Below are positions 1 to 64,000 of a stretch of 64,000 nt of DNA, piece by piece (the stretch's first letter is position 1; the number at the start of each line of letters is the position of its first letter). The stretch comes from an uncultured Metabacillus sp. (GTDB lineage: Bacteria; Bacillota; Bacilli; Bacillales; Bacillaceae): contig NZ_CANNCR010000001.1 in the NCBI RefSeq assembly GCF_947503125.1, positions 62,001 to 126,000 of the forward strand. The letters run 5' to 3'. The notes under the pieces were generated by a model that did no database searches, had not been told where the DNA came from, and saw only the letters and a program-made list of their open reading frames with translations. A program made the position numbers and the translations under genes.

Positions 1-440
1 AGCCTGAAGAGCTTGATTTTTATGTGTATGAGAATAGCAATAAAGTTGTCGAAGCATTGTTAAAAAAACAAATCGATGTTGCTACGATGACATTATCAGA
101 GGCAAAAAAATATTATGATTTGAAACAGGTGAGACCGCTTGTCATTTCAGCCGATAAACGATTAAAAGAGCTACCTGAAATTCCAACATGGAAAGAGGAA
201 GGAATCGATTTAGTCTTTGAACATTGGCGTGGAATTATGGGACCTCCAAATATGACAAAGGATGAAATAAGTTTCTGGGACGAAGCATTAAAAAAAATGG
301 TAAGAACTGAAAAGTGGAAGCAAACGCTTCAAAAGTATATGTGGAAGGATTTTTATAAAGATAGTAGTACGACAGCAGGGTATCTTGAAAAACAAAGTAA
401 AATGTACGAGGATTTAATGGGAGTAAATATAAAAGACTAA
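1..440 (+). CDS. TctC/Bug-family tricarboxylate-binding protein, 3' part only
   Basis: The frame is open from base 3 to a TAA at 438-440, so the window cuts into the gene and shows only about its last 145 codons. The protein resembles the C-terminal half of the complete TctC at 3556-4569. Both share the ELPEIPTWKEEGID-type segment (AEVPTFKEAGID in the other), an aromatic-W-R-G motif and a SFWDEALKKM / AYWEKTLKEL helix. The family are extracytoplasmic solute-binding proteins for di- and tricarboxylates; in Gram-positives they are lipid-anchored. It lies upstream of the sensor kinase rather than next to the membrane subunits. It may therefore deliver ligand to the sensor or to the transporter, which is inference. 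The lipobox lies outside the window and cannot be checked. Confidence 0.85.
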   Translation, partial: PEELDFYVYENSNKVVEALLKKQIDVATMTLSEAKKYYDLKQVRPLVISADKRLKELPEIPTWKEEGIDLVFEHWRGIMGPPNMTKDEISFWDEALKKMVRTEKWKQTLQKYMWKDFYKDSSTTAGYLEKQSKMYEDLMGVNIKD

Positions 441-612
441 TGATTCATGAACAAAATAAACAAAATAACATATTTGACTATAAAAAAATAAATTGTTAAA
501 TTATTTACTTTGTCATTATATAGCTTTAAGATAGTGCCAAAAGTTAACGACAGCTTGTAATATAAATCGTTGCTGTAGTGGCTTTTTAAAACAATAATGG
601 GGGACAGGAATC
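441..612. other. AT-rich intergenic stretch
   Basis: This 172-base gap between the partial TctC gene and the 51-codon ORF shows no convincing T-tailed hairpin after the TctC stop and no strong promoter. The small ORF could be read through from the upstream gene. Confidence 0.4.
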
Positions 613-768
613 ATGTGGGTAATTACGGTTTATGCTGAGGAAAGCATCAAAATGTATGAATTTGAGGATGAAATCGAGGCTAAGGAATCGATACAAAAGA
701 TAAAAGGTCGTAAAATTCTCTCACATGTTGTCTATTTTAACGATCAATTTATAGAAGCGATTCGTTAA
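613..768 (+). CDS. Small hypothetical protein, 51 aa
   Basis: ATG at 613 is preceded by a GGGGGA ribosome binding site nine bases upstream, and the frame runs 51 codons to TAA at 766-768. The product begins MWVITVYAEESIKMYEFEDE and continues with an E/K-rich middle and a YFNDQFIEAIR end. Alternating strand and helix character suggests a small folded cytoplasmic alpha/beta protein with no signal peptide or membrane segment. A long T-tailed hairpin follows after 15 bases, so it looks like a real terminal cistron. I do not recognise the family. Its place between a TctC gene and a citrate-type sensor kinase may be incidental. Confidence 0.6.
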   Translation: MWVITVYAEESIKMYEFEDEIEAKESIQKIKGRKILSHVVYFNDQFIEAIR

Positions 769-782
769 AAACTATTTTTTAC

Positions 783-873
783 AAGGCTGACTTGTTATGA
801 TGATCAAAATCTCTCACCATCCGCTAAAGGGCAAGATTGAGAATTTTGATAATGAATAGGTCAGCCTTTATTT
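783..873 (+). terminator. Long terminator hairpin
   Basis: AAGGCTGAC at 783-791 pairs with GTCAGCCTT at 860-868, and an inner stem is also present (ATCAAAATCTC with GAGAATTTTGAT). TTTATTT follows. It closes the 51-codon ORF and belongs to a recurrent GGCTG(A/T)C-stem terminator type in this window. Confidence 0.7.
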
Positions 874-884
874 ATACTTTAAGA

Positions 885-1022
885 AAGCATAAATTGGCAG
901 CGAAGTAGGGAATTCGACGTAGTGGCCAATTTTAAGTATAAAGTATCAGCGCAACTACTCATCATGCTTCGCCTTTCAGGCTCGCCAGTCGGCAAGTTTT
1001 CTTTATGATATTTATTATACAT
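885..1022. repeat. Degenerate intergenic repeat-like stretch
   Basis: This AT/GC-mixed stretch begins CTTTAAGAAAGCATAAATTGGC. It contains a pairing AATTGGC / GCCAATT and ends CGGCAAGTTTTCTTTA. Its ends resemble those of the structured intergenic repeats at 34510-34667 and 22199-22384, but the core is different. It may be a decayed copy; the assignment is weak. Confidence 0.3.
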
Positions 1023-1038
1023 AAGTTAGGGGGTAAAA

Positions 1039-1053
1039 TTGTAAGCGATTACT
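1039..1053 (+). promoter_or_regulatory. Candidate cre (CcpA) box before the sensor kinase
   Basis: TTGTAAGCGATTACT fits the degenerate cre consensus WTGNAANCGNWNNCW at every fixed position. It lies 18 bases before the kinase start codon, just downstream of an AT-rich promoter-like stretch (TATTATAC near 1010-1017). A CcpA complex there would block transcription when preferred sugars are present, as is usual for citrate and dicarboxylate systems in Bacillus. Confidence 0.65.
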
Positions 1054-1070
1054 AAAATGGAGGTGATGCA

Positions 1071-2678
1071 ATGAAAAAATTTTGGAAGGTTAAACTTCAT
1101 GATCGTATCAACATTTTTGCAATTGGCCTTATTTTGCTCATTGTCCTTTTATGCAGCTTGTTGTATTTTCAGATTTTATCAACGACGGTTGAAAAGCAAC
1201 TAAGCAAGAGGGCTTTACATGTAGCGACAACGATCGCCTTAATGCCTGAAATTCAAAATGCTTTTTATACGGAAGATCCTTCAGGGGTTATTCAGCCAAT
1301 TGTAGAAAAGATTCGCGTTCAAATTGATGCAGAGTACATTGTTGTTGGAAATAAGGAAGGGATTCGCTATTCCCATCCACTTCCTGAAAGAATTGGGAAG
1401 AAGATGGTGGGTGGAGATAATGAAAAAGCGCTAAAGGATGGAAAGTCATATGTTTCAAAGGCAACTGGTTCTCTTGGCCCTTCGTTACGAGGCAAGGTAC
1501 CTGTCATTGGAAAGAATGGAGAGATAATTGGTGTCGTTTCTGTTGGTTTTCTCATTGAAGATATACATGATTTAGTCTTTGGGTACGCTAAGCCAGTCAT
1601 TAGGATTGCCCTCATTGCTTTAGTCATTGGAACAGTCGGATCACTTCTGCTTGCGAAAAGAATTAAAAGACTCATGTTTGGGCTTGAACCAGAAGAAATT
1701 GCAGCGTTGCTTATGCAGCGTAATGCCGTATTGGAATCTGTTAGAGAAGGAATTATGGTCATTAATAATGAAGGGCATATCTTAATCATGAATCAAGCTG
1801 CATATGAGATTTTGTCCTTAGATAAGCAAAAACAGGTAATTGGAGAATCAATTGATACGATTATGCCAAATACTTCACTTTTAGAAGTATTAAAAACAGG
1901 TAAAAAGCAATTAGATAGACAAATAGAATATAAGGATAAGGAAATTATTGCAAATCGTTTGCCAGTTATGCTCGGTAATGACGTAATCGGAGTTGTTTCC
2001 AGCTTTCGCTTGAAATCTGAAATTGATCAATTAACGGAAGAGCTATCACAGGTAAAACGTTATACGGAAGCATTGCGGGCACAAACACATGAGTTTAATA
2101 ATCTTCTTTATACTATTTCAGGTTTAATTCAACTTGGGTCATCTGATGAAGCACTTGAACTTATTCATCATGAAAAGGAGAATCACAAAGACTTTGTTCA
2201 ATTTTTAATGAAAAAAATCAAAGATCCTTGGCTCGGAGGAATTATTTTAGGTTTCTATAATCGTGCAAAGGAATTAAAAATATCATTTCAATTTGATAGA
2301 GAAAGCAGCTTAGAAAAATTTCCTAAGCATATCGACAATAGTTATCTCGTATCCATTTTAGGAAACATCATAACAAATGCTTTTGAAGCAATGGATGAAA
2401 CTCCATATCGCAATCGTAAGGCGCGATTATTAATAACAGATTTAGGTGAGGACCTATTATTTGAAGTGGAAGATTCAGGTCCAGGGATTGATGACAAGCT
2501 AATTCCTTTTATCTTTGAGAAGGGGTTTTCTACAAAGAATGGAGGAAATCGGGGTTTAGGATTATCAAGGGTTAAAGAGCTTGTAAAGGAGATGAATGGC
2601 AGCATTTCGATTGAAAAAGGGGATTATGGCGGAGCATTATTCATCGTAACCATACCTAAGGAGGAGAAAACTTTATGA
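1071..2678 (+). CDS. CitA/DctS-type sensor histidine kinase
   Basis: This 535-residue membrane sensor kinase probably detects extracellular di- or tricarboxylates. A first membrane helix (about 14-36) leads into an extracytoplasmic Cache/PAS-like domain (about 38-170) with the GSLGPSLRG segment seen in CitA/DcuS/MalK sensors. A second helix (about 173-195) and a cytoplasmic PAS domain (about 215-318) follow. The dimerisation box QTHEFNNLLYTISGLIQLG carries the phospho-accepting His340. The ATPase domain has an N box near 435, DSGPGI, and GLGLSRVKELV. The start has AGGTGATGCA five bases upstream. The stop overlaps the regulator start in an ATGA. The neighbouring tctCBA genes and preceding TctC make tricarboxylates the likely signal; MalK or DctS are alternatives of the same family. 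Confidence 0.9.
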   Translation: MKKFWKVKLHDRINIFAIGLILLIVLLCSLLYFQILSTTVEKQLSKRALHVATTIALMPEIQNAFYTEDPSGVIQPIVEKIRVQIDAEYIVVGNKEGIRYSHPLPERIGKKMVGGDNEKALKDGKSYVSKATGSLGPSLRGKVPVIGKNGEIIGVVSVGFLIEDIHDLVFGYAKPVIRIALIALVIGTVGSLLLAKRIKRLMFGLEPEEIAALLMQRNAVLESVREGIMVINNEGHILIMNQAAYEILSLDKQKQVIGESIDTIMPNTSLLEVLKTGKKQLDRQIEYKDKEIIANRLPVMLGNDVIGVVSSFRLKSEIDQLTEELSQVKRYTEALRAQTHEFNNLLYTISGLIQLGSSDEALELIHHEKENHKDFVQFLMKKIKDPWLGGIILGFYNRAKELKISFQFDRESSLEKFPKHIDNSYLVSILGNIITNAFEAMDETPYRNRKARLLITDLGEDLLFEVEDSGPGIDDKLIPFIFEKGFSTKNGGNRGLGLSRVKELVKEMNGSISIEKGDYGGALFIVTIPKEEKTL

Positions 2679-3370
2679 AGATAGAGGTAATGATTGTCGA
2701 GGATGATACAAGAATTGCAGAAATTAATAGCCGCTTTACAAAAAAGGTAGAAGGATTTGACGTGATTGCGATTGCTTCATCTGGTAAGCAGGCTCTTGAA
2801 TTATTAGAGATTATTGAGCCACAGCTGGTGCTACTCGATGTCTATTTACCTGACATAAAGGGAACCGAATTAGCAAAGATGATTCGTAAAACCCATCCTG
2901 ATATTGATATCATCATGATAACTGCAGCATCAGAAGTAGAGATTGTCGGCCGCTCACTTAGAAGCGGAGTATTTGATTATATTGTCAAGCCAGTGATATT
3001 TGAGAGATTTAAAAATAGTCTTGAAAACTATCAAAAAAAGCTTATAAAACTAAACACAAACAAGAATTTATCACAAGAGGAAATTACTGAACTGTTGTTT
3101 TACGCTCGAACGGAGGATCATGAACCGTTAACTAAAGAAGTGCCAAAAGGGATAGATCCTCTTACATTAAATAAAATTCTCCACTATCTTCCTTTGATAA
3201 ATGAAGAAGGAATAACGGCGGAAATCCTAAGCAAAGAGTCAGGAGTAAGCCGGTCTACGGCAAGACGTTATTTAGAATATTTAATATCACAGAAAGAAAT
3301 TGTTGCTGATTTAGCTTATGGTCATGTAGGTAGACCAGAAAGAAGATATTTTCGTCCGAAACAGAAATAA
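2675..3370 (+). CDS. CitT/DctR-type two-component response regulator
   Basis: This 231-residue DNA-binding partner of the upstream kinase is translationally coupled to it by a four-base overlap, with AAGGAGGAG as ribosome binding site. The receiver domain (about 1-120) has the acidic pocket VEDD (residues 8-11), the phospho-accepting Asp55 in LLDVYLPDIKG, a Thr/Ala switch (MITAASE) and the lysine in FDYIVKPV. A linker leads to a C-terminal helix-turn-helix (about 178-205, ITAEILSKESGVSRSTARRY), which is the CitB/CitT/DcuR layout. The expected target is the tctC promoter region immediately downstream; this is inferred from order only. Confidence 0.9.
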   Translation: MKIEVMIVEDDTRIAEINSRFTKKVEGFDVIAIASSGKQALELLEIIEPQLVLLDVYLPDIKGTELAKMIRKTHPDIDIIMITAASEVEIVGRSLRSGVFDYIVKPVIFERFKNSLENYQKKLIKLNTNKNLSQEEITELLFYARTEDHEPLTKEVPKGIDPLTLNKILHYLPLINEEGITAEILSKESGVSRSTARRYLEYLISQKEIVADLAYGHVGRPERRYFRPKQK

Positions 3371-3445
3371 GCTGCTGTTGTTTAGCTTCTAGTTCAAATT
3401 AATTTTTTATGAAATTTATGAACAAAAAGATTTATATAGGTTTTA

Positions 3446-3474
3446 TTGGACTTATGACGATAAGATTCTAAAAA
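3446..3474 (+). promoter_or_regulatory. Possible promoter for tctCBA (weak)
   Basis: TTGGAC at 3446-3451 is 17 bases from TAAAAA at 3469-3474. The -10 is poor, as expected for an activator-dependent promoter. If it is used, the hairpin at 3496-3522 lies in the transcript leader. Confidence 0.3.
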
Positions 3475-3495
3475 ATCGATCATTCTGATACCTTT

Positions 3496-3524
3496 AAGAC
3501 GGCGCTTACAAGTGCTGTCTTTTC
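3496..3524 (+). terminator. Terminator or attenuator hairpin before tctC
   Basis: AAGACGGCGCTT pairs with AAGTGCTGTCTT through two G-U pairs, followed by TTTCAATT. It can end the kinase-regulator transcript, or it can act as an attenuator if the promoter just upstream is used. Confidence 0.55.
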
Positions 3525-3555
3525 AATTAGAGAAGATAAATATAGGGGGGATAGA

Positions 3556-4569
3556 ATGAGAAAAAGCTTCTTTTTTGTTATCATAGGTATATTTTTTATA
3601 GTGCTAGCAGCATGTGGGAATCAGGAAGCAGGGAGTAAAAATGAGAGCGCTTCCTCGTATCCTAAAAAACCAATTACCATTGTTGCTCCTTCTGGTGCTG
3701 GAGGAGGCTGGGATTTAACTGCCCGTTCCTTAGCAAAGATTTTAACGGAGACGAAATTAGTGAATGAAACCATAACAGTTGAAAACAAACCAGGTGGTGG
3801 TGGAGCTGTTTATATGGCTGAATTTGCAACACAAGAAAAAAATAATCCGTATAAATTAATGATTAGTTCACCACCAATCTTAATTAATCACGAGAAGAAA
3901 GAAGGAAATAGTCCATATGGCTATAAGGATACGACTCCACTTGCACAGCTGACGAGAGACTATGGTGCCATTGTTGTAAGAAAGGATTCTCCTTTTACTG
4001 ATTTAACCTCAGCATTAGAGGCAATAAAAGCGGATCCTGCCAAAGTAACCGTAGCAGGTGGATCTGCCCCAGGTTCAATGGATCATTTAATAGCTGTATT
4101 ACCGGCTTTTAAATATGGGATTGATCCAAAAGCTGTTAAGTATGTTTCATATGACGGCGGTGGAGAGGCAGTTGCCGCTTTACTTGGGGGAAATGCAGAT
4201 ATCATAGCTACAGATGCTTCAACGATTGGTGAATATGTGAAATCAGGAAAAGTTAGAGTCTTAGCAGTAAGTTCTACAGAAAGATTAGGTGAAGAATTGG
4301 CAGAGGTACCTACCTTTAAAGAAGCGGGAATCGATGCAGAATTTACAATATGGCGCGGTGTTTTTGCAGCTAAAGATATGAAGGAAGTTGAACTGGCTTA
4401 TTGGGAAAAAACGTTAAAGGAGCTTTCTGAAAATGAAGCTTGGGTGAAGGAATTAGAGACAAACGGCTGGGAAAGTGCCTACAAAAATGCTGCTGATTTT
4501 AAAACCTTTTTAGACGATCAAAATGTCGTTGTTCAAGAGTTATTAACAGCTTTAGAAATGGAAAAATAA
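3556..4569 (+). CDS. tctC: Tripartite tricarboxylate transporter binding lipoprotein TctC
   Basis: This 337-residue extracytoplasmic binding protein has a lipoprotein signal peptide whose lipobox LAAC places the modified cysteine at residue 20. The mature part is a Bug/TctC domain (about 40-335). It has the N-terminal YPKKPITIVAPSGAGGGWD stretch, in which the family contacts carboxylate, and the ENKPGGGGAVYMAEFA loop. TATAGGGGGG gives the ribosome binding site. It is followed by tctB after 59 bases and tctA, so all three parts of a TTT transporter are present. The exact substrate (citrate, tricarballylate or another) cannot be read from sequence. Confidence 0.92.
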   Translation: MRKSFFFVIIGIFFIVLAACGNQEAGSKNESASSYPKKPITIVAPSGAGGGWDLTARSLAKILTETKLVNETITVENKPGGGGAVYMAEFATQEKNNPYKLMISSPPILINHEKKEGNSPYGYKDTTPLAQLTRDYGAIVVRKDSPFTDLTSALEAIKADPAKVTVAGGSAPGSMDHLIAVLPAFKYGIDPKAVKYVSYDGGGEAVAALLGGNADIIATDASTIGEYVKSGKVRVLAVSSTERLGEELAEVPTFKEAGIDAEFTIWRGVFAAKDMKEVELAYWEKTLKELSENEAWVKELETNGWESAYKNAADFKTFLDDQNVVVQELLTALEMEK

Positions 4570-4628
4570 CATTTAGTTGAAGCGGAGGGGGCTTTCTTCC
4601 TTCCTCTTCATGGAGGTGAACAGACTAC

Positions 4629-5081
4629 ATGAGTAAAACATTTGATCGTTATTCAAGTATTGTCTATTTGATGATCGGCATCTTTTTTATTTCTGAAAGC
4701 AGAAATATTTCTGATACAGCTTATGGGAGCAATGTTGGTCCTGATATATTTCCAACTATATTGGGAGCAATCTTGATATTGCTTAGCATCAGGTTATTTT
4801 ATGAAACTTTCCATTATTTAGATCCTGCTACAGAAAAAGAGGTATTGGATTATAAACCATTTTTCAGCATCTTGATTTCAGCATTATTTTATGCTTTGTT
4901 GCTTGAGAGTGTAGGGTTTATCCTTACGACCTTTCTCTTTTTATTGATTTGTTTCCAAGTAATGGATCGGAAACAACTCATCAAATCTGCCGTCATTGCA
5001 GCATGCTTTTCTGGCGGTGTTTACTATTTATTTGTAGAAGTTTTGGAAGGCTCTTTACCAGGATGGCCAATTTGGTTATAA
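4629..5081 (+). CDS. tctB: Tripartite tricarboxylate transporter small membrane subunit TctB
   Basis: This 150-residue protein has four predicted membrane helices (about 12-30, 37-55, 77-105 and 118-140), the size and layout of TctB. The family forms the small integral subunit that pairs with TctA. GGAGGTGAAC precedes the ATG. It sits seven bases before the tctA ribosome binding region, so the two are one transcript. Confidence 0.88.
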   Translation: MSKTFDRYSSIVYLMIGIFFISESRNISDTAYGSNVGPDIFPTILGAILILLSIRLFYETFHYLDPATEKEVLDYKPFFSILISALFYALLLESVGFILTTFLFLLICFQVMDRKQLIKSAVIAACFSGGVYYLFVEVLEGSLPGWPIWL

Positions 5082-5097
5082 AAGCGGGGTGATTACG

Positions 5098-6624
5098 TTG
5101 GATACAGTTCAATTTCTTTTAAATGGATTTTCAGAAGCGTTACAATGGCATAATTTATTATTTGCTTTTGTTGGTGTGTTGATCGGAACAGCTGTTGGCG
5201 TGTTGCCCGGGATAGGCCCTATGAGCGGGGTTGCGTTATTAATACCGGTAACTGCAACCTTAACTTCAGGTTTGGATCCGGAATCTGCAGCAGCCAGTTC
5301 AATCATCTTATTAGCTGGTGTATATTATGGTGCAATGTACGGTGGTTCGACAACATCGATCTTATTGAATACACCTGGAGAATCATCTTCTGTTGTAACA
5401 GCATTGGATGGGTATCAAATGGCAAAGCAGGGGAGAGCAGGTGCTGCTTTATCGATTGCTGCTATTGGATCATTTGTTGCCGGAATCATTGCTCTTATTG
5501 GCTTAACTTTATTAGCTGAGCCTTTATCAAGTGTTGCTCTATCCTTTGGCCCAGCAGAGTACTTTTCGTTAATGATTTTAGGGTTGTGTGCTGTGAGCGG
5601 ACTTGCCGGCAAGTCCAGAACAAAAGCGATGATCATGACGGTGGTCGGGCTATTAATTGCCACAATCGGGATGGATAATGTATCCGGAGTCGCGCGGTTT
5701 ACTTACGATCATCCCGTCTTATATTCCGGAATTGAATTTTTAACAGTAGCGGTTGGACTTTTTGCACTTGGCGAAGTGTTTAAAACCATTCTTGAAAAAG
5801 AAAAAAACGATGGTTCGATTGCAAAGGTCGAAAGGATCCTGCCGACGAAAAAAGACTTAAATAATAGCTCAGGCCCTATCGTAAGGGGTTCATTATTAGG
5901 ATTTTTTATTGGAATCTTACCAGGTGCTGGGGCAACTCTTGCTTCATTTTTTTCTTATATTATGGAAAAGAAAATCAGTAAACATCCAAGTAAATTTGGT
6001 CAGGGAGCGATTGAAGGTGTTGCTGCACCAGAGGCCGCAAACAACGGAGCCTCTGGAGGAGCGATGATTCCATTGCTTACCTTGGGGATTCCAGGGTCTG
6101 GTACAACTGCCATTTTAATGGGTGCATTGATTATGTATAATATTCAACCAGGTCCTCTATTTTTTACAGATCATCCTCAGATTGCATGGGGATTGATTGC
6201 CAGTATGTTTATAGGCAATGTGATGCTGCTTATTTTAAACCTGCCTCTTGTCAGGGTTTTCGCAAAAATTATTGAGACACCAACGAAATATTTATTGCCG
6301 ATCATCATCGCAATTTCTATTTTTGGTGTATATGCTGTCCAATTTACTGTATTTGACCTATTGTTATTAATCGGCTGCGGTGTTTCAGGTTATTATCTAA
6401 CAAAGAATGACTATCCCGTCGCACCACTTGTTTTAGGATTGGTTCTAGGGCCAATGATTGAAAACAATATGAGAAGGGCATTAACCACTTCTAATGGCGA
6501 TTTCATGATTTTCCTTGAACAGCCTCTCTCATTATTTTTTATCCTAGCCGCTCTTTTATGGATGACCATTCCAATTGTGTTAAAAATAAAAGGTAGAAAT
6601 GTAATCATTAATGAAGGAGCTTAA
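5098..6624 (+). CDS. tctA: Tripartite tricarboxylate transporter large membrane subunit TctA
   Basis: This is the large permease subunit of a sodium- or proton-driven tricarboxylate importer, with about 12 membrane helices. The two halves each carry the family Pro-Gly loop: GVLPGIGPMSG near residue 35 and GILPGAGATLASFFSY near residue 280. TTG at 5098 is chosen because GGGGTGAT lies four to eight bases before it. The upstream in-frame GTG at 5089 overlaps that ribosome binding site. Length is about 508 residues, normal for the family. A terminator follows at 6675, so the operon is tctC-tctB-tctA. Confidence 0.92.
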   Translation: MDTVQFLLNGFSEALQWHNLLFAFVGVLIGTAVGVLPGIGPMSGVALLIPVTATLTSGLDPESAAASSIILLAGVYYGAMYGGSTTSILLNTPGESSSVVTALDGYQMAKQGRAGAALSIAAIGSFVAGIIALIGLTLLAEPLSSVALSFGPAEYFSLMILGLCAVSGLAGKSRTKAMIMTVVGLLIATIGMDNVSGVARFTYDHPVLYSGIEFLTVAVGLFALGEVFKTILEKEKNDGSIAKVERILPTKKDLNNSSGPIVRGSLLGFFIGILPGAGATLASFFSYIMEKKISKHPSKFGQGAIEGVAAPEAANNGASGGAMIPLLTLGIPGSGTTAILMGALIMYNIQPGPLFFTDHPQIAWGLIASMFIGNVMLLILNLPLVRVFAKIIETPTKYLLPIIIAISIFGVYAVQFTVFDLLLLIGCGVSGYYLTKNDYPVAPLVLGLVLGPMIENNMRRALTTSNGDFMIFLEQPLSLFFILAALLWMTIPIVLKIKGRNVIINEGA

Positions 6625-6674
6625 TAGGTAATAAAAGAATGAAAAGCATCCTAGCTAAAGAGCGCATGATAAAA

Positions 6675-6707
6675 AAAGACATTATCACTTTAGGTAATGT
6701 CTTTTTT
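6675..6707 (+). terminator. Terminator of tctCBA
   Basis: AAAAGACATTA and TAATGTCTTTT form a stem with a short loop, ending in a T run. Confidence 0.8.
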
Positions 6708-6730
6708 GTGTGGGAAAAAATAATAAATTA

Positions 6731-6756
6731 TGAAACTATTTCCCTATCTCTGCGTA
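6731..6756 (+). promoter_or_regulatory. ECF sigma-W-type promoter of yknWXYZ
   Basis: TGAAAC at 6731-6736 and CGTA at 6753-6756 are separated by 16 bases, an exact match to the sigma-W consensus (TGAAAC, 16-17 bases, CGTA). The start site would be near 6763, 30 bases before the GTG of yknW. In B. subtilis the yknWXYZ operon belongs to the sigma-W regulon, so position and target agree. Confidence 0.8.
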
Positions 6757-6792
6757 TTAATAAATGACTACATAAATTGGAGGTTAGTTACA

Positions 6793-7461
6793 GTGGAACA
6801 AGAAACAATTCAAAGGAAAAAACCATCAATATTTGGAATGATTTTTAGTCCTGGAGAACAGTTAGAGAGAATTCGCGAAAGGCCGGTTATCTGGCTGCCA
6901 CTAATTTTATTGACATTAGTTATGACCATTATAGCAGTATTTTCAGCATTAAATATTGATTATTCCGCTATGCCTGGAATGGAAATGTCTGCTGAAGAGG
7001 AGCAAATGGCTAAAATTTTTGGTGTTGTGGGAGCAGGATTAGTTGGATTTTTTGGGACGCCAATTGGTTACCTTTTTTTTGGACTCATTTTTTGGGCGAT
7101 AGCTAAGGTTGCAAAATCAGATGCTACATTTAAGCAGATGTTCTCTTTAATGATATTTACCAGTATTATTACTACAATTGGACAAATATTGAATCAGCTT
7201 ATTATTTTTGCTATTGATGGAGATCCGCTGATTATGCTGACAAGTTTAAACAGTCTTGTAGGTGCAGATGGTGTATTAGGAGCTGTACTTAGCACATTTG
7301 AAGTATTCAGTATTTGGTATTATATCGTTTTAGGTATGGGTTTAGTGAAAGTAGCAAAGCTTTCTAAGCCGGCAGCGGTGATTATCACAATTGTGTTCTT
7401 CGTATTAGGAATTATCATTGCAGCTATAGGGGGAGCATTTGAAGGGATGACACAGTTCTAA
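6793..7461 (+). CDS. yknW: Yip1-domain membrane protein YknW
   Basis: This 222-residue integral membrane protein has about five hydrophobic segments spread over a Yip1-like domain (residues 15-215). GTG at 6793 is chosen because TTGGAGG lies nine bases upstream. The longer frame from an ATG at 6730 would begin inside the sigma-W promoter and has no ribosome binding site. In B. subtilis YknW joins the YknXYZ exporter and is needed for protection against the SDP killing factor. The stop shares one base with the next start (TAATG). Confidence 0.85.
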   Translation: MEQETIQRKKPSIFGMIFSPGEQLERIRERPVIWLPLILLTLVMTIIAVFSALNIDYSAMPGMEMSAEEEQMAKIFGVVGAGLVGFFGTPIGYLFFGLIFWAIAKVAKSDATFKQMFSLMIFTSIITTIGQILNQLIIFAIDGDPLIMLTSLNSLVGADGVLGAVLSTFEVFSIWYYIVLGMGLVKVAKLSKPAAVIITIVFFVLGIIIAAIGGAFEGMTQF

Positions 7462-8579
7462 TGAAGAAAAAAATCTGGATTTCAATTGGTGTTGGCCTCA
7501 TTATCCTTATTTTAATAGGATTAAATGTATTCGCTGCTTTAAGGAAAGAAAATCCTGTTGTAGACACTATAAATCTGGAAAAACGGGAAATCACCGAAAA
7601 GGTTATGGTTCCGGGAACACTTTCATTAAGTCAAGAGGACTTTATCTACTTGGATCCAGAAAAGGGTGAAGTGTCCGAGATTCTAGTTAAGTCAGGAGAT
7701 AGACTTGAAAAAGGAACCCCCTTATTAATATATGAAAATGAACAGCTCCAATTAGAAAAAGAGCAAAACACACTTTCAATTGAATCAGCTTATTTAAGAA
7801 TTAACCAAATCAAAGACCAAATTGATAATTTGGAAGAAAAGGAAGAAGACTTAGCGAAACAAGTTGGTGAACAGGAAGCAGAAGAACAGGTTGAAGCAGA
7901 GAAGGATCAATTAGAAACAGATTTAAAGGTAGCTGATATTGAAGCTAGACAGCTCCTTCTTCAAAAAGAAACCCTTAATAAGAAGTTAAGTCAGCTGGAC
8001 GTCAAAAGTGAAATCGCAGGAACCGTGCTATCTATCGATGAAGAGGCGGTTGCAGGGATCTCACAAACACCAATGATCCATATTGGAAATACGGATGAAT
8101 ATGTTGTTAAAGGGGTTATTTCAGAATACGATGCATTAAAAATATCAGAAAACCAAGCAGTTGTTCTAAGATCAGACGTTATTCCTGATAAAGAATGGAA
8201 GGGAATTGTAACAAAAGTGAGTCTATTACCTGAACAAACTGAAAATGGAATTGGCAATGAAGACTCAGCTGTCCAATATCCAATAGAAGTTTCCATTAAT
8301 GCAAAGGATTTTGCAGCAAAACCTGGATTTAAGCTGATAATGGAAATTGAAATGAACAAACGGATCGTTGAAGCTGTTCCTCTTGAAGCGGTTAAACAGG
8401 ACGGAGAGGACTATTATGTATATGTCGTCGAAGATGGAAAAGCTATTCGCAAGAAGGTAATAACCGGAGCTACTAGTGATGAATTTATGGAGATTACATC
8501 TGGTTTGAAAAATGGAGATGCCGTAATCATTAATCCGCCAGATCATCTTCAGAATGGGATGGAAGTGACGACGAAATGA
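7461..8579 (+). CDS. yknX: Membrane fusion (HlyD/MacA-like) subunit YknX
   Basis: This 372-residue adaptor protein has an N-terminal anchor (about 5-25), a lipoyl-like beta hairpin half (about 50-95) and an acidic coiled-coil hairpin (about 96-185, rich in Glu, Lys and Gln). The second lipoyl half and beta-barrel domains follow. It resembles MacA of MacAB-type exporters and YknX of the SDP-resistance transporter. Its end overlaps the yknY start in ATGA, so the four genes are tightly coupled. Confidence 0.88.
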   Translation: MKKKIWISIGVGLIILILIGLNVFAALRKENPVVDTINLEKREITEKVMVPGTLSLSQEDFIYLDPEKGEVSEILVKSGDRLEKGTPLLIYENEQLQLEKEQNTLSIESAYLRINQIKDQIDNLEEKEEDLAKQVGEQEAEEQVEAEKDQLETDLKVADIEARQLLLQKETLNKKLSQLDVKSEIAGTVLSIDEEAVAGISQTPMIHIGNTDEYVVKGVISEYDALKISENQAVVLRSDVIPDKEWKGIVTKVSLLPEQTENGIGNEDSAVQYPIEVSINAKDFAAKPGFKLIMEIEMNKRIVEAVPLEAVKQDGEDYYVYVVEDGKAIRKKVITGATSDEFMEITSGLKNGDAVIINPPDHLQNGMEVTTK

Positions 8580-9256
8580 TCGAGCTTTCAGCTATCACCA
8601 AAAGCTATAAAGTTGGAAATGAAACATTAGAAGTTTTAAAAGATATCAATCTTTCCATTGGTGATGGAGAATTTGTCGCTATTATGGGCCCTTCAGGGTC
8701 TGGAAAATCTACGTTAATGAATGTAATAGGATGTTTAGATAATCCTACTTCAGGTACATATTTATTAAAGAACGAAGATATTTCTTCATATAAGGATGAG
8801 GAGCTTGCAAAGGTTCGAAACCTTTCCATCGGATTCGTTTTTCAGCAGTTTCAATTATTGCCGCGTTTGACAGCATTAAAGAATGTTGAGCTTCCTATGA
8901 TTTATGCAGGGGTAAAGAAAAAGGATAGAGAAGAACGAGCAAGCCGAGCACTGGAAAAAGTAGGATTAGCTGATAGGATGAATCATTTACCGAATGAGCT
9001 TTCAGGTGGTCAAAAACAACGTGTAGCGATAGCGAGAGCCATTGTTAATGAGCCGAACATTATTTTGGCCGATGAACCAACAGGTGCACTTGATAGTAAA
9101 ACAAGCATTTCGATTATGGAGCAATTTACAGCATTAAATAAAGAAGGCACAACAGTAATTCTAGTTACACATGAACAGGAAGTTGCTGATTATGCTAAGA
9201 GAATCATTACGGTTAGGGATGGAACGATTCTCTCAGATGATGAGAGGAGATTTTAA
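8576..9256 (+). CDS. yknY: ABC exporter ATPase YknY
   Basis: This 226-residue MacB/LolD-type ATPase has Walker A GPSGSGKS at 38-45, a Q-loop at VFQQ (about 88-91), signature LSGGQ at 142-146, Walker B IILADE at 162-167 and the H-loop His199. It powers the permease YknZ, encoded three bases downstream. The complete set of catalytic residues indicates an active ATPase. Confidence 0.92.
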   Translation: MIELSAITKSYKVGNETLEVLKDINLSIGDGEFVAIMGPSGSGKSTLMNVIGCLDNPTSGTYLLKNEDISSYKDEELAKVRNLSIGFVFQQFQLLPRLTALKNVELPMIYAGVKKKDREERASRALEKVGLADRMNHLPNELSGGQKQRVAIARAIVNEPNIILADEPTGALDSKTSISIMEQFTALNKEGTTVILVTHEQEVADYAKRIITVRDGTILSDDERRF

Positions 9257-9259
9257 AGC

Positions 9260-10453
9260 ATGAGTTTAGTAGAGAATATAAAAATGGCCTTAAGCTCTGT
9301 CCTTGCTCATAAATTGAGGTCGGTTCTTACAATGCTGGGAATCATTATTGGAGTCGCCTCGGTTATTTTGGTCGTTGCTATTGGTCAGGGTGGGGAACAA
9401 TTACTTAAAACATCGATTACAGGTCCAGGAAATACGATTGAAGTATATTATGAACCTAGTGAAGAAGAGCTAATGTCAAATCCAAATGCTTATATGAATG
9501 CAGCCTTCACACAGGATGATGTCGATGCTTTAAGCAATATACCAGAGGTAAAGAAGGTAGTTGCATCATCTACTGAATTATTTTCTACCAGGTATCGCGA
9601 AGAAACAATGGATACAAGTGTATACGGGGTAAATCATGCGTATATCGAAGTAAATCAATTAAACATCCAGTCAGGCAGACATCTTGTTGAAGCAGACTTT
9701 ATTGGAGGGACACGTGTTGGTGTCATAAGTGATGAGCTAAGGAAAGAATTATTTGCTAATGACGATCCAATAGGTGAAGTGATCTGGATAAAAGGCCAGC
9801 CTATTGAAATTGTTGGAGTATTGGAAAAACCAACAGGTCTTTTCGCTTTTGGAGCGATGGAAATTTACATGCCATGGAATACATTTCGTTCATCCTTCGG
9901 AATAAATGAATATAATCAAATGACGCTTCAAGCGACTGATTCTGACGTGATCAAGGAAGCTGGGGAAAAAGCGACACGTATATTAAATACCGCTCATAAC
10001 ACAGAAGAGTCTTACAAGGTATTTAATATGGAAGAAATGGCGGCTGGAATTGGGCAGATAACGACTATTATGACGTTAATTATTGGCTCAATCGCAGGAA
10101 TATCCCTCATTGTTGGCGGGATTGGTGTAATGAATATCATGCTTGTTTCCGTTACAGAGCGAACAAGGGAAATCGGTATTAGAAAAGCTTTAGGTGCAAC
10201 AAAACGGCAGATATTAACCCAGTTTCTAATTGAATCTGTCACCTTAACATTAATTGGCGGAATCATTGGAATTATTCTAGGTGCTGTTGCTGCAAATATC
10301 GTTTCGGTGTTTGCTGGATGGCCGCCGCTTATCTCATGGCAGGTAGTTGTTGGCGGATTAATATTCTCGATGTTAATTGGTGTAGTGTTTGGCATGCTCC
10401 CAGCAAATAAAGCAGCGCGCTTAAGTCCAATTGAGTCACTTAGATATGAATAA
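9260..10453 (+). CDS. yknZ: MacB-like ABC exporter permease YknZ
   Basis: This 397-residue protein has one N-terminal helix (about 18-40), a large extracytoplasmic MacB periplasmic-core-like domain (about 45-250) and three C-terminal helices with the FtsX fold. The segment TERTREIGIRKALGATKRQI is the typical cytosolic coupling region before the second helix. GAGGAGATT upstream is the ribosome binding site. As last gene of yknWXYZ it completes an exporter thought to remove or resist membrane-active peptides. Confidence 0.9.
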   Translation: MSLVENIKMALSSVLAHKLRSVLTMLGIIIGVASVILVVAIGQGGEQLLKTSITGPGNTIEVYYEPSEEELMSNPNAYMNAAFTQDDVDALSNIPEVKKVVASSTELFSTRYREETMDTSVYGVNHAYIEVNQLNIQSGRHLVEADFIGGTRVGVISDELRKELFANDDPIGEVIWIKGQPIEIVGVLEKPTGLFAFGAMEIYMPWNTFRSSFGINEYNQMTLQATDSDVIKEAGEKATRILNTAHNTEESYKVFNMEEMAAGIGQITTIMTLIIGSIAGISLIVGGIGVMNIMLVSVTERTREIGIRKALGATKRQILTQFLIESVTLTLIGGIIGIILGAVAANIVSVFAGWPPLISWQVVVGGLIFSMLIGVVFGMLPANKAARLSPIESLRYE

Positions 10454-10461
10454 GATCGTAC

Positions 10462-10520
10462 ATCTCCTTTTGGATCAACTGCTATTCCTAAAAGCAGCTG
10501 GTTTTGAAAGGAGATTTTTT
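10462..10520 (+). terminator. Terminator of yknWXYZ
   Basis: ATCTCCTTT at 10462-10470 pairs with AAAGGAGAT at 10507-10515, with an inner CTGCT/AGCAG stem and a run of six T. Confidence 0.8.
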
Positions 10521-10645
10521 AATTTTACAGAAGGTATGAGTTATTGTATTTAGCAAAGGACGTGTACTCTACTTATCTAGTCAATTAGAAATATAAGAAA
10601 TTTGCTATTTGTGATTGGAAGATGATAGTTTTTGATAAAATATGA

Positions 10646-10674
10646 TTGATTTTGACTGAACACAACAGTATAAT
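10646..10674 (+). promoter_or_regulatory. Sigma-A promoter of fruRKA
   Basis: TTGATT at 10646-10651 and TATAAT at 10669-10674 are 17 bases apart. The predicted start is near 10681, about 45 bases before fruR. Confidence 0.75.
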
Positions 10675-10691
10675 GAATGTGTAAGGGAGGT

Positions 10692-10705
10692 TGTATTCGC
10701 TTACA
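10692..10705 (+). promoter_or_regulatory. Candidate cre box in the fruR leader
   Basis: TGTATTCGCTTACA differs from TGWAANCGNTNWCA at one position and lies about 11-24 bases after the predicted start site, suited to a CcpA block. It overlaps a TGTAAG/CTTACA inverted repeat (10680-10705) that could alternatively be an operator for FruR. Confidence 0.55.
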
Positions 10706-10724
10706 AAAAATGGAGGTGTGATTC

Positions 10725-11480
10725 GTGTTAACTCCTGAACGACATCGAATCATTTTAGATGTTCTGAAAGAAAAAAAATCAGTCAAGATTCAAGAGCTAG
10801 TTGAGCTAACAAACTCTTCTGAATCAACAATAAGACGTGATTTAACACAATTAGAAGAGGAAAAATATTTAAAAAGAATCCATGGGGGTGCAGCACTACT
10901 CCAAGGTAAACTGAGGGAACAGAATATTATTGAAAAATCAGCCAAAAACCTTCATGAAAAGAAAAGGATTGCACAAGAAGCTGCTTCTTTAGTTGAAGAA
11001 GGTGATTGTTTATATTTAGATGCGGGGACTACGACTCTACAAATGGTTGAATATCTTCCAAATGGCAAGGAAATTGTGGTTGTAACGAATGGACTTACCC
11101 TTATAGAACCGCTTATGAATAAAGGGGTAAAAACTTACTTGATTGGCGGATTTATAAAACCTCTAACAGGCGCCATGATTGGTCGGGGAGCTATGACAGC
11201 ACTTGAACATTACCGATTTGATAAATGCTTTTTAGGTGTTAATGGCATTCATATAGAACTTGGGTACACAACACCAGACCCAGAGGAGGCTGCCATAAAA
11301 ATGACTGCGCTCCAGTTATCAAGAGAAAAATATGTTCTCGCTGATCATACGAAGTTTGGCGAGATTGCTTTTTCAAAAATAGCAGAGCTGGTTGACGCGA
11401 AAATAATTACTGATGATATTGACGAAGACATCCTGAACTCCTATGGGAAAAATACAGCAATAAAGGTCGTGAATGAATGA
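10725..11480 (+). CDS. fruR: DeoR-family regulator of the fructose operon FruR
   Basis: This 251-residue regulator has an N-terminal helix-turn-helix (about 19-45, IQELVELTNSSESTIRRDL) and a DeoR sensor domain (about 75-230) with the DAGTTTLQM phosphosugar loop. GTG at 10725 follows GGAGGTGTGAT. In related operons the ligand is fructose 1-phosphate, the product of FruA and the substrate of FruK. The stop overlaps the fruK start in ATGA. Confidence 0.88.
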   Translation: MLTPERHRIILDVLKEKKSVKIQELVELTNSSESTIRRDLTQLEEEKYLKRIHGGAALLQGKLREQNIIEKSAKNLHEKKRIAQEAASLVEEGDCLYLDAGTTTLQMVEYLPNGKEIVVVTNGLTLIEPLMNKGVKTYLIGGFIKPLTGAMIGRGAMTALEHYRFDKCFLGVNGIHIELGYTTPDPEEAAIKMTALQLSREKYVLADHTKFGEIAFSKIAELVDAKIITDDIDEDILNSYGKNTAIKVVNE

Positions 11481-12388
11481 TTTATACTGTGACATTAAAT
11501 CCATCTGTTGATTACATCGTAGAAGTTGACCAATTTGAAATAGGATCATTAAACCGCACAGTTGCGGATACAAAATTTCCTGGAGGAAAAGGGATCAATG
11601 TATCCAGGGTCATGCAACGATTAGGGGTGGAAACAGAAGCTTTGGGATTTATCGGCGGTTTTACAGGCAAATTTGTAGAAGATTTTTTACGTGCTGAAAA
11701 CATCCAAACAAATTTCGTAAAGGTTTCCGGTGATTCAAGGATTAACATTAAATTAAAAACAGAAGTAGAGACAGAAATAAATGGGCTCGGTCCAAGTATT
11801 ACGGATGAGCAGCTGGCAGAATTCTTTGCAGTATTTGAAAAAATGACTGAAGAAGATACTGTTGTATTGGCAGGCAGTATTCCAGGGACATTACCAGCAT
11901 CGATTTATAAAGAGATCATCTCTTTATGTAAAGATAAACAGATCAAAGTTGTTGCTGATGTATCTGGTGAAGCTTTAAAAGAAGTCATCTCTGAAAATCC
12001 GTATCTTATAAAACCAAATCATCATGAGCTTGGCGAATTGTTTCAGACAGACATCCAAACGGTAGAAGAAGCTCTCAAATATGGAAAGAAATTGGTTGAG
12101 CAAGGTGTAAAGCATGTTATTGTTTCACTTGCAGAAAAAGGAGCCTTGCTTATTACCGAAAGGACAAGTCTTATAGCGAATGTACCAAAAGGAAAGGTTC
12201 TTAATTCCGTAGGTGCAGGAGATTCAGTTGTTGGCGGTTTCTTAAGTGCCCTGCAAAAAAATTACTCAATGGAAGAAGCATTTAAAATTGGTGTAGCTGC
12301 AGGAAGTGCTACAGCATTCTCAATGGAGCTTTGTACAAAAGAAAAAATAGAAGAGTTATTACCAAAGGTTGAAGTCATGAAGGGATAG
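11477..12388 (+). CDS. fruK: 1-phosphofructokinase FruK
   Basis: This cytoplasmic PfkB-family kinase converts fructose 1-phosphate and ATP to fructose 1,6-bisphosphate. The sugar-binding GGKGINVSRVMQRLG lies at 36-50. The C-terminal ATP signature NSVGAGDSVVGGF places the catalytic base at Asp249. Its 303 residues are the usual length. It is coupled to fruR by overlap and followed by fruA after 13 bases, with GAGGGGGAAGAAC as the fruA ribosome binding site. Confidence 0.93.
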   Translation: MIYTVTLNPSVDYIVEVDQFEIGSLNRTVADTKFPGGKGINVSRVMQRLGVETEALGFIGGFTGKFVEDFLRAENIQTNFVKVSGDSRINIKLKTEVETEINGLGPSITDEQLAEFFAVFEKMTEEDTVVLAGSIPGTLPASIYKEIISLCKDKQIKVVADVSGEALKEVISENPYLIKPNHHELGELFQTDIQTVEEALKYGKKLVEQGVKHVIVSLAEKGALLITERTSLIANVPKGKVLNSVGAGDSVVGGFLSALQKNYSMEEAFKIGVAAGSATAFSMELCTKEKIEELLPKVEVMKG

Positions 12389-12401
12389 AGGGGGAAGAAC
12401 A

Positions 12402-14261
12402 ATGAGAATTACAGAACTTTTGACAAAAGAAACGATTAAGCTTGACCTCCAATCAACATCAAAAGCAAATGTAATCGGTGAACTAGTTGATGTTTTAGAT
12501 AAGGCAGGCAAGCTTTCCGATAAAGCAGGCTACGAAGGTGCAGTGTTGGCTCGTGAACAACAGAGCACAACAGGGATTGGCGATGGCATTGCCATCCCGC
12601 ATGCAAAGACAAATGCCGTTTTGCACCCAGCCATTGTGTTTGGACGTTCAAAGGCAGGAGTTGATTATGAAGCACTTGATGGGCAGCCAAGCTATTTATT
12701 TTTTATGATTGCTGCATCAGAAGGTGCAAACAATACCCATTTAGAAGCGTTATCCAAGCTTTCTTCCATTCTTATGAAGCAAGAAGTGAGAGACCGATTA
12801 TTAGCAGCAAATACAGCTGACGAAGTATTGAACATTATTGATCAATTTGATGAAAAAGATGAAGAAGTAGAAGAAAACACATCAAGTTCTGGGAAAATTT
12901 TAGCAGTTACAGCTTGTCCGACTGGTATTGCACATACGTATATGGCTGCTGATGCGTTAAAGGAAAAAGCAAAAGAAATGAATGTCTCAATCAAGGTTGA
13001 AACAAACGGTTCTGGCGGTGCGAAGAATGTATTAACAGATGCTGAAATTCAAGAAGCAACCGCGATTATTGTTGCAGCCGATAAGCAGGTAGAAATGGAT
13101 CGTTTTAAAGGGAAGCATGTCATCATCGTACCAGTAGCAGACGGGATTCGTAAGCCTAAAGAATTAATTGAGCGTGCGTTAAAACAAGATGCGGCGATCT
13201 ATCAAGGCAGCGGTGAGTCAAGAAAAGAAGATCGCGGCGGAGAAAGAACAGGTATTTATAAGCATTTAATGAACGGTGTTTCAAACATGCTGCCGTTTGT
13301 TGTCGGTGGTGGTATTTTAATTGCGATTTCCTTTATGTTTGGTATCCATGCATCAGATCCAACTCATGAATCGTATAACGCTTTTGCGGAAGCATTAAGT
13401 ACGATTGGCGGCGGAAATGCATTTGGGCTAATGGTTCCGGTATTAGCAGGATTTATTGCGTTAAGTATTGCGGATCGTCCCGGATTGGCTCCAGGTATGG
13501 TTGGCGGGTTTATGGCTGCACAAGGTGGAGCAGGGTTTTTAGGTGGTTTAATTGCAGGATTCTTAGCGGGATATATTGTTGTTCTGCTTAAAAAATTATT
13601 ATCAGGTCTACCTTCATCATTGGAAGGTATTAAACCGGTGCTCTTATATCCAGTGCTTAGTATTTTCGGTGTTGGAATGATTATGTTTTTTGTTGTAAAT
13701 AAACCAGTTAGTGCCTTAAACGTACAAATTAGTGAATTTTTAGGCGGGTTAGGTACAGGTAACTTAGTCCTTCTTGGGTTGATTCTCGGTGGAATGATGG
13801 CCATTGATATGGGTGGCCCAATTAATAAAGCTGCCTTTACATTCGGGATTGCTATGATCGATTCTGGTAATTTTGCACCACATGCAGCTGTCATGGCTGG
13901 TGGAATGGTACCTCCATTAGGTATTGCCCTTGCAACAACATTCTTCCGCAGCAAATTTACACAACGTGAACGTGAAGCAGGTATTACTTGCTATATTATG
14001 GGTGCTTCCTTTATTACTGAAGGTGCAATCCCATTTGCGGCTGCAGATCCTGGCCGTGTTATTCCTTCAATTGTTACAGGCTCTGCAGTTGCTGGTGCAT
14101 TAGCAATGTTCTTTGGAAATGGTTTACGAGCTCCACACGGCGGTGCATTCGTTATTCCGTTAGTAGAAGGCAATCCTCTGCTTTATTTGCTGGCAATTGT
14201 CATTGGGGCTATTGTCACAGCTATTATGCTCGGATTATTAAAAAAACGAGTAAGTGAATAA
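12402..14261 (+). CDS. fruA: Fructose PTS enzyme IIABC FruA
   Basis: This 619-residue membrane permease imports fructose and phosphorylates it to fructose 1-phosphate. An EIIA domain (about 1-145) carries the phospho-His67 in GIAIPHAKT. An acidic linker leads to an EIIB domain (about 164-262) with phospho-Cys172 in TACPTGIAHTY. The C-terminal EIIC domain (about 285-615) has many membrane segments and the GAIPFAAADP-type loop. The fused A-B-C order matches B. subtilis FruA. Confidence 0.94.
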   Translation: MRITELLTKETIKLDLQSTSKANVIGELVDVLDKAGKLSDKAGYEGAVLAREQQSTTGIGDGIAIPHAKTNAVLHPAIVFGRSKAGVDYEALDGQPSYLFFMIAASEGANNTHLEALSKLSSILMKQEVRDRLLAANTADEVLNIIDQFDEKDEEVEENTSSSGKILAVTACPTGIAHTYMAADALKEKAKEMNVSIKVETNGSGGAKNVLTDAEIQEATAIIVAADKQVEMDRFKGKHVIIVPVADGIRKPKELIERALKQDAAIYQGSGESRKEDRGGERTGIYKHLMNGVSNMLPFVVGGGILIAISFMFGIHASDPTHESYNAFAEALSTIGGGNAFGLMVPVLAGFIALSIADRPGLAPGMVGGFMAAQGGAGFLGGLIAGFLAGYIVVLLKKLLSGLPSSLEGIKPVLLYPVLSIFGVGMIMFFVVNKPVSALNVQISEFLGGLGTGNLVLLGLILGGMMAIDMGGPINKAAFTFGIAMIDSGNFAPHAAVMAGGMVPPLGIALATTFFRSKFTQREREAGITCYIMGASFITEGAIPFAAADPGRVIPSIVTGSAVAGALAMFFGNGLRAPHGGAFVIPLVEGNPLLYLLAIVIGAIVTAIMLGLLKKRVSE

Positions 14262-14272
14262 AGTCTTATTAC

Positions 14273-14319
14273 AAACTGATTAAAATGAAGGTATCTCTTC
14301 ATTTTAGTCAGTTTTTTCT
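14273..14319 (+). terminator. Terminator of fruRKA
   Basis: AACTGATTAAAATGAAG and its complement CTTCATTTTAGTCAGTT (one G-U pair) enclose a short loop, followed by TTTTTCTTTTT. Confidence 0.88.
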
Positions 14320-14517
14320 TTTTGTAAAGCATTTAGTTGCATTCTTTTCTAAAAATAATCCACTTTTACAATAAACTGAAATTTTAATCTTATTTCTTAC
14401 CATTTAGTTTCCCTTGGAGAATAATAGAAAAAAGAATAAAGGATTTTTTAATTTTTTAGCAAATAAAATTGTATATAGGTATAATGGAAATAGAGCATTG
14501 AAATTAGGAGGTTCATC

Positions 14518-15078
14518 ATGTCGCAAACAGAAACAGAGGCGTCAAAATCAAAGATCTGGGAATGGATAAAAGCAATTGTTTTAGCTATAGGGCTGGCAAT
14601 GATTATACGTTTCTTTTTATTTGAGCCATATCTTGTAGAAGGCTCTTCAATGGACCCAACCTTAAAGGATGGAGATCGTCTTTTCGTCAATAAAACCTTG
14701 CAATTTATTGGCGAAATAGAAAAAGGGGATATAGTTATCATTGAAGGTAAAGAAGAAGATATACGCTATGTTAAACGAATTATCGGTTTACCAGGAGATA
14801 AAATCAGTGCAGAAAATGGAAAGGTTTATGTCAATGGGAAAGTAATAGCCGAGCCCTATTTAGAGAGTAACAAAGAAGAAGCACAGCAAATGGGGATGCT
14901 CCTAACAAATGATTTTGAAGAGATAGAGGTTCCAGAAGGCAGCTATTTTGTTATGGGTGATAACCGTTTAAATAGCATGGATAGCCGCAATGGACTTGGC
15001 TTGATAGAGTCGGATCGAATATTGGGTAAATCAGAGTTTATCTTCTTTCCATTTGGTCATATAAGTAAAACAGAATAA
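14518..15078 (+). CDS. sipT: Type I signal peptidase (SipT-like)
   Basis: This 186-residue membrane-bound peptidase removes signal peptides from secreted proteins. It has one N-terminal anchor (about 16-38), the nucleophile Ser44 in EGSSMDPT, the general base Lys86 in RYVKRIIGLPGD, and the GDNRLNSMDSR box near 147-157. TTAGGAGG precedes the ATG. It directly follows fruA as sipT does in B. subtilis, which supports the symbol. Confidence 0.9.
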   Translation: MSQTETEASKSKIWEWIKAIVLAIGLAMIIRFFLFEPYLVEGSSMDPTLKDGDRLFVNKTLQFIGEIEKGDIVIIEGKEEDIRYVKRIIGLPGDKISAENGKVYVNGKVIAEPYLESNKEEAQQMGMLLTNDFEEIEVPEGSYFVMGDNRLNSMDSRNGLGLIESDRILGKSEFIFFPFGHISKTE

Positions 15079-15082
15079 AATG

Positions 15083-15178
15083 AAAAAAGGTCAGAACCTA
15101 CCAAAATCACAAATAATTTGACTTTCTGTTATATCAAAGTCATTGATTGTGCTTGTCGTGTCTGGCCTTTTAATTTTG
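15083..15178 (+). terminator. Nested terminator after sipT
   Basis: AAAAGGTCAGA at 15083 pairs with TCTGGCCTTTT near 15166-15176 (one G-U), enclosing an inner TTTGACTTT / AAAGTCA stem. TT-rich sequence follows. This two-level design recurs in the window. Confidence 0.55.
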
Positions 15179-15274
15179 AAATCTTCTCTTTGCTTTTTTC
15201 CTAAATTTGTAACCCTTTTGTATGTAAAACGTCTACATAATCATAACGGAAAATTATACAAAGGGTGTGGCAGG

Positions 15275-16237
15275 ATGAAGAAGCTATGGTTGATGGTCGT
15301 AACGATTCTTATAATAGGGCTAATATACGGATGCAGTAGTTCCAGTGAAGAAAGTAAACAGGCTGACAAAGCTGCAGGAGAACTGGCAGATAAAGACAGC
15401 ACTCCTCAAGCATTAGGGGGAAAGACGGAAATCGCTAATGAGGATGCTATCCAGAACTCAAATGACAAAACAGAGGTAGAAGGAAAGGAACAACAAAATT
15501 CAGAAACACTTAATCAGAGTGACCGAATGGTTATCTATACAGCAAACCTTTCGATTGAAGTAAACAGCTATCAAAAGACATTGGAGTTGATCCAACAGAA
15601 GCTTGCGTCAGCTAATGGTTACATTGTTGAATCTAATTCGTATACAACAGGAGAACATGAAAGGATAGAAGGTACAATTACAGTGCGAATCCCTCAGGAG
15701 CAATTTCAGTCCTTTTTACAAGCTGTTGAGAAGGGGAGTACGGAGGTGATTGATCGTTCTATTTCAGGTCAGGATGTTACCGAAGAATTTGTGGACCTCG
15801 AAGCCCGTTTAAAATCAAAACAAGTCGTTGAAGTCCGTTTGCTTGATTTTATGAAAAGGGCTGAAAAAACTGATGATTTGCTAAAGATATCAAGTGATTT
15901 GGCCGCAGTGCAGGAAGAAATTGAACAAATTAAAGGGAGAATGAACTACTTAAACAATAAGGTGGACCTTGCTACGGTTACGATTCATTTGGTTGAGGAT
16001 AGGGTGAACGTTCCTGGTTTAGAAAATAAAGAGTTAAACACTTGGGAAAAAACGCAGGAACAATTTATGAACAGTGTCAATTTTTTATTGCAAGCTTGCT
16101 CTGCATTTATCATCTTCCTTGTTGGCAGTTTGCCGATATTAGTTGTCTTAGGCGGCATCCTGTTTATCTTGATTTTAATGATCCGGAAAAGACGTAAGCA
16201 AAATGAGGGAAAACCACCTGGCCAATCAAATGATTAA
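15275..16237 (+). CDS. DUF4349 membrane-anchored lipoprotein
   Basis: This 320-residue envelope protein of unknown function has a lipoprotein signal whose cysteine is residue 20 (LIYGC). A low-complexity Ser/Glu/Lys linker leads to the DUF4349 domain (about 85-250, starting DRMVIYTANLSIEV) with a coiled coil (about 205-240). A C-terminal membrane helix (about 268-298) is followed by a basic tail. The ATG at 15275 is chosen because a lipobox of normal length follows it; the frame itself is open from 15143. It ends four bases inside the convergent gene at 16234. Confidence 0.82.
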   Translation: MKKLWLMVVTILIIGLIYGCSSSSEESKQADKAAGELADKDSTPQALGGKTEIANEDAIQNSNDKTEVEGKEQQNSETLNQSDRMVIYTANLSIEVNSYQKTLELIQQKLASANGYIVESNSYTTGEHERIEGTITVRIPQEQFQSFLQAVEKGSTEVIDRSISGQDVTEEFVDLEARLKSKQVVEVRLLDFMKRAEKTDDLLKISSDLAAVQEEIEQIKGRMNYLNNKVDLATVTIHLVEDRVNVPGLENKELNTWEKTQEQFMNSVNFLLQACSAFIIFLVGSLPILVVLGGILFILILMIRKRRKQNEGKPPGQSND

Positions 16238-16494
16238 ATGGCCAGCAGTGTTAGGAGAAGCATGATTAGAAATACGGTACCAATAATCAAAAGTACACTT
16301 ACTAATATCGACATCTGTTTATTTTCTGGAAGATAGCGGGGCAGGAGTTTTTTTGAAAAGATGTTAATTATGATATATAGAAAAATAACACCAATTATAA
16401 AGGTTGCACCTTTTGATTGAAAACCAAGGAAGGCGAAATATAGTCCTGCCAAAACAAGTAATAAACAATATTCAATTAATGTATATAACTTCAT
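16234..16494 (-). CDS. Small membrane protein, 86 aa, unknown
   Basis: This 86-residue protein has three hydrophobic segments (about 7-24, 30-46 and 62-84) with a short basic loop KKLLPRYLPENK between the last two. AAAGGAG lies ten bases before the ATG. It is read convergently to the DUF4349 gene and overlaps its stop. I do not recognise a family. The regular helix spacing and good ribosome binding site make it likely to be real. Confidence 0.6.
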   Translation of the reverse strand: MKLYTLIEYCLLLVLAGLYFAFLGFQSKGATFIIGVIFLYIIINIFSKKLLPRYLPENKQMSILVSVLLIIGTVFLIMLLLTLLAI

Positions 16495-16709
16495 GAATTT
16501 AGAACTCCTTTTTCCTATTGAAAGACAATTTTATCATAAAATCTGCTAAAAGTTTAGAAATGTCACCTAAGTGTATTTATAAACTTAGTATAAAACTGGA
16601 AAGGACTTATTTAATGCGTATCGAAATAGTAAAGGAGTCCACTTTTAAATGCTAGCGAACTTATATTACTTTGTAAAAAATACAGCTATTTTTAGGTAAG
16701 GGTGAAAAG

Positions 16710-17627
16710 ATGACGTATTTGCCAGATGAATTTGTCAAAACGATAAAATCGGTCCATAAAGAGAATGGACAAACGTGGTTGAATCATTTTGAACAGCTAA
16801 TCAAACATTGTGAAGAAAAATGGGAGCTTAAGATCCAGCCACCCTATGAGTTATCTTATAATTTTGTAGCACCTGCAGTTAGAGTAGATGGAAGCAAAGT
16901 TGTCGTTAAATTAGTGGTACCTGGTGATGAGGGATTTCAAAATGAAGTGGAGGCCCTTAAACATTTCAACGGTCAAGGAATTATCCGCCTTCTTTATGAG
17001 GAAGCTGAAAAAGGCATTATGATCTTAGAGCATGTATCGCCAGGTGATAAGCTGGCTTCTATTGAAAATGATGATGAGGCAACATTGATCATGGCACAGG
17101 TTATGAAAAAATTATGGAAATCCCCGCCGAATAACACAAGCATTCAGACACTTTTCCAACGGGAAAAGGACTTTCAGAACATACGTCTTAATCATAAGGA
17201 TGGTGTGGGGCCTATTACGAAAACAATGCTGATGGAAGCGGAAGAGATTTTTTCAAGGCTGACCAGTACAATGAAAGATTTATACCTTCTTCACGGTGAT
17301 TTCCATCACTACAATGTTTTATCGGTAAATCAAAAAGACTGGATTGTCATTGATCCAAAGGGATTAATAGGTGAACGAGAATATGATGTCATTCAATTTC
17401 TGTTAAATAAATTACCGGATGACCAAGTAGAACAACTGATTGAAAAAAGGATAAATATTTTAGTAGAGCATTTACATCTAAATAAAGAGAGAATTTTATT
17501 ATGGGGTTATTGTCATTCAATTTTAAGCTTATATTGGGATATTGAAGACTTTGGTGTGCCAAATGAAAAGACCTTTGAAGTCATCACAAGCTTTAAAAAT
17601 TTGTATAGTAAAATATATGGAGTTTAA
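16710..17627 (+). CDS. Aminoglycoside/hydroxyurea-type kinase (APH fold)
   Basis: This 305-residue kinase-like protein has an ATP lobe with VVVKLVVPG (about 64-72), the catalytic loop LLHGDFHHYN (193-202, catalytic Asp197) and the metal-binding IDPKG with Asp215. The pattern fits the streptomycin 6-kinase/hydroxyurea kinase branch of the APH superfamily. Such proteins are common in soil bacilli as housekeeping small-molecule kinases, so antibiotic resistance cannot be concluded. Ribosome binding site AAGGGTGA precedes ATG. A compact terminator follows, so it is a single-gene unit. Confidence 0.8.
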   Translation: MTYLPDEFVKTIKSVHKENGQTWLNHFEQLIKHCEEKWELKIQPPYELSYNFVAPAVRVDGSKVVVKLVVPGDEGFQNEVEALKHFNGQGIIRLLYEEAEKGIMILEHVSPGDKLASIENDDEATLIMAQVMKKLWKSPPNNTSIQTLFQREKDFQNIRLNHKDGVGPITKTMLMEAEEIFSRLTSTMKDLYLLHGDFHHYNVLSVNQKDWIVIDPKGLIGEREYDVIQFLLNKLPDDQVEQLIEKRINILVEHLHLNKERILLWGYCHSILSLYWDIEDFGVPNEKTFEVITSFKNLYSKIYGV

Positions 17628-17628
17628 G

Positions 17629-17660
17629 AAAGGGCTGATGATTAGTTTCAGCCCTTTTAA
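17629..17660 (+). terminator. Terminator after the APH-like kinase
   Basis: AAAGGGCTGA and TTCAGCCCTTTT form a ten-base stem with a short loop and T run. Confidence 0.82.
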
Positions 17661-17713
17661 TCTGAAGTATCAGGGTATCTTTAATTATGATAGAAACTTA
17701 GAGGAGTGGTTTG

Positions 17714-18598
17714 ATGGGCCAACATTTTATTAGAATGTCAGAGGGGAAAAACAGCCATTGGCGTTATTTTTGGTCACTCTTGGTTATTTTAGCCTTTATG
17801 TTTGTTATCGGAACGATTGCATACTTAATTGCTGTTTTAATAACAGCGTTTATAAACCCGAGCATTGTTGATGTAGAAGAGATGATGATTACCGATCCAT
17901 TGGTGGATTTTTATCTATATCATATCGTCAATATTTCGGCTGTTTTTGGAATGTGGCTTGCAGCACGCACTATTTTAAAAAGAAAACTGATTTCCTTTAT
18001 CACACCATATGATAAGGTAAATTGGACGAAGATTTTATATGGATTTTTGATTGCTTTTTCATTATTCGCGCTGTTTGCTCTATTAGACTACGCCATTTTT
18101 CCAAATGATTATATGTTAAATGATTTTGAAGGTTCTAGATTTGCATGGCTGGTAGTTGCTTCAATCCTGTTAGTTCCTATTCAAACAACCTCAGAGGAAT
18201 TATTTTTTAGAGGGTTTTTGTTGCAATGGGCAGGTAAATTAACAAAGAACCCGATTATTTTAATGCTCATCATTGGAGGCATCTTTGGAAGCTTGCACTT
18301 TTCAAATCCTGAAATGGAGCACGGGGCATTTTGGGTTGCGATTGATTATTTAGCAATGGGCTTCATTTGGACTTATATTTCCATAAAAACAAATAGTTCA
18401 GAGTTTTCCATTGGTGCCCATGCCGCAAATAACATGTTTTTATGTATTTTTCTAACGATGGAGGATACGGTAGTTGGAAATATTCCTTCTTTATTTGTCG
18501 TAACAAATGTTAATGCAATGCTGTCGGCGCTTACAACTGTTACAACCGGTTTGATTTTCTTATACATTGTGATGCGGAAGCATCGGATGGGAAACTAG
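17714..18598 (+). CDS. CPBP-family intramembrane metalloprotease (Abi-like)
   Basis: This 294-residue protein has about eight membrane helices. The CPBP (CAAX protease/bacteriocin-processing) signature is present: EELFFRG with Glu161, Glu162 and Arg166, then FGSLHF with His195 and IGAHAANN with His236 and Asn240. ATG at 17714 is preferred over the adjoining TTG at 17711 because GAGGAG is seven bases upstream. Family members act in prenyl-protein-like proteolysis or self-immunity to peptides. No bacteriocin gene lies nearby, so the substrate is unknown. Confidence 0.83.
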   Translation: MGQHFIRMSEGKNSHWRYFWSLLVILAFMFVIGTIAYLIAVLITAFINPSIVDVEEMMITDPLVDFYLYHIVNISAVFGMWLAARTILKRKLISFITPYDKVNWTKILYGFLIAFSLFALFALLDYAIFPNDYMLNDFEGSRFAWLVVASILLVPIQTTSEELFFRGFLLQWAGKLTKNPIILMLIIGGIFGSLHFSNPEMEHGAFWVAIDYLAMGFIWTYISIKTNSSEFSIGAHAANNMFLCIFLTMEDTVVGNIPSLFVVTNVNAMLSALTTVTTGLIFLYIVMRKHRMGN

Positions 18599-18752
18599 AT
18601 AGTGAGGAATTACAAACAATAATAGGCAGCTATTTTGTTTTATAAACTAGTAAAAAACGTTGAATATATGAAAAGTTGTTGATACAGAACGTATAAAAAA
18701 AACCCTTTCGGTGTTATAATTGTTTAGATGTTAAAGTATTGGAGGATATTTC

Positions 18753-20372
18753 ATGATTCAAGTTACAAATGTCAGCTTACGGTATGGTGATCGCAAGCTT
18801 TTTGAAGATGTTAATATTAAATTCACTCCGGGAAATTGCTACGGATTAATTGGTGCGAATGGTGCTGGAAAATCTACTTTTTTAAAAATACTTTCCGGTG
18901 AAATCGAACCGCAAACAGGTGATGTCAGTATGGCGCCTGGCGAGCGTTTGGCGGTGTTAAAGCAAAATCACTTTGAATATGAAGAGCATGAAGTTCTTAA
19001 GGTTGTTATTATGGGACATAAACGCCTTTATGAAGTTATGCAGGAAAAAGATGCCATTTATATGAAAGCTGATTTTACCGATGAAGATGGCATGAAGGCG
19101 GCAGAATTAGAAGGTGAATTCGCTGAATTAAATGGTTGGGAAGCGGAAAGTGAAGCAGCTATATTGTTAAAAGGACTTGGAATTTCTGAGGAGCTTCATA
19201 CGAAGAAAATGGCTGATCTAACCGGCGGGGAAAAGGTAAAGGTTCTGTTGGCACAAGCCCTTTTTGGACAGCCTGATGTTCTCCTTCTGGACGAGCCTAC
19301 GAACCACCTTGATATTCATGCGATCGCATGGCTTGAGGAATTTTTAATAAACTTTGAAAATACGGTTATTGTTGTTTCACATGACCGCCACTTTTTAAAT
19401 AAGGTTTGTACACATATTGCTGATTTAGACTTTTCAAAAATTAAAATTTATGTCGGAAACTATGATTTCTGGTATGAATCAAGTCAATTAGCTCTTAAAT
19501 TAGCGCAGGAAGCAAATAAGAAAAAAGAAGAGAAAATAAAAGAGCTTCAAAACTTCATTGCCAGATTTAGTGCAAATGCTTCAAAATCAAAGCAAGCGAC
19601 TTCACGTAAAAAATTATTGGATAAAATTACGTTAGATGATATTCAACCATCTTCTCGCCGTTATCCATATGTGAACTTTACACCAGAACGTGAAATCGGT
19701 AATGATGTTCTCCGTGTAGAAGGCTTATCGAAAACAATTGATGGTGTAAAGGTATTAGATAACATCAGCTTTATTATGAATAGAGAAGATAAAATTGCCT
19801 TAGTTGGCCGTGATGAAATTGCGATTACGACTTTATTTAAAATTTTAGCAGGAGAGATTGAGCCTGACAGTGGTACATTTAAATGGGGTGTTACAACAAC
19901 ACAAGCTTATTTTCCTAAAGATAACAGTGAGTATTTCACTGGCGATGAGCAAAATCTCGTTGACTGGCTCCGCCAATTTTCTCCGAACGACCAAAGTGAA
20001 AGCTTTTTACGCGGTTTCTTAGGACGGATGCTTTTCTCAGGAGAGGAAGTTATGAAGAAGCCGAGTGTATTGTCAGGAGGAGAAAAGGTTCGCTGCATGC
20101 TTTCGAAAATGATGTTAAGCGGTGCGAACGTTCTTTTATTAGATGAACCAACAAACCACTTAGACCTTGAATCGATTACGGCGCTTAACAATGGCTTAAT
20201 TGCATATAAAGGTGCGATGATTTTCACTTCACATGACCATCAATTTGTGCAAACAATTGCGAATCGGATTATCGAAATTACTTCGAACGGTATCGTTGAT
20301 AAGCAAATGACCTATGATGAGTTTTTAGAAGATGATAATGTACAGAAGCAAGTAAAGGAATTGTACGCGTAA
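18753..20372 (+). CDS. ykpA: ABC-F ATPase YkpA
   Basis: This 539-residue soluble protein of the ABC-F group (translation-associated, YbiT-like branch) has two ATPase domains without membrane segments. Domain 1 has Walker A GANGAGKS (34-41), signature LTGGE (156-160) and LLLDEPTNHLD. A charged linker (about 245-300) follows. Domain 2 keeps the LSGGE signature and LLLDEPTNHLD. Its Walker A position reads GRDEIAITT (352-360), without the usual lysine. As far as I recall the degenerate P-loop is typical of this branch. TTGGAGG precedes the ATG. Confidence 0.9.
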   Translation: MIQVTNVSLRYGDRKLFEDVNIKFTPGNCYGLIGANGAGKSTFLKILSGEIEPQTGDVSMAPGERLAVLKQNHFEYEEHEVLKVVIMGHKRLYEVMQEKDAIYMKADFTDEDGMKAAELEGEFAELNGWEAESEAAILLKGLGISEELHTKKMADLTGGEKVKVLLAQALFGQPDVLLLDEPTNHLDIHAIAWLEEFLINFENTVIVVSHDRHFLNKVCTHIADLDFSKIKIYVGNYDFWYESSQLALKLAQEANKKKEEKIKELQNFIARFSANASKSKQATSRKKLLDKITLDDIQPSSRRYPYVNFTPEREIGNDVLRVEGLSKTIDGVKVLDNISFIMNREDKIALVGRDEIAITTLFKILAGEIEPDSGTFKWGVTTTQAYFPKDNSEYFTGDEQNLVDWLRQFSPNDQSESFLRGFLGRMLFSGEEVMKKPSVLSGGEKVRCMLSKMMLSGANVLLLDEPTNHLDLESITALNNGLIAYKGAMIFTSHDHQFVQTIANRIIEITSNGIVDKQMTYDEFLEDDNVQKQVKELYA

Positions 20373-20387
20373 AAGAGTAGATTTAAA

Positions 20388-20434
20388 AAAGAGATGGCTT
20401 ACATAGACATTAGTCTGGTGGGCCATCTCTTTTT
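20388..20434 (+). terminator. Terminator of ykpA
   Basis: AAAGAGATGGC pairs with GCCATCTCTTT, followed by TT. Confidence 0.82.
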
Positions 20435-20612
20435 GTGCTGATTGTACAACATCAAGCTTTGCGGAATGGGATTATTGGATTATTAGTAATTTGTAAAATT
20501 AAACAAATAATTCCATATTGATGATAAAATAGAAATACTGGTACATAAAGTTAGGCAATAGACTTACCATCACGGATATAGAATAAAGCAGTGCGTGTTA
20601 GAGGGGTTGATA

Positions 20613-21212
20613 ATGATGAAGTGGTATGCAATTGGTTTGTTAGCTGTTGTGCTTGTTAGTTCAGGCTGTGGAAAAAAAGATGACACAGCAACATCAGTTA
20701 TAGAATCTGAAAATGAAACATTGAAAAAACTGGAGCAGGGTGAACCGGTTATGAAAGGGCAAGTGGTCGATCCTGGATCCAGTATTAAGTTAACCATGAA
20801 GCATGATATAACTTTAGATTTGTCTGGGACAAAGGTTTTGAAGCAAGAAAATGCGATGATTATTCGAATGTTAGATGAGGTGCTATTTAATTATGATCAA
20901 GCAGAATTTTACGAAAAAGCAGAAGCTAGTTTAAGAGAATTAGATCATGTTTTTGCTGCATTGCCTAGTAATACCACAATAATCATCGAAGCTCATTTGG
21001 ATGATCGTGCAGATAATGAATTTAACCTTCAGCTTACAAAAAAACGAGCTAATCGTTTATTACATCGTTTTAATGAAAACGAGAAATTATCTCATCTAAG
21101 CTTTTCAGCTGTTGGAGCCGGAGAAGATAAGCCGATTGTCCCCAATGATGGCAATGCTGAAAATCATCAGTTGAATCGGCGTATCGACTTTGTCATAAAA
21201 TTCTCATTATAA
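20613..21212 (+). CDS. OmpA-like domain lipoprotein
   Basis: This 199-residue predicted lipoprotein has its lipobox cysteine at residue 19 (SSGC). The C-terminal half (about 85-199) has the OmpA/MotB peptidoglycan-binding pattern: a VLFNYDQAEFYEKAEASL start, a TTIIIEAHLDDRADNEFN strand-turn, LTKKRANRLL and the closing NHQLNRRIDFVI. In this fold the Asp/Arg positions bind diaminopimelate. The protein could tie the membrane surface to peptidoglycan. Upstream, GAGGGG lies six bases before ATG. It ends six bases inside the convergent CobW gene. Confidence 0.75.
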   Translation: MMKWYAIGLLAVVLVSSGCGKKDDTATSVIESENETLKKLEQGEPVMKGQVVDPGSSIKLTMKHDITLDLSGTKVLKQENAMIIRMLDEVLFNYDQAEFYEKAEASLRELDHVFAALPSNTTIIIEAHLDDRADNEFNLQLTKKRANRLLHRFNENEKLSHLSFSAVGAGEDKPIVPNDGNAENHQLNRRIDFVIKFSL

Positions 21213-22115
21213 AGATTCAAGCGCTGTTTTTATCCATTGGTGATCAAGGTGTTCTCCAATAAAAACAAGTGTGTTTTTCATTTTTATTTTTTCTTTAAGG
21301 TATAGCGGCATCCCGTAGGAGTATTGAAAAAGATAGCTTTCCTTTGAATGTGTAAAAGATAGATAGCCTTTTATCCGATAGATTGTATCAGGCATGTTCT
21401 TTAAAAACTGTTCAAATTTTTTCATATCTATTGGCCGTGAAAAGGTATGGACATATGTGCGCATATGCAATGTTTCGAGAACATGTGTTTTTTCATGTTC
21501 TTTTTTACTGGATTTTTGAATAGGCTTTAGCTGTGTTAGAGGGACATCGGCATATTCTGTCATCAACAGCTTCGCCGTTTTATTTAACGCTTGAATTTCA
21601 GAAATAAGCGTTGCCTTTTCATCCTCTGACAGCTGATCAATTTTGTTTAATAGAACAATATCTGCATGCTGAACTTGTTCCGCTAAAAGCTTGCGAATTT
21701 GTATGCTAAGTTTTGAGCGGTCCTTCCATCTTTTTGCGTCAATTAATGTAATAATAGCCTTTATTGCTAGCTTTTCAGCAAATAGAGGGGACATGCAAGC
21801 ATCTAAAACCTCAATTGGATGGGCGACACCTGTTGTTTCTATATAGATGGCGTCTAGCTCATATTCTCTTAGCATGTTTTCAAGCTGAACTTCAAGCTGT
21901 CCCTGAATGGTACAGCATACACAGCCGTTTAAAAGCTCCTTTAATGGTATTTCCTCTTGGACGACGTTAGAATCGATCGAAACCTCACCAAGCTCATTCA
22001 TGATAACGGCGATTTTTCGTTCAAGCTGCTTTTCTTGAACAAGAATATTTTGTAATAACGTTGTTTTTCCAGCTCCAAGAAAACCGGATAATATATAGAC
22101 CTCTACAGGCTTCAT
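21207..22115 (-). CDS. CobW/COG0523-family metal-chaperone GTPase
   Basis: This 302-residue P-loop GTPase has Walker A GFLGAGKTT (11-19), the metal-binding CxCC motif C65-V-C67-C68 in LNGCVCCTI, a switch ETTGVAHP, NKID (guanine specificity) and a C-terminal CobW_C domain (about 210-300). The family supplies zinc or other metals to target enzymes under limitation. No Zur-like operator is obvious in the upstream 80 bases. The substrate metal is therefore not assigned. Confidence 0.85.
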   Translation of the reverse strand: MKPVEVYILSGFLGAGKTTLLQNILVQEKQLERKIAVIMNELGEVSIDSNVVQEEIPLKELLNGCVCCTIQGQLEVQLENMLREYELDAIYIETTGVAHPIEVLDACMSPLFAEKLAIKAIITLIDAKRWKDRSKLSIQIRKLLAEQVQHADIVLLNKIDQLSEDEKATLISEIQALNKTAKLLMTEYADVPLTQLKPIQKSSKKEHEKTHVLETLHMRTYVHTFSRPIDMKKFEQFLKNMPDTIYRIKGYLSFTHSKESYLFQYSYGMPLYLKEKIKMKNTLVFIGEHLDHQWIKTALESL

Positions 22116-22142
22116 GATGTTTCCCTCATTTCAATATCAATA

Positions 22143-22190
22143 AGAAAGAGGGCCTGACGTAAGTAAATTATGTCTGACCCTTTTTTTAAA
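22143..22190. terminator. Bidirectional hairpin
   Basis: AAAGAGGGCCTGAC and GTCTGACCCTTTTTTT can pair with a small bulge. The T run is on the plus strand, with a weaker one on the minus strand. It lies between two minus-strand genes, so its role is uncertain. Confidence 0.4.
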
Positions 22191-22198
22191 TGTTCTAA

Positions 22199-22384
22199 GA
22201 AAGTGTCCAGCTCCAGGCGCCATCGGCGAAGCACAGGACGTGCAAGTGCAGTCAATGCGACAGGATGTCGCGTTTTTGACTGCCTCTAGGGTCTAGTCAA
22301 ATAGGAATTGAAGGGAAAGAACACCTTCTATTCCTATTCGCCTTATGCTTGTCGCCGAATGCTAAGCACCTTGCGCTTTTCTTA
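22199..22384 (+). repeat. Structured intergenic repeat, copy 1
   Basis: The copy starts AAGTGTCCAGCTCCAGG and ends CCTTGCGCTTTTCTTA. Inner parts are nested inverted repeats. GCAGTCAA...TTGACTGC encloses GCGAC/GTCGC. AATAGGAAT and ATTCCTATT surround the core GAAGG-gaaagaaca-CCTTC. The same core and ends occur at 34510-34667 with different but complementary stem sequence. Its right end is 16 bases past the 3' end of the minus-strand aminopeptidase gene. Confidence 0.7.
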
Positions 22385-22400
22385 TTTTGTTATTATTTGT

Positions 22401-23633
22401 TTAAAATGCCCATGTTCCGTTTCGGAAGATAGCTTCTGTCGTTCCATCTTCTAATATTCCATCAATATCCATATCTGCAGAGCCGATCATAAAGTCGACA
22501 TGGGTAATACTGGAGTTAACGCCAACCTTCTCAAGCTCTTCACGAGACATTTTTTTTCCGCCTTCAACACAGAAAGCATAACCATTACCAATTGCTAAAT
22601 GGTTTGAGGCATTTTCATCAAATAATGTATTGTAAAACAATACGCCAGATTGAGAAATAGGTGAATCATGTGCAACTAATGCGATCTCGCCTAAATAGTG
22701 TGAGCCTTCATCTGTTTCAACTAATTGCTTTAATACGTCTTCACCTTTTTCAGCTTTCACATCAACGATACGGCCATTTTCAAAGGTGAGTGAAAAATCA
22801 TCAATAAGATTTCCGCTGTAGCTAAGCGGCTTCGTGCTTTTAACAACACCATTTACTCCGTTTCGCAAAGGGACAGTGAACACTTCCTCTGTAGGCATAT
22901 TTGCCATAAAGAAATTCCCCCGCTCATTTTCGCTGCCTGCGCCAACCCATGTATGTGTGTCATGAAGTTCAATGGTTAGATCAGTTCCTGCGGCTTTATA
23001 ATGAAGCATTTTATATTTTTTACTATTTAAATAGTCTACCTTGTTATGTAAATTAAGATTATGTTCCTCCCAAGCTTTTACTGGGTCTGGCTGGTCAATT
23101 CGAGTTGTTCGGAAGATGGCTTCCCAAAGCAGTTCCACTTGTTTATCTTCTCTTTCATCAGGAAAGACTTTTGCTGCCCACTCCTTTGAAGCAGCACCAA
23201 TAACTGTCCAGCTAGCTTTGTCAGCTTGTAAATAGTTGCGATATTTAGTTAAAGCCATCCCGGCTGCCTTTGTGGAAGCTGCAATTCTTTTTGGGTCAAT
23301 TCCACTTAATAGGTCAGGATTAGATGAAATGATCGACATAAAGGCACCGTCATTTTCAGCTAATGTTTCTAACCCGCGCGCTTTCCATTCTGGATAGTCG
23401 CTTAATGCATCCTCTGATGCTAGTTCAAAGCGAGTTCTTGTCACCACATCATCATGCCATTCAACATATACATTTCGTGCGCCGGCTTCATAAGCCTTTT
23501 TAACGACGAGACGGACAAAATCAGCAACCTCTGTTGAAGCGTTTATGACTAAATTTTGATTATGTTGAATATTAACCCCCACACGAACTGCTAGTTCCGC
23601 ATATTTTTCTAACTTTTGTTGAAAATTAGACAT
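22401..23633 (-). CDS. M29-family metal-dependent aminopeptidase (AmpS-like)
   Basis: This 410-residue thermophilic-type (clan MQ) aminopeptidase is expected to be cytoplasmic and to release N-terminal residues. The C-terminal metal-ligand region is intact: ETDEGSHYLGEIALV, then SNHLAIGNGYAF, and THVDFMIGSADMDIDG near the end, with the His and Asp ligands. AGGAGG-like sequence (AAGGAGGTTAGAGCA) lies before ATG. It is transcribed alone. Length and motif order match AmpS/PepS of bacilli. Confidence 0.9.
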   Translation of the reverse strand: MSNFQQKLEKYAELAVRVGVNIQHNQNLVINASTEVADFVRLVVKKAYEAGARNVYVEWHDDVVTRTRFELASEDALSDYPEWKARGLETLAENDGAFMSIISSNPDLLSGIDPKRIAASTKAAGMALTKYRNYLQADKASWTVIGAASKEWAAKVFPDEREDKQVELLWEAIFRTTRIDQPDPVKAWEEHNLNLHNKVDYLNSKKYKMLHYKAAGTDLTIELHDTHTWVGAGSENERGNFFMANMPTEEVFTVPLRNGVNGVVKSTKPLSYSGNLIDDFSLTFENGRIVDVKAEKGEDVLKQLVETDEGSHYLGEIALVAHDSPISQSGVLFYNTLFDENASNHLAIGNGYAFCVEGGKKMSREELEKVGVNSSITHVDFMIGSADMDIDGILEDGTTEAIFRNGTWAF

Positions 23634-23805
23634 TGCTCTAACCTCCTTGTTATTATGATCAATTTATAAAAGCCTCCAAATTAGGAAGTTTTACCTTTTT
23701 ATTTTAACAACCCATTAAGGGAATGAAAAGCTAAAGCCATTTCTAAGCCAAATTGCTTTATGTGTTGATAGAAAATTATTACAATGAAACTATTGAGGTG
23801 ATGAT

Positions 23806-24969
23806 GTGTACTTTCTAGATGAACAATTTATTAAAACATCTGCGCAAAAGGAATTACTTGAGAAAACAGATAAGCTAGCAAAAGAATTTGCTTTAACTGC
23901 TGACAAATATGATCGGGAGGGTGCTTTTCCTTTTCGGCATTTTAGACGCTTAAAAGAAGAAGGCTATTTAAAGCTAACAATCCCAAAACAGTATGGCGGA
24001 GATGGTGCATCTTTATATGAATTCTTAATGGTACAGGAAAAAATTGCTCAAGGTGATGCAGCAACTGCTTTATCCCTAGGGTGGCATTTAAGTTTATTGA
24101 TGGATGTGCATATAACGAAAAAATGGGAAAAAACAACTTATGAAAGAATTTGTAAAGAAATTATTTCAGATCATAAGCTCATAAACAGTGCGGCAACAGA
24201 ACCAAATTCCGGCAGCCCTGCAAGAGGTGGGAAGCCGGAGACAACCGCTTTGAAAAAAGGCAATAAATGGGTGATTAATGGGAAAAAGATATTTACATCT
24301 TTGGCACCTGCACTAGACTATTTTATTGTTCCTGCAACAATAGAAGAAACTGGAGAAATTGGCGATTTCCTCATTCCAAGAACAGAATGTGGAGTATCAA
24401 TTGAGGATACGTGGGACACAGTAGGTATGCGTGGAACAAGAAGTGATGATTTGATTTTAAATACTGTTGAAGTTCCATTTGAAGCATTAGTTGAGCGAAA
24501 GCGGAAAAAGGTTAGACCTTCTGCTCAGGGCTGGCTGCTTCATATTCCTGCATGCTATATCGGGATCGCGATTGCTGCTAGAAATGAAGCTGTAGAGTTC
24601 GCAAAAACATATCAGCCGACAAGCCTCACACACCCTATTAAAGAGGTTCCCGAGGTTAGAAGGAAGGTTGCGGAAATTGATTTAAAACTGACAACTGCTA
24701 GAACTTTTATGTATGCTGTTGCAGATAAGTGGGATACTGACCCAACAAATCGTGCAAATTTAGCTTATGACTTAGCAGCAGTAAAAACAGTTGTAACAAA
24801 TACTGCTGTTGAGGTTGTTGATTTGGCAATGAGAGTTGTTGGCGGGCAAAGCTTATTTATGTCAAATTCGTTACAAAGACATTATCGTGATGTACGTGCC
24901 GGGTTACATAACCCGCCTTCAGATGATATAACATCAAAAATATTTGCTGATCGAGCGTTTCGAAGCTAA
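23806..24969 (+). CDS. Acyl-CoA dehydrogenase-family flavoprotein
   Basis: This 387-residue FAD enzyme of the acyl-CoA dehydrogenase superfamily has an N-terminal helical domain (about 10-120), a middle beta domain with NSAATEPNSGSPARGG (about 130-150) and KIFTSLAP, and a C-terminal helical domain (about 235-385) with VVGGQSLFMSNSLQRHYRDVRAGL. GTG at 23806 follows GAGGTGATGAT. An ATG immediately upstream is out of frame. There are no beta-oxidation genes next to it, so the substrate is unknown. Confidence 0.85.
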   Translation: MYFLDEQFIKTSAQKELLEKTDKLAKEFALTADKYDREGAFPFRHFRRLKEEGYLKLTIPKQYGGDGASLYEFLMVQEKIAQGDAATALSLGWHLSLLMDVHITKKWEKTTYERICKEIISDHKLINSAATEPNSGSPARGGKPETTALKKGNKWVINGKKIFTSLAPALDYFIVPATIEETGEIGDFLIPRTECGVSIEDTWDTVGMRGTRSDDLILNTVEVPFEALVERKRKKVRPSAQGWLLHIPACYIGIAIAARNEAVEFAKTYQPTSLTHPIKEVPEVRRKVAEIDLKLTTARTFMYAVADKWDTDPTNRANLAYDLAAVKTVVTNTAVEVVDLAMRVVGGQSLFMSNSLQRHYRDVRAGLHNPPSDDITSKIFADRAFRS

Positions 24970-25001
24970 GGTGTTGGTGGGTTAACTAAAAATAATTAAA
25001 G

Positions 25002-25045
25002 AGGCTGTCTCTAAAAAAGTAGGAAGACCTGAGACAGCCTTATTA
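25002..25045 (+). terminator. GGCTGTCTC-type terminator
   Basis: AGGCTGTCTC at 25002-25011 pairs with GAGACAGCCT at 25031-25040, followed by TATTAT. It closes the acyl-CoA dehydrogenase gene. Confidence 0.75.
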
Positions 25046-25073
25046 TGTATTTATGTCGTGAGTCCTGATATGC

Positions 25074-25265
25074 TTATACACCTGTTGCGATCGTAAGTAA
25101 ATACATTACACCGCTCCCAAACATTAAGGTGCCAATTTCATAGATATTGATAATTGCACCAATTATTCCTTTTTTTGTAAGTGTGACGATCAGTGAGTAG
25201 ATAAACCCAATCAAAAGAATTCCAATAAAGATTTGAAAAGCAATAAGATTGCCGCAAGCAGGAAA
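25074..25265 (-). pseudogene. Remnant of a small membrane-protein gene
   Basis: On the minus strand a frame ending at TAA (25074-25076) encodes about 63 residues with two hydrophobic helices (QIFIGILLIGFIYSLIV and MFGSGVMYLLTIATGV). It has no plausible start codon and is closed upstream by TAG. The adjoining frame encodes another hydrophobic run (FSFLLAAILLLF) just upstream. A frameshift between the two would explain both. This looks like a decayed gene; sequencing error or coincidence cannot be excluded. Confidence 0.35.
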
Positions 25266-25335
25266 CTAAACGGAATTAAATTCAATAAAGTGATTGTTTA
25301 CTATAATGTTCCATGATAAAGACACGCCTTTCAAA

Positions 25336-25473
25336 TTAATCTCCTTGGACTTGGACCATTTCATTATTATCTGTGGGCCTTGATGGCATATTCGCAAGTG
25401 AAACACTCATCCCTCCCATGATAATGCCTGCTAATGTTAAGCTAATGATAATTCTTCTGCTTAAATCTTTCAC
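25336..25473 (-). CDS. Small exported peptide, 45 aa (YkpC-like position)
   Basis: GTG at 25473 is preceded by GGGAGGTAAATTT, and the frame runs 45 codons to TAA. The product has a basic start (KDLSRRIII), one hydrophobic segment (about 8-27, with GIIMGGMSVSLANMP) and a short polar tail. It is either a membrane-anchored or a cleaved peptide. It lies downstream of mreBH on the same strand, where B. subtilis has ykpC. I infer homology from position and size, not from a comparison. Confidence 0.6.
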   Translation of the reverse strand: MKDLSRRIIISLTLAGIIMGGMSVSLANMPSRPTDNNEMVQVQGD

Positions 25474-25714
25474 AAATTTACCTCCCTAAGTTTTCAAATA
25501 TAAGACGAAATCGAAAATGGAAAAGTTTCATTACTTATAGAATCTCTTAAAAAAAGAAAAAGAGATCTAGAAAGTGAAATTTCGTTTAACAAGTAAGCCA
25601 CACATAATGTATTCAATAATTATAGAAATGATGCAAATAAATTTTGTAAAATTTTTGTAAAAAATATAATGTTTTATTTAAGAGGGTGTACTAGATTAAG
25701 ACAGAAAACCAACG
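25474..25714. other. AT-rich intergenic stretch
   Basis: This 240-base stretch between the 45-codon gene and the mreBH terminator holds no ORF with a ribosome binding site. It probably contains the promoter of the small gene, which I could not place. Confidence 0.4.
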
Positions 25715-25758
25715 AAAAAAGCTCATGAGAGAATGTATCGAATTCTCTCATGAGCTTT
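25715..25758. terminator. Bidirectional terminator after mreBH
   Basis: AAAGCTCATGAGAGAAT and ATTCTCTCATGAGCTTT form a perfect 17-base stem with a short loop. A T run follows on the minus strand, serving mreBH. Confidence 0.9.
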
Positions 25759-25782
25759 ATTAATAGTAGGTTTGTTGTTATA

Positions 25783-26790
25783 CTATTTAGCAGTTTTCAA
25801 TAATTTGCTAATGACTGTTAACGATCTGCCTGTACCAATTGCAACACATTCCAAAGGATTTGGAGCTATATGAACAGGAACAACGATTTCTTGACTTAAC
25901 CATTCCTGAATCCCTTTCATTAAAGCTCCGCCACCTGATAAGATGACACCGCGATCAACGATGTCACCACTGAGTTCAGGAGGGCAGTCCTCAAGAGTAG
26001 CTCGGATCGCTTCTAAAATATGCAGTAAGGATTCCTTCATTGCTTCTTGCATTTCATAAGAAGAAACTGAAATGGTCTTTGGCAATCCCGTAACTAAATC
26101 TCGGCCGCGAATGTCCATTGTTTCCTTTTCGTGCTCAACTAATGCGTAGCCAATTTCCATCTTCATTTGTTCAGCCGTACGTTCACCTATTAATAGATTA
26201 TAATTTTTACGAATGTATTGAATAATATCTTCGTCTAATTGGTCACCGGCAATACGAATGGAATGAACTGATACAACCCCGCCAAAGGAGATAATCGCAA
26301 CTTCAGTTGTCCCGCCGCCAATATCGACAACAACATTTGCGATCGGTTCATCTACAGGCAGGTCGGCCCCAATCGCTGCTGCTACAGGCTCTTCAATTAA
26401 ATGAACTTGCTTTGCGCCAGAGCTTTTGATCGCATCTTGAATCGCTCTTCTTTCAACAGATGTTGCTCCAGAAGGTGTACAAACAACTACAGTAGGTTTT
26501 CTCATAGAAATTCCCAGTTTACGTGAGGCAATTTTCATAATATGTCTCAACATATCTGTGGTAATATCATAATCAGCAATAACCCCATCTTTAAGAGGTC
26601 TTACTGCAACAATCTTACCAGGTGTTTTTCCGATCATACTTTTCGCCTCTGAACCAACGGCTAAAACCTTCTTTGTCGTTGTATCAATGGCAACAACAGA
26701 TGGTTCATTAAGAACGATTCCTTTATTTTTGCTATAAACCAATATATTTGCGGTACCTAAATCTATCCCAATTTCAGTATTTGATAACAT
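25783..26790 (-). CDS. mreBH: MreB-family actin MreBH
   Basis: This 335-residue bacterial actin guides cell-wall synthesis along the cylinder. The phosphate-1 loop [13 protein letters not shown] (about 7-19) is intact, as are the phosphate-2 loop [18 protein letters not shown] (about 155-172) and the adenosine segment [12 protein letters not shown]. The position after ykpA-type genes, and the single copy away from mreCD, point to MreBH rather than MreB or Mbl. In B. subtilis this paralogue positions the hydrolase LytE and is induced by sigma-I. Confidence 0.85.
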
Positions 26791-26849
26791 AATTTAAAAA
26801 AACCTCTTTCCTTCCATACTTTTATTATAATATTTGTAGAAGTTTGTTG

Positions 26850-26861
26850 TTTTTTGGGGGT
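26850..26861 (-). promoter_or_regulatory. Sigma-I-like -35 motif upstream of mreBH
   Basis: On the minus strand ACCCCCAAAAAA starts at 26861, about 70 bases before the mreBH start. ACCCCC/CCCYYAAAA is the reported -35 type for SigI. No clear CGAA -10 is found at the right spacing (CAAA only). A TATAAT further down may be a separate sigma-A -10. Confidence 0.3.
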
Positions 26862-26978
26862 TATCATCATTTTGAAAATATATCGTCATGAATTTGTTAT
26901 ATTACCGAAATAAAATTGATTTTGCAAAAGAGATAAAATTCGATTTTAACAGAATTCGAAATGGAACGATTTAAACAT

Positions 26979-26986
26979 GATATACT
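26979..26986 (+). promoter_or_regulatory. Extended -10 element of recQ
   Basis: TGATATACT (TGn plus TATACT) lies 46 bases before the recQ start. No good -35 is present at 16-18 bases, as is usual for extended -10 promoters. Confidence 0.4.
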
Positions 26987-27031
26987 TAAAATAGTAAAGG
27001 AAAGAGAATGTATTAGAGCTAGGGTGATTAA

Positions 27032-29167
27032 ATGTTACAGCAAGCTGAAAAACGATTAAAGGAATACTTTGGATATACTTCTTTCCGAAAGGGACAAAAA
27101 GAGATAATAGAGAGTGTCTTAAAGGGAAAGGATACATTAGCGATCATGCCGACAGGTGGAGGAAAATCAATTTGTTATCAAGTGCCGGCATTACTTATGG
27201 ATGGTATGACCATTGTGATATCGCCATTAATCTCGTTAATGAAGGATCAAGTTGATGCGTTAACAAGCATTGGTATTTCATCAACATTTATCAATAGCAG
27301 TTTAACAGCAAAAGAAGTAAAAGAAAGAATAGCGGAGATAGAAGAGGGAGCGTATAAAATCCTCTATATTGCCCCTGAGCGTCTTGAAGTAGAATCTTTT
27401 CGTACGTTTCTTTTAACGATGAATGTCTCAATGGTTGCAGTTGATGAGGCTCATTGTATTTCTCAATGGGGCCATGATTTTCGACCAAGCTATCGCAGCA
27501 TAAAAAGGATGATTACTGCTTTTGTGAAAAAACCGCTTATATTGGCGCTGACAGCGACAGCAACAAAGGAAGTAACCGAAGATATATGTGAGCTTTTAAA
27601 TATCCCCGCTTCATCTACGTATGTAACAGGTTTTGCACGGGATAATTTAACCTTTAATGTGATTAAGGGTGAAAATAAACGTGATTATATTATGCGATAT
27701 GTGAAGGCAAATCGTGATCAGGCAGGTATTATTTATGCTGCTACAAGAAAAGAAGTAGACGATTTATCGCAATTCTTAAAAAAGAATGGTATAAAAGCGG
27801 GAAAATACCATGCCGGATTAGCAGAACATGAACGTGCAGAGCAGCAGGATCAATTTCTTTTTGATCAGCTTGATGTTATGGTGGCAACAAATGCATTTGG
27901 AATGGGAATCAATAAATCCAATGTCCGATTTGTCATTCATCACAATTTGCCAAAAAATATTGAAGCGTATTATCAGGAAGCGGGTCGTGCAGGACGGGAT
28001 GGAGAAAAAAGTGAATGTGCGATTTTGTTTGCCGCTCAAGATATTCAATTGCAGAAATTTTTAATCGAGCAGTCAACATTAAGTCCTGATAAAAAAGTAC
28101 ATGAATATCAAAAGCTTCAACAGATGGTGGATCTTTGTCATACTGAAAAATGTCTGCAAACTTATATCATTGAATACTTCGGAGAAACGACTCCACATGC
28201 TCCTTGTGGGCGATGCATGAATTGTACAGATACCCGTTCTAAAATCGATGTGACGAGAGAAGCATTAATGATTTTTTCATGTGTCAAGCGAATGGGTGAG
28301 AGATTTGGGAAAACCCTTGTAGCACAAGTTTTAAAAGGGTCAAATAATAAGCGAATTAACCAGTTTGGTTTTCACAAACTATCAACCTACAGTTTGATGA
28401 AGGAAAAAACAGAAAAACAAATTGTCGATTTAATCGATTTTTTAATAGCAGAAGGATACCTATCACTCACAAATGATAAGTATCCAGTTTTAATGTTAAG
28501 CAACAAAGCAAGAGAAGTTATCGTCGATAAGCAGCAGATATTTAAGAAAGAACTAGTGAAAATCAAATCGATTGAGGTAAACGATGATTTATTTGAAAGA
28601 CTTAAGCTGGTTAGACGTGAATTGTCTGTACAGCTGGGAGTACCCCCTTATATTATTTTCTCAGATAGTAGTTTACGAGATATGAGCTCTAAGTGCCCAA
28701 CAACTGAGAATGAGTTTTTGCAAGTAAAAGGTGTAGCCAAAACAAAATTAGAGCATTATGGTGAAAAATTCATATCCGCTATATGTGAGTTCATGAACGT
28801 TGAGAGAACCAGTTCGGATCAGTTGCAAGGACGGGTAGCTGCTGACTACATTGTAAGTGATAAAACCGCTAGCCATCTCATTAGCTATCAATTATTTCAA
28901 GACGGTAAATCGATAAAGGAGATTAGTGAATCACGTGGTTTATCGGTCATTACTGTGCAAAACCATTTAATTCGGGCAGTTGAAGAAGGGAATCCGATAG
29001 AGTGGTCTGAAATAATGACAGAAGCACAAGAAGCATTAATCGCTGAAAAAATAATCGAGCTGGGCACAGATATGCTTAAACCATTAAAAGAGGCTCTTCC
29101 AGAAGATATTGATTATTTTCAAATAAAAGCTGCAGTTTGTAAATTGAAGCTAAAAAGCCTTAAATAA
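27032..29167 (+). CDS. recQ: RecQ-family ATP-dependent DNA helicase
   Basis: This 711-residue 3'-5' helicase has Walker A MPTGGGKS (39-46), DEAH at 138-141 within VAVDEAHCISQWGHDF, and motif VI QEAGRAGRDG. A zinc-binding RQC region follows with the CGRCMNC cysteines (about 390-400). Next come an HRDC-like helical segment (about 510-590) and an extra C-terminal helix-turn-helix domain (about 615-705, including SKEISESRGLSVITVQNHL-type residues). The full-length layout fits RecQ rather than the shorter RecS. Single gene, with a strong terminator. Confidence 0.92.
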   Translation: MLQQAEKRLKEYFGYTSFRKGQKEIIESVLKGKDTLAIMPTGGGKSICYQVPALLMDGMTIVISPLISLMKDQVDALTSIGISSTFINSSLTAKEVKERIAEIEEGAYKILYIAPERLEVESFRTFLLTMNVSMVAVDEAHCISQWGHDFRPSYRSIKRMITAFVKKPLILALTATATKEVTEDICELLNIPASSTYVTGFARDNLTFNVIKGENKRDYIMRYVKANRDQAGIIYAATRKEVDDLSQFLKKNGIKAGKYHAGLAEHERAEQQDQFLFDQLDVMVATNAFGMGINKSNVRFVIHHNLPKNIEAYYQEAGRAGRDGEKSECAILFAAQDIQLQKFLIEQSTLSPDKKVHEYQKLQQMVDLCHTEKCLQTYIIEYFGETTPHAPCGRCMNCTDTRSKIDVTREALMIFSCVKRMGERFGKTLVAQVLKGSNNKRINQFGFHKLSTYSLMKEKTEKQIVDLIDFLIAEGYLSLTNDKYPVLMLSNKAREVIVDKQQIFKKELVKIKSIEVNDDLFERLKLVRRELSVQLGVPPYIIFSDSSLRDMSSKCPTTENEFLQVKGVAKTKLEHYGEKFISAICEFMNVERTSSDQLQGRVAADYIVSDKTASHLISYQLFQDGKSIKEISESRGLSVITVQNHLIRAVEEGNPIEWSEIMTEAQEALIAEKIIELGTDMLKPLKEALPEDIDYFQIKAAVCKLKLKSLK

Positions 29168-29174
29168 TTTTATG

Positions 29175-29212
29175 AAAAAACCGTTCACTTTTCAAAAATT
29201 GAACGGTTTTTT
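29175..29212. terminator. Bidirectional terminator between recQ and the AbrB-family gene
   Basis: AAAAAACCGTTCA and TGAACGGTTTTTT form a perfect stem with T runs in both directions. Confidence 0.9.
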
Positions 29213-29220
29213 CTGTCCTA

Positions 29221-30300
29221 TTACGCAGAATGACTATTTTCACCTAATTGTTTATTGACTCTAACTCTCTTTAATCCATACTTTAATATGCTTGGGACAA
29301 AGCTAATAATAAAAAGCAAGCGAATAAATTGCAGGGAGCTGACAACAGCGGGATCTGCCCCAATTGTTGATGCCGTTAACACCATCTCGACAAGACCGCC
29401 TGGTGCCAGTGAGAGCATCGCTGTTGCTAGGTCCAAATCAGTTAACAAGGTGAACAAATAGCCTAAACAAAAACTTGTTCCAATTAACAAAATCGTACCC
29501 GCAAAATATAATCCGCAATACTTACCACCCTTTTTCAAATCGGTAAAGGTGATCATCAATCCAAACCCAATTCCAATCGTTAATTGTGCAAAGACTAAAA
29601 ATAAATCATTGAAGTTAGGGAAAGAAATGCCGCTTATATTGAGTAATGCAGTCGTTAGCAGGGGACCAATAACAAAGGCAGCAGGTACTTTTGATCTTAT
29701 TAACCAGCCGACAAAACCTGCCAATAAAAACCATCCATAAGATAAAAACCCGCCTTCATTGGTAATCGTTTGTATTGGCTGCATTCCTGACTGTGGCTCA
29801 AACATATGAAGTATGGCAAAAGGAACAAAAAAGACCACTGTTAAAAGCCTGACAGTTTGAAAAATTGTTACTAAAGATGAATTAGCTTGAAGTGATTCAC
29901 TCGCTGCAACCATTTCTGATAACCCGCCAGGTATTGAAGCAAATATACTTGTATTTTTATCAATATTTACAATCTTGCTTATCAGCAGGGCATTTATGAT
30001 ACTAATGATGATCAATATGATTGTTGTAGCTAAGAATGGAAGCACATATGGTCCAACTGTGAGAAAGGTTTCCTTTGTGAAAGAAAGGCCAAATGAAATA
30101 CCTAAAATGATAAAGGAACCATTTTTTAATACAATGGGTTGAATTAAATTTTTTTGATTAACGAAGATCGATCTCCAGATGATCAAAAAGGACATTGGTC
30201 CTAAAATCCATGCAAGAGGCACATGACATATATGGAAAAGAAAACCGCCGCATATACCTAACACGTATGGAAAGAGGATATTGTATATCTTGTTATGCAT
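29221..30300 (-). CDS. AbrB-family (duplicated) integral membrane protein
   Basis: This 359-residue protein has about ten membrane helices in two repeats. Each repeat has the family box in which a proline-glycine-glycine loop meets a helix: ASIPGGLSEMVAAS (about 118-131) and LSLAPGGLVEMVLTAS (about 296-311). It belongs to the AbrB/ammonia-monooxygenase-like membrane family (a transporter of unknown substrate), not the AbrB transition-state DNA-binding protein. Ribosome binding site GGGGGAGTG precedes ATG. Transcribed alone. Confidence 0.82.
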   Translation of the reverse strand: MHNKIYNILFPYVLGICGGFLFHICHVPLAWILGPMSFLIIWRSIFVNQKNLIQPIVLKNGSFIILGISFGLSFTKETFLTVGPYVLPFLATTIILIIISIINALLISKIVNIDKNTSIFASIPGGLSEMVAASESLQANSSLVTIFQTVRLLTVVFFVPFAILHMFEPQSGMQPIQTITNEGGFLSYGWFLLAGFVGWLIRSKVPAAFVIGPLLTTALLNISGISFPNFNDLFLVFAQLTIGIGFGLMITFTDLKKGGKYCGLYFAGTILLIGTSFCLGYLFTLLTDLDLATAMLSLAPGGLVEMVLTASTIGADPAVVSSLQFIRLLFIISFVPSILKYGLKRVRVNKQLGENSHSA

Positions 30301-30516
30301 TTCACTCCCCCTTTTATTTGCTGTTGATTTTATTTTACCATTAATTCAAGAATATTTGGAAAAAGTATGGCTGACGTTTAGCGGTAGGCATTTACTCTTA
30401 TGCTCTATAAAAAATAATGAAATTGTGGTACGATTTTCTCGTTAAGATCTTTTGAGTGAGTAAACGTTATCTAAATGTTTAACAACAGCACGTTTATAGT
30501 TTGCGGAGGTAGACGA

Positions 30517-31179
30517 ATGAAAAAGGAATATGCAGTAATCGGACTTGGGCGATTCGGCGGTAGTATTTGTAGGGCTCTTAGTGAAGAGGGCTTAGAAGTA
30601 ATGGCAATCGATATTGATGAGGATAAGGTTAATGAGTTTGCAAATGTTGCTTCACATGCAGTAGTTGGTGATACGACTGATGAAACGGTATTAAAAAGTT
30701 TAGGCATCCGCAATTTTGACCATGTAATAGTGGCGATTGGAGATAATATTCAAGCAAGTATTCTAACCACATTAATACTCAAGGAATTAGGTGTTCGGGA
30801 TATTACGGTAAAAGCAACGAATGACTATCATGAAAAGGTTCTTTCTAAAATAGGGGCAGATCGCATTGTTCACCCTGAACGTGATATGGGGAGAAGAATT
30901 GCCCATAAAATTGTTTCCAACAATGTATTGGACTATTTGGAGCTTTCTGAAGAGCATAGTATCGTAGAGATCGTTGCAAATGAACGGATTCATGGTAATT
31001 CAATAATGGATTTGGATATACGTGCAAAATACGGGATCAATATTGTTGCGGTAAAACGGAATAAAGACATTATTGTATCACCCCAAGCTAATGAGGTCAT
31101 TCGGAAAAATGATATTATGATTGTTATTGGCGCAGATACAGACATCAACCGTTTTGAGAAACGGTTAATGGGTGATTAA
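30517..31179 (+). CDS. ktrC: Potassium channel gating subunit KtrC (RCK protein)
   Basis: This 220-residue cytoplasmic gating ring subunit controls a Ktr potassium transporter. RCK_N (about 3-125) has the nucleotide motif VIGLGRFGGS with the following acidic MAIDIDEDK. RCK_C (about 140-218) is the domain that binds c-di-AMP in related proteins. ATG at 30517 is chosen because GGAGG is seven bases before it; upstream codons in the frame lack support. The position next to rnjA matches B. subtilis ktrC (ykqB). The partner KtrD is not in the window. Confidence 0.9.
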   Translation: MKKEYAVIGLGRFGGSICRALSEEGLEVMAIDIDEDKVNEFANVASHAVVGDTTDETVLKSLGIRNFDHVIVAIGDNIQASILTTLILKELGVRDITVKATNDYHEKVLSKIGADRIVHPERDMGRRIAHKIVSNNVLDYLELSEEHSIVEIVANERIHGNSIMDLDIRAKYGINIVAVKRNKDIIVSPQANEVIRKNDIMIVIGADTDINRFEKRLMGD

Positions 31180-31214
31180 CAGAAAGACCTTGTACTGACT
31201 GTTTATTGTTATAG

Positions 31215-31247
31215 AAAAGGGCTGTCTCAAACTGAGACAGCCCTTTT
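31215..31247. terminator. Perfect GGCTGTCTCA terminator between ktrC and rnjA
   Basis: AAAAGGGCTGTCTCA and TGAGACAGCCCTTTT pair perfectly around a three-base loop, with T runs in both directions. Confidence 0.93.
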
Positions 31248-31266
31248 AAATATTACGAATAGTTAA

Positions 31267-32934
31267 TTATACCTCCATGATGATCGGCAGGATCATTGGA
31301 CGACGTTTCGTTTTTTCATAAAGAAACGGAGCAAGTGTATCGGTAATTTCGTTTTTAATTTCTGACCATTGACTCGTTCGACGTTCCATAATTTTTGATA
31401 AATGCTTCGTAATTAGTGATTGAGCATCATTAATTAAGTCACCGGATTCGCGCATATAAACAAATCCACGAGAAATGATATCTGGACCAGCTGCAATTTT
31501 GAAGTCTTTCATGTTAATGCTGACAACGACAATGACAAGTCCTTCTTCAGAAAGAATTCTTCGATCACGAAGAACAATATTTCCAATATCACCAATACCG
31601 CTGCCATCAATATAAACGGAGCCTGATGGAATTTTACCTGCAATCCCTACTTCATTGTCGCCAATTGCCAATACCTCACCATTATCCATAATAAAACAGT
31701 TTTCTGGTTCGACTCCACAGTCTACAGCATGCTTTGCGTGCATTTTTTGCATGCGATATTCCCCATGGATTGGCATAAAGTATTTTGGTTTCATTAAGCG
31801 AAGCATAAGTTTTTGCTCTTCTTGACCGCCATGTCCTGATGTATGAATATCATTAAATGGACCATGGATGACTTCTGCACCAGCACGGAAGAGCTGATTA
31901 ATTGTTTTACTAACACTTAATGTGTTCCCTGGGATCGGTGAAGACGAGAAGACTACATTATCACCAGGGATAATTTGTATTTGACGGTGTGTACCGTTAG
32001 CAATCCGTGAAAGTGCTGCCATTGGTTCTCCTTGACTTCCGGTACATAGAATTGTGACTCGGTGTGCTGGCATGCGATTGATTTCATGTGCATCAACAAA
32101 TGTATCTTTAGGACAGCTAATGTATCCTAAATCTTGTCCAATTTGAATGGCCGCTTCCATACTTCTACCAAACACCGCAATTTTGCGATTATTTGTAACT
32201 GCCGCCTCAACAACTTGCTGCAGGCGGTGAATATTTGATGCAAATGTTGCAAAAATAATTCGGCCATCCACCTTGCGGAAAATTTCATGAATGCTCTCGC
32301 CGACACGTCTTTCTGACATAGTAAAATTAGGAATCTCACTATTCGTACTATCGGAAAGTAAACAAAGGACGCCATCACGTCCAATCTCAGCCATTTTCGT
32401 TAAGTTTGCTGGCTCTCCGACTGGTGTGAAGTCAAATTTAAAGTCACCGGTATGTACAATATTCCCTGGAGGTGTTTTGACGACAATTCCATATGAATCA
32501 GGGATGCTATGTGTTGTTCTAAAGAACGTAACTGATGTCTTTCTAAATTTAATAATGTCATCTTCTTTAATCTCAATTAATTTTGTTTGACGTAATAAAC
32601 CGTGCTCTTCTAGTTTGTTTCTCAATAACCCTAATGCAAGTTTCCCGCCATAAATCGGAATATTTACTTGGCGAAGTAAATAAGGAATGCCTCCAATATG
32701 GTCTTCGTGTCCGTGCGTAATAAATAGTCCTTTAATTTTTTCTTCGTTTTTTTGTAAATATGTGTAATCGGGAATGACGTAATCAATTCCAAGCAGCTCG
32801 TCCTCCGGGAACTTTATTCCTGCGTCAATTAGGACGATTTCATCCTGGAATTGAACACCGTACGTGTTTTTGCCAATTTCACCGAGTCCGCCTAAGGCAA
32901 ACACGGCAACTTGGTCATTTTTTACAAATTTCAT
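31267..32934 (-). CDS. rnjA: Ribonuclease J1
   Basis: This 555-residue metallo-beta-lactamase/beta-CASP nuclease has 5'-3' exonuclease and endonuclease activity in mRNA decay and 16S maturation. The zinc ligands are visible in [10 protein letters not shown] (His74, His76, Asp78, His79), and [11 protein letters not shown] supplies later ligands. The beta-CASP region and the C-terminal domain complete it. ATG at 32934 is used, five bases after the rpoY stop. A longer frame from TTG at 32943 would overlap rpoY and adds only three residues. The operon order rpoY-rnjA is conserved in bacilli. Confidence 0.95.
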
Positions 32935-32939
32935 AACGA

Positions 32940-33149
32940 TCAAATCTCCAATACTTTGTAATTTTCACTTTGTTTTTCATATTCTAAATATGCTCCATCT
33001 ATAGGCGTAATATATTCTATATTATAAGAACGGTCTTTTAGCTTAGAGCGTACTTCCCCTTCAGATGTTGCTTCAATATAAAGAGTGTTTGTTCTTTCTC
33101 GAACAGGAACCTCTGAAATTTCATCTTGATAGTACACTTTGAAAATCAT
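32940..33149 (-). CDS. rpoY: RNA polymerase epsilon subunit RpoY
   Basis: This 69-residue small accessory subunit of Firmicutes RNA polymerase starts [20 protein letters not shown] and has the expected small alpha/beta size. It is directly upstream of rnjA and on the same strand, as ykzG (rpoY) is in B. subtilis. AAGGAGAG lies before ATG. It couples transcription and decay genes in one transcript. Confidence 0.9.
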
Positions 33150-33237
33150 TTACCAAATCTCTCCTTAACTTCCGTATGTTAGACTAACTTTTTCTATTAT
33201 ATGCGATATTTACTTACAAGCCAAGCCTAGAGGGGAA

Positions 33238-33268
33238 TGTGTCGAATCTTCTTTTCATTTGCGACACA
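33238..33268. repeat. Hairpin TGTGTCG...CGACACA
   Basis: TGTGTCGAAT and ATTTGCGACACA pair with one bulge. It lies between the 23-codon ORF and rpoY. It has no T run, so it is not an obvious terminator. It could sit in the rpoY-rnjA leader. Confidence 0.4.
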
Positions 33269-33331
33269 ATTCTTCCAATATACCCTTTTATTTTTAATAT
33301 TTGTACTCAGATACATGGAAAAATGATAAGA

Positions 33332-33403
33332 CTAGGCAATCATTTTGCGTTTTAAGAGATGTTTCCATTGTCTTTTTAATGATCGTTTAATTCTTTTTAA
33401 CAT
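33332..33403 (-). CDS. Very small basic peptide ORF, 23 aa
   Basis: GGAGGAAAGCTTAC immediately precedes ATG at 33403 on the minus strand, an excellent ribosome binding site with eight to nine bases of spacing. The 23-codon frame ends at TAG. The product begins MLKRIKRSLKRQWKHLLKRK. Eleven of its 23 residues are Lys, Arg or His, spaced as an amphipathic helix. It lies 182 bases upstream of rpoY on the same strand. It could be a leader peptide, a nucleic-acid- or membrane-binding peptide, or a chance frame. I do not recognise it. Confidence 0.45.
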   Translation of the reverse strand: MLKRIKRSLKRQWKHLLKRKMIA

Positions 33404-33640
33404 GTAAGCTTTCCTCCTTCTTTTTTGAATAACTGGCAAATAACGCCCTTTATACTTGAAATAATTCGATGAGATCCGACCAATATATACTTTTTCAAAG
33501 GTAGTATATGTAGAATGAATAAATCACTTACATGGGTATTCGTGGAAATTAATAAATCTTGCTAGGTGTCCTTAACTCGGCTAATATGGTAAAGTTTAAG
33601 TTGTTAGTTAATTTTTATAGTTATTAGAGTAAGGAGCTTG
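33404..33640. other. Intergenic region between divergent peptide ORF and ykrA
   Basis: About 240 bases hold an inverted repeat ATATACT...AGTATAT (33484-33510, 11-base loop), which could be an operator for either direction. AT-rich promoter-like sequence lies before ykrA. No further ORF with a ribosome binding site is seen. Confidence 0.4.
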
Positions 33641-33643
33641 ATG

Positions 33644-34420
33644 ATGAGCGAAAAAGTTATTTTTTTTGATATTGATGGGACGATTCTAGATCATAATAAG
33701 GAAATTCCCAAAACGACTAGAGAAACAATACAAAAACTTAAAAGTGAGGGCCATCATGTTGCGATTGCTACAGGACGTGCGCCTTTTATGTTTGAAGATT
33801 TGCGCAAAGAATTAAATATTCATTCATTTGTTAGTTTTAATGGACAATATGTTGTGTTTGAAGGTGAAGTCATATACGAAAACCCAATAAAAAAGGAAAC
33901 GTTAGAAAATCTTTTACAATTTGCTGACAAAGAAAATCATCCGCTTGTATTTATGAGTGCTGAAAATATGATGTCCACAACAGGCGAACATCCTCTAATA
34001 GAAGAAAGTATGGGTAGTTTGAAATTTACACAGCCTGAAAAAAATCGTAATTATTATCTTGAACGAAATATTTATCAAACGCTATTGTTTTGTGAAATCG
34101 GAGAAGAGGAACGCTACACGAAACAATATTCAGAGCTAAAGCTTATTCGCTGGCATGACGTTTCAACAGATATTTTGCCTGCAAATGGTTCAAAAGCTGA
34201 GGGGATTAAACAATTAGCGAAAAGATTGAATATCCCGAGAGAAAATATTTATGCTTTTGGCGATGGGTTAAATGATCTGGAAATGATCGAATTTGTAGGG
34301 ACAGGAGTAGCAATGGGGAATGCGGTGCCATCCTTAAAGGAAATTGCTGATTTTATCACGAAGCCGGTTGATGAAGACGGCATTCAATTTGGCTGTGAAC
34401 AACTGGGATTATTAAAATAA
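33644..34420 (+). CDS. ykrA: Cof-type HAD-superfamily phosphatase YkrA
   Basis: This 258-residue hydrolase for sugar phosphates or similar small phosphoesters has motif I FFDIDGTILD with Asp9 and Asp11, motif II in IATGRAP and a C2B cap domain (about 85-190). Lys in GSKAEGIK and motif IV FGDGLNDLEMI complete the active site. Three start codons adjoin (TTG 33638, ATG 33641, ATG 33644). The last has the best spacing from AAGGAG. The flanks (rpoY-rnjA, defB) match ykrA of B. subtilis. Substrate not predictable. Confidence 0.85.
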   Translation: MSEKVIFFDIDGTILDHNKEIPKTTRETIQKLKSEGHHVAIATGRAPFMFEDLRKELNIHSFVSFNGQYVVFEGEVIYENPIKKETLENLLQFADKENHPLVFMSAENMMSTTGEHPLIEESMGSLKFTQPEKNRNYYLERNIYQTLLFCEIGEEERYTKQYSELKLIRWHDVSTDILPANGSKAEGIKQLAKRLNIPRENIYAFGDGLNDLEMIEFVGTGVAMGNAVPSLKEIADFITKPVDEDGIQFGCEQLGLLK

Positions 34421-34457
34421 AAGAGGATAGCCCTTCTTATTTTTTATTAATAATAAA

Positions 34458-34500
34458 AAGCGCCTAGGCTCAACTTAGTTGGGTTTAGGCGCTTGTGCTT
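34458..34500 (+). terminator. Terminator of ykrA
   Basis: AAGCGCCTAGGCTCAAC and GTTGGGTTTAGGCGCTT form a 17-base stem around TTA, with TGCTTTTG after it. Its outer bases (AAGCGCCT) resemble the ends of the adjacent structured repeat. Confidence 0.75.
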
Positions 34501-34509
34501 TTGTTCCAC

Positions 34510-34667
34510 TTTAAGAAAGTATAAAACTTTGTACTTGGTTTTAGTGTCTAGCTCCAGCGCCTAGCCCCTCTAGGGTCTAGCCACTCATGAATTGAAGGCA
34601 AAGAACGCCTTCTATTCATGAGTGGCTTATTTGCCCTAGGCTGATCAAGGCGCTTGCACTTTTCTTA
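34510..34667 (+). repeat. Structured intergenic repeat, copy 2
   Basis: The copy begins TTTAAGAAAGTATAAA, then GTGTCTAGCTCCAGCGCC, and ends GGCGCTTGCACTTTTCTTA. The inner hairpin is GCCACTCATGAAT ... ATTCATGAGTGGC around the core GAAGG-caaagaacg-CCTTC. An outer pairing of CTAGGG with CCCTAG and AGCGCC with GGCGCT encloses it. It abuts the defB stop codon (34668-34670). Compared with copy 1 the core is conserved and the stem is changed on both sides. Confidence 0.75.
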
Positions 34668-35222
34668 TTAACGATCAATTGCAATTGCATTTTCTGGTTC
34701 TTGGAAAGGATTTGCTTTGTTGATGTGATCGTAGAACATAATACCATTTAAATGATCTATTTCGTGCTGAAAGACAATGGCTAATAGTCCTTTTAAACGA
34801 ATATCAACTTGTTCACCTTCCAGGTTAGTTGCTTTAACCCGGATTCGAGCATAGCGGGGAACTATTCCAGGGACAGCACGATCAACCGATAGACAACCTT
34901 CACCACTTGTTAAATAACTTTTTTCTAAAGAGTGGCTTACAATTTTCGGATTGAACAGCGCATAGCTGTGCTGTTCTCCTTTTTCATCAACGACATGGAT
35001 TGCGATCATCCGTTTCGAAATATTTATTTGTGGTGCAGCAAGGCCAATTCCAGGTCGCAGCCCATATTTTTCGGATTTTTCCGGATCTTGACTGTTTTTT
35101 ACATAATCAAGCATCTTTACTAATGTTTCTTTATCTTTTTCTGAGGCAGGGATAGGTACTTCCTCTGCAACTTTTCTTAGTGTTGGATGACCTTCTCTAA
35201 TTATATCTTCCATTGTAATCAT
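34668..35222 (-). CDS. defB: Peptide deformylase
   Basis: This 184-residue metalloenzyme removes the N-formyl group from nascent proteins. All three motifs are intact: GIGLAAPQ (58-65), EGCLSV with metal ligand Cys110, and QHEIDHLNG with ligands His153 and His157 and catalytic Glu154. The long insertion around 45-55 marks the type 2 Gram-positive form. ATG at 35222 is chosen because AAAGGAG lies nine bases upstream; the frame extends seven codons further without a site. Position matches ykrB (defB) of B. subtilis. Confidence 0.93.
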   Translation of the reverse strand: MITMEDIIREGHPTLRKVAEEVPIPASEKDKETLVKMLDYVKNSQDPEKSEKYGLRPGIGLAAPQINISKRMIAIHVVDEKGEQHSYALFNPKIVSHSLEKSYLTSGEGCLSVDRAVPGIVPRYARIRVKATNLEGEQVDIRLKGLLAIVFQHEIDHLNGIMFYDHINKANPFQEPENAIAIDR

Positions 35223-35533
35223 GTTGTACACTCCTTTTAACAAACCAACTAATATTTTATTTTAACAAAACCAGTACATTAAAATCTTAAAATGGCCGTA
35301 CTAGTGGATGTAACCTATATGTACTAAATTATTTCGGATATATAAGATTATATAAAAAGATCTGAAAAACGAAAAGAACATTAGCTTTATTAAATTGTAT
35401 TATAAAATCAGTGATTAACAAAAAATATATGTCGACTCTCAAAAAATCATTCTTACCTAGAAGTAGTCCAATTTGATACTGGTATAAATGCTAGATACAT
35501 TCATAAGATATAGTATTGCTCATATGAATAAGA
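35223..35533. other. AT-rich divergent intergenic region
   Basis: About 310 bases between divergent defB and ykyA. I see no ORF with a ribosome binding site and no strong hairpin. Apart from the ykyA promoter at its right edge nothing can be named. Confidence 0.4.
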
Positions 35534-35562
35534 TTGTAAAAATTTGCAATTCGCATTATAGT
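35534..35562 (+). promoter_or_regulatory. Sigma-A promoter of ykyA
   Basis: TTGTAA and TATAGT are separated by 17 bases. The predicted start near 35569 is 25 bases before the TTG start. Confidence 0.55.
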
Positions 35563-35593
35563 AGAAATTGGTTGAACGTTAGGGGGAATATCA

Positions 35594-36271
35594 TTGTTTT
35601 ACTTTATTAAAAATACTTTTATACGTTTAGGTTTAGTAACATCGATTCTATTAATCTTACTTTCAGGTTGTTTTGGTCCTACACCTGAAAAAAATATTTA
35701 CACAACATTAGAAAAGGTGGTCGAATTAGAAGAGCCGTTTCAAAAGCAGCAGCAACCGCTTCTAGAGCTTGAGAAGAAAGAATCCGATTTATATAATCAA
35801 ATCATGAACCTCGGAATGAAAGAGTTTGAAAAAATTGTAGCTTTATCCAAAGAAGCTTACACTCTTGTAGAACAACGAGAAACGAAAATAGAGGCTGAAC
35901 AAAAGAGTATAACATCCTCCAAAAAAGAATTTCAGGCTATAGCCAAGGAAATTGAAAAAATAGATGATGAAAATTTGCAAGAACAGGCAAATGAATTAAA
36001 AGCAATAATGGAAGAACGCTACAGCACATACGAAAGCTTATATGAAACGTATAAGGCCTCAATTTCTCTTGATAAAGAGCTTTATACGATGCTTCAACAA
36101 GAGAACTTAACACTAGAAGAGCTGGAAGCGCATGTAAAAAAAATTAATGATTCCTATAAAAAAGTTATGGAGCAAAATGAAAAATTTAATCAATTAACTG
36201 AGCAATATAATAAAATAAAACTTGAATTTTATAAAAATGCTGAGTTAAATGTTGAAGAAAACAAAGAATAA
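35594..36271 (+). CDS. ykyA: YkyA-family cell-wall-binding lipoprotein
   Basis: This 225-residue lipoprotein has its modified cysteine at residue 26 (LLSGC). Most of the mature part (about 40-215) is charged coiled coil rich in Glu, Lys and Gln, which is the YkyA (PF10368) layout. TTG at 35594 follows AGGGGGAATATCA. It lies just before pdhA, as ykyA does in B. subtilis. Molecular role is not established; surface localisation is expected. Confidence 0.82.
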   Translation: MFYFIKNTFIRLGLVTSILLILLSGCFGPTPEKNIYTTLEKVVELEEPFQKQQQPLLELEKKESDLYNQIMNLGMKEFEKIVALSKEAYTLVEQRETKIEAEQKSITSSKKEFQAIAKEIEKIDDENLQEQANELKAIMEERYSTYESLYETYKASISLDKELYTMLQQENLTLEELEAHVKKINDSYKKVMEQNEKFNQLTEQYNKIKLEFYKNAELNVEENKE

Positions 36272-36275
36272 TTTT

Positions 36276-36325
36276 CCTAAAGAGTCTGTCTCATGTCCAT
36301 ATGGTTTGAGTCAGGCTTATTTTAA
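36276..36325 (+). terminator. Imperfect GTCTGTCTCA-type hairpin
   Basis: AAAGAGTCTGTCTCA and TTTGAGTCAGGCTTATTTT pair imperfectly, directly after ykyA. Confidence 0.4.
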
Positions 36326-36400
36326 TTTGGAACAATCATACAACGAATAGAAAAATAAAATTAAACATAAAATTAAATCTTAATTGTTTTGTTTTTACTT

Positions 36401-36446
36401 AAAGAAAAACTGTATCAATAATTATTGGTACAGTTTTTTCTTTTGT
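36401..36446 (+). terminator. Strong terminator between ykyA and pdhA
   Basis: AAAGAAAAACTGTA and TACAGTTTTTTCTTT pair almost perfectly with a 14-base loop. It separates ykyA from the pdh operon. Confidence 0.85.
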
Positions 36447-36899
36447 AATAATACAGTTGAGGTGAAGGAGGGGAATTCAAACGGAAGTTTTTTAATATTC
36501 TTTTTAAAAACCTTATACAAACTGATTGACGGACCTAAATCCATTGGTGTAAACTTGTTATGAATTAAAAGGGTTGTATTAGTTGACTATTAATAAAAAC
36601 TGATACAGAATAAACCAAAGAAGCTTTTTAAACCACATGATAATAGAGAAAGTTATAGGCGATCTCTAGTGGTAAATAGTTAAGTAGGTTTGAATTCAAA
36701 AAAATGTGTCATCTCTCTCGATTTAGGGTAACCTAATGCTGTGCATTATGGAATTCTCTTACTAAATACTAATTTAGTTGAGGTTTGACAAGCATGCAGA
36801 CTGAAAGCATTAGGACAGACAGTCAATGAATGTCCAATGAAGCTGCAAGCTTATATTACCTGAACAATCACTCTTAAAAAGGAAAGGAAGAGGTTATAA
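36447..36899 (+). promoter_or_regulatory. pdhA upstream region and structured leader
   Basis: There is no convincing ORF in these 453 bases. Possible -35 elements are TTGACT (36583-36588) with CAGAAT 17 bases on, and TTGACA (36785-36790) with CATTAG 17 bases on; both have poor -10s. A nested inverted repeat is clear: CCTAATGCT (36732-36740) with AGCATTAGG (36806-36814), enclosing ACTAAAT-acta-ATTTAGT (36761-36778). GAAAGGAAGAGG is the pdhA ribosome binding site. Confidence 0.5.
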
Positions 36900-38015
<1,116 letters not shown>

Positions 38016-38018
38016 GCC

Positions 38019-38996
38019 ATGGCACAAATGACAATGATTCAAGCCATCACTGATGCGATGCGCACAGAGCTAAAAAATGACGAAAACGTCCTTGTATTCG
38101 GAGAAGACGTTGGCGTAAACGGTGGCGTATTCCGTGCTACAGAAGGACTTCAAAAAGAATTCGGTGAAGATCGTGTTTTTGACACTCCGCTTGCGGAATC
38201 AGGAATCGGTGGTCTTGCAGTTGGTTTTGGTTTAACTGGTTTCCGTCCTGTTATGGAAATTCAATTCTTTGGTTTCGTTTATGAGGTAATGGATTCTTTA
38301 AATGGTCAATTAGCTCGTATGCGCTATCGTTCTGGCGGACGTTGGACAGCTCCTGTTACAATTCGTTCTCCATTTGGCGGATTCGTACATACTCCTGAGC
38401 TTCATGCTGATAGCTTGGAAGGTTTAGTAGCTCAACAACCAGGACTAAAAGTTGTAATTCCATCAACACCTTATGATGCAAAAGGACTGTTAATTTCAGC
38501 TATTCGTGATAACGATCCTGTTGTATTTTTAGAGCATATGAAATTATACCGTTCATTCCGTCAGGAAGTTCCTGAAGAAGAATATACGATTGAAATTGGT
38601 AAGGCTGACGTGAAGCGCGAAGGTACTGACCTTTCTATTATCACTTACGGTGCAATGGTTCATGAGTCATTAAAAGCTGCTGAAGAACTAGAGAAAGACG
38701 GCGTATCTGTTGAGGTTGTTGACCTGCGTACAATCAGCCCGCTAGATATCGAGACGATCATTGCTTCTGTTGAAAAAACAGGCCGTGCAATTGTAGTCCA
38801 AGAAGCACAAAAACAAGCGGGTATAGCTGCAAATGTTGTTGCTGAAATTACTGAGCGCGCAATCCTTAGCCTAGAAGCTCCAGTTCTTCGTGTTACTGCA
38901 CCAGATACAGTATATGCATTTACTGAAGCTGAAAATGTATGGCTGCCTATTTATAAAGATATTATTGAAACTGCTAAAAAAGCAGTGAATTTCTAA
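38019..38996 (+). CDS. pdhB: Pyruvate dehydrogenase E1 beta subunit
   Basis: This 325-residue E1 beta chain has an N-terminal pyrimidine-binding domain ([15 protein letters not shown], about 28-42) and a C-terminal transketolase domain (about 190-320) with GAMVHESL and [11 protein letters not shown]-type strands. AAGGAG within the end of pdhA serves as ribosome binding site. It forms the heterotetrameric E1 with PdhA. Confidence 0.96.
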
Positions 38997-39028
38997 TACT
39001 AAACTGTACGTTTTTAATTTATATCATT

Positions 39029-39066
39029 GGCTTACGTTATAGACATTGACGTTAAGCCCGATTTTT
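39029..39066 (+). terminator. Intra-operon hairpin between pdhB and pdhC
   Basis: GGCTTACGT at 39029-39037 pairs with ACGTTAAGCC at 39049-39058 with one bulged A, and CGATTTTT follows. It looks like a partial terminator that would lower pdhCD relative to pdhAB, or an RNA-stability element. Confidence 0.5.
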
Positions 39067-39103
39067 CTTGCATATTTTTAAAATCATAAGGAGGTAGAAT
39101 GAT

Positions 39104-40423
39104 TTGGCATTCGAATTTAAACTGCCTGATATTGGTGAAGGTATCCATGAAGGTGAAATTGTTAAATGGTTCGTTAAACCAGGTGACAAGGTTGAAGAAG
39201 ATGATGTCTTAGCAGAAGTACAAAATGATAAAGCAGTTGTTGAAATCCCATCACCTGTTAAGGGTACTGTTACAGAGGTGAACGTTGAGGAAGGAACGGT
39301 AGCAACTGTTGGACAAACTATCATAACATTTGATGCTCCTGGATATGAAAACTTGAAGTTTAAAGGCGACCATGGTGATGATGCACCTAAAGCAGAAGAA
39401 AAAACAGAAGCACAGGTTCAGGCAACAGCTGAAGCTGGACAAGAAGTAAAGAAAGAAGAAGCACCAGTACAGCAAGAAGTTGACGTTGATCCAAATAAAC
39501 GAGTTATTGCTATGCCTTCTGTACGCAAATATGCTCGTGAAAAAGATGTGGATATTCGTCAAGTTTCTGGCAGCGGCAAAAACGGCCGGGTTTTAAAAGA
39601 AGATGTAGACTCATTCCTTCAAGGCGGCGGTGTGTCTGAGGCAGCACCAGCAAAAGCAGAAGAGGCTCCAGCTGTTAAAGAAGAAAAACAAGCGAAGCCA
39701 GTTGCAGTTCCTGAAGGTGATTTCCCAGAAACTCGTGAAAAAATGAGCCCAATCCGTAAAGCAATCGCAAAAGCGATGGTTAACTCTAAACATACAGCTC
39801 CACACGTAACATTAATGGATGAAGTAGATGTAACAAACTTAGTTGCTCATAGAAAACAATTCAAAAATGTTGCAGCCGAGCAGGGTATTAAGTTAACATA
39901 TTTACCGTACGTAGTGAAAGCTCTTACCTCTGCGTTGAAAAAGTATCCAGTGCTTAATACTTCACTTGATGATAAAACAGAAGAAGTTGTTCAAAAGCAT
40001 TATTACAATATTGGTATTGCTGCTGATACTGAAAAAGGTCTGCTTGTACCGGTAGTAAAACATGCTGAACGCAAATCTGTATTTGAAATCTCAGATGAAA
40101 TTAATGGACTTGCTACAAAAGCGCGTGAAGGTAAATTAGCTCCTAATGAAATGAAAGGTGCTTCTTGCACAATCACAAACATTGGATCTGCAGGTGGACA
40201 ATGGTTTACACCAGTTATTAACCACCCAGAGGTTGCTATTTTAGGTATTGGACGTATTGCAGAAAAACCTGTAGTGCGTGATGGAGAGATTGTAGTAGCT
40301 CCGGTACTTGCTTTATCATTAAGCTTCGACCACAGAATGATCGATGGTGCTACTGCACAAAATGCTCTTAACCACATCAAGCGTTTACTTAATGATCCAC
40401 AATTAATTTTAATGGAGGCGTAA
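39104..40423 (+). CDS. pdhC: Dihydrolipoamide acetyltransferase E2
   Basis: This 439-residue core protein of the pyruvate dehydrogenase complex has a single lipoyl domain (1-78) with the lipoylated Lys43 in QNDKAVVE. An Ala/Glu/Lys/Val-rich linker leads to the peripheral-subunit-binding domain (about 135-170, [16 protein letters not shown]). A second flexible linker and the acetyltransferase domain (about 205-439) follow, with catalytic [13 protein letters not shown] start at 39104 has AAGGAGG nine bases upstream; a nearby ATG is out of frame. Confidence 0.95.
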
Positions 40424-40426
40424 TCG

Positions 40427-41836
40427 ATGGTAGTTGGAGATTTCCCAATTGAAACAGATACTCTTGTCATCGGAGCAGGCCCAGGCGGATACGTTGCAGC
40501 GATCCGCGCTGCTCAATTAGGACAAAAGGTAACAGTTGTTGAAAAAGCGACATTAGGAGGAGTTTGCTTAAACGTTGGTTGTATTCCTTCTAAAGCATTA
40601 ATTGCTGCTGGTCATCGTTATGAAACTGCTAAACATTCCGAGGATATGGGAATCAAAGCTGATAACGTAACAGTAGATTTTTCTAAGGTTCAAGAATTTA
40701 AGCAAGGTGTTGTGAAAAAGCTGACAGGCGGTGTTGCTGGTTTACTTAAAGGTAATAAAGTTGACGTCGTTTACGGTGAAGCTTACTTTGTTGATAATGA
40801 AACAGTTAAAGTAATGGATGAAACATCTTCGCAAACTTACAAATTTAAAAATGTTATTATCGCAACAGGTTCACGTCCAGTTGAAATCCCTGCGTTTAAA
40901 TATTCAAAACGTGTTATTGACTCAACAGGGGCTTTAAACCTTCCTGAAATTCCTAAGAAACTTGCTGTAATCGGCGGCGGGGTTATCGGAATCGAGCTTG
41001 GAAGTGCCTATGCAAACTTTGGTACCGAAGTTACTTTCATTGAAGCAGCAGATGATATCTTAGTTGGTTTTGAAAAACAAATGAGCGCTCTTGTTAAACG
41101 CGGTCTTAAGAAAAAAGGGGCTGAAATTCACACTAATGCTTCAGCTAAAAGTGTTGAAGAAAGCGAAACTGGCGTAAAAGTAACATTTGAAGTAAAAGGT
41201 GAAGAAAAAACAATTGAAGCTGATTACCTACTAGTATCAGTTGGCCGCCGTCCAAATACTGATGAGCTTGGATTAGAGCAAGTTGGTGTAGAAATGACGG
41301 AAAGAGGCATTATCAAAATTGATAAGCAATGCCGCACAAATATTCCAAACATCTATGCGATTGGAGATATTGTTGAGGGTCCACAATTAGCACATAAAGC
41401 TTCTTACGAAGGGAAAATTGCTGCAGAAGCCATTGCTGGAGAAAAAGCTGAAATTGATTATTTAGGTATTCCAGCTGTTGTATTCTCTGAGCCAGAGCTT
41501 GCATCTGTTGGTTATACAGAAGCAGAAGCAAAAGAGGATGGAATCGAAGTGGTTGCTGCTAAATTCCCGTTTGCTGCAAATGGACGTGCATTATCATTAA
41601 ATGACACGGACGGATTCCTAAAACTTATCACACGCAAAGAAGATGGATTAGTAATTGGCGGACAAATCGCTGGTCCAAGTGCTTCTGACATGATCTCTGA
41701 ATTAAGCTTAGCAATCGAAGCTGGTATGACTGCTGAAGATATTGCGATGACAATTCATGCTCACCCTACATTAGGTGAAATCACAATGGAAGCTGCAGAA
41801 GTAGCGATTGGTTCTCCAATTCATATCGTAAAATAA
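40427..41836 (+). CDS. pdhD: Dihydrolipoamide dehydrogenase E3
   Basis: This 469-residue FAD disulfide reductase regenerates lipoamide with NAD. FAD motif [12 protein letters not shown] (about 14-25), redox pair Cys47 and Cys52 in [16 protein letters not shown] motif [12 protein letters not shown] (about 180-191) and the C-terminal catalytic HAHPTLGE are intact. It starts three bases after pdhC. The subunit is usually shared with other 2-oxoacid dehydrogenases. Confidence 0.96.
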
Positions 41837-41839
41837 ATG

Positions 41840-41880
41840 AAAAAGAGGCGACTCAATTTTATGAGGACGCCTCTTTTTGG
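41840..41880 (+). terminator. Terminator of pdhABCD
   Basis: AAAAAGAGGCG and CGCCTCTTTTT form a perfect 11-base stem. Confidence 0.9.
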
Positions 41881-41947
41881 ATTTTTCTTTCATATGTTCG
41901 TTTTTAAGCAGTTGTCTCCAATTAAAGCGCAACTTTTCTTACCTTTT

Positions 41948-41994
41948 TAAAAAAAGCTGTCTTAAAAGGACAGGGTTATTTGTGACAGCTTCTT
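41948..41994 (-). terminator. Terminator of the lipoprotein gene at 42013
   Basis: Read on the minus strand, AAGCTGTC pairs with GACAGCTT and is followed by a run of T. It is another member of the GCTGTC stem group. Confidence 0.75.
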
Positions 41995-42012
41995 AGAGTA
42001 GAATAAGTGTGA

Positions 42013-42393
42013 TTACTTGTTTGTTGATAGTGCCTTGGAAATAGGCTTCATTATTTCTTCCTTTGTTAGAAGGGCTCCTTCTATATGAACGATCACTTTA
42101 TCCTCTTCAATGACAAGGAGAGAAGGATAGATGTCTACCTCAAAGTCATCATAATTACTATTTTCTGAGATGACCTTCATATTTTTAAAATCCTCAGGAA
42201 ACTCTTTCTTAATATCTAATAATGCATCATAGTAGACTGCTTCACGATCAATATTTTCGTCATCCGAGAAAAATAATAGCTGCTTTTCTCTAGTCATTTC
42301 TTCATCGGGTTTAGTTTGTGAATATAAGACACCTTCACATGAAGAAAGGATAAAAACTGGAATGATGAAGGCAATGAGTATTGATCTTGTCAT
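42013..42393 (-). CDS. Small lipoprotein, 126 aa (Slp-like position)
   Basis: This 126-residue predicted lipoprotein has its lipobox cysteine at residue 19 (ILSSC). The mature part is acidic. It has an alternating strand/helix pattern ending VHIEGALLTKEEIMKPISKAL, which recalls small thioredoxin-like or cystatin-like folds, but there is no CxxC. B. subtilis has the peptidoglycan-associated lipoprotein gene slp between pdhD and speA. Homology is suggested by position only. AAGAGGTGGGCAG is the ribosome binding site. Confidence 0.65.
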   Translation of the reverse strand: MTRSILIAFIIPVFILSSCEGVLYSQTKPDEEMTREKQLLFFSDDENIDREAVYYDALLDIKKEFPEDFKNMKVISENSNYDDFEVDIYPSLLVIEEDKVIVHIEGALLTKEEIMKPISKALSTNK

Positions 42394-42415
42394 CCCTGCC
42401 CACCTCTTTATTATG

Positions 42416-42501
42416 GATAAAATAGGTCTAATTTAGTATGTACTCACAGAAACTTTAAGACTATTCCTCTTTCAATTCTGTTAAATTAAACCTATTTTAT
42501 C
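42416..42501. repeat. 20-bp near-perfect inverted repeat upstream of the lipoprotein gene
   Basis: GATAAAATAGGTCTAATTTA (42416-42435) is complementary to TAAATTAAACCTATTTTATC (42482-42501) at 19 of 20 positions, with a 46-base spacer. It lies 22 bases before the minus-strand lipoprotein start. It may be a leader hairpin or the ends of a tiny mobile element. No terminator T run. Confidence 0.65.
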
Positions 42502-42691
42502 ATAAATATTGAAGTTTCTTCCTCTTGTCATCTATTTGTTACATAATTGAAAAATAAACCGTTTATCCTAGTTTTACATGTAATATACCCACTTTTTCTT
42601 TAGGTCAAATCGCTCTTTCTTTTGTGAAAGATGTAAGTTTCATTTTTGTTTGCATAAACTTTTTATAGGTTTAGGTAAGGGGAGAAGGGGT

Positions 42692-42940
42692 ATGAAGTTA
42701 ACATTTGGGATGGTTTATTGTTGCCAGCTTCTTTTATGGAGTGGTTATAGTTTAGTAGGCTGGCTATCTAAGAAGGATAGTGTGATAGCAAAGGCCTTTT
42801 TGCTCCTTGTATTTTTCTACTTAGCATATTTGATTGCCTATACATGTTTGAAAACTAAGAAAGCAGCATTCCTCATCTCTTTAGCCAGCCTCATCATTTT
42901 TATGCTGGGAAAGCAAGTATATTTATTATTATTTGTTTAA
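42692..42940 (+). CDS. Small membrane protein, 82 aa
   Basis: This 82-residue protein has three membrane segments (about 3-22, 31-50 and 57-80) with short charged loops (SKKDS and KTKKA). GGGGAGAAGGGG directly precedes the ATG at 42692; the longer frame from 42650 has no support. A strong terminator follows, so it is a one-gene unit. I do not recognise the family. Confidence 0.6.
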   Translation: MKLTFGMVYCCQLLLWSGYSLVGWLSKKDSVIAKAFLLLVFFYLAYLIAYTCLKTKKAAFLISLASLIIFMLGKQVYLLLFV

Positions 42941-43003
42941 TCGAATGTTCTCAACAATTTCAAAGTAGCAAGTTAACAAGCAAAATATATGGATTGTTAT
43001 ATG

Positions 43004-43057
43004 AAAAAATTCTTCTACAGATTGAACTGAAGAGCAGTCTGTTGAAGAATTTTTTCA
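43004..43057 (+). terminator. Terminator of the 82-codon gene
   Basis: AAAAAATTCTTC-ACAGA and TCTGT-GAAGAATTTTTT pair with a central loop and a T run. Confidence 0.88.
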
Positions 43058-43107
43058 ATTACTTGATTATCAATTAAATGATGAATATTATTAACGAAAA
43101 AAATAAA

Positions 43108-43118
43108 TGTGTTATACA
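43108..43118 (+). promoter_or_regulatory. CcpN-type operator, distal site
   Basis: TGTGTTATACA matches the CcpN operator consensus TRTGHYATAYW at all positions. It lies ten bases upstream of the SR1 -35 element. Confidence 0.65.
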
Positions 43119-43127
43119 ATTTAGCAC

Positions 43128-43156
43128 TTGACGAATCAATTGTGACATATTATTAT
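43128..43156 (+). promoter_or_regulatory. SR1 promoter
   Basis: TTGACG (43128-43133) and TATTAT (43151-43156) are 17 bases apart, giving a predicted start near 43163. Confidence 0.7.
43141..43151 (+). promoter_or_regulatory. CcpN-type operator, promoter site
   Basis: TGTGACATATT matches TRTGHYATAYW at all positions. It occupies the spacer between -35 and -10 of SR1. The two sites are offset by 33 bases, three helical turns, on the same strand. Confidence 0.7.
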
Positions 43157-43238
43157 ATAAATAACAAATCGTTAACCGCTTTCAAAGAATAAGAGACTTT
43201 GAGAGTAATAAATTTCATGATTGAAAAGGGGTATGGAG

Positions 43239-43370
43239 ATGGGAACAATCGTTTGTCAACACTGCAACTCTACAATCGGTCATATTGAAGTAGAAAAAGT
43301 GACAACATTGTATGGAAAATGCAGTCATCATGATTGCAAAAAAGAAGAGAGTAAATTAAAAGTCAAATAA
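43239..43370 (+). CDS. SR1P peptide, GapA-binding
   Basis: This 43-residue peptide is encoded within SR1. It starts MGTIVCQHCNSTIGHIEVEK and continues VTTLYGKC, the conserved SR1P pattern. It keeps a CxxC pair (Cys6, Cys9) and two later cysteines (Cys28, Cys33), suggesting metal binding. The C-terminus is longer and more basic (KKEESKLKVK) than I recall for B. subtilis. In that species SR1P binds glyceraldehyde-3-phosphate dehydrogenase GapA and aids its link with RNase J1. The rnjA gene is in this window. Confidence 0.85.
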   Translation: MGTIVCQHCNSTIGHIEVEKVTTLYGKCSHHDCKKEESKLKVK

Positions 43371-43404
43371 AGGGGTTTATTATATAGGATAAAATAAGGG
43401 GGTA

Positions 43405-43442
43405 AAAAGCATGCGATTTTCAAGTTGCATGCTTTATTTTTT
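43405..43442 (+). terminator. SR1 terminator
   Basis: AAAGCATGC-GA and TTGCATGCTTT pair around a short loop, followed by ATTTTTT. Confidence 0.88.
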
Positions 43443-43468
43443 GTGTGTGAATGAATGCCATATGAAAG

Positions 43469-43500
43469 TAAGAAAAGCGCAAGGCGATTGCGCTTTTCTG
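43469..43500 (-). terminator. speA terminator carrying a repeat end
   Basis: AGAAAAGCGC and GCGCTTTTCT form a perfect stem just after the speA stop. On the minus strand it contains CCTTGCGCTTTTCTTA, the exact 16-base right end of structured repeat copy 1. Confidence 0.7.
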
Positions 43501-43501
43501 T

Positions 43502-44977
43502 TTATCGTATTGCCCTATGTTCTTTTATGACTCTGACCGTTTGTAAAGAAGGATCTTCAGGTCCTTGTACAGGTAATCCAACTTCAAGGTTTTTCGTAAT
43601 ATAAGTTAAATTATCTTCTGTGATGATTTCGCCTGGAATAAAAATCGGGATTCCTGGAGGATACACCATAATAAATTCAGCTATTATTCTTCCTGCCGAT
43701 TCTTGTAATGGAACAACTTCAGTTTCCGCATAGAATGCATCGCGCGGTGTTAATGCCAATACGGGGATATCAGGTAATAAAATACGGGCTTTTGCTCCTT
43801 GCTCTTTATGTTGTAATTTAAATTGAGCTGAAAGATCCTCAAGGGCAGTGATGAGTGTATCAACATCTTCCTTTGTATCTCCTGGAGTTATGATGCACAA
43901 AATATTATATAAATCAGATAATTCGACTTCAATATTGTATTTTTCACGAAGCCATTTTTCTACATCATATCCTGTTAAGCCTAATTCATAAACAGGGATA
44001 ATTAATTTTGTCGGATCATAATCAAAAGTTGCTTTTGTTCCAAGAATTTCTTTCCCAATACAAGAAATATGATCGATTGCATTAATTTTTTTTCTTGTAT
44101 AATTAGCTAATTCGATCGTTTTTTCAATTAACTCACGTCCTCTTGTAGCAAGCTGCTTTCGGGCTACATCTAAGGATGCTAACAACAAATAAGATGTTGA
44201 TGTAGTTGTCATCATGCTTAAAATAGATTGGACGCGCTGGGGCGAAACTAATCCCTCTCTTACGTTCAGTACAGAGCTTTGCGTCATGGAACCGCCCAGT
44301 TTATGAACACTTGTTGCAGCCATATCAGCTCCAGCCTGCATGGCACTTAAAGGTAAATCCTCATGAAAATGAATATGAACACCATGTGCCTCATCAACTA
44401 ATACAGGAACATGGTAGGAATGAGCAATTTCTACGATTCGTTTTAGATCAGCTGAAATACCGAAGTAAGTAGGGTTTATAACAAGTACCCCTTTTGCATC
44501 AGGGTGTTGTTCAAGCGCTTTTTCTACTGCATCTGTAGTGATTCCATGGGAGATTCCGAGATTCTTGTCAATTTCAGGATGGATAAAAATGGGTGTGGCA
44601 CCTGAAAATACAATAGCAGACATAACAGATTTATGAACATTACGCGGGACAATTATTTTATCTCCAGGTCCACAAACAGCCATCACCATCGTCATGATGG
44701 CACCGCTTGTACCTTGAACAGAAAAGAATGTATAATCTGCCCCAAACGCTTCTGCTGCCAATTCTTGAGCTCTTTTAATCATTCCTTTTGGTGCATGAAG
44801 GTCATCAAGTGGACCAATATTAATTAAGTCTATTGAAAGGGCATTTTCACCGATGAAATTTCGAAATTCAGGAGCAATTCCCATCCCTTTTTTATGACCA
44901 GGAATATGGAATTGAATCGGATTTTTTTTAGCATGTTCGATTAAACCTGTAAACAATGGAGTTTCATTTTGCAACAA
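43502..44977 (-). CDS. speA: Arginine decarboxylase SpeA (Orn/Lys/Arg decarboxylase group I fold)
   Basis: This PLP enzyme makes agmatine from arginine for polyamine synthesis. It has the PLP-binding Lys226 in ATSVHKLGGS, the preceding VDEAHGVH, a FFSVQGTSGAIMTMVMAV cofactor loop and the C-terminal decarboxylase domain (about 375-488). TTG at 44977 is preferred because AAGGTGG lies eight bases upstream. The longer frame from GTG at 44989 would start inside that ribosome binding site. Length is about 491 residues. Decarboxylation of lysine cannot be excluded from sequence, but synteny with B. subtilis speA favours arginine. Confidence 0.88.
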   Translation of the reverse strand: MLQNETPLFTGLIEHAKKNPIQFHIPGHKKGMGIAPEFRNFIGENALSIDLINIGPLDDLHAPKGMIKRAQELAAEAFGADYTFFSVQGTSGAIMTMVMAVCGPGDKIIVPRNVHKSVMSAIVFSGATPIFIHPEIDKNLGISHGITTDAVEKALEQHPDAKGVLVINPTYFGISADLKRIVEIAHSYHVPVLVDEAHGVHIHFHEDLPLSAMQAGADMAATSVHKLGGSMTQSSVLNVREGLVSPQRVQSILSMMTTTSTSYLLLASLDVARKQLATRGRELIEKTIELANYTRKKINAIDHISCIGKEILGTKATFDYDPTKLIIPVYELGLTGYDVEKWLREKYNIEVELSDLYNILCIITPGDTKEDVDTLITALEDLSAQFKLQHKEQGAKARILLPDIPVLALTPRDAFYAETEVVPLQESAGRIIAEFIMVYPPGIPIFIPGEIITEDNLTYITKNLEVGLPVQGPEDPSLQTVRVIKEHRAIR

Positions 44978-45041
44978 AGTTATTCCCACCTTCTTTATTT
45001 ATCAATCGTTTCATGTTTGTCTAAATACCGTCTTTATAGAT

Positions 45042-45095
45042 AAAGGTCACAGTTAACTTTCTACATATAGAAAGCTAGCTGCTGACCTTTTACTG
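45042..45095. terminator. Long hairpin in the speA leader
   Basis: AAAGGTCA-(C)-AG-TTAACTTTCTA pairs with TAGAAAG-CTAGCTGC-TGACCTTT, about 20 pairs with small interior mismatches. T-rich sequence follows on both strands. On the minus strand it lies in the predicted speA 5' leader, about 60 bases before the start codon. It could act as an attenuator. Confidence 0.6.
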
Positions 45096-45161
45096 TATAT
45101 ATATTGGTTAAAAGACTCAGATAGATTATGTCGAAAATTGTATCTTTATAAAAACAAATGA

Positions 45162-45190
45162 ATTATACCTTTATCAATAGTGACAGTCAA
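45162..45190 (-). promoter_or_regulatory. Sigma-A promoter of speA
   Basis: On the minus strand TTGACT (45190-45185) and TATAAT (45167-45162) are 17 bases apart. The predicted start near 45155 gives a leader of roughly 180 bases. Confidence 0.75.
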
Positions 45191-45192
45191 TA

Positions 45193-45210
45193 AAAATAAC
45201 ATGTTATTTT
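45193..45210. promoter_or_regulatory. Perfect 18-bp palindrome upstream of the speA promoter
   Basis: AAAATAACATGTTATTTT is a perfect palindrome two bases upstream of the speA -35, a typical activator or repressor site. It also lies 177 bases before the divergent flavoprotein gene. Confidence 0.55.
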
Positions 45211-45386
45211 TTCAACAATTTAAACCGTCCCATATACAATCTCTATATCATTCAGAAGAATGGCGGAAAAGTGTTTTCCCTTCGTTAAATGGCCATTACT
45301 TTTTAATGTTCTCATGAACAATCCCATTCATTCGTGAAGGATTTACTTAGATTATCTAGAATAAAACCTAAGTAGGAGGTATAAAG

Positions 45387-46343
45387 ATGAACTGGAATAC
45401 AAGGATAACAAAGCTTTTAGGAATACAATATCCCATCATACAAGGAGGACTGGCTTATTTGGCCTATTCTGATCTGGCTGCTGCTGTATCCAATGCTGGT
45501 GGATTAGGACAAATTACAGCTATGTCCTTAGGAACAGCAGATGCTTTAAGAAATGAAATTAGAAAACTTAAAGATAAAACGTCAAAGCCATTTGGTGTGA
45601 ATTTTGCAATAGGACAGCATGGACACGGATATGAGGAATTAGTAGAGGTTGCGATTGATGAAAGTGTCCCTGTCATCTCAATGACAGGGGGAAACCCGGC
45701 GCCCATATTTCATATGCTAAAAGATGTTGATGTTAAAAAGCTCGTATTGGTAGCGGCGAAACGTCAAGCATTGAAAGCGGAAGAACTTGGTGCTGATGCC
45801 GTAATGGTTGTGGGACAGGAAGGAGGCGGCCACTTAGGAAGAAGTGACGTGGGGACAATGGTTTTAATTCCCCAGGTGGTAGATGTAGTCTCTATCCCTG
45901 TTATTGCTTCGGGAGGCATTGGTGATGGCAGAGGGTTAATGGCAGCGTTAAGCCTTGGTGCTGAAGGGATAGAGATGGGGACACGGTTTATTGCAACAAA
46001 AGAATGTGTTCATGCCCATCAAGTATATAAACAAGCACTGCTAGAAAGTGATGAGAATGACACCGTCGTGATTAAGAGATCACTTGGAGCACCTGCAAGA
46101 GCGATTGCGAATAAGTGGACAGAACAAATACTTGAAATCGAAAAAAATTCAGGGGGTTATGAAGAATTAAAGGATTATATTAGCGGTGTTGCTAACAAAA
46201 GATATATATATGATGGTAAGATAGATGAAGGCTTTGCATGGGCTGGACAAGTTATGGGGCTGATCTCGGACATACCATCTGCATATGACCTAATCGCAAG
46301 AATGATTTCAGAAGCGGAAGCTATTAGGAAAGAATGGGCATAG
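45387..46343 (+). CDS. Nitronate monooxygenase / enoyl reductase-like FMN protein
   Basis: This 318-residue TIM-barrel flavoprotein of the 2-nitropropane dioxygenase family has N-terminal [20 protein letters not shown] and the FMN loop [12 protein letters not shown] (about 141-152). The phosphate site [20 protein letters not shown] (about 172-191) and the typical [10 protein letters not shown] also appear. AGGAGG lies before ATG, next to a small hairpin TACTTAG...CTAAGTA (45344-45374). The family contains nitronate monooxygenases and FabK-type reductases. The FabK role is less likely without fab neighbours. Confidence 0.8.
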
Positions 46344-46387
46344 GGCTATTATTTCGCTTCTTTAAAGAGAGTGAGGAAAAATACATC

Positions 46388-46657
46388 ATGGATTATCAAT
46401 ATCCGATCTCCTTGGACTGGAGTACACAAGAAATAGTTGATGTAATTAAATTTTTTGAATGCATTGAACATGCTTATGAAAAAGGAATTGAACGCGAACA
46501 ATTAATGGCAGCATACCGTAGGTTCAAGGAAATTGTCCCAAGTAAAGCGGAGGAAAAGACGCTATGTAATGAGTTTGAAGAGGTTAGCAGGTATTCCTCA
46601 TATCGAGTCATGAAAAAAGCAATGGCTTCGGATGATGTTACGATTGTAAAAATGTAA
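46388..46657 (+). CDS. yktA: UPF0223 protein YktA
   Basis: This 89-residue small helical cytoplasmic protein begins [20 protein letters not shown] and has the [13 protein letters not shown] segment of the UPF0223 family. ATG at 46388 follows GAGTGAGGAAAA. The longer frame from 46334 overlaps the previous gene and lacks a ribosome binding site. Position beside yktB supports the name. Function unknown. Confidence 0.85.
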
Positions 46658-46661
46658 TACG

Positions 46662-46692
46662 AAAAATGTCCATGTTTAGATATGGACATTTT
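46662..46692. terminator. Bidirectional terminator overlapping the yktB stop
   Basis: AAAAATGTCCAT and ATGGACATTTTT form a perfect stem. The yktB stop codon (46676-46678) lies in its loop, so the last coding bases of yktB form one arm. Confidence 0.85.
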
Positions 46693-47308
46693 TATGTTCA
46701 AAAGAAAGCTTATATAAAGGAATAAGTGTTTGAAACGTTTCTCTTATCACTTTTACTAATTGATCTCCATCTTGTAAAATAGGCCGATCTGCATTGATAT
46801 GACGTCCGATAAGGAATTCGGCTTTTTTTACATCCCTAAAGCGTTCGAGGGAGCTTTTTAAGTCAATTTCTCCTAGTGGTTTCGCATCTTTCTTTGTATG
46901 GTCTAAAGATACATAGAAATCATTACGAATGGAAGAAATGGTGTTGATATTATTTAAGAAAACTTCCGCGATGTTCTCTTTATTCGGTAATTCATAAATG
47001 AATGCGAGCCAGATAAAGAGGTGGTCGTCAAATAAACCGACTTGAAAATGCGGATGCTGCTTATATCCGCGTTTATTTGCTGCGATTGCTAACCATGTAT
47101 CCTTAGGCGGATTTTTTGTTCTTCTTGCATGTTTCGCAATATGAAGATACATTTCAGTTTGTAATGATACCGATAATTCTTCGGTTAATACTTGTCCAAT
47201 CTCAAGGAATTTAGGTTGAATCCTGGTGCGTATTGCTTCCATTCTCTCCTCAAGACCATCTATTGTAAACGTTTGGAAGTCCTCGGCAGTAAAACCATTA
47301 AAATTCAT
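46676..47308 (-). CDS. yktB: DUF1054 family protein YktB
   Basis: This 210-residue soluble protein starts MNFNGFTAEDFQTFTIDGLEERM and contains KDTWLAIAANKRGYKQHPHF and FDDHLFIWLAFIYE, both typical of YktB/UPF0637. It is convergent with yktA. Function unknown; the fold in this family is compact and monodomain. AGGAGGAATT lies before ATG. Confidence 0.87.
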   Translation of the reverse strand: MNFNGFTAEDFQTFTIDGLEERMEAIRTRIQPKFLEIGQVLTEELSVSLQTEMYLHIAKHARRTKNPPKDTWLAIAANKRGYKQHPHFQVGLFDDHLFIWLAFIYELPNKENIAEVFLNNINTISSIRNDFYVSLDHTKKDAKPLGEIDLKSSLERFRDVKKAEFLIGRHINADRPILQDGDQLVKVIRETFQTLIPLYKLSFEHKNVHI

Positions 47309-47570
47309 TGAAATAATTCCTCCTTAGCTGTCTTAAATGGATATGCATATCGTATCACAATGGAGTGCTTTCTATAAACTAAGATGTTTTATTTTAAACA
47401 TTTAGTGGTAAGAAATAGGTAAATACACAATTTTCTTCTGGCAGTTCCAACTTTTTTTGGCTTCACATATTATATAAAAAAATCATTAAACACATTGATT
47501 GAATCTTTGAAATCATTTCATGATACCTAAATAAAATGAAAAGAGATAAAACGAAAGGGGCGGTAGAAAG

Positions 47571-47759
47571 ATGAAACAAATTGTGAAAACCAGTGGTCAG
47601 AAAATCATTAACAATCGTATTGGGGTGTTAAGGCTTGAATTAGATTATGAGTTAGCCACCCTTTATGAAGCCATGCAAAATGAAGATACAAAGAAGAAAA
47701 TAGAATGTAAACAAAGGCTTGAAAAGTTGCGAAAAGAGTGGATGAAGCTCCAAGCATAG
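47571..47759 (+). CDS. Small charged protein, 62 aa (YkzI-like position)
   Basis: This 62-residue predicted helical hairpin is rich in Lys, Glu and Arg, beginning MKQIVKTSGQKIINNRIGVL. Heptad-like leucines suggest a coiled coil. GGGGCGG lies eight bases before ATG and a strong terminator follows 20 bases after the stop. Between yktB and yktC, B. subtilis has ykzI; I infer equivalence from place and size. Confidence 0.7.
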   Translation: MKQIVKTSGQKIINNRIGVLRLELDYELATLYEAMQNEDTKKKIECKQRLEKLRKEWMKLQA

Positions 47760-47779
47760 CAGGAGATTCTAAGATCTGC

Positions 47780-47807
47780 AAACGAACCTCGTTAGGGTTC
47801 GTTTTTA
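47780..47807 (+). terminator. Terminator after the 62-codon gene
   Basis: AAACGAACC and GGTTCGTTT pair around a seven-base loop, followed by TT. Confidence 0.85.
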
Positions 47808-47905
47808 TCTGCTCGGGCGATAATTGATCAAACTTGCTTTCCTTTAAATCAATACAGTATCCTTATCATAGTGAATGATTTAATACATAGAAATGAGGTT
47901 GCTTT

Positions 47906-48697
47906 ATGACGAATTGGAAGGACATTGATCAAAAGGCAAAAAAATGGGTTCAAGAAGCGGGAGAAAAAATACGTCAATCCTTTGAGTCCACACTTTCCAT
48001 CCAATACAAATCAAACCCCAATGATTTAGTAACAAATATGGACAAGGAAATTGAACAATATTTAATTGGGAAAATTCAAGACACATACCCGGATCACCGA
48101 ATATTAGGCGAGGAAGGGTATGGTGATGAGGTAACTTCTCTTGATGGGGTTGTATGGATTATTGACCCAATAGACGGTACGATGAATTTTGTTCATCAGC
48201 AGCGGAATTTTGCTATATCTGTTGGTATATACGGTGACGGTGTAGGATATATCGGCTTAATTTATGATGTGGTACATAATGAACTTTATCATGCTTTTAA
48301 AGGTGAAGGAGCTTATATGAATGACCTGCCTTTGCCTAAATTGGATGAGGTCAAGCTAGAAGAATCCGTAATAAGTGTAAATTCAACATGGTTGATTGAG
48401 AATCCACGAATTGATTATAACCGCTTAACCCCGATCGTAAAAAAAGCTCGCGGTACCCGTTCATATGGTTCTGCCGCTTTAGAATGTGCATATGTAGCTT
48501 CAGGCCGTTTGGATGCATATATGACAATGAGGCTTGCTCCTTGGGATTTTGCAGCAGGCATCATCCTGATTGAAGAAGTTGGCGGCACTACGTCAACGAT
48601 GAACGGGGAAAAACTTGATTTGTTATCGAAAAATTCTTTCTTCGTTGGTGAAAAAAACCTTCATCAGCATATTTTAAAGGAGTATCTCCATAATTGA
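47906..48697 (+). CDS. yktC: Inositol monophosphatase-family phosphatase YktC
   Basis: This 263-residue Mg-dependent phosphatase has the metal ligands GEEG (Glu69/Glu70) and the DPIDGTMNFVH motif (Asp87, Asp90), with the second motif WDFAAGIILIEEVGG near 213. Substrates may include inositol phosphates, NADP or nucleotide phosphates; the family is broad. GAGGTTGC precedes ATG. The stop overlaps the next start (TTGA). Confidence 0.9.
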   Translation: MTNWKDIDQKAKKWVQEAGEKIRQSFESTLSIQYKSNPNDLVTNMDKEIEQYLIGKIQDTYPDHRILGEEGYGDEVTSLDGVVWIIDPIDGTMNFVHQQRNFAISVGIYGDGVGYIGLIYDVVHNELYHAFKGEGAYMNDLPLPKLDEVKLEESVISVNSTWLIENPRIDYNRLTPIVKKARGTRSYGSAALECAYVASGRLDAYMTMRLAPWDFAAGIILIEEVGGTTSTMNGEKLDLLSKNSFFVGEKNLHQHILKEYLHN

Positions 48698-49161
48698 AGG
48701 AACTTTCATCGCGAACATTGGAAGTAGAAGATGTTGAGTTTCTTAAAGAAATCATAACTGCCAGTCCAGAATGGCAGCAGGAAGAATGTAAAGCTGAAGA
48801 ATTGGATTTTTATTTAAATTCCTATAAGATGTATAATGGTGATTGGAAAATATGGAATTTAGGTGAAATGCAGGTAGGAGTTTCCTATGTCTTGGAATGG
48901 TCTCCTGCTAACGAAAAACCTTGGATCGGCACGATTTTAATACATCAAGCTTCACGCTCACAAGGATTGGGTAGAAGGATTTTAACGGAGATAGGGCTTG
49001 AACTAAAGCATAAAGGTCATAAAGTTTTATTTGCTGCATGTCCAATTAAGCAAGATTCATGGCTTCAATTTCTTGGAAAATGTGAATTTGAGCAGTTTAA
49101 AGTAGAAAAAGATGAAACCACGTCTAAAGAGTATATGATCACTTTAAAGCCTTTATCATAA
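48694..49161 (+). CDS. GNAT-family N-acetyltransferase
   Basis: This 155-residue acetyltransferase has the acetyl-CoA loop HQASRSQGLGRRILTEIGLE (about 90-109) within a GNAT core. TTG at 48694 overlaps the yktC stop and uses AAGGAG inside yktC, so the pair is coupled. Substrate unknown. Confidence 0.75.
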   Translation: MKELSSRTLEVEDVEFLKEIITASPEWQQEECKAEELDFYLNSYKMYNGDWKIWNLGEMQVGVSYVLEWSPANEKPWIGTILIHQASRSQGLGRRILTEIGLELKHKGHKVLFAACPIKQDSWLQFLGKCEFEQFKVEKDETTSKEYMITLKPLS

Positions 49162-49189
49162 GCTGCAAAAAAATAGAATATGTCCAGTT

Positions 49190-49235
49190 ATTCCAGAAGG
49201 GAAAGGTGAAAAAGCACTTTCCCTTCTGGAATATT
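49190..49235. terminator. Strong hairpin after the GNAT gene
   Basis: ATTCCAGAAGGGAAAG and CTTTCCCTTCTGGAAT pair perfectly over 16 bases, but the T run is short (ATATTTG). It lies between convergent genes and may serve both. Confidence 0.75.
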
Positions 49236-49270
49236 TGTCTAATGCCGTAAAAGGTGGTTTTTGGTTATCG

Positions 49271-49456
49271 TTATAAAATACCTTTTTCCCTCATTCTTTT
49301 TTTCAAAATAAAGCCAGTTGCCATTACAGCATTTAAACCAACTATTGCAAGCAGGATTCCAAGAATACTACGTTCCCCAATAGCAATTCCGATGCTTATC
49401 ATACAAGCCGCCGCTAAAAAAGCAAATACTAGAAAAATCCACTTTCCAAGTCTCAT
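49271..49456 (-). CDS. ylaF: Small membrane protein YlaF
   Basis: This 61-residue protein has two membrane helices (about 5-25 and 29-51) and a basic C-terminal tail (LKKRMREKGIL). Its place directly upstream of and divergent to typA is that of ylaF in B. subtilis. Role unknown. Confidence 0.75.
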   Translation of the reverse strand: MRLGKWIFLVFAFLAAACMISIGIAIGERSILGILLAIVGLNAVMATGFILKKRMREKGIL

Positions 49457-49545
49457 TTATTCTGACATCTCCCAACATGCAAAAAAAATTATTTTCCTAC
49501 TTCCTTTAGTTTACTTAAAATCATTCCGCTTTTCTAGATTGTTTA

Positions 49546-49554
49546 TGGTATAAT
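49546..49554 (+). promoter_or_regulatory. Extended -10 element upstream of typA
   Basis: TGGTATAAT gives TGn plus a perfect TATAAT, 110 bases before the GTG start. There is no good -35 at 16-18 bases. Confidence 0.5.
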
Positions 49555-49664
49555 ATCGAAGGTGATTTTCAAATTAATTAGGATGTTCAATCAGAATACT
49601 ACAAGAATTTATGGCAAATCCTTTAGTATAGCCTATTTGAATATACATTTTAGGAGATGAAATT

Positions 49665-51506
49665 GTGAAACTTCGTAACGATATCCGTAACATAGCTATA
49701 ATTGCTCACGTAGACCATGGTAAAACAACCCTGGTTGACCAGCTCTTACATCAATCAGGAACGTTCCGTACTAACGAACAAGTGGCTGAACGTGCAATGG
49801 ATTCCAATGATTTAGAGCGTGAACGCGGGATTACAATCTTAGCTAAAAATACAGCAATCAATTATAAAGACACTCGAATTAATATTATGGATACGCCTGG
49901 TCACGCAGACTTCGGCGGAGAAGTAGAACGTATTATGAAAATGGTTGACGGCGTTTTACTTGTCGTGGATGCATATGAAGGCTGTATGCCGCAAACTCGA
50001 TTTGTGTTAAAGAAGGCATTGGAGCAAAATTTAACACCAATCGTAGTTGTTAACAAAATTGACCGAGACTTTGCACGTCCTTCTGAAGTCGTTGATGAGG
50101 TATTAGATTTATTTATTGAGCTTGATGCAAATGAAGATCAGCTTGAATTCCCAGTTGTGTTTGCAAGTGCAATTAATGGAACTGCAAGCACGAGTCCTGA
50201 CCCGGCTGATCAAGAAGAAAATATGGCAGCTCTATTTGATGCCATTGTTGAACATATTCCGGCTCCGGTTGATAACCGGGAAGAGCCGCTGCAATTCCAG
50301 GTAGCCCTGCTTGATTATAATGATTATGTTGGCCGTATTGGAATTGGCCGAGTATTTCGTGGAACAATGAAGGTTGGACAACAAGTTGCGCTAATGAAGG
50401 TGGACGGATCCGTTAAAAACTTCCGTGTATCAAAAATCTTTGGTTTTCAAGGCTTAAAGCGGGTAGAAATTCAAGAGGCTGTTGCAGGTGATCTTGTAGC
50501 TGTTTCTGGAATGGAAGATATTAACGTTGGTGAAACAGTATGTCCTGTGGAACATCAGGAAGCTCTGCCAATTCTTCGGATTGATGAGCCAACTTTACAA
50601 ATGACATTTGCTGTAAATAATAGCCCATTTGCCGGAAGAGAAGGAAAATTTGTTACTGCTCGTAAAATTGAGGAGCGCTTATTAGCTCAATTACAAACAG
50701 ATGTAAGCTTGCGAGTGGATCCTACTGATTCTCCGGATGCATGGGTTGTGTCAGGCCGCGGAGAACTGCATCTTTCCATCTTAATCGAAAACATGCGACG
50801 TGAAGGCTATGAATTACAGGTTTCAAAACCAGAGGTTATTGTAAAAGAAATAGATGGTGTAAGATGTGAGCCGGTTGAACGAGTACAGATCGATGTCCCA
50901 GAGGAACATACTGGATCTGTTATGGAATCAATTGGCGCACGTAAAGGTGAAATGCTGGATATGATCAATAATGGTAATGGTCAAGTACGATTGATCTTTA
51001 ATGTACCTGCTCGTGGCTTAATTGGATACTCAACAGAGTTTATGTCATTAACTCGCGGTTTCGGTATAATCAATCATACATTTGATAGTTATCAACCAAT
51101 GCAGCCTGGTAAGGTTGGAGGCCGCCGTCAAGGTGTCCTTGTCTCAATGGAAAATGGAAAATCTACAACCTACGGTATACAAGGTGTTGAAGATCGTGGA
51201 GTCATTTTCGTTGAAGCAGGTGTAGATGTATATGAAGGTATGATTGTTGGTGAACACACTCGAGAAAATGATCTGGTTGTCAATATTTGCAAAATGAAAC
51301 AACAAACCAATATCCGCTCTGCAACAAAGGATCAAACAAGCACCATGAAAAAACCGCGCATTATGTCATTAGAAGAAGCTCTTGAATATTTGAATGATGA
51401 TGAGTATTGTGAATTAACTCCGGAATCAATCAGACTTAGAAAGAAAATTTTGGACAAAAATGAACGGGAAAAAGCAGCGAAAAAGAAAAAATTAGCTGGG
51501 ATCTAA
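49665..51506 (+). CDS. typA: Translational GTPase TypA/BipA
   Basis: This 613-residue ribosome-associated GTPase has G1 AHVDHGKT (14-21), G2 RGITI, G3 DTPGHADFGGEVER and G4 NKID. EF-G-like domains II, III and V follow, then the unique C-terminal domain (about 480-605) with the ENDLVVNICKMKQQTN stretch. It supports ribosome assembly at low temperature or under stress. GTG at 49665 follows AGGAGATGAAATT. Confidence 0.95.
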   Translation: MKLRNDIRNIAIIAHVDHGKTTLVDQLLHQSGTFRTNEQVAERAMDSNDLERERGITILAKNTAINYKDTRINIMDTPGHADFGGEVERIMKMVDGVLLVVDAYEGCMPQTRFVLKKALEQNLTPIVVVNKIDRDFARPSEVVDEVLDLFIELDANEDQLEFPVVFASAINGTASTSPDPADQEENMAALFDAIVEHIPAPVDNREEPLQFQVALLDYNDYVGRIGIGRVFRGTMKVGQQVALMKVDGSVKNFRVSKIFGFQGLKRVEIQEAVAGDLVAVSGMEDINVGETVCPVEHQEALPILRIDEPTLQMTFAVNNSPFAGREGKFVTARKIEERLLAQLQTDVSLRVDPTDSPDAWVVSGRGELHLSILIENMRREGYELQVSKPEVIVKEIDGVRCEPVERVQIDVPEEHTGSVMESIGARKGEMLDMINNGNGQVRLIFNVPARGLIGYSTEFMSLTRGFGIINHTFDSYQPMQPGKVGGRRQGVLVSMENGKSTTYGIQGVEDRGVIFVEAGVDVYEGMIVGEHTRENDLVVNICKMKQQTNIRSATKDQTSTMKKPRIMSLEEALEYLNDDEYCELTPESIRLRKKILDKNEREKAAKKKKLAGI

Positions 51507-51553
51507 AAAATAGAAACACCATTATCGTTTTAATGCATTAGAAAGAAAATAAA

Positions 51554-51586
51554 GCAGGCTGATTCAATATGATTCAGCCTCTTTCT
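51554..51586 (+). terminator. Terminator of typA
   Basis: AGGCTGATTCA and TGATTCAGCCT pair around ATA, followed by CTTTCT. Confidence 0.65.
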
Positions 51587-51615
51587 ATCATTATTTGTAT
51601 AAGGAGGAGGAAAAA

Positions 51616-51933
51616 ATGGATATCACCGAAAGGTTGTCGTTTTTTCCAAGCTTATATAACGTTATTGAGCATCCAAAATTAGGAATGTGGATGCTGTATC
51701 TCACCATACTCGCATTATCTATCGTTGTTTATAAGCTCGGATTTGCGAAAAAACTACCTATCATAAAATCAGCGATTATATATCTCTTTTTAGCATTTGG
51801 ATGTACCGTATTAACGTTCTTAGGAATATTTTTGCCGGTTGCGGAAGGGTTAGTAGTTGCTGCTCTTATATTAATCATTTATAAAATTAGGCTCCATCAA
51901 TCCAAGAAACAAGAAGCTGAAAACATGAAATAA
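51616..51933 (+). CDS. ylaH: YlaH-like membrane protein
   Basis: This 105-residue protein has three membrane helices (about 22-40, 48-66 and 70-92) and a basic C-terminal tail. ATG at 51616 follows AAGGAGGAGG; codons before it in the frame come from the ribosome binding site itself. It sits between typA and ylaI as in B. subtilis. Function unknown. Confidence 0.8.
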
Positions 51934-52034
51934 GGCTGTCTTAAAAAGGCTGACCTCTTCACTCAATATATAGAATTTCAAAATTTCGATATATTGTGTT
52001 TAAGGGAACAGACGCTTTTTAGACAGCCTTTTCA
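51932..52034 (+). terminator. Large GGCTGTC terminator after ylaH
   Basis: AAGGCTGTC (51932-51940) pairs with GACAGCCTT (52022-52030), with further inner stems (AATATA/TATATT), and TTCATTT follows. Confidence 0.7.
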
Positions 52035-52075
52035 TTTATCATAATCTTAACAGAAGGTGAATTTTTCAGAATGGT

Positions 52076-52276
52076 TTACCAGGAATCTTCAGACTTTTTG
52101 TCCTGATATAAGCGAAACTTCCCAGTTGCTATACGGGCATTTGTTTTTTCTCCGATTCGCTCATTGCATGGTTTGCACATGTATGTATGAATAGGGCGGT
52201 TTCTTAGACGCTTTGCCATTAACGTTTCATCATCAATCATTTCAACTTTATCACAAATAACACATTTTACTCTCAT
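52076..52276 (-). CDS. ylaI: Zinc-ribbon protein YlaI
   Basis: This 66-residue protein has two CxxC knuckles, Cys5/Cys8 and Cys34/Cys37, around AKRLRNRPIHTYM, a likely zinc ribbon. The second of two adjacent ATG codons is used because GAGGTG lies just ahead. Named from synteny with ylaH and ylaJ. Function unknown. Confidence 0.8.
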   Translation of the reverse strand: MRVKCVICDKVEMIDDETLMAKRLRNRPIHTYMCKPCNERIGEKTNARIATGKFRLYQDKKSEDSW

Positions 52277-52469
52277 CATGCACCTCTAACAAAAAATATA
52301 GCAGGATAAAATCCGCTAATTATTAGTATATCACGTATTCATCAAAAAACCTTATTTCTACTTCATGCATATGTTGAAAAATGATTATAGCGAAAAAGCC
52401 TGTTAATAGTTGGATCAATTTTGAAAAAAAGGTATGATATGAGTATAAACGAAGAAAGGGAGGCTTGAG

Positions 52470-52928
52470 ATGGCAAATAAGGTTGAAACAGCACTAATTG
52501 ATCCTTTGTATGATTGTTTACAGAAAGAACGATTTGTAACAATAGCAACGATTGATCATGAAACAGGTTCTCCAAATGTCAGCGCGATCTCCTGGGTTTT
52601 TGCTCCGGATAGAGATCGAGTGTTTTTCGCTATCGATCAACGTTCAAGAATTGTTGAAAATATTAAAAAACATCCTGCCATTGTTTTGAGTCTAATTGCA
52701 AATGAATCGATCTATTCCATAAACGGAAATGCACATTTAAAAGAGGAGAGACTTGACCATGTACCACTCAAGCTAGCATTAATTGAACTAACGATTTCTG
52801 AGGTTCGAGATGCTATGTTTTATGGATCTAAAATAGCAACAGAACCGCAATATGAAAAAACATATGATGAAAAAGCTGCCGCTAAGCTAGATAAACAAGT
52901 ATTAGATGCAATGAAAAGCAAAGCATAA
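52470..52928 (+). CDS. Pyridoxamine 5'-phosphate oxidase-family FMN-binding protein
   Basis: This 152-residue split-barrel protein has the N-terminal strand FVTIATIDHETGSPNVSAISW (about 23-43). The segment RVFFAIDQRSRIVENIKKHP follows, usual for small PPOX-fold flavin or F420 proteins. It probably forms a dimer. Substrate unknown. GGGAGGC precedes ATG. It lies between ylaI and ylaJ, where I do not expect a gene in B. subtilis, so it may be a lineage-specific insertion. Confidence 0.78.
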   Translation: MANKVETALIDPLYDCLQKERFVTIATIDHETGSPNVSAISWVFAPDRDRVFFAIDQRSRIVENIKKHPAIVLSLIANESIYSINGNAHLKEERLDHVPLKLALIELTISEVRDAMFYGSKIATEPQYEKTYDEKAAAKLDKQVLDAMKSKA

Positions 52929-52931
52929 AAA

Positions 52932-53038
52932 AGATGGACTGCCCAGAATACTGATGAACACCCTAAGAATAAGCACAGTTAACACCGATATTTGATTCTT
53001 TTCTTAGCTATTCACATCATATTGGTCAGTCCACTTTC
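52932..53038 (+). terminator. Large nested hairpin after the PPOX gene
   Basis: TGGACTG (52935-52941) pairs with CAGTCCA (53027-53033) and CTAAGAA (52963-52969) with TTCTTAG (53001-53007). TTTCATT follows. Confidence 0.6.
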
Positions 53039-53133
53039 ATTCATTTGGCTAATTTAAGATTTGCTGCAGATCCCAGACACCCTGAAACCGAAAGTATGCT
53101 GTGAAAAGAAACAAAAAATATTAATGATTAATG

Positions 53134-53739
53134 TTATTTTTTCAAATGATTATTAGACTGTTTTTCTTGGTTCTTTTCTAACATTTCTTCTTCATTTTGA
53201 TTTAATTGATCATTATTTTGATTTGTTGGTTGTTTTTGTTGATTATCAAGGATTTCAGTTGGAACCTCAGGAACGACACGTCCAACAATTGCTGCTAATT
53301 CATCCAGGATACCAGCGATTGGGCGTCCTTCCTGAATTTCACGTCCCATTTCTCGAAGTCTTGCATTAGTGTCAGCATCTGCAATAACAATTGCATTGGC
53401 ACCATATGGGTCATGCATTAAGCTTTCTGCAACAGTGTATTTAATTGATTCAACTTTATTGCGATCAAGATTTGAATTTACGTCAATCCCAACGACAGCA
53501 AAATTGCCTAAAACAACAGCGGTTGCATCATTTACCTGTGGTACTTTGCTGGCAAGTTCAACCAAATGATTTGAAATTTGTTGCCCGGTTTTTCGGTCTA
53601 CCGTTTCGTCAACACTGTTTTTCACATGAATCGGTGTACCTTTATTGCTTTCATTATCGGTTTCAGGTGCACCTTGATTAACTGCACATCCAGTAAGTAC
53701 AAAACCTGTTATCAAGAAAACAGCAAATAAATATCGCAT
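53134..53739 (-). CDS. ylaJ: YhcN/YlaJ-family sporulation lipoprotein
   Basis: This 201-residue predicted lipoprotein has its cysteine at residue 18 (VLTGC). The YhcN/YlaJ domain (about 50-160) has ATAVVLGNFAVVGIDV and VAESLMHDPYGANAIVIADAD. A Gln/Asn-rich low-complexity tail follows. Family members are expressed during sporulation and found in the spore coat or inner membrane. AAGGAGTG lies before ATG. Confidence 0.85.
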   Translation of the reverse strand: MRYLFAVFLITGFVLTGCAVNQGAPETDNESNKGTPIHVKNSVDETVDRKTGQQISNHLVELASKVPQVNDATAVVLGNFAVVGIDVNSNLDRNKVESIKYTVAESLMHDPYGANAIVIADADTNARLREMGREIQEGRPIAGILDELAAIVGRVVPEVPTEILDNQQKQPTNQNNDQLNQNEEEMLEKNQEKQSNNHLKK

Positions 53740-53949
53740 AAAATCACTCCTTAAAAGTTAGGATCACATATATGAAGGTCCATGAAATGTAGGTTTTTTC
53801 TTTGCTTTTTAATTTTATTGTCTAATAAACCTTCTATCTTTATTCATTCTTTCATATATTTTAGCAACGCTTCATTCACAGCTTGACTTTTTTCACTACC
53901 TATTTGTTTCACTCCATTAAAAAATTGCAACGGAGTAGGAGGCGGAGGT

Positions 53950-55278
53950 TTGAGGAAGATTTATGTACTAGACACAAATGTATTGTTGCAAGATCCGAAT
54001 TCCATTTTTTCTTTTGAAGAAAATGAAGTAGTCATTCCGGCAGTTGTTTTAGAGGAAGTGGATTCAAAAAAACGCTATATGGACGAAATAGGCCGTAATG
54101 CAAGACAAGTATCAAAACTTATTGATCAATTAAGAGAATCTGGGAAATTGCATGAAAAAATTCCTTTGCCAAATGGAGGGTCATTAAGAATTGAATTGAA
54201 TCATCGATCATTCCATCAGCTTCAAGAAATCTTTGTTGAAAAAACAAATGATAATCGCATTTTAGCTGTTGCAAAAAATTTATCATTAGAGGAGCAAACA
54301 AAGGAAAATGGCCGAGCTGTTATTTTAGTTAGCAAGGATACATTAGTTCGTGTTAAAGCAGATGCAATCGGGTTAATCGCAGAAGATTTTCTTAGTGATC
54401 GAGTAGTTGAAATTGATCATATATATACGGGGTTCCTTGATTTGTATATAAGTGGTGAAAATCTTAATCGTTTTTACGAAAAAAATGAACTTGTTCTTTC
54501 TGAATTAACGAATCATCCTTTTTATCCAAATCAATTTGTTGTAATGAAGGACGCTTTAGGCGGTTCCTCATCAGCAATTGGCAAAGTCGATCAATCTGGA
54601 AAAAAAATCCAGCGTCTTGTTTTTGACCATGATCACATTTGGGGAATCCGTCCTAGAAATGTGCAGCAAACGATGGCATTGGAGCTTCTCCTTCGAACCG
54701 ATATTCCATTGGTTACGTTAATCGGTAAGGCAGGTACGGGGAAAACATTGCTTGCCCTTGCAGCGGGACTGATGCAAACGGAAGATTTAGGTATTTATAA
54801 AAAATTATTAGTTGCCAGGCCAATTGTACCTGTTGGAAAAGATTTAGGGTTTTTACCAGGTGAAAAAGAGGAGAAGTTAAGGCCATGGATGCAGCCGATC
54901 TATGATAATTTAGAATACTTATTTAATACGAAAAAACCGGGAGAACTTGATGCGATTTTAGCTGGAATGGGTTCGATTGAAGTGGAAGCACTAACCTATA
55001 TTAGAGGCAGAAGCATTCCCGAGCAAATTATTCTGATTGATGAAGCACAAAATTTAACGAAACACGAGGTTAAAACAATTTTAACTCGTGTAGGAGAAAG
55101 AAGTAAAATTGTGTTAATGGGAGACCCGGAACAAATTGACCATCCATATTTAGATGAATATAATAATGGTCTTACGTATGTCGTTGAAAAATTTAAGGAT
55201 CAGCCAATCGCAGGTCATGTCAGACTTGTTAAAGGAGAGCGCTCCGGTTTGGCGCAACTAGCAGCCGATCTTCTATAA
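53950..55278 (+). CDS. ylaK: PIN-PhoH-like protein YlaK
   Basis: This 442-residue fusion protein has an N-terminal PIN nuclease domain (about 1-145, Asp8 in VLDTNVLLQ) and a PhoH-type ATPase (about 225-440). The ATPase has Walker A GKAGTGKT (259-266) and Walker B IILIDEAQNL near 355. Such PhoH2 proteins can have RNA helicase and RNase activity. TTG at 53950 has AGGAGG seven bases upstream. Synteny supports ylaK. Confidence 0.9.
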   Translation: MRKIYVLDTNVLLQDPNSIFSFEENEVVIPAVVLEEVDSKKRYMDEIGRNARQVSKLIDQLRESGKLHEKIPLPNGGSLRIELNHRSFHQLQEIFVEKTNDNRILAVAKNLSLEEQTKENGRAVILVSKDTLVRVKADAIGLIAEDFLSDRVVEIDHIYTGFLDLYISGENLNRFYEKNELVLSELTNHPFYPNQFVVMKDALGGSSSAIGKVDQSGKKIQRLVFDHDHIWGIRPRNVQQTMALELLLRTDIPLVTLIGKAGTGKTLLALAAGLMQTEDLGIYKKLLVARPIVPVGKDLGFLPGEKEEKLRPWMQPIYDNLEYLFNTKKPGELDAILAGMGSIEVEALTYIRGRSIPEQIILIDEAQNLTKHEVKTILTRVGERSKIVLMGDPEQIDHPYLDEYNNGLTYVVEKFKDQPIAGHVRLVKGERSGLAQLAADLL

Positions 55279-55307
55279 TCCTGTAAGGATTGTTCATGTA
55301 ATGGCAA

Positions 55308-55332
55308 AAGGGCGGTTTATCCGCCCTTATGA
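55308..55332. terminator. Convergent terminator ylaK/ylaL
   Basis: AAGGGCGG and CCGCCCTT form a perfect stem around TTTAT. The T run is on the minus strand. Confidence 0.75.
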
Positions 55333-55341
55333 ATGTAATCA

Positions 55342-55839
55342 TCAAATAACATTAATTTCCTTTACATGCTTGATTGGCTCGGAAGCATTTGATCCATCGC
55401 CGAAATAAACATGAATTGGTCCATCTTCTTTTAATGGCTTACCTTTTATACTAAATCCTAATATAATGTCAAATGCTTCCTCAATCGGTACCGATAAAGG
55501 TCCGCTATCTGTCATAAATTGTACGCTTGATGCTCCAGCCTGGATTCCTGCATTTTCTAGAAATGGCTTTAAAGGAATCCCGAAAGTTCCATTTAACACT
55601 TTTTGTTTTTCATATTTTTGTTCGGATTTTAAGGTAGGAGGGTAGATGGCCCCTTCACGTATTTCTCTTTCCCAATGCTTTGATACAGACTTTGTATACT
55701 CTTCAAGTTCATCTTTTATTTCTTGCTCTTGAATAAAATAGGTGGTTAAATCAACCTTTCTGTCATCGAAAATCCATACTCCTGGATCCAGTGTGATCTG
55801 ATAGTCCACCTTGCCTTTAATCATAACGATTGTTTCCAT
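55342..55839 (-). CDS. ylaL: YlaL-like conserved protein
   Basis: This 165-residue soluble protein starts METIVMIKGKVDYQITLDPG with beta-rich sequence. A charged middle (QKYEKQKVLNG) and a C-terminal domain with IEEAFDIILGFSIKGKPL follow. No catalytic motif is visible. ATG at 55839 follows AAGGGGTGTATATA. The name rests on position between ylaK and ylaN. Function unknown. Confidence 0.68.
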   Translation of the reverse strand: METIVMIKGKVDYQITLDPGVWIFDDRKVDLTTYFIQEQEIKDELEEYTKSVSKHWEREIREGAIYPPTLKSEQKYEKQKVLNGTFGIPLKPFLENAGIQAGASSVQFMTDSGPLSVPIEEAFDIILGFSIKGKPLKEDGPIHVYFGDGSNASEPIKHVKEINVI

Positions 55840-56032
55840 TATATACACCCCTTACCACGCAAGTATAAGCTTTAATAATTAATTTGTCACTTGTTATGAC
55901 AATGAAATTTCAAAGTTCATCTAGATTGATGCAATTTTAGAAGATTAAATGGTTTGTCCTTGCTTTTTAAACGATTTGGATTTAATATTAATACATAGAA
56001 TAGGGTAATCGCTCGGAAACGGAGGGATTAAA

Positions 56033-56314
56033 TTGGCGTCTGAGATTGCTGTTGATCATCGAGAAAAGGCACTTGCGGTTTTAAAGGCAGATGCTGATAA
56101 GATCATGAAATTGATTAAGGTCCAAATGGATAATTTAACGATGCCTCAATGTCCTCTTTATGAAGAGGTTTTAGATACTCAAATGTTTGGCTTATCTAGG
56201 GAAATAGACTTCGCTGTAAGGCTGGGATTAATTGAGGAACGTGAAGGAAAAGAGCTGCTCGATTCACTGGAGCGAGAGTTGTCTGCATTACATGATGCAT
56301 TTACAGCCAAATAA
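56033..56314 (+). CDS. ylaN: YlaN, UPF0358 small protein
   Basis: This 93-residue all-helical protein starts [20 protein letters not shown] and has [26 protein letters not shown], a strongly conserved block of the family. YlaN proteins of Bacillus and Staphylococcus have been reported to bind iron and the repressor Fur. TTG start follows GGAGGGATTAAA. A strong terminator follows. Confidence 0.9.
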
Positions 56315-56321
56315 AGATTCA

Positions 56322-56358
56322 AAACTCAAACTAACATCAAGTAAGTTTGAGTTTTTTT
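56322..56358 (+). terminator. Terminator of ylaN
   Basis: AAACTCAAACT and AGTTTGAGTTT form a perfect 11-base stem followed by TTTT. Confidence 0.92.
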
Positions 56359-56644
56359 ATTTTACGTGAAATCATTGTTTAAAAAAGTACTTTTAAACGG
56401 TGAAAGATTAAGTAGGTTACAGTGCCATCAGATTAAAAGCACTAATTGTTGAATTTAACAAGCGAGTTTCACAACGCCTTTTAAATAAAGCGAGTAGAAA
56501 AGAAATATGGATGAAATATATTTGTAATGTTAATTATTCCTGATAAATGTTATGTTTTTAAAGGAATTTCATTTTTACAAAGCGAAGATATAGTAAAATA
56601 AAAACAACATAGAATAAACCCCATGATTAGATAAGGAAGAGATA
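56359..56644 (+). other. ftsW upstream region
   Basis: About 285 AT-rich bases have no ORF with a ribosome binding site. TAAAAT near 56595 with TTTTTA 16 bases earlier could be a weak promoter. Nothing else can be named. Confidence 0.35.
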
Positions 56645-57865
56645 ATGATGATTAAAAAAATTCTAAAATCCTATGATTATTCATTAATATTAGCAATTAT
56701 ATTATTGTGTGCTTTTGGACTTGTTATGGTCTATAGTTCAAGCATGATAACAGCTGTTGCTCGTTACGGATTTGAGCCGGATCATTTTTATCAACGACAA
56801 AAACTGGCTCTGCTTGCTGGTGGATTGGCATTTATTGCCATGATGATTTTTCCATATAGAGCATTCTTAAACAGCAATATTTTAAAGCTTATTGTCTTTG
56901 GATCAATTGGCTTATTGGGATCTTTATTTTTTATCGGTCATGTTGCAGGTGGTGCACAAAGCTGGATAAGACTTGGGGGAATGAATCTTCAACCAGGTGA
57001 ATTTGTCAAGCTTAGTGTCATTATTTATTTAGCAGCAGTTTATGATAAAAAACAATCATACATAGATGAGTTTGGCAGAGGGGTTTTGCCTCCGCTTATA
57101 TTTACAGGGGTCATTTGCTTTTTTGTTTTAATACAGCCTGATTTTGGTACAACGTTTATTATAGCAATGATTGCTGTATGCATGATCATTTCTTCTGGGA
57201 TGGCCGTTAAGAGTATAGGTAAACTTATTTCTCTTGTTTTATTATTCGGTGTGCTAATGTCTCCTTACATCATTTGGAAAGGTATTTTTAGTAAGGAGCA
57301 ACTAAGTCGTTTTGTTGGAGTAGCTGATCCATTTGCCCATGAAGGTGGAGCAGGGTATCAATTGGTTAATTCCTTCTATGCTATTGGTTCAGGTGGACTT
57401 ACAGGATTAGGATTGGGGCAAAGTGTACAAAAGTACGGATATTTGCCAGAATCACATACAGATTTTATTATGGCAGTCATTGCTGAGGAGCTAGGAATAT
57501 TTGGTGTATTATTCGTATTGATTCTTCTTTCTTTTATTGTATTGAAAGGTTTTTCAATTGCTAGGAAATGTCAAGATCCTTTCGGTACATTGCTTGCAGT
57601 TGGTATTTCTAGTATGATCGCGATTCAAGCGCTGATTAATTTAGGGGGGCTTACAGGGTTAATTCCTATTACCGGTGTTCCACTGCCGTTTATCAGTTAT
57701 GGCGGTTCTTCGATCCTTCTATTACTTATTTCAATGGGATTGTTAGTCAATGTTTCAATGTTTACTAATTATCGTGAGACTTATCAAAAACCAGTTCCGC
57801 AAACAACCCAACCTGCTGCCGTGGTCAAGCCAATCCAACAAAAACGCAATTCTTCTATACGTTAA
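56645..57865 (+). CDS. ftsW: Septal peptidoglycan glycosyltransferase FtsW
   Basis: This 406-residue SEDS-family glycosyltransferase polymerises septal wall with its partner class B PBP. It has ten membrane helices. The large loop contains DPFAHEGGAGYQLVNSFYAIGSGGLTG and the PESHTDFIMAVIAEELG block with the catalytic-type Asp. The C-terminal GVPLPFISYGGSS motif is intact. Two ATG codons adjoin (56645, 56648) and AAGGA suits the first. It precedes pycA as in B. subtilis. Confidence 0.93.
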   Translation: MMIKKILKSYDYSLILAIILLCAFGLVMVYSSSMITAVARYGFEPDHFYQRQKLALLAGGLAFIAMMIFPYRAFLNSNILKLIVFGSIGLLGSLFFIGHVAGGAQSWIRLGGMNLQPGEFVKLSVIIYLAAVYDKKQSYIDEFGRGVLPPLIFTGVICFFVLIQPDFGTTFIIAMIAVCMIISSGMAVKSIGKLISLVLLFGVLMSPYIIWKGIFSKEQLSRFVGVADPFAHEGGAGYQLVNSFYAIGSGGLTGLGLGQSVQKYGYLPESHTDFIMAVIAEELGIFGVLFVLILLSFIVLKGFSIARKCQDPFGTLLAVGISSMIAIQALINLGGLTGLIPITGVPLPFISYGGSSILLLLISMGLLVNVSMFTNYRETYQKPVPQTTQPAAVVKPIQQKRNSSIR

Positions 57866-57882
57866 AGCAAAAAAATATTATG

Positions 57883-57909
57883 TTGCATTTTTGGTTAATG
57901 TGTTATACT
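57883..57909 (+). promoter_or_regulatory. Promoter of pycA
   Basis: TTGCAT and TATACT are 15 bases apart. TGT directly before TATACT gives an extended -10. It lies about 50 bases before the ATG. Confidence 0.5.
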
Positions 57910-57959
57910 ATTTTTTTAAAAAATGATGATGTTTTTGCATTGTCTTTAGGGGGATTAAA

Positions 57960-60900
57960 ATGGCACTTAGAAAGATTCAAAAACTATTAGTAGCAAACAG
58001 AGGAGAAATTGCCATTCGCGTTTTTCGTGCCTGTACGGAATTAAATATTCGTACAGTTGCAATTTATTCCAAAGAAGATTCAGGCTCCTACCATCGCTAT
58101 AAGGCTGATGAAGCTTATCTGGTAGGAGAAGGAAAAAAGCCGATTGATGCTTATTTAGATATTGAGGGCATCATTGAAATTGCAAAAAAGAATCACGTAG
58201 ATGCGATTCATCCAGGGTATGGCTTCCTATCAGAAAATATCCATTTTTCAAGACGGTGTGAAGAGGAAGGAATTATTTTTGTCGGTCCTGAATCCAAGCA
58301 TTTGGATATGTTTGGTGATAAAGTAAAGGCACGTACACAGGCTGAATTAGCTGGTATTCCAGTTATTCCTGGCAGTGACGGTCCTGTTTCGAGCCTGGAG
58401 GAAGTCATTCAATTTGGAGAAACTTATGGGTATCCTTTTATTATTAAAGCCGCTCTTGGCGGGGGCGGAAGAGGCATGAGAATCGTCCGCAGTGAAGCAG
58501 GTTTAAAGGAATCCTATGAACGTGCAAAATCCGAAGCGAAGGCTGCTTTTGGAAATGACGAAGTTTATGTCGAGAAATTTATTGAAAATCCAAAGCATAT
58601 TGAAGTTCAAATTTTTGGGGATAATGAAGGAACGATTGTTCACCTCTATGAAAGAGATTGCTCTGTTCAAAGACGACATCAGAAGGTAGTAGAGGTTGCC
58701 CCAAGCGTATCGCTTGGAGAAGACTTAAGAATGGAAATTTGTGAAGCAGCAGTAAAATTAATGAGAAATGTTCAGTACTTAAATGCCGGAACCGTAGAAT
58801 TTTTAGTATCTGGGAATGAGTTTTATTTCATTGAAGTAAATCCGCGTGTTCAAGTTGAGCATACTATTACAGAAATGATTACTGGCATTGACATTGTCCA
58901 AACACAAATAATGGTGGCACAAGGTTTTTCTCTTTCCAGCAAAGAGGTAGGAATTACTTCCCAAGAACAAATAAAAATCAATGGCTATGCGATTCAATCA
59001 CGTGTAACAACTGAGGATCCACTAAATAATTTTATGCCTGATACCGGAAAGATTATGGCCTATCGTTCAGGCGGAGGCTTTGGTGTTCGATTAGACGCAG
59101 GAAACGGATTCCAAGGGGCCGTTATCACACCGCACTATGATTCATTACTAGTAAAGCTTTCTACACATGCGCTAACATTTGAACAAGCTGCAGCCAAAAT
59201 GGTCAGAAATTTAAGGGAATTTCGAATTCGTGGAATTAAAACGAATATCCCGTTTTTAGAAAATGTCGTAAAGCATGAAGATTTTTTATCTGGTCAATAT
59301 AATACATCGTTTATTGATTCCACACCGGAGTTATTTGTGTTTCCGAAACGTAAGGACCGTGGAACGAAAATGCTTACGTATATAGGAAATGTTACAGTGA
59401 ATGGATTTCCCGGAATCGGTGAGAAGAAGAAACCGGTATTTGATAAGCCTATCATTCCGAAGGTAAAATACTCCGAGACGTTTCCAAATGGGACAAAGCA
59501 AATTTTAACTGAGCATGGTGCTGATGGTCTTGTTAATTGGATTAAGGATCAAAAACAAGTCCTTTTAACCGACACAACATTTAGGGATGGTCATCAATCG
59601 TTATTAGCTACAAGAGTGCGTACGGCAGATTTAAAGCATATTGCCGAGCCGACTGCACGATTAATGCCTGATCTTTTTTCTTTAGAAATGTGGGGTGGTG
59701 CAACCTTTGATGTTGCCTATCGCTTCCTAAAAGAAGATCCATGGGAACGTCTTTTAACCATTCGTGAAAAGGTGCCGAATGTATTATTACAAATGCTATT
59801 GCGTGCATCAAATGCGGTAGGATATAAAAATTACCCTGATAATGTGATAAAAGAGTTTGTTGAAAAATCTGCATATGCAGGTATTGATGTATTCCGGATT
59901 TTTGACAGCCTAAACTGGGTAAAAGGTATGACATTAGCCATTGATGCAGTTCGTGAAACTGGGAAAATTGCTGAAGCGGCAATCTGTTACACCGGAGATA
60001 TTCTTGATCCAGCCAGACAAAAATATGATCTTAATTATTACAAGGATTTAGCAATGGAGCTTGAAAAATCAGGAGCCCACATCCTAGCGATTAAAGATAT
60101 GGCGGGACTGCTGAAACCGCAAGCTGCCTATAACTTAATTTCAACACTTAAAGAGTCTGTTAATATACCTATTCATCTTCATACACATGATACAAGCGGA
60201 AATGGGATAATTACTTATGCAAGAGCAATTGAAGCTGGTGTTGACATCGTGGATGTCGCGGTTAGCTCAATGGCCGGACTAACTTCTCAGCCTAGTGCGA
60301 ATTCGCTTTATTATGCATTAGAAGGAGTAGGACGCCAGCCAAAAGTTGATATCAATTCACTTGAGAAGCTTTCCCAATATTGGGAAGGTGTTAGAAAATA
60401 TTATGCTGCTTTTGAAAGCGGTATGAACTCGCCACATACTGAAATCTATATGCATGAAATGCCGGGAGGACAATATAGTAACCTTCAACAACAGGCAAAA
60501 GCTGTAGGGCTAGGGGAAAAATGGAATGAAGTAAAAGAAATGTACAGACGGGTAAATGATCTTTTTGGGGACATTGTGAAGGTAACGCCGTCTTCAAAAG
60601 TAGTAGGAGATATGGCTTTATTTATGGTGCAAAATAACCTCACAGAAGATGATATCTTTGAAAAAGGGGAAAGTATCGATTTTCCAGACTCTGTTATTGA
60701 ATTATTTGAAGGTTATTTAGGACAGCCGCATGGCGGATTCCCGAAAGAGTTACAGCGGATTATTTTAAAAGGTCGTAAGCCATTAACTGAGCGTCCTGGA
60801 GAACGGTTGGAGCCAGTGAATTTCCAAGCTATGAAGGAGGAGCTCTTCCATAGTCTAGGAAGACCGGTAACAAGCTTTGAAGCAATTGCGAATGCTCTTT

Positions 60901-61406
60901 ATCCGAAAGTGTTCTCTGAATATATCAAAACTTTTGAAGCGTATGGAGATATTTCCGTATTGGATACACCAACCTTTTTATATGGTATGAGATTAGGAGA
61001 AGAAATAGAGGTTGAGATTGAGCAAGGGAAAACCCTTATTGTTAAGCTTGTTTCAATTGGTGAACCGCAAGCTGACGGAACAAGAATTATTTATTTTGAA
61101 TTAAATGGACAGCCGCGTGAAGTCGTTATTAAGGATGAAAGTATTAAATCGACTGTTGTATCAAAGGTAAAAGCGGAAGTAGGAAATGAGGAGCAGATTG
61201 GTGCCACAATGCCTGGAACTGTTATAAAAGTCCTTGTTGAAAAAGGAGAAAAGGTTAATAAAGGTGACCATCTAATTATTACGGAAGCTATGAAAATGGA
61301 AACTACTGTCCAAGCACCGTTCGCAGGGACTGTAAATGCGATTCATGTCTCAAATGGTGAAGGTATACAAACGGGTGATTTATTAATTGAAATTATAAAA
61401 GGATAA
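57960..61406 (+). CDS. pycA: Pyruvate carboxylase
   Basis: This 1148-residue biotin enzyme makes oxaloacetate from pyruvate, bicarbonate and ATP. Biotin carboxylase domain (about 5-455) has AALGGGGRGMR as ATP loop, ERDCSVQRRHQKV and EVNPRVQVEHTITEM. The carboxyltransferase domain (about 530-830) has DTTFRDGHQSLLATRVRT and LHTHDTSGNG. The biotin carrier domain ends the protein with biotinylated Lys1112 in EAMKMET. Full-length single-chain form. It complements PDH in distributing pyruvate. Confidence 0.97.
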   Translation: MALRKIQKLLVANRGEIAIRVFRACTELNIRTVAIYSKEDSGSYHRYKADEAYLVGEGKKPIDAYLDIEGIIEIAKKNHVDAIHPGYGFLSENIHFSRRCEEEGIIFVGPESKHLDMFGDKVKARTQAELAGIPVIPGSDGPVSSLEEVIQFGETYGYPFIIKAALGGGGRGMRIVRSEAGLKESYERAKSEAKAAFGNDEVYVEKFIENPKHIEVQIFGDNEGTIVHLYERDCSVQRRHQKVVEVAPSVSLGEDLRMEICEAAVKLMRNVQYLNAGTVEFLVSGNEFYFIEVNPRVQVEHTITEMITGIDIVQTQIMVAQGFSLSSKEVGITSQEQIKINGYAIQSRVTTEDPLNNFMPDTGKIMAYRSGGGFGVRLDAGNGFQGAVITPHYDSLLVKLSTHALTFEQAAAKMVRNLREFRIRGIKTNIPFLENVVKHEDFLSGQYNTSFIDSTPELFVFPKRKDRGTKMLTYIGNVTVNGFPGIGEKKKPVFDKPIIPKVKYSETFPNGTKQILTEHGADGLVNWIKDQKQVLLTDTTFRDGHQSLLATRVRTADLKHIAEPTARLMPDLFSLEMWGGATFDVAYRFLKEDPWERLLTIREKVPNVLLQMLLRASNAVGYKNYPDNVIKEFVEKSAYAGIDVFRIFDSLNWVKGMTLAIDAVRETGKIAEAAICYTGDILDPARQKYDLNYYKDLAMELEKSGAHILAIKDMAGLLKPQAAYNLISTLKESVNIPIHLHTHDTSGNGIITYARAIEAGVDIVDVAVSSMAGLTSQPSANSLYYALEGVGRQPKVDINSLEKLSQYWEGVRKYYAAFESGMNSPHTEIYMHEMPGGQYSNLQQQAKAVGLGEKWNEVKEMYRRVNDLFGDIVKVTPSSKVVGDMALFMVQNNLTEDDIFEKGESIDFPDSVIELFEGYLGQPHGGFPKELQRIILKGRKPLTERPGERLEPVNFQAMKEELFHSLGRPVTSFEAIANALYPKVFSEYIKTFEAYGDISVLDTPTFLYGMRLGEEIEVEIEQGKTLIVKLVSIGEPQADGTRIIYFELNGQPREVVIKDESIKSTVVSKVKAEVGNEEQIGATMPGTVIKVLVEKGEKVNKGDHLIITEAMKMETTVQAPFAGTVNAIHVSNGEGIQTGDLLIEIIKG

Positions 61407-61527
61407 AAAGGCTGTCTCAAAAGGGTCATCTCCCACCAAACACTAAATATGTGGAACTATTTGAAATTCCAGTTCCTATATAAGTGTTAGAGAGATGACC
61501 CTTTAGTTTTGAGACAACCCTTTTTGA
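61405..61527 (+). terminator. Two-level GGCTGTCTCA terminator of pycA
   Basis: AAAAGGCTGTCTCAAAA pairs with TTTTGAGACAACCCTTTT, enclosing AGGGTCATCTC with GAGATGACCCT. A run of T follows. Confidence 0.85.
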
Positions 61528-61558
61528 AATTGTAAGTATAACTTTTTCTACTTAATTT

Positions 61559-61604
61559 TTGTGTCTAGCTCCTGGTGAATGCTTAGTTTTTTGCGTTTTT
61601 CTTA
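61559..61604 (+). repeat. Truncated structured repeat, copy 3
   Basis: GTGTCTAGCTCCTGG (left end) is joined within 45 bases to TTTGCGTTTTTCTTA (right end). The inner hairpins are missing. The right end again faces the 3' end of a minus-strand gene, here ctaA, 27 bases away. Confidence 0.6.
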
Positions 61605-61630
61605 ATATGCCATGAATGAATCAGAACCGC

Positions 61631-62542
61631 TTACTCTCCAGCATTTATTTTGCTTCTGCTTACTAGCAGAAGGAAGTAACTCAAAAGCCCGAATAAACAT
61701 GAAATGATTAAGGCGTGGGCTAATGAAATGTAAAGGTTTAAGCCCGTTACAACTATAAGAGCACCTGTAGTAACCTGCAGAGATATAAGAATAAAAGCAA
61801 TGACCCAACCCCAATAAATAATTTTTTGATGTTTATGGTGTTTAATAGCCTGCCAAGTCGCATATGCGATCCAAACAAAAATTAATCCTGCAGCGAAACG
61901 ATGCCCCATTTGAATCCATTCATGTAATGTTGCCGGCAACCCGCCAGTCCGGTTGCTGCATAAGGGCCATTTTGGACAAGCAAGACTTGCTTCTTTATGC
62001 CGAACATAAGCCCCTGTATAAACAACCAAATAAGAGTAGACAATAATACCGATCATATGAAACTTCATTTGCTTATCAATAATCAGTTTCTTTGCATCAA
62101 ACTTTTTATCTACCTCAAAGATTAACAATGTTAAAAGTAGTACAGACGCAAAGGATATAAGTGATATACCGAAATGAAGAGCAAGAACTGCATCTGATTG
62201 ACCCCACTTAACAGCAGCAGCACCAATTAATGCTTGTAAAACTAAGAAAAAAATCGATAGTAAACTTAAGAATTTTGTCTCTCTAATATGACCAATTTTT
62301 TTCCATGACCATATAGAAAGGATTAAAACTGTGATTCCTGCAAGTCCACTAACTAACCGATGACTTAATTCTACGACTAGCTCAAAGGTAATTTCACTTG
62401 GTACCAACTCGCCATGACATAATGGCCAAGAAGTTCCACATCCTGCACCTGACTCGGTTTTCGTCACTAAGGCTCCACCAATTAGAACAAACAGCATAAT
62501 AACTGTCGTCAATACGGCAAACCATTTAAGAGCACGTTGCAA
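61631..62542 (-). CDS. ctaA: Haem A synthase CtaA
   Basis: This 303-residue membrane enzyme oxidises the haem O methyl group to make haem A. It has eight membrane helices. The extracellular cysteine pair Cys35/Cys42 in GCGTSWPLC is present, then Glu58 and His61 in [11 protein letters not shown] second cysteine pair sits in LACPKWPLC, and later haem-ligand histidines include [11 protein letters not shown] at 62542 is preferred: AGTAGGTGAAC supplies the ribosome binding site and overlaps the upstream GTG at 62551. Divergent to ctaB. Confidence 0.93.
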
Positions 62543-62599
62543 AATGTTCACCTACTTATATAGTTAAATGATAAAAAATATTTTGGTAAATACTCATCG

Positions 62600-62628
62600 A
62601 TAGTACACAATGTAATAGAAAAAGACAA
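62600..62628 (-). promoter_or_regulatory. Candidate promoter of ctaA
   Basis: On the minus strand TTGTCT (62628-62623) and TACTAT (62605-62600) are 17 bases apart, about 60 bases before the ctaA start. The -10 matches four of six. Confidence 0.4.
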
Positions 62629-62814
62629 TAAATTAGCTGAAAAGTTCACAAAACTATAAGATATAAGCAAAAGCGGGAGCTCATTGTCAAGCCTTTACAA
62701 GCTTAAAACGATCCGGAATAAAGGACGCTTTTTGTCTTCAATTCCGTAAAACTTTTCTACTATAAAATTTATAACAACATTTATAGTGTTTTATACAAAA
62801 AAGGTTGAATATTC

Positions 62815-63027
62815 ATGCGGAGTTTGCTAGAAATAAAAGGGGATAAATTTGAAGTATTGTCATTTTTTGAAATAGCACTGTTTAATTTGCCTGTTGATTT
62901 AACGTCTCAGCTGTTTCGGTTCCTCAACTACAATCAACTTAATGAATTAAGCTTTAATGTGAAATGGCAAAAGAAAAGCGGAATTCGTTATTTATCAAGA
63001 AATGCTTGTCGATCTATGATAAAATAA
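62815..63027 (+). CDS. Uncertain small ORF, 70 codons
   Basis: An ATG at 62815 has a weak AAAGGTTGA ahead of it and opens 70 codons (MRSLLEIKGDKFEVLSFFEI...). The product is a mixed hydrophobic and basic sequence without a recognised domain. It lies in the ctaA-ctaB divergent region, where B. subtilis has no gene as far as I recall. It could be a short protein or chance. Confidence 0.28.
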   Translation: MRSLLEIKGDKFEVLSFFEIALFNLPVDLTSQLFRFLNYNQLNELSFNVKWQKKSGIRYLSRNACRSMIK

Positions 63028-63078
63028 GAGGGCTTGTTTTTAAGTGGAAATCTATAGGTTTTTTTCAAAAAATGTCCT

Positions 63079-63122
63079 TTCACAATTTCGACAAAATTAC
63101 TTCATGAATTGTTCACAATTTC
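63079..63122 (+). promoter_or_regulatory. Paired 11-bp direct repeats upstream of ctaB
   Basis: TTCACAATTTC occurs at 63079-63089 and exactly again at 63112-63122, an offset of 33 bases or three helical turns. The complement GAAATTGTGAA resembles the TTGTGAA half-sites described for ResD, which controls cta genes in B. subtilis. Candidate activator sites for ctaB or ctaA. Confidence 0.5.
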
Positions 63123-63295
63123 TTGTGGAATTATGATTTAATAACAAGTAGACCGTTTTTAATTTGTCGATTTTTTAGTATCATAGGATATAGAAAATTA
63201 CTAGGTTGGAACCGCCTTCATCATGAGTGAAATTGAATGGGCATACATGAATGAAGAGAATTAGCATAATGATAAGAAAGTTAGGAGGTACAGAG

Positions 63296-64000
63296 TTGGC
63301 AAATACGAAAGTTTTGGACGATGCTGCTGTCAAGCATCATTCAAACGATGTGCATGAAACAACGCTTTGGCAGGATTTCCTTTCTTTAATAAAAGTAGGT
63401 ATTGTCAATTCTAACGCAATCACAACATTTACCGGTATATGGCTAGCACTCTATTTTAGTGGAAAAGGGTTTCTAGCTAATATAGATATTGTCTTGTTTA
63501 CATTAATTGGTTCATCATTAGTCATAGCAGGATCTTGTGCCATTAATAACTATTATGATCGTGATATTGACCATTTGATGGAACGAACAAAGGAGAGGCC
63601 GACTGTTACCGGAAAAGTAAATCCGCTTCAAGCATTGTGGATTGGAATTTTTCTATTAACAATCGGGTTTGTCTTTATGTTAATGACAACATTCACTGCA
63701 ACAATCATCTCATTAATTGGAGTTGTTACATATATTTTCCTTTATACGATGTGGTCTAAAAGGCTGTATACAATAAACACTGTAATAGGAAGTATTTCCG
63801 GTGCCGTTCCGCCGTTAATTGGGTGGGCAGCAGTTGATGCTAATCTAAGCGTAATGGCATGGGTGCTGTTTTTAATCATGTTTATCTGGCAGCCGCCGCA
63901 CTTTTTAGCACTGGCTATGCGCAGAACAGAGGAATACCGAGCTGCCAATATTCCAATGCTCCCAGTTGTCCATGGCTTTGATGTAACAAAACGTCAAATC
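63296..64000 (+). CDS. ctaB: Protohaem IX farnesyltransferase CtaB, 5' part
   Basis: This UbiA-family membrane prenyltransferase makes haem O. The window holds the first 235 codons and the frame runs off the end. The prenyl-diphosphate/Mg motif [19 protein letters not shown] (about 83-101) is intact. Later segments [12 protein letters not shown] and [13 protein letters not shown] are typical. TTG at 63296 has AGGAGG seven bases upstream. Terminal oxidase genes would be expected beyond the window. Confidence 0.92.

Follow-up and report, generated by a model that had tools for sequence, protein, structure and literature searches.

The window, by which we mean the whole 64,000-nucleotide stretch of DNA analysed here, contains a complete sr1/SR1P locus at positions 43108-43442, and the genome to which it belongs carries a second SR1P gene, SR1P2, in a carbohydrate catabolic operon. 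Based on the evidence as a whole, we propose, with a probability of roughly 85%, that the window harbours a CcpN-controlled sr1 orthologue whose SR1P acts on GapA, and that SR1P2 is an additional, operonic copy. This explanation is supported by the anatomy of the locus, its family membership and gene order, a ccpN-like gene, pairs of operators, purifying selection and a lysine of GapA. Binding of CcpN, the response to sugar and the binding of GapA and RNase J1 would follow by analogy with Bacillus subtilis. SR1 is a textbook example of a dual-function RNA. Judged on its sequence, the window locus is a normal sr1 orthologue, which adds one more gene to a well-studied family. The first-pass annotation of this DNA was correct in what it found, and what it found is ordinary. 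The apparent novelty resides in the second, operonic SR1P, not in the window locus.

Anatomy and family membership of the sr1 locus

All the elements described in the first-pass annotation are present where it had placed them. The locus sits between pdhD and speA, with two small ORFs separating pdhD from sr1, and its features are as follows.

40427-41836, + strand: pdhD, flanking gene
42013-42393, - strand: small ORF of 126 aa, lipobox-like, presumably slp; between pdhD and sr1
42650-42940, + strand: small ORF of 96 aa; between pdhD and sr1
43108-43118, + strand: distal CcpN-type operator TGTGTTATACA, exact match to TRTGHYATAYW; upstream of the -35 hexamer
43128-43133, + strand: -35 hexamer TTGACG, read from the sequence; promoter score reached by 2% of 200 shuffles (p=0.02; 150 bases upstream of SR1P)
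43141-43151, + strand: proximal CcpN-type operator TGTGACATATT, exact match to TRTGHYATAYW; in the promoter spacer and the first base of the -10 hexamer
43151-43156, + strand: -10 hexamer TATTAT; 17-base spacer to the -35 hexamer
43163-43442, + strand: predicted SR1 RNA, ~278 nt; both ends predicted, the start ~7 bases after the -10 hexamer
43177-43184, + strand: leader element CGCTTTCA in the untranslated leader; resembles half a cre site
43224-43231, + strand: Shine-Dalgarno sequence AAAAGGGG, 7 bases before the ATG; conserved in the genus alignment
43239-43370, + strand: SR1P ORF, 43 codons (43239-43367) plus stop; PF13790
~43404-43442, + strand: intrinsic terminator AAAGCATGC...GCATGCTTT followed by a U-run, read from the sequence; stem also in the predicted fold
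43502-44989, - strand: speA, flanking gene

Two full matches to TRTGHYATAYW were confirmed, with starts 33 bases apart, together with a TTGACG-17-TATTAT promoter that holds the proximal site in its spacer, the 43-codon ORF, the T-tailed terminator and a pdhD/speA neighbourhood as in B. subtilis. The covariance model RF02376 (SR1) matches positions 43198-43381 with 55.7 bits against a gathering score of 45, and is the sole Rfam family match within the 64-kb window. The PF13790 profile matches the ORF with 66.8 bits (E 1.9e-18; cut-off 26), and NCBIfam yielded no match to the SR1P ORF at E<=0.001. Among the canonical copies of the genus, speA adjoins the gene in 21 out of 21, and pdhD is within reach in seven of the 3-kb loci. 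An identical genomic location is described for the 23 SR1 homologues of a 2012 survey (PMC8152036).

How does the locus compare with its counterpart in B. subtilis? The latter is described as specifying an RNA of 205 nt whose repression is due mainly to CcpN and to a slight extent to CcpA, and which pairs with ahrC and kinA and encodes SR1P (PMC8501984). The window locus shares with this system (RF02376, PF13790) the place between pdhD and speA, the two CcpN-type sites, the SR1P ORF and the terminator, and the genome has a ccpN-like gene, ahrC, pckA and two GAPDH genes, gapA and gapB. It differs in the length of the predicted RNA (~278 nt versus 205 nt), as the first-pass annotation had anticipated, and in a 3' RNA part that is variable within the genus. 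Its SR1P has 43 aa instead of 39, the core GHIEVEKV and a C-x4-C near the end.

CcpN-type operators and the CcpN regulon

Single matches to TRTGHYATAYW occur at chance level in the 5.44-Mb genome (80+74, or 154, against 79+89, or 168, for a reversed-pattern control). Exact pairs with 8-36 bases between the sites are found at three places, sr1, gapB and ppsR-ppdK, versus one for the reversed-pattern control, and pairs spaced by 22 bases with no more than two mismatches at six places versus seven. Because these pair counts do not clearly exceed the control, it is the location of the operator pairs, and not their number, that carries weight. The gapB pair precedes a gene for a 340-aa GAPDH, and ~95 bases ahead of the pckA match lies a pair with two mismatches. 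The pairs at sr1 and gapB, together with this imperfect one at pckA, are a likeness to the CcpN regulon, whereas the pair before ppsR-ppdK is an addition in the window's genome. This last pair (G000:C24:56798-56841, L041) lies before a second PF03618 gene, ppsR, which is followed by ppdK, and its sites read in the orientation opposite to that of the gene. It suggests that pyruvate phosphate dikinase may be under CcpN control in this genome; for Lactobacillales, ppdK has been predicted to belong to the targets of CcpN (PMC3616900).

Conservation across loci provides stronger evidence for CcpN-type pairs than the genome counts. The named loci that we compared are the best 80 of 209 confirmed, of which 72 are canonical (pdhD or speA found) and seven operonic. 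Every one of the 72 canonical loci among these best 80 of 209 displays a pair with at most one mismatch per site and an offset of 31-34 bases, exact in 44 of the 72, and such a pair arose in 0.07% of 1440 shuffles. Among the 21 canonical copies of the genus, an exact pair is found in 13 and a pair with at most one mismatch per site in 17; the other four lack a pair even so. Could the sites and the ORF have come together by chance, with no functional locus behind them? The chance frequency of the single 11-mers would fit this notion, but the Rfam and Pfam matches, the gene order, the pairs at 72 of 72 named loci (best 80 of 209) and dN values below dS render it exceedingly improbable.

The first-pass annotation had named an absence of ccpN from the genome as evidence against its reading. 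The genome encodes a ccpN-like protein of 211 aa with an HTH_11 domain and two CBS stretches, and the gene adjoins a PF03618 gene. In B. subtilis, CcpN is described as binding upstream of and overlapping psr1 (PMC7430163). By analogy, CcpN would occupy both operators of the window locus under glycolytic conditions, one upstream of the promoter and the other inside it, and would block transcription; under gluconeogenic conditions an RNA of ~278 nt would be produced alongside gapB, pckA and ppsR-ppdK.

A further element, CGYTTTCA, is present in the leader of 21 out of 21 canonical genus copies, of 50 of the 72 named canonical copies (best 80 of 209) and of none of the seven operonic ones, with a frequency of 0.14% in shuffles. 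Matched by hand, CGCTTTCA of the window shows two mismatches to WTGNAANCGNWNNCW, which we take to be the cre consensus for CcpA. This leader element is a candidate for one half of a cre site or for an element of the RNA. The CcpA site described in B. subtilis is located ~260 bp upstream of sr1 (PMC7430163).

Base-pairing of the SR1 RNA

When 48 targets were ranked by duplex energy and accessibility, ahrC came 47th; in the positive control of the same method, a genome (G047) from a genus (g22) in which other copies have a B. subtilis-like SR1P, ahrC came 29th of 61. Because the positive control failed, the duplex ranking says nothing about ahrC pairing, and it was dropped as a test. A possible, albeit doubtful, alternative is that the locus is effectively protein-only, so that SR1P would be produced from a CcpN-controlled mRNA and the RNA would no longer pair with ahrC. 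In the genus alignment the leader, the Shine-Dalgarno sequence and SR1P are conserved, whereas the sequence of the 3' part of the SR1 RNA and of the terminator is not, a pattern that is compatible with such a loss, as is a predicted ahrC duplex of no great strength. However, a negative outcome from a test whose control failed means little, and RF02376, which models sequence as well as structure, still matches from end to end. We favour the interpretation of the locus as an sr1 orthologue in the sense of the B. subtilis gene.

SR1P of the genus and its partner GapA

The four cysteines and the longer tail of SR1P had been regarded in the first-pass annotation as departures that might alter GapA binding or the RNA target. 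Neither turns out to be exceptional. With C6 and C9 present without exception and C28 in at least 90% of the 57 SR1P sequences aligned, four cysteines are near the family norm, and the tail is of variable length within the order. It is in the core, and not in the number of cysteines, that the sequence of the genus SR1P departs from the family. Of the 21 canonical copies in the genus, 17 combine I/V at position 16 with V/G at position 18, two show L/G and two F/N, whereas F at 16 and D at 18 are present in 73 out of 73 named non-operonic copies, a set that was fetched with an operonic query and is hence biased. The window SR1P is under purifying selection: over the first 31 codons, the dN/dS values against three of four relatives are 0.03/0.25, 0.03/0.25 and 0.04/0.52, and the fourth relative is identical.

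A structure model of SR1P based on 57 sequences (mean pLDDT 81.5) consists of three strands and a short helix. Its resemblance to the Zn(Cys)4 parts of Fur, PerR and Zur is too weak to serve as evidence (Foldseek E 0.56 at best; highest Z 2.3, with an rmsd of 3.1 across 36 residues). The corresponding model of SR1P2, based on 11 sequences, has a mean pLDDT of 63.4. Translation of the SR1 RNA would yield SR1P as a small four-cysteine protein, which, to judge from its cysteines, probably binds zinc; it would then associate with the C-terminal region of GapA and favour the GapA-RNase J1 complex. One GAPDH copy of the genome adjoins a phosphoglycerate kinase-like ORF, and we take this copy to be gapA. 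The protein ends in ASKGL; the lysine in this tail is residue 332 if Met is not counted, and it aligns with the end of 1gd1. A decisive role in SR1P binding is described for GapA Lys 332 (PMC8152036), and the lysine named in print for this contact is thus kept in the window's genome. GapA offers a partner on which the core change peculiar to this genus can be put to the test.

SR1P2, a second copy in a catabolic operon

The second PF13790 copy of this genome lies outside the window, where it was not visible to the first-pass annotation, at C76:9015-9116 on the - strand (60.7 bits; cut-off 26; gene at L095:4986-5117). SR1P2 is a 43-aa cistron with the Shine-Dalgarno sequence GGAGG, separated by 92 bases from the SDR gene that precedes it and by 28 bases from rpiB downstream, and the order of the operon is split transketolase (two genes), SDR, SR1P2, rpiB and GntR. 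There is no CcpN-type site with at most one mismatch within 220 bases of SR1P2, and no RF02376 match at C76 at E<=0.001 under stricter filters. The operonic copies of relatives score 48.2 bits with this model in G008, which passes the threshold of 45, 38.2 bits in G005 and G019, and 30.8 bits in G003, over part of the model. We also observed a hairpin, AACAGGCA...TGCCTGTT, at L095:5174-5203 (- strand) between SDR and SR1P2, possibly an attenuator or a partial terminator.

How might the operonic copies be controlled? A GntR-type motif, AGTAKACAAGT, is found with at most one mismatch within 90 bases upstream of 9 of 14 operonic copies, usually 38-51 bases before the start, and in none of the five canonical copies scored alongside. 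The p-values of this motif are partly circular, because it was found in the same sequences that were scored; a partial check is that it turns up again upstream of further units in these operons. A promoter-like pair with p<=0.04 precedes 6 of the 14 operonic copies, and in three of these it reads TTGACA-17 followed by TATACT or TAAAAT. The combination of an own promoter and a GntR-type site in several relatives suggests that SR1P2 is probably made there upon substrate induction, independently of the SR1 RNA. SR1P2 of the window's genome has a promoter p-value of 1.0 and a GntR-type site with two mismatches (p 0.038), so that here the cistron may be read through from tkt-SDR.

Over 28 residues, SR1P2 of the window's genome has a likeness of 81% to the named canonical copies (n=73, the biased set), of 65% to 12 canonical copies of the genus and of 64% to other operonic copies. 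A grouping of the operonic copies as one sequence clade is unsupported by these values, the highest of which comes from that biased set. One might envisage that the SR1P of this genus has changed its partner and that SR1P2, where present, keeps the ancestral role on GapA, a scenario that we judge unlikely. It would accommodate the core change seen in most canonical copies of the genus (17 of 21) as well as the greater likeness of SR1P2 to the named canonical copies than to those of the genus. However, the altered core is also encountered in 10 of 13 single-copy genus genomes, where no second copy could take over, and the GapA lysine is kept. Moreover, the use of an operonic query for the 73 named copies favours their likeness to SR1P2, which is itself only 64% like other operonic copies. 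An SR1P that acts on GapA remains our preferred interpretation.

Distribution of SR1P and of the operonic copies

Of 397 genomes sampled from the order, 325 encode SR1P, and they represent 119 of 136 genera. At least two matches are found in 23 of these genomes, with seven in one, and 8 of 21 genomes of the genus have more than one match. The non-canonical SR1P copies that we examined number 37 at 33 loci. A setting of tkt, SDR, rpiB, pfkA, GntR and transporter genes surrounds 18 of the 33 loci (20 copies in 15 genomes from three GTDB families, f1, f41 and f44); two of the 18 are weak assignments, since the neighbours in G011 are limited to MFS and GntR, and the copy in G014 scores 23.8 bits, under the Pfam cut-off. 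In 10 genomes, a total of 13 loci have SR1P and rpiB on one strand with no more than 300 bases between their starts. At the remaining 15 of the 33 loci SR1P is located elsewhere, outside the catabolic setting. dN is below dS in all eight compared pairs of operonic copies.

The seven operonic loci among the best 80 of 209 named loci belong to Metabacillus halosaccharovorans, Bacillus sp. J37, M. bambusae, M. niabensis, Gracilibacillus sp. YIM 98692, Domibacillus sp. PGB-M46 and D. indicus, and five of them are already counted in the larger genome set. CcpN-type sites are absent within 220 bases of all seven of these copies; outside the named set, a few operonic copies have a lone one-mismatch CcpN-type site at -173 or -192.

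Other arrangements were also observed. The genome with seven SR1P matches, G350 (L131, L132, L133, L134), has SR1P in tandem pairs at two places, the canonical site and the operon. Extra copies away from pdhD and speA are accompanied by CcpN-type sites at L098 (G013:C23), with two sites, and at L135 (G410), a tandem pair with two sites and one; whole sr1 units therefore also duplicate. A divergent SR1P-like family of the MQILICKECEETIEYAEYKKVVKIYSTC type occurs in genus g28 (L106, L155, L156, L158, L161, L162 and L163), in varied gene settings and without CcpN sites at these seven loci. Divergent SR1P-like proteins of the EGVKTWYG type are encoded between pfkA and rpiB (L147:4992-5108 and L154:5001-5108) and also match Zn_Ribbon_TF weakly.

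SR1P as a mobile gene was considered and, on searches of phage and plasmid records, rejected. The window SR1P as query found no SR1P in 50,697 phage records, and SR1P2 as query found it in one of 72,556 plasmid records, at NZ_CP083716.1:349792-349875. This Bacillus velezensis record of 806,695 bases, in which the copy is annotated 'GapA-binding peptide SR1P', may be a mislabelled piece of chromosome.

Discussion

SR1 homologues are described in 139 species, only in Bacillus and Geobacillus (PMC8501984), and reviews, in the parts available to us, treat SR1P solely as the product of SR1. In the available portions of the literature on SR1P paralogs, the GapA-binding peptide and rpi operons we found no report of an operonic SR1P. 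By its description, SR7P of B. subtilis, which binds enolase, is a comparable case of a small protein from a dual-function RNA that acts on a moonlighting glycolytic enzyme (PMC8152036).

What might a second SR1P be used for? SR1P2 would represent a second use of the protein, as a cistron of a carbohydrate catabolic operon free of CcpN sites. In the reading that we put forward, to which we assign about even odds, SR1P2 is a protein-only gene of catabolic operons in at least three GTDB families, in which control by CcpN is lacking and, in several relatives, an own promoter and a GntR-type site have taken over. As read from their sequences, these operons comprise a split transketolase, SDR, rpiB and GntR, and some of them also pfkA, rpe and TRAP or MFS transporters. 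Growth on the substrate would induce SR1P2, which would bind GapA and divert it to RNase J1, limit the use of glyceraldehyde-3-phosphate, or both. Glyceraldehyde-3-phosphate is the sugar phosphate made or used by transketolase. GapA binding, a diversion towards RNA decay and a restraint on glycolysis are functions that we infer for SR1P2. If this reading is true, the peptide function of a dual-function RNA has been naturally separated from its base-pairing function and rewired to a catabolic regulator. SR1P2 would then show that the peptide is of value in its own right, would point to the metabolic situation in which SR1P is needed, and would offer a natural system for studying the function of the peptide without the small RNA.
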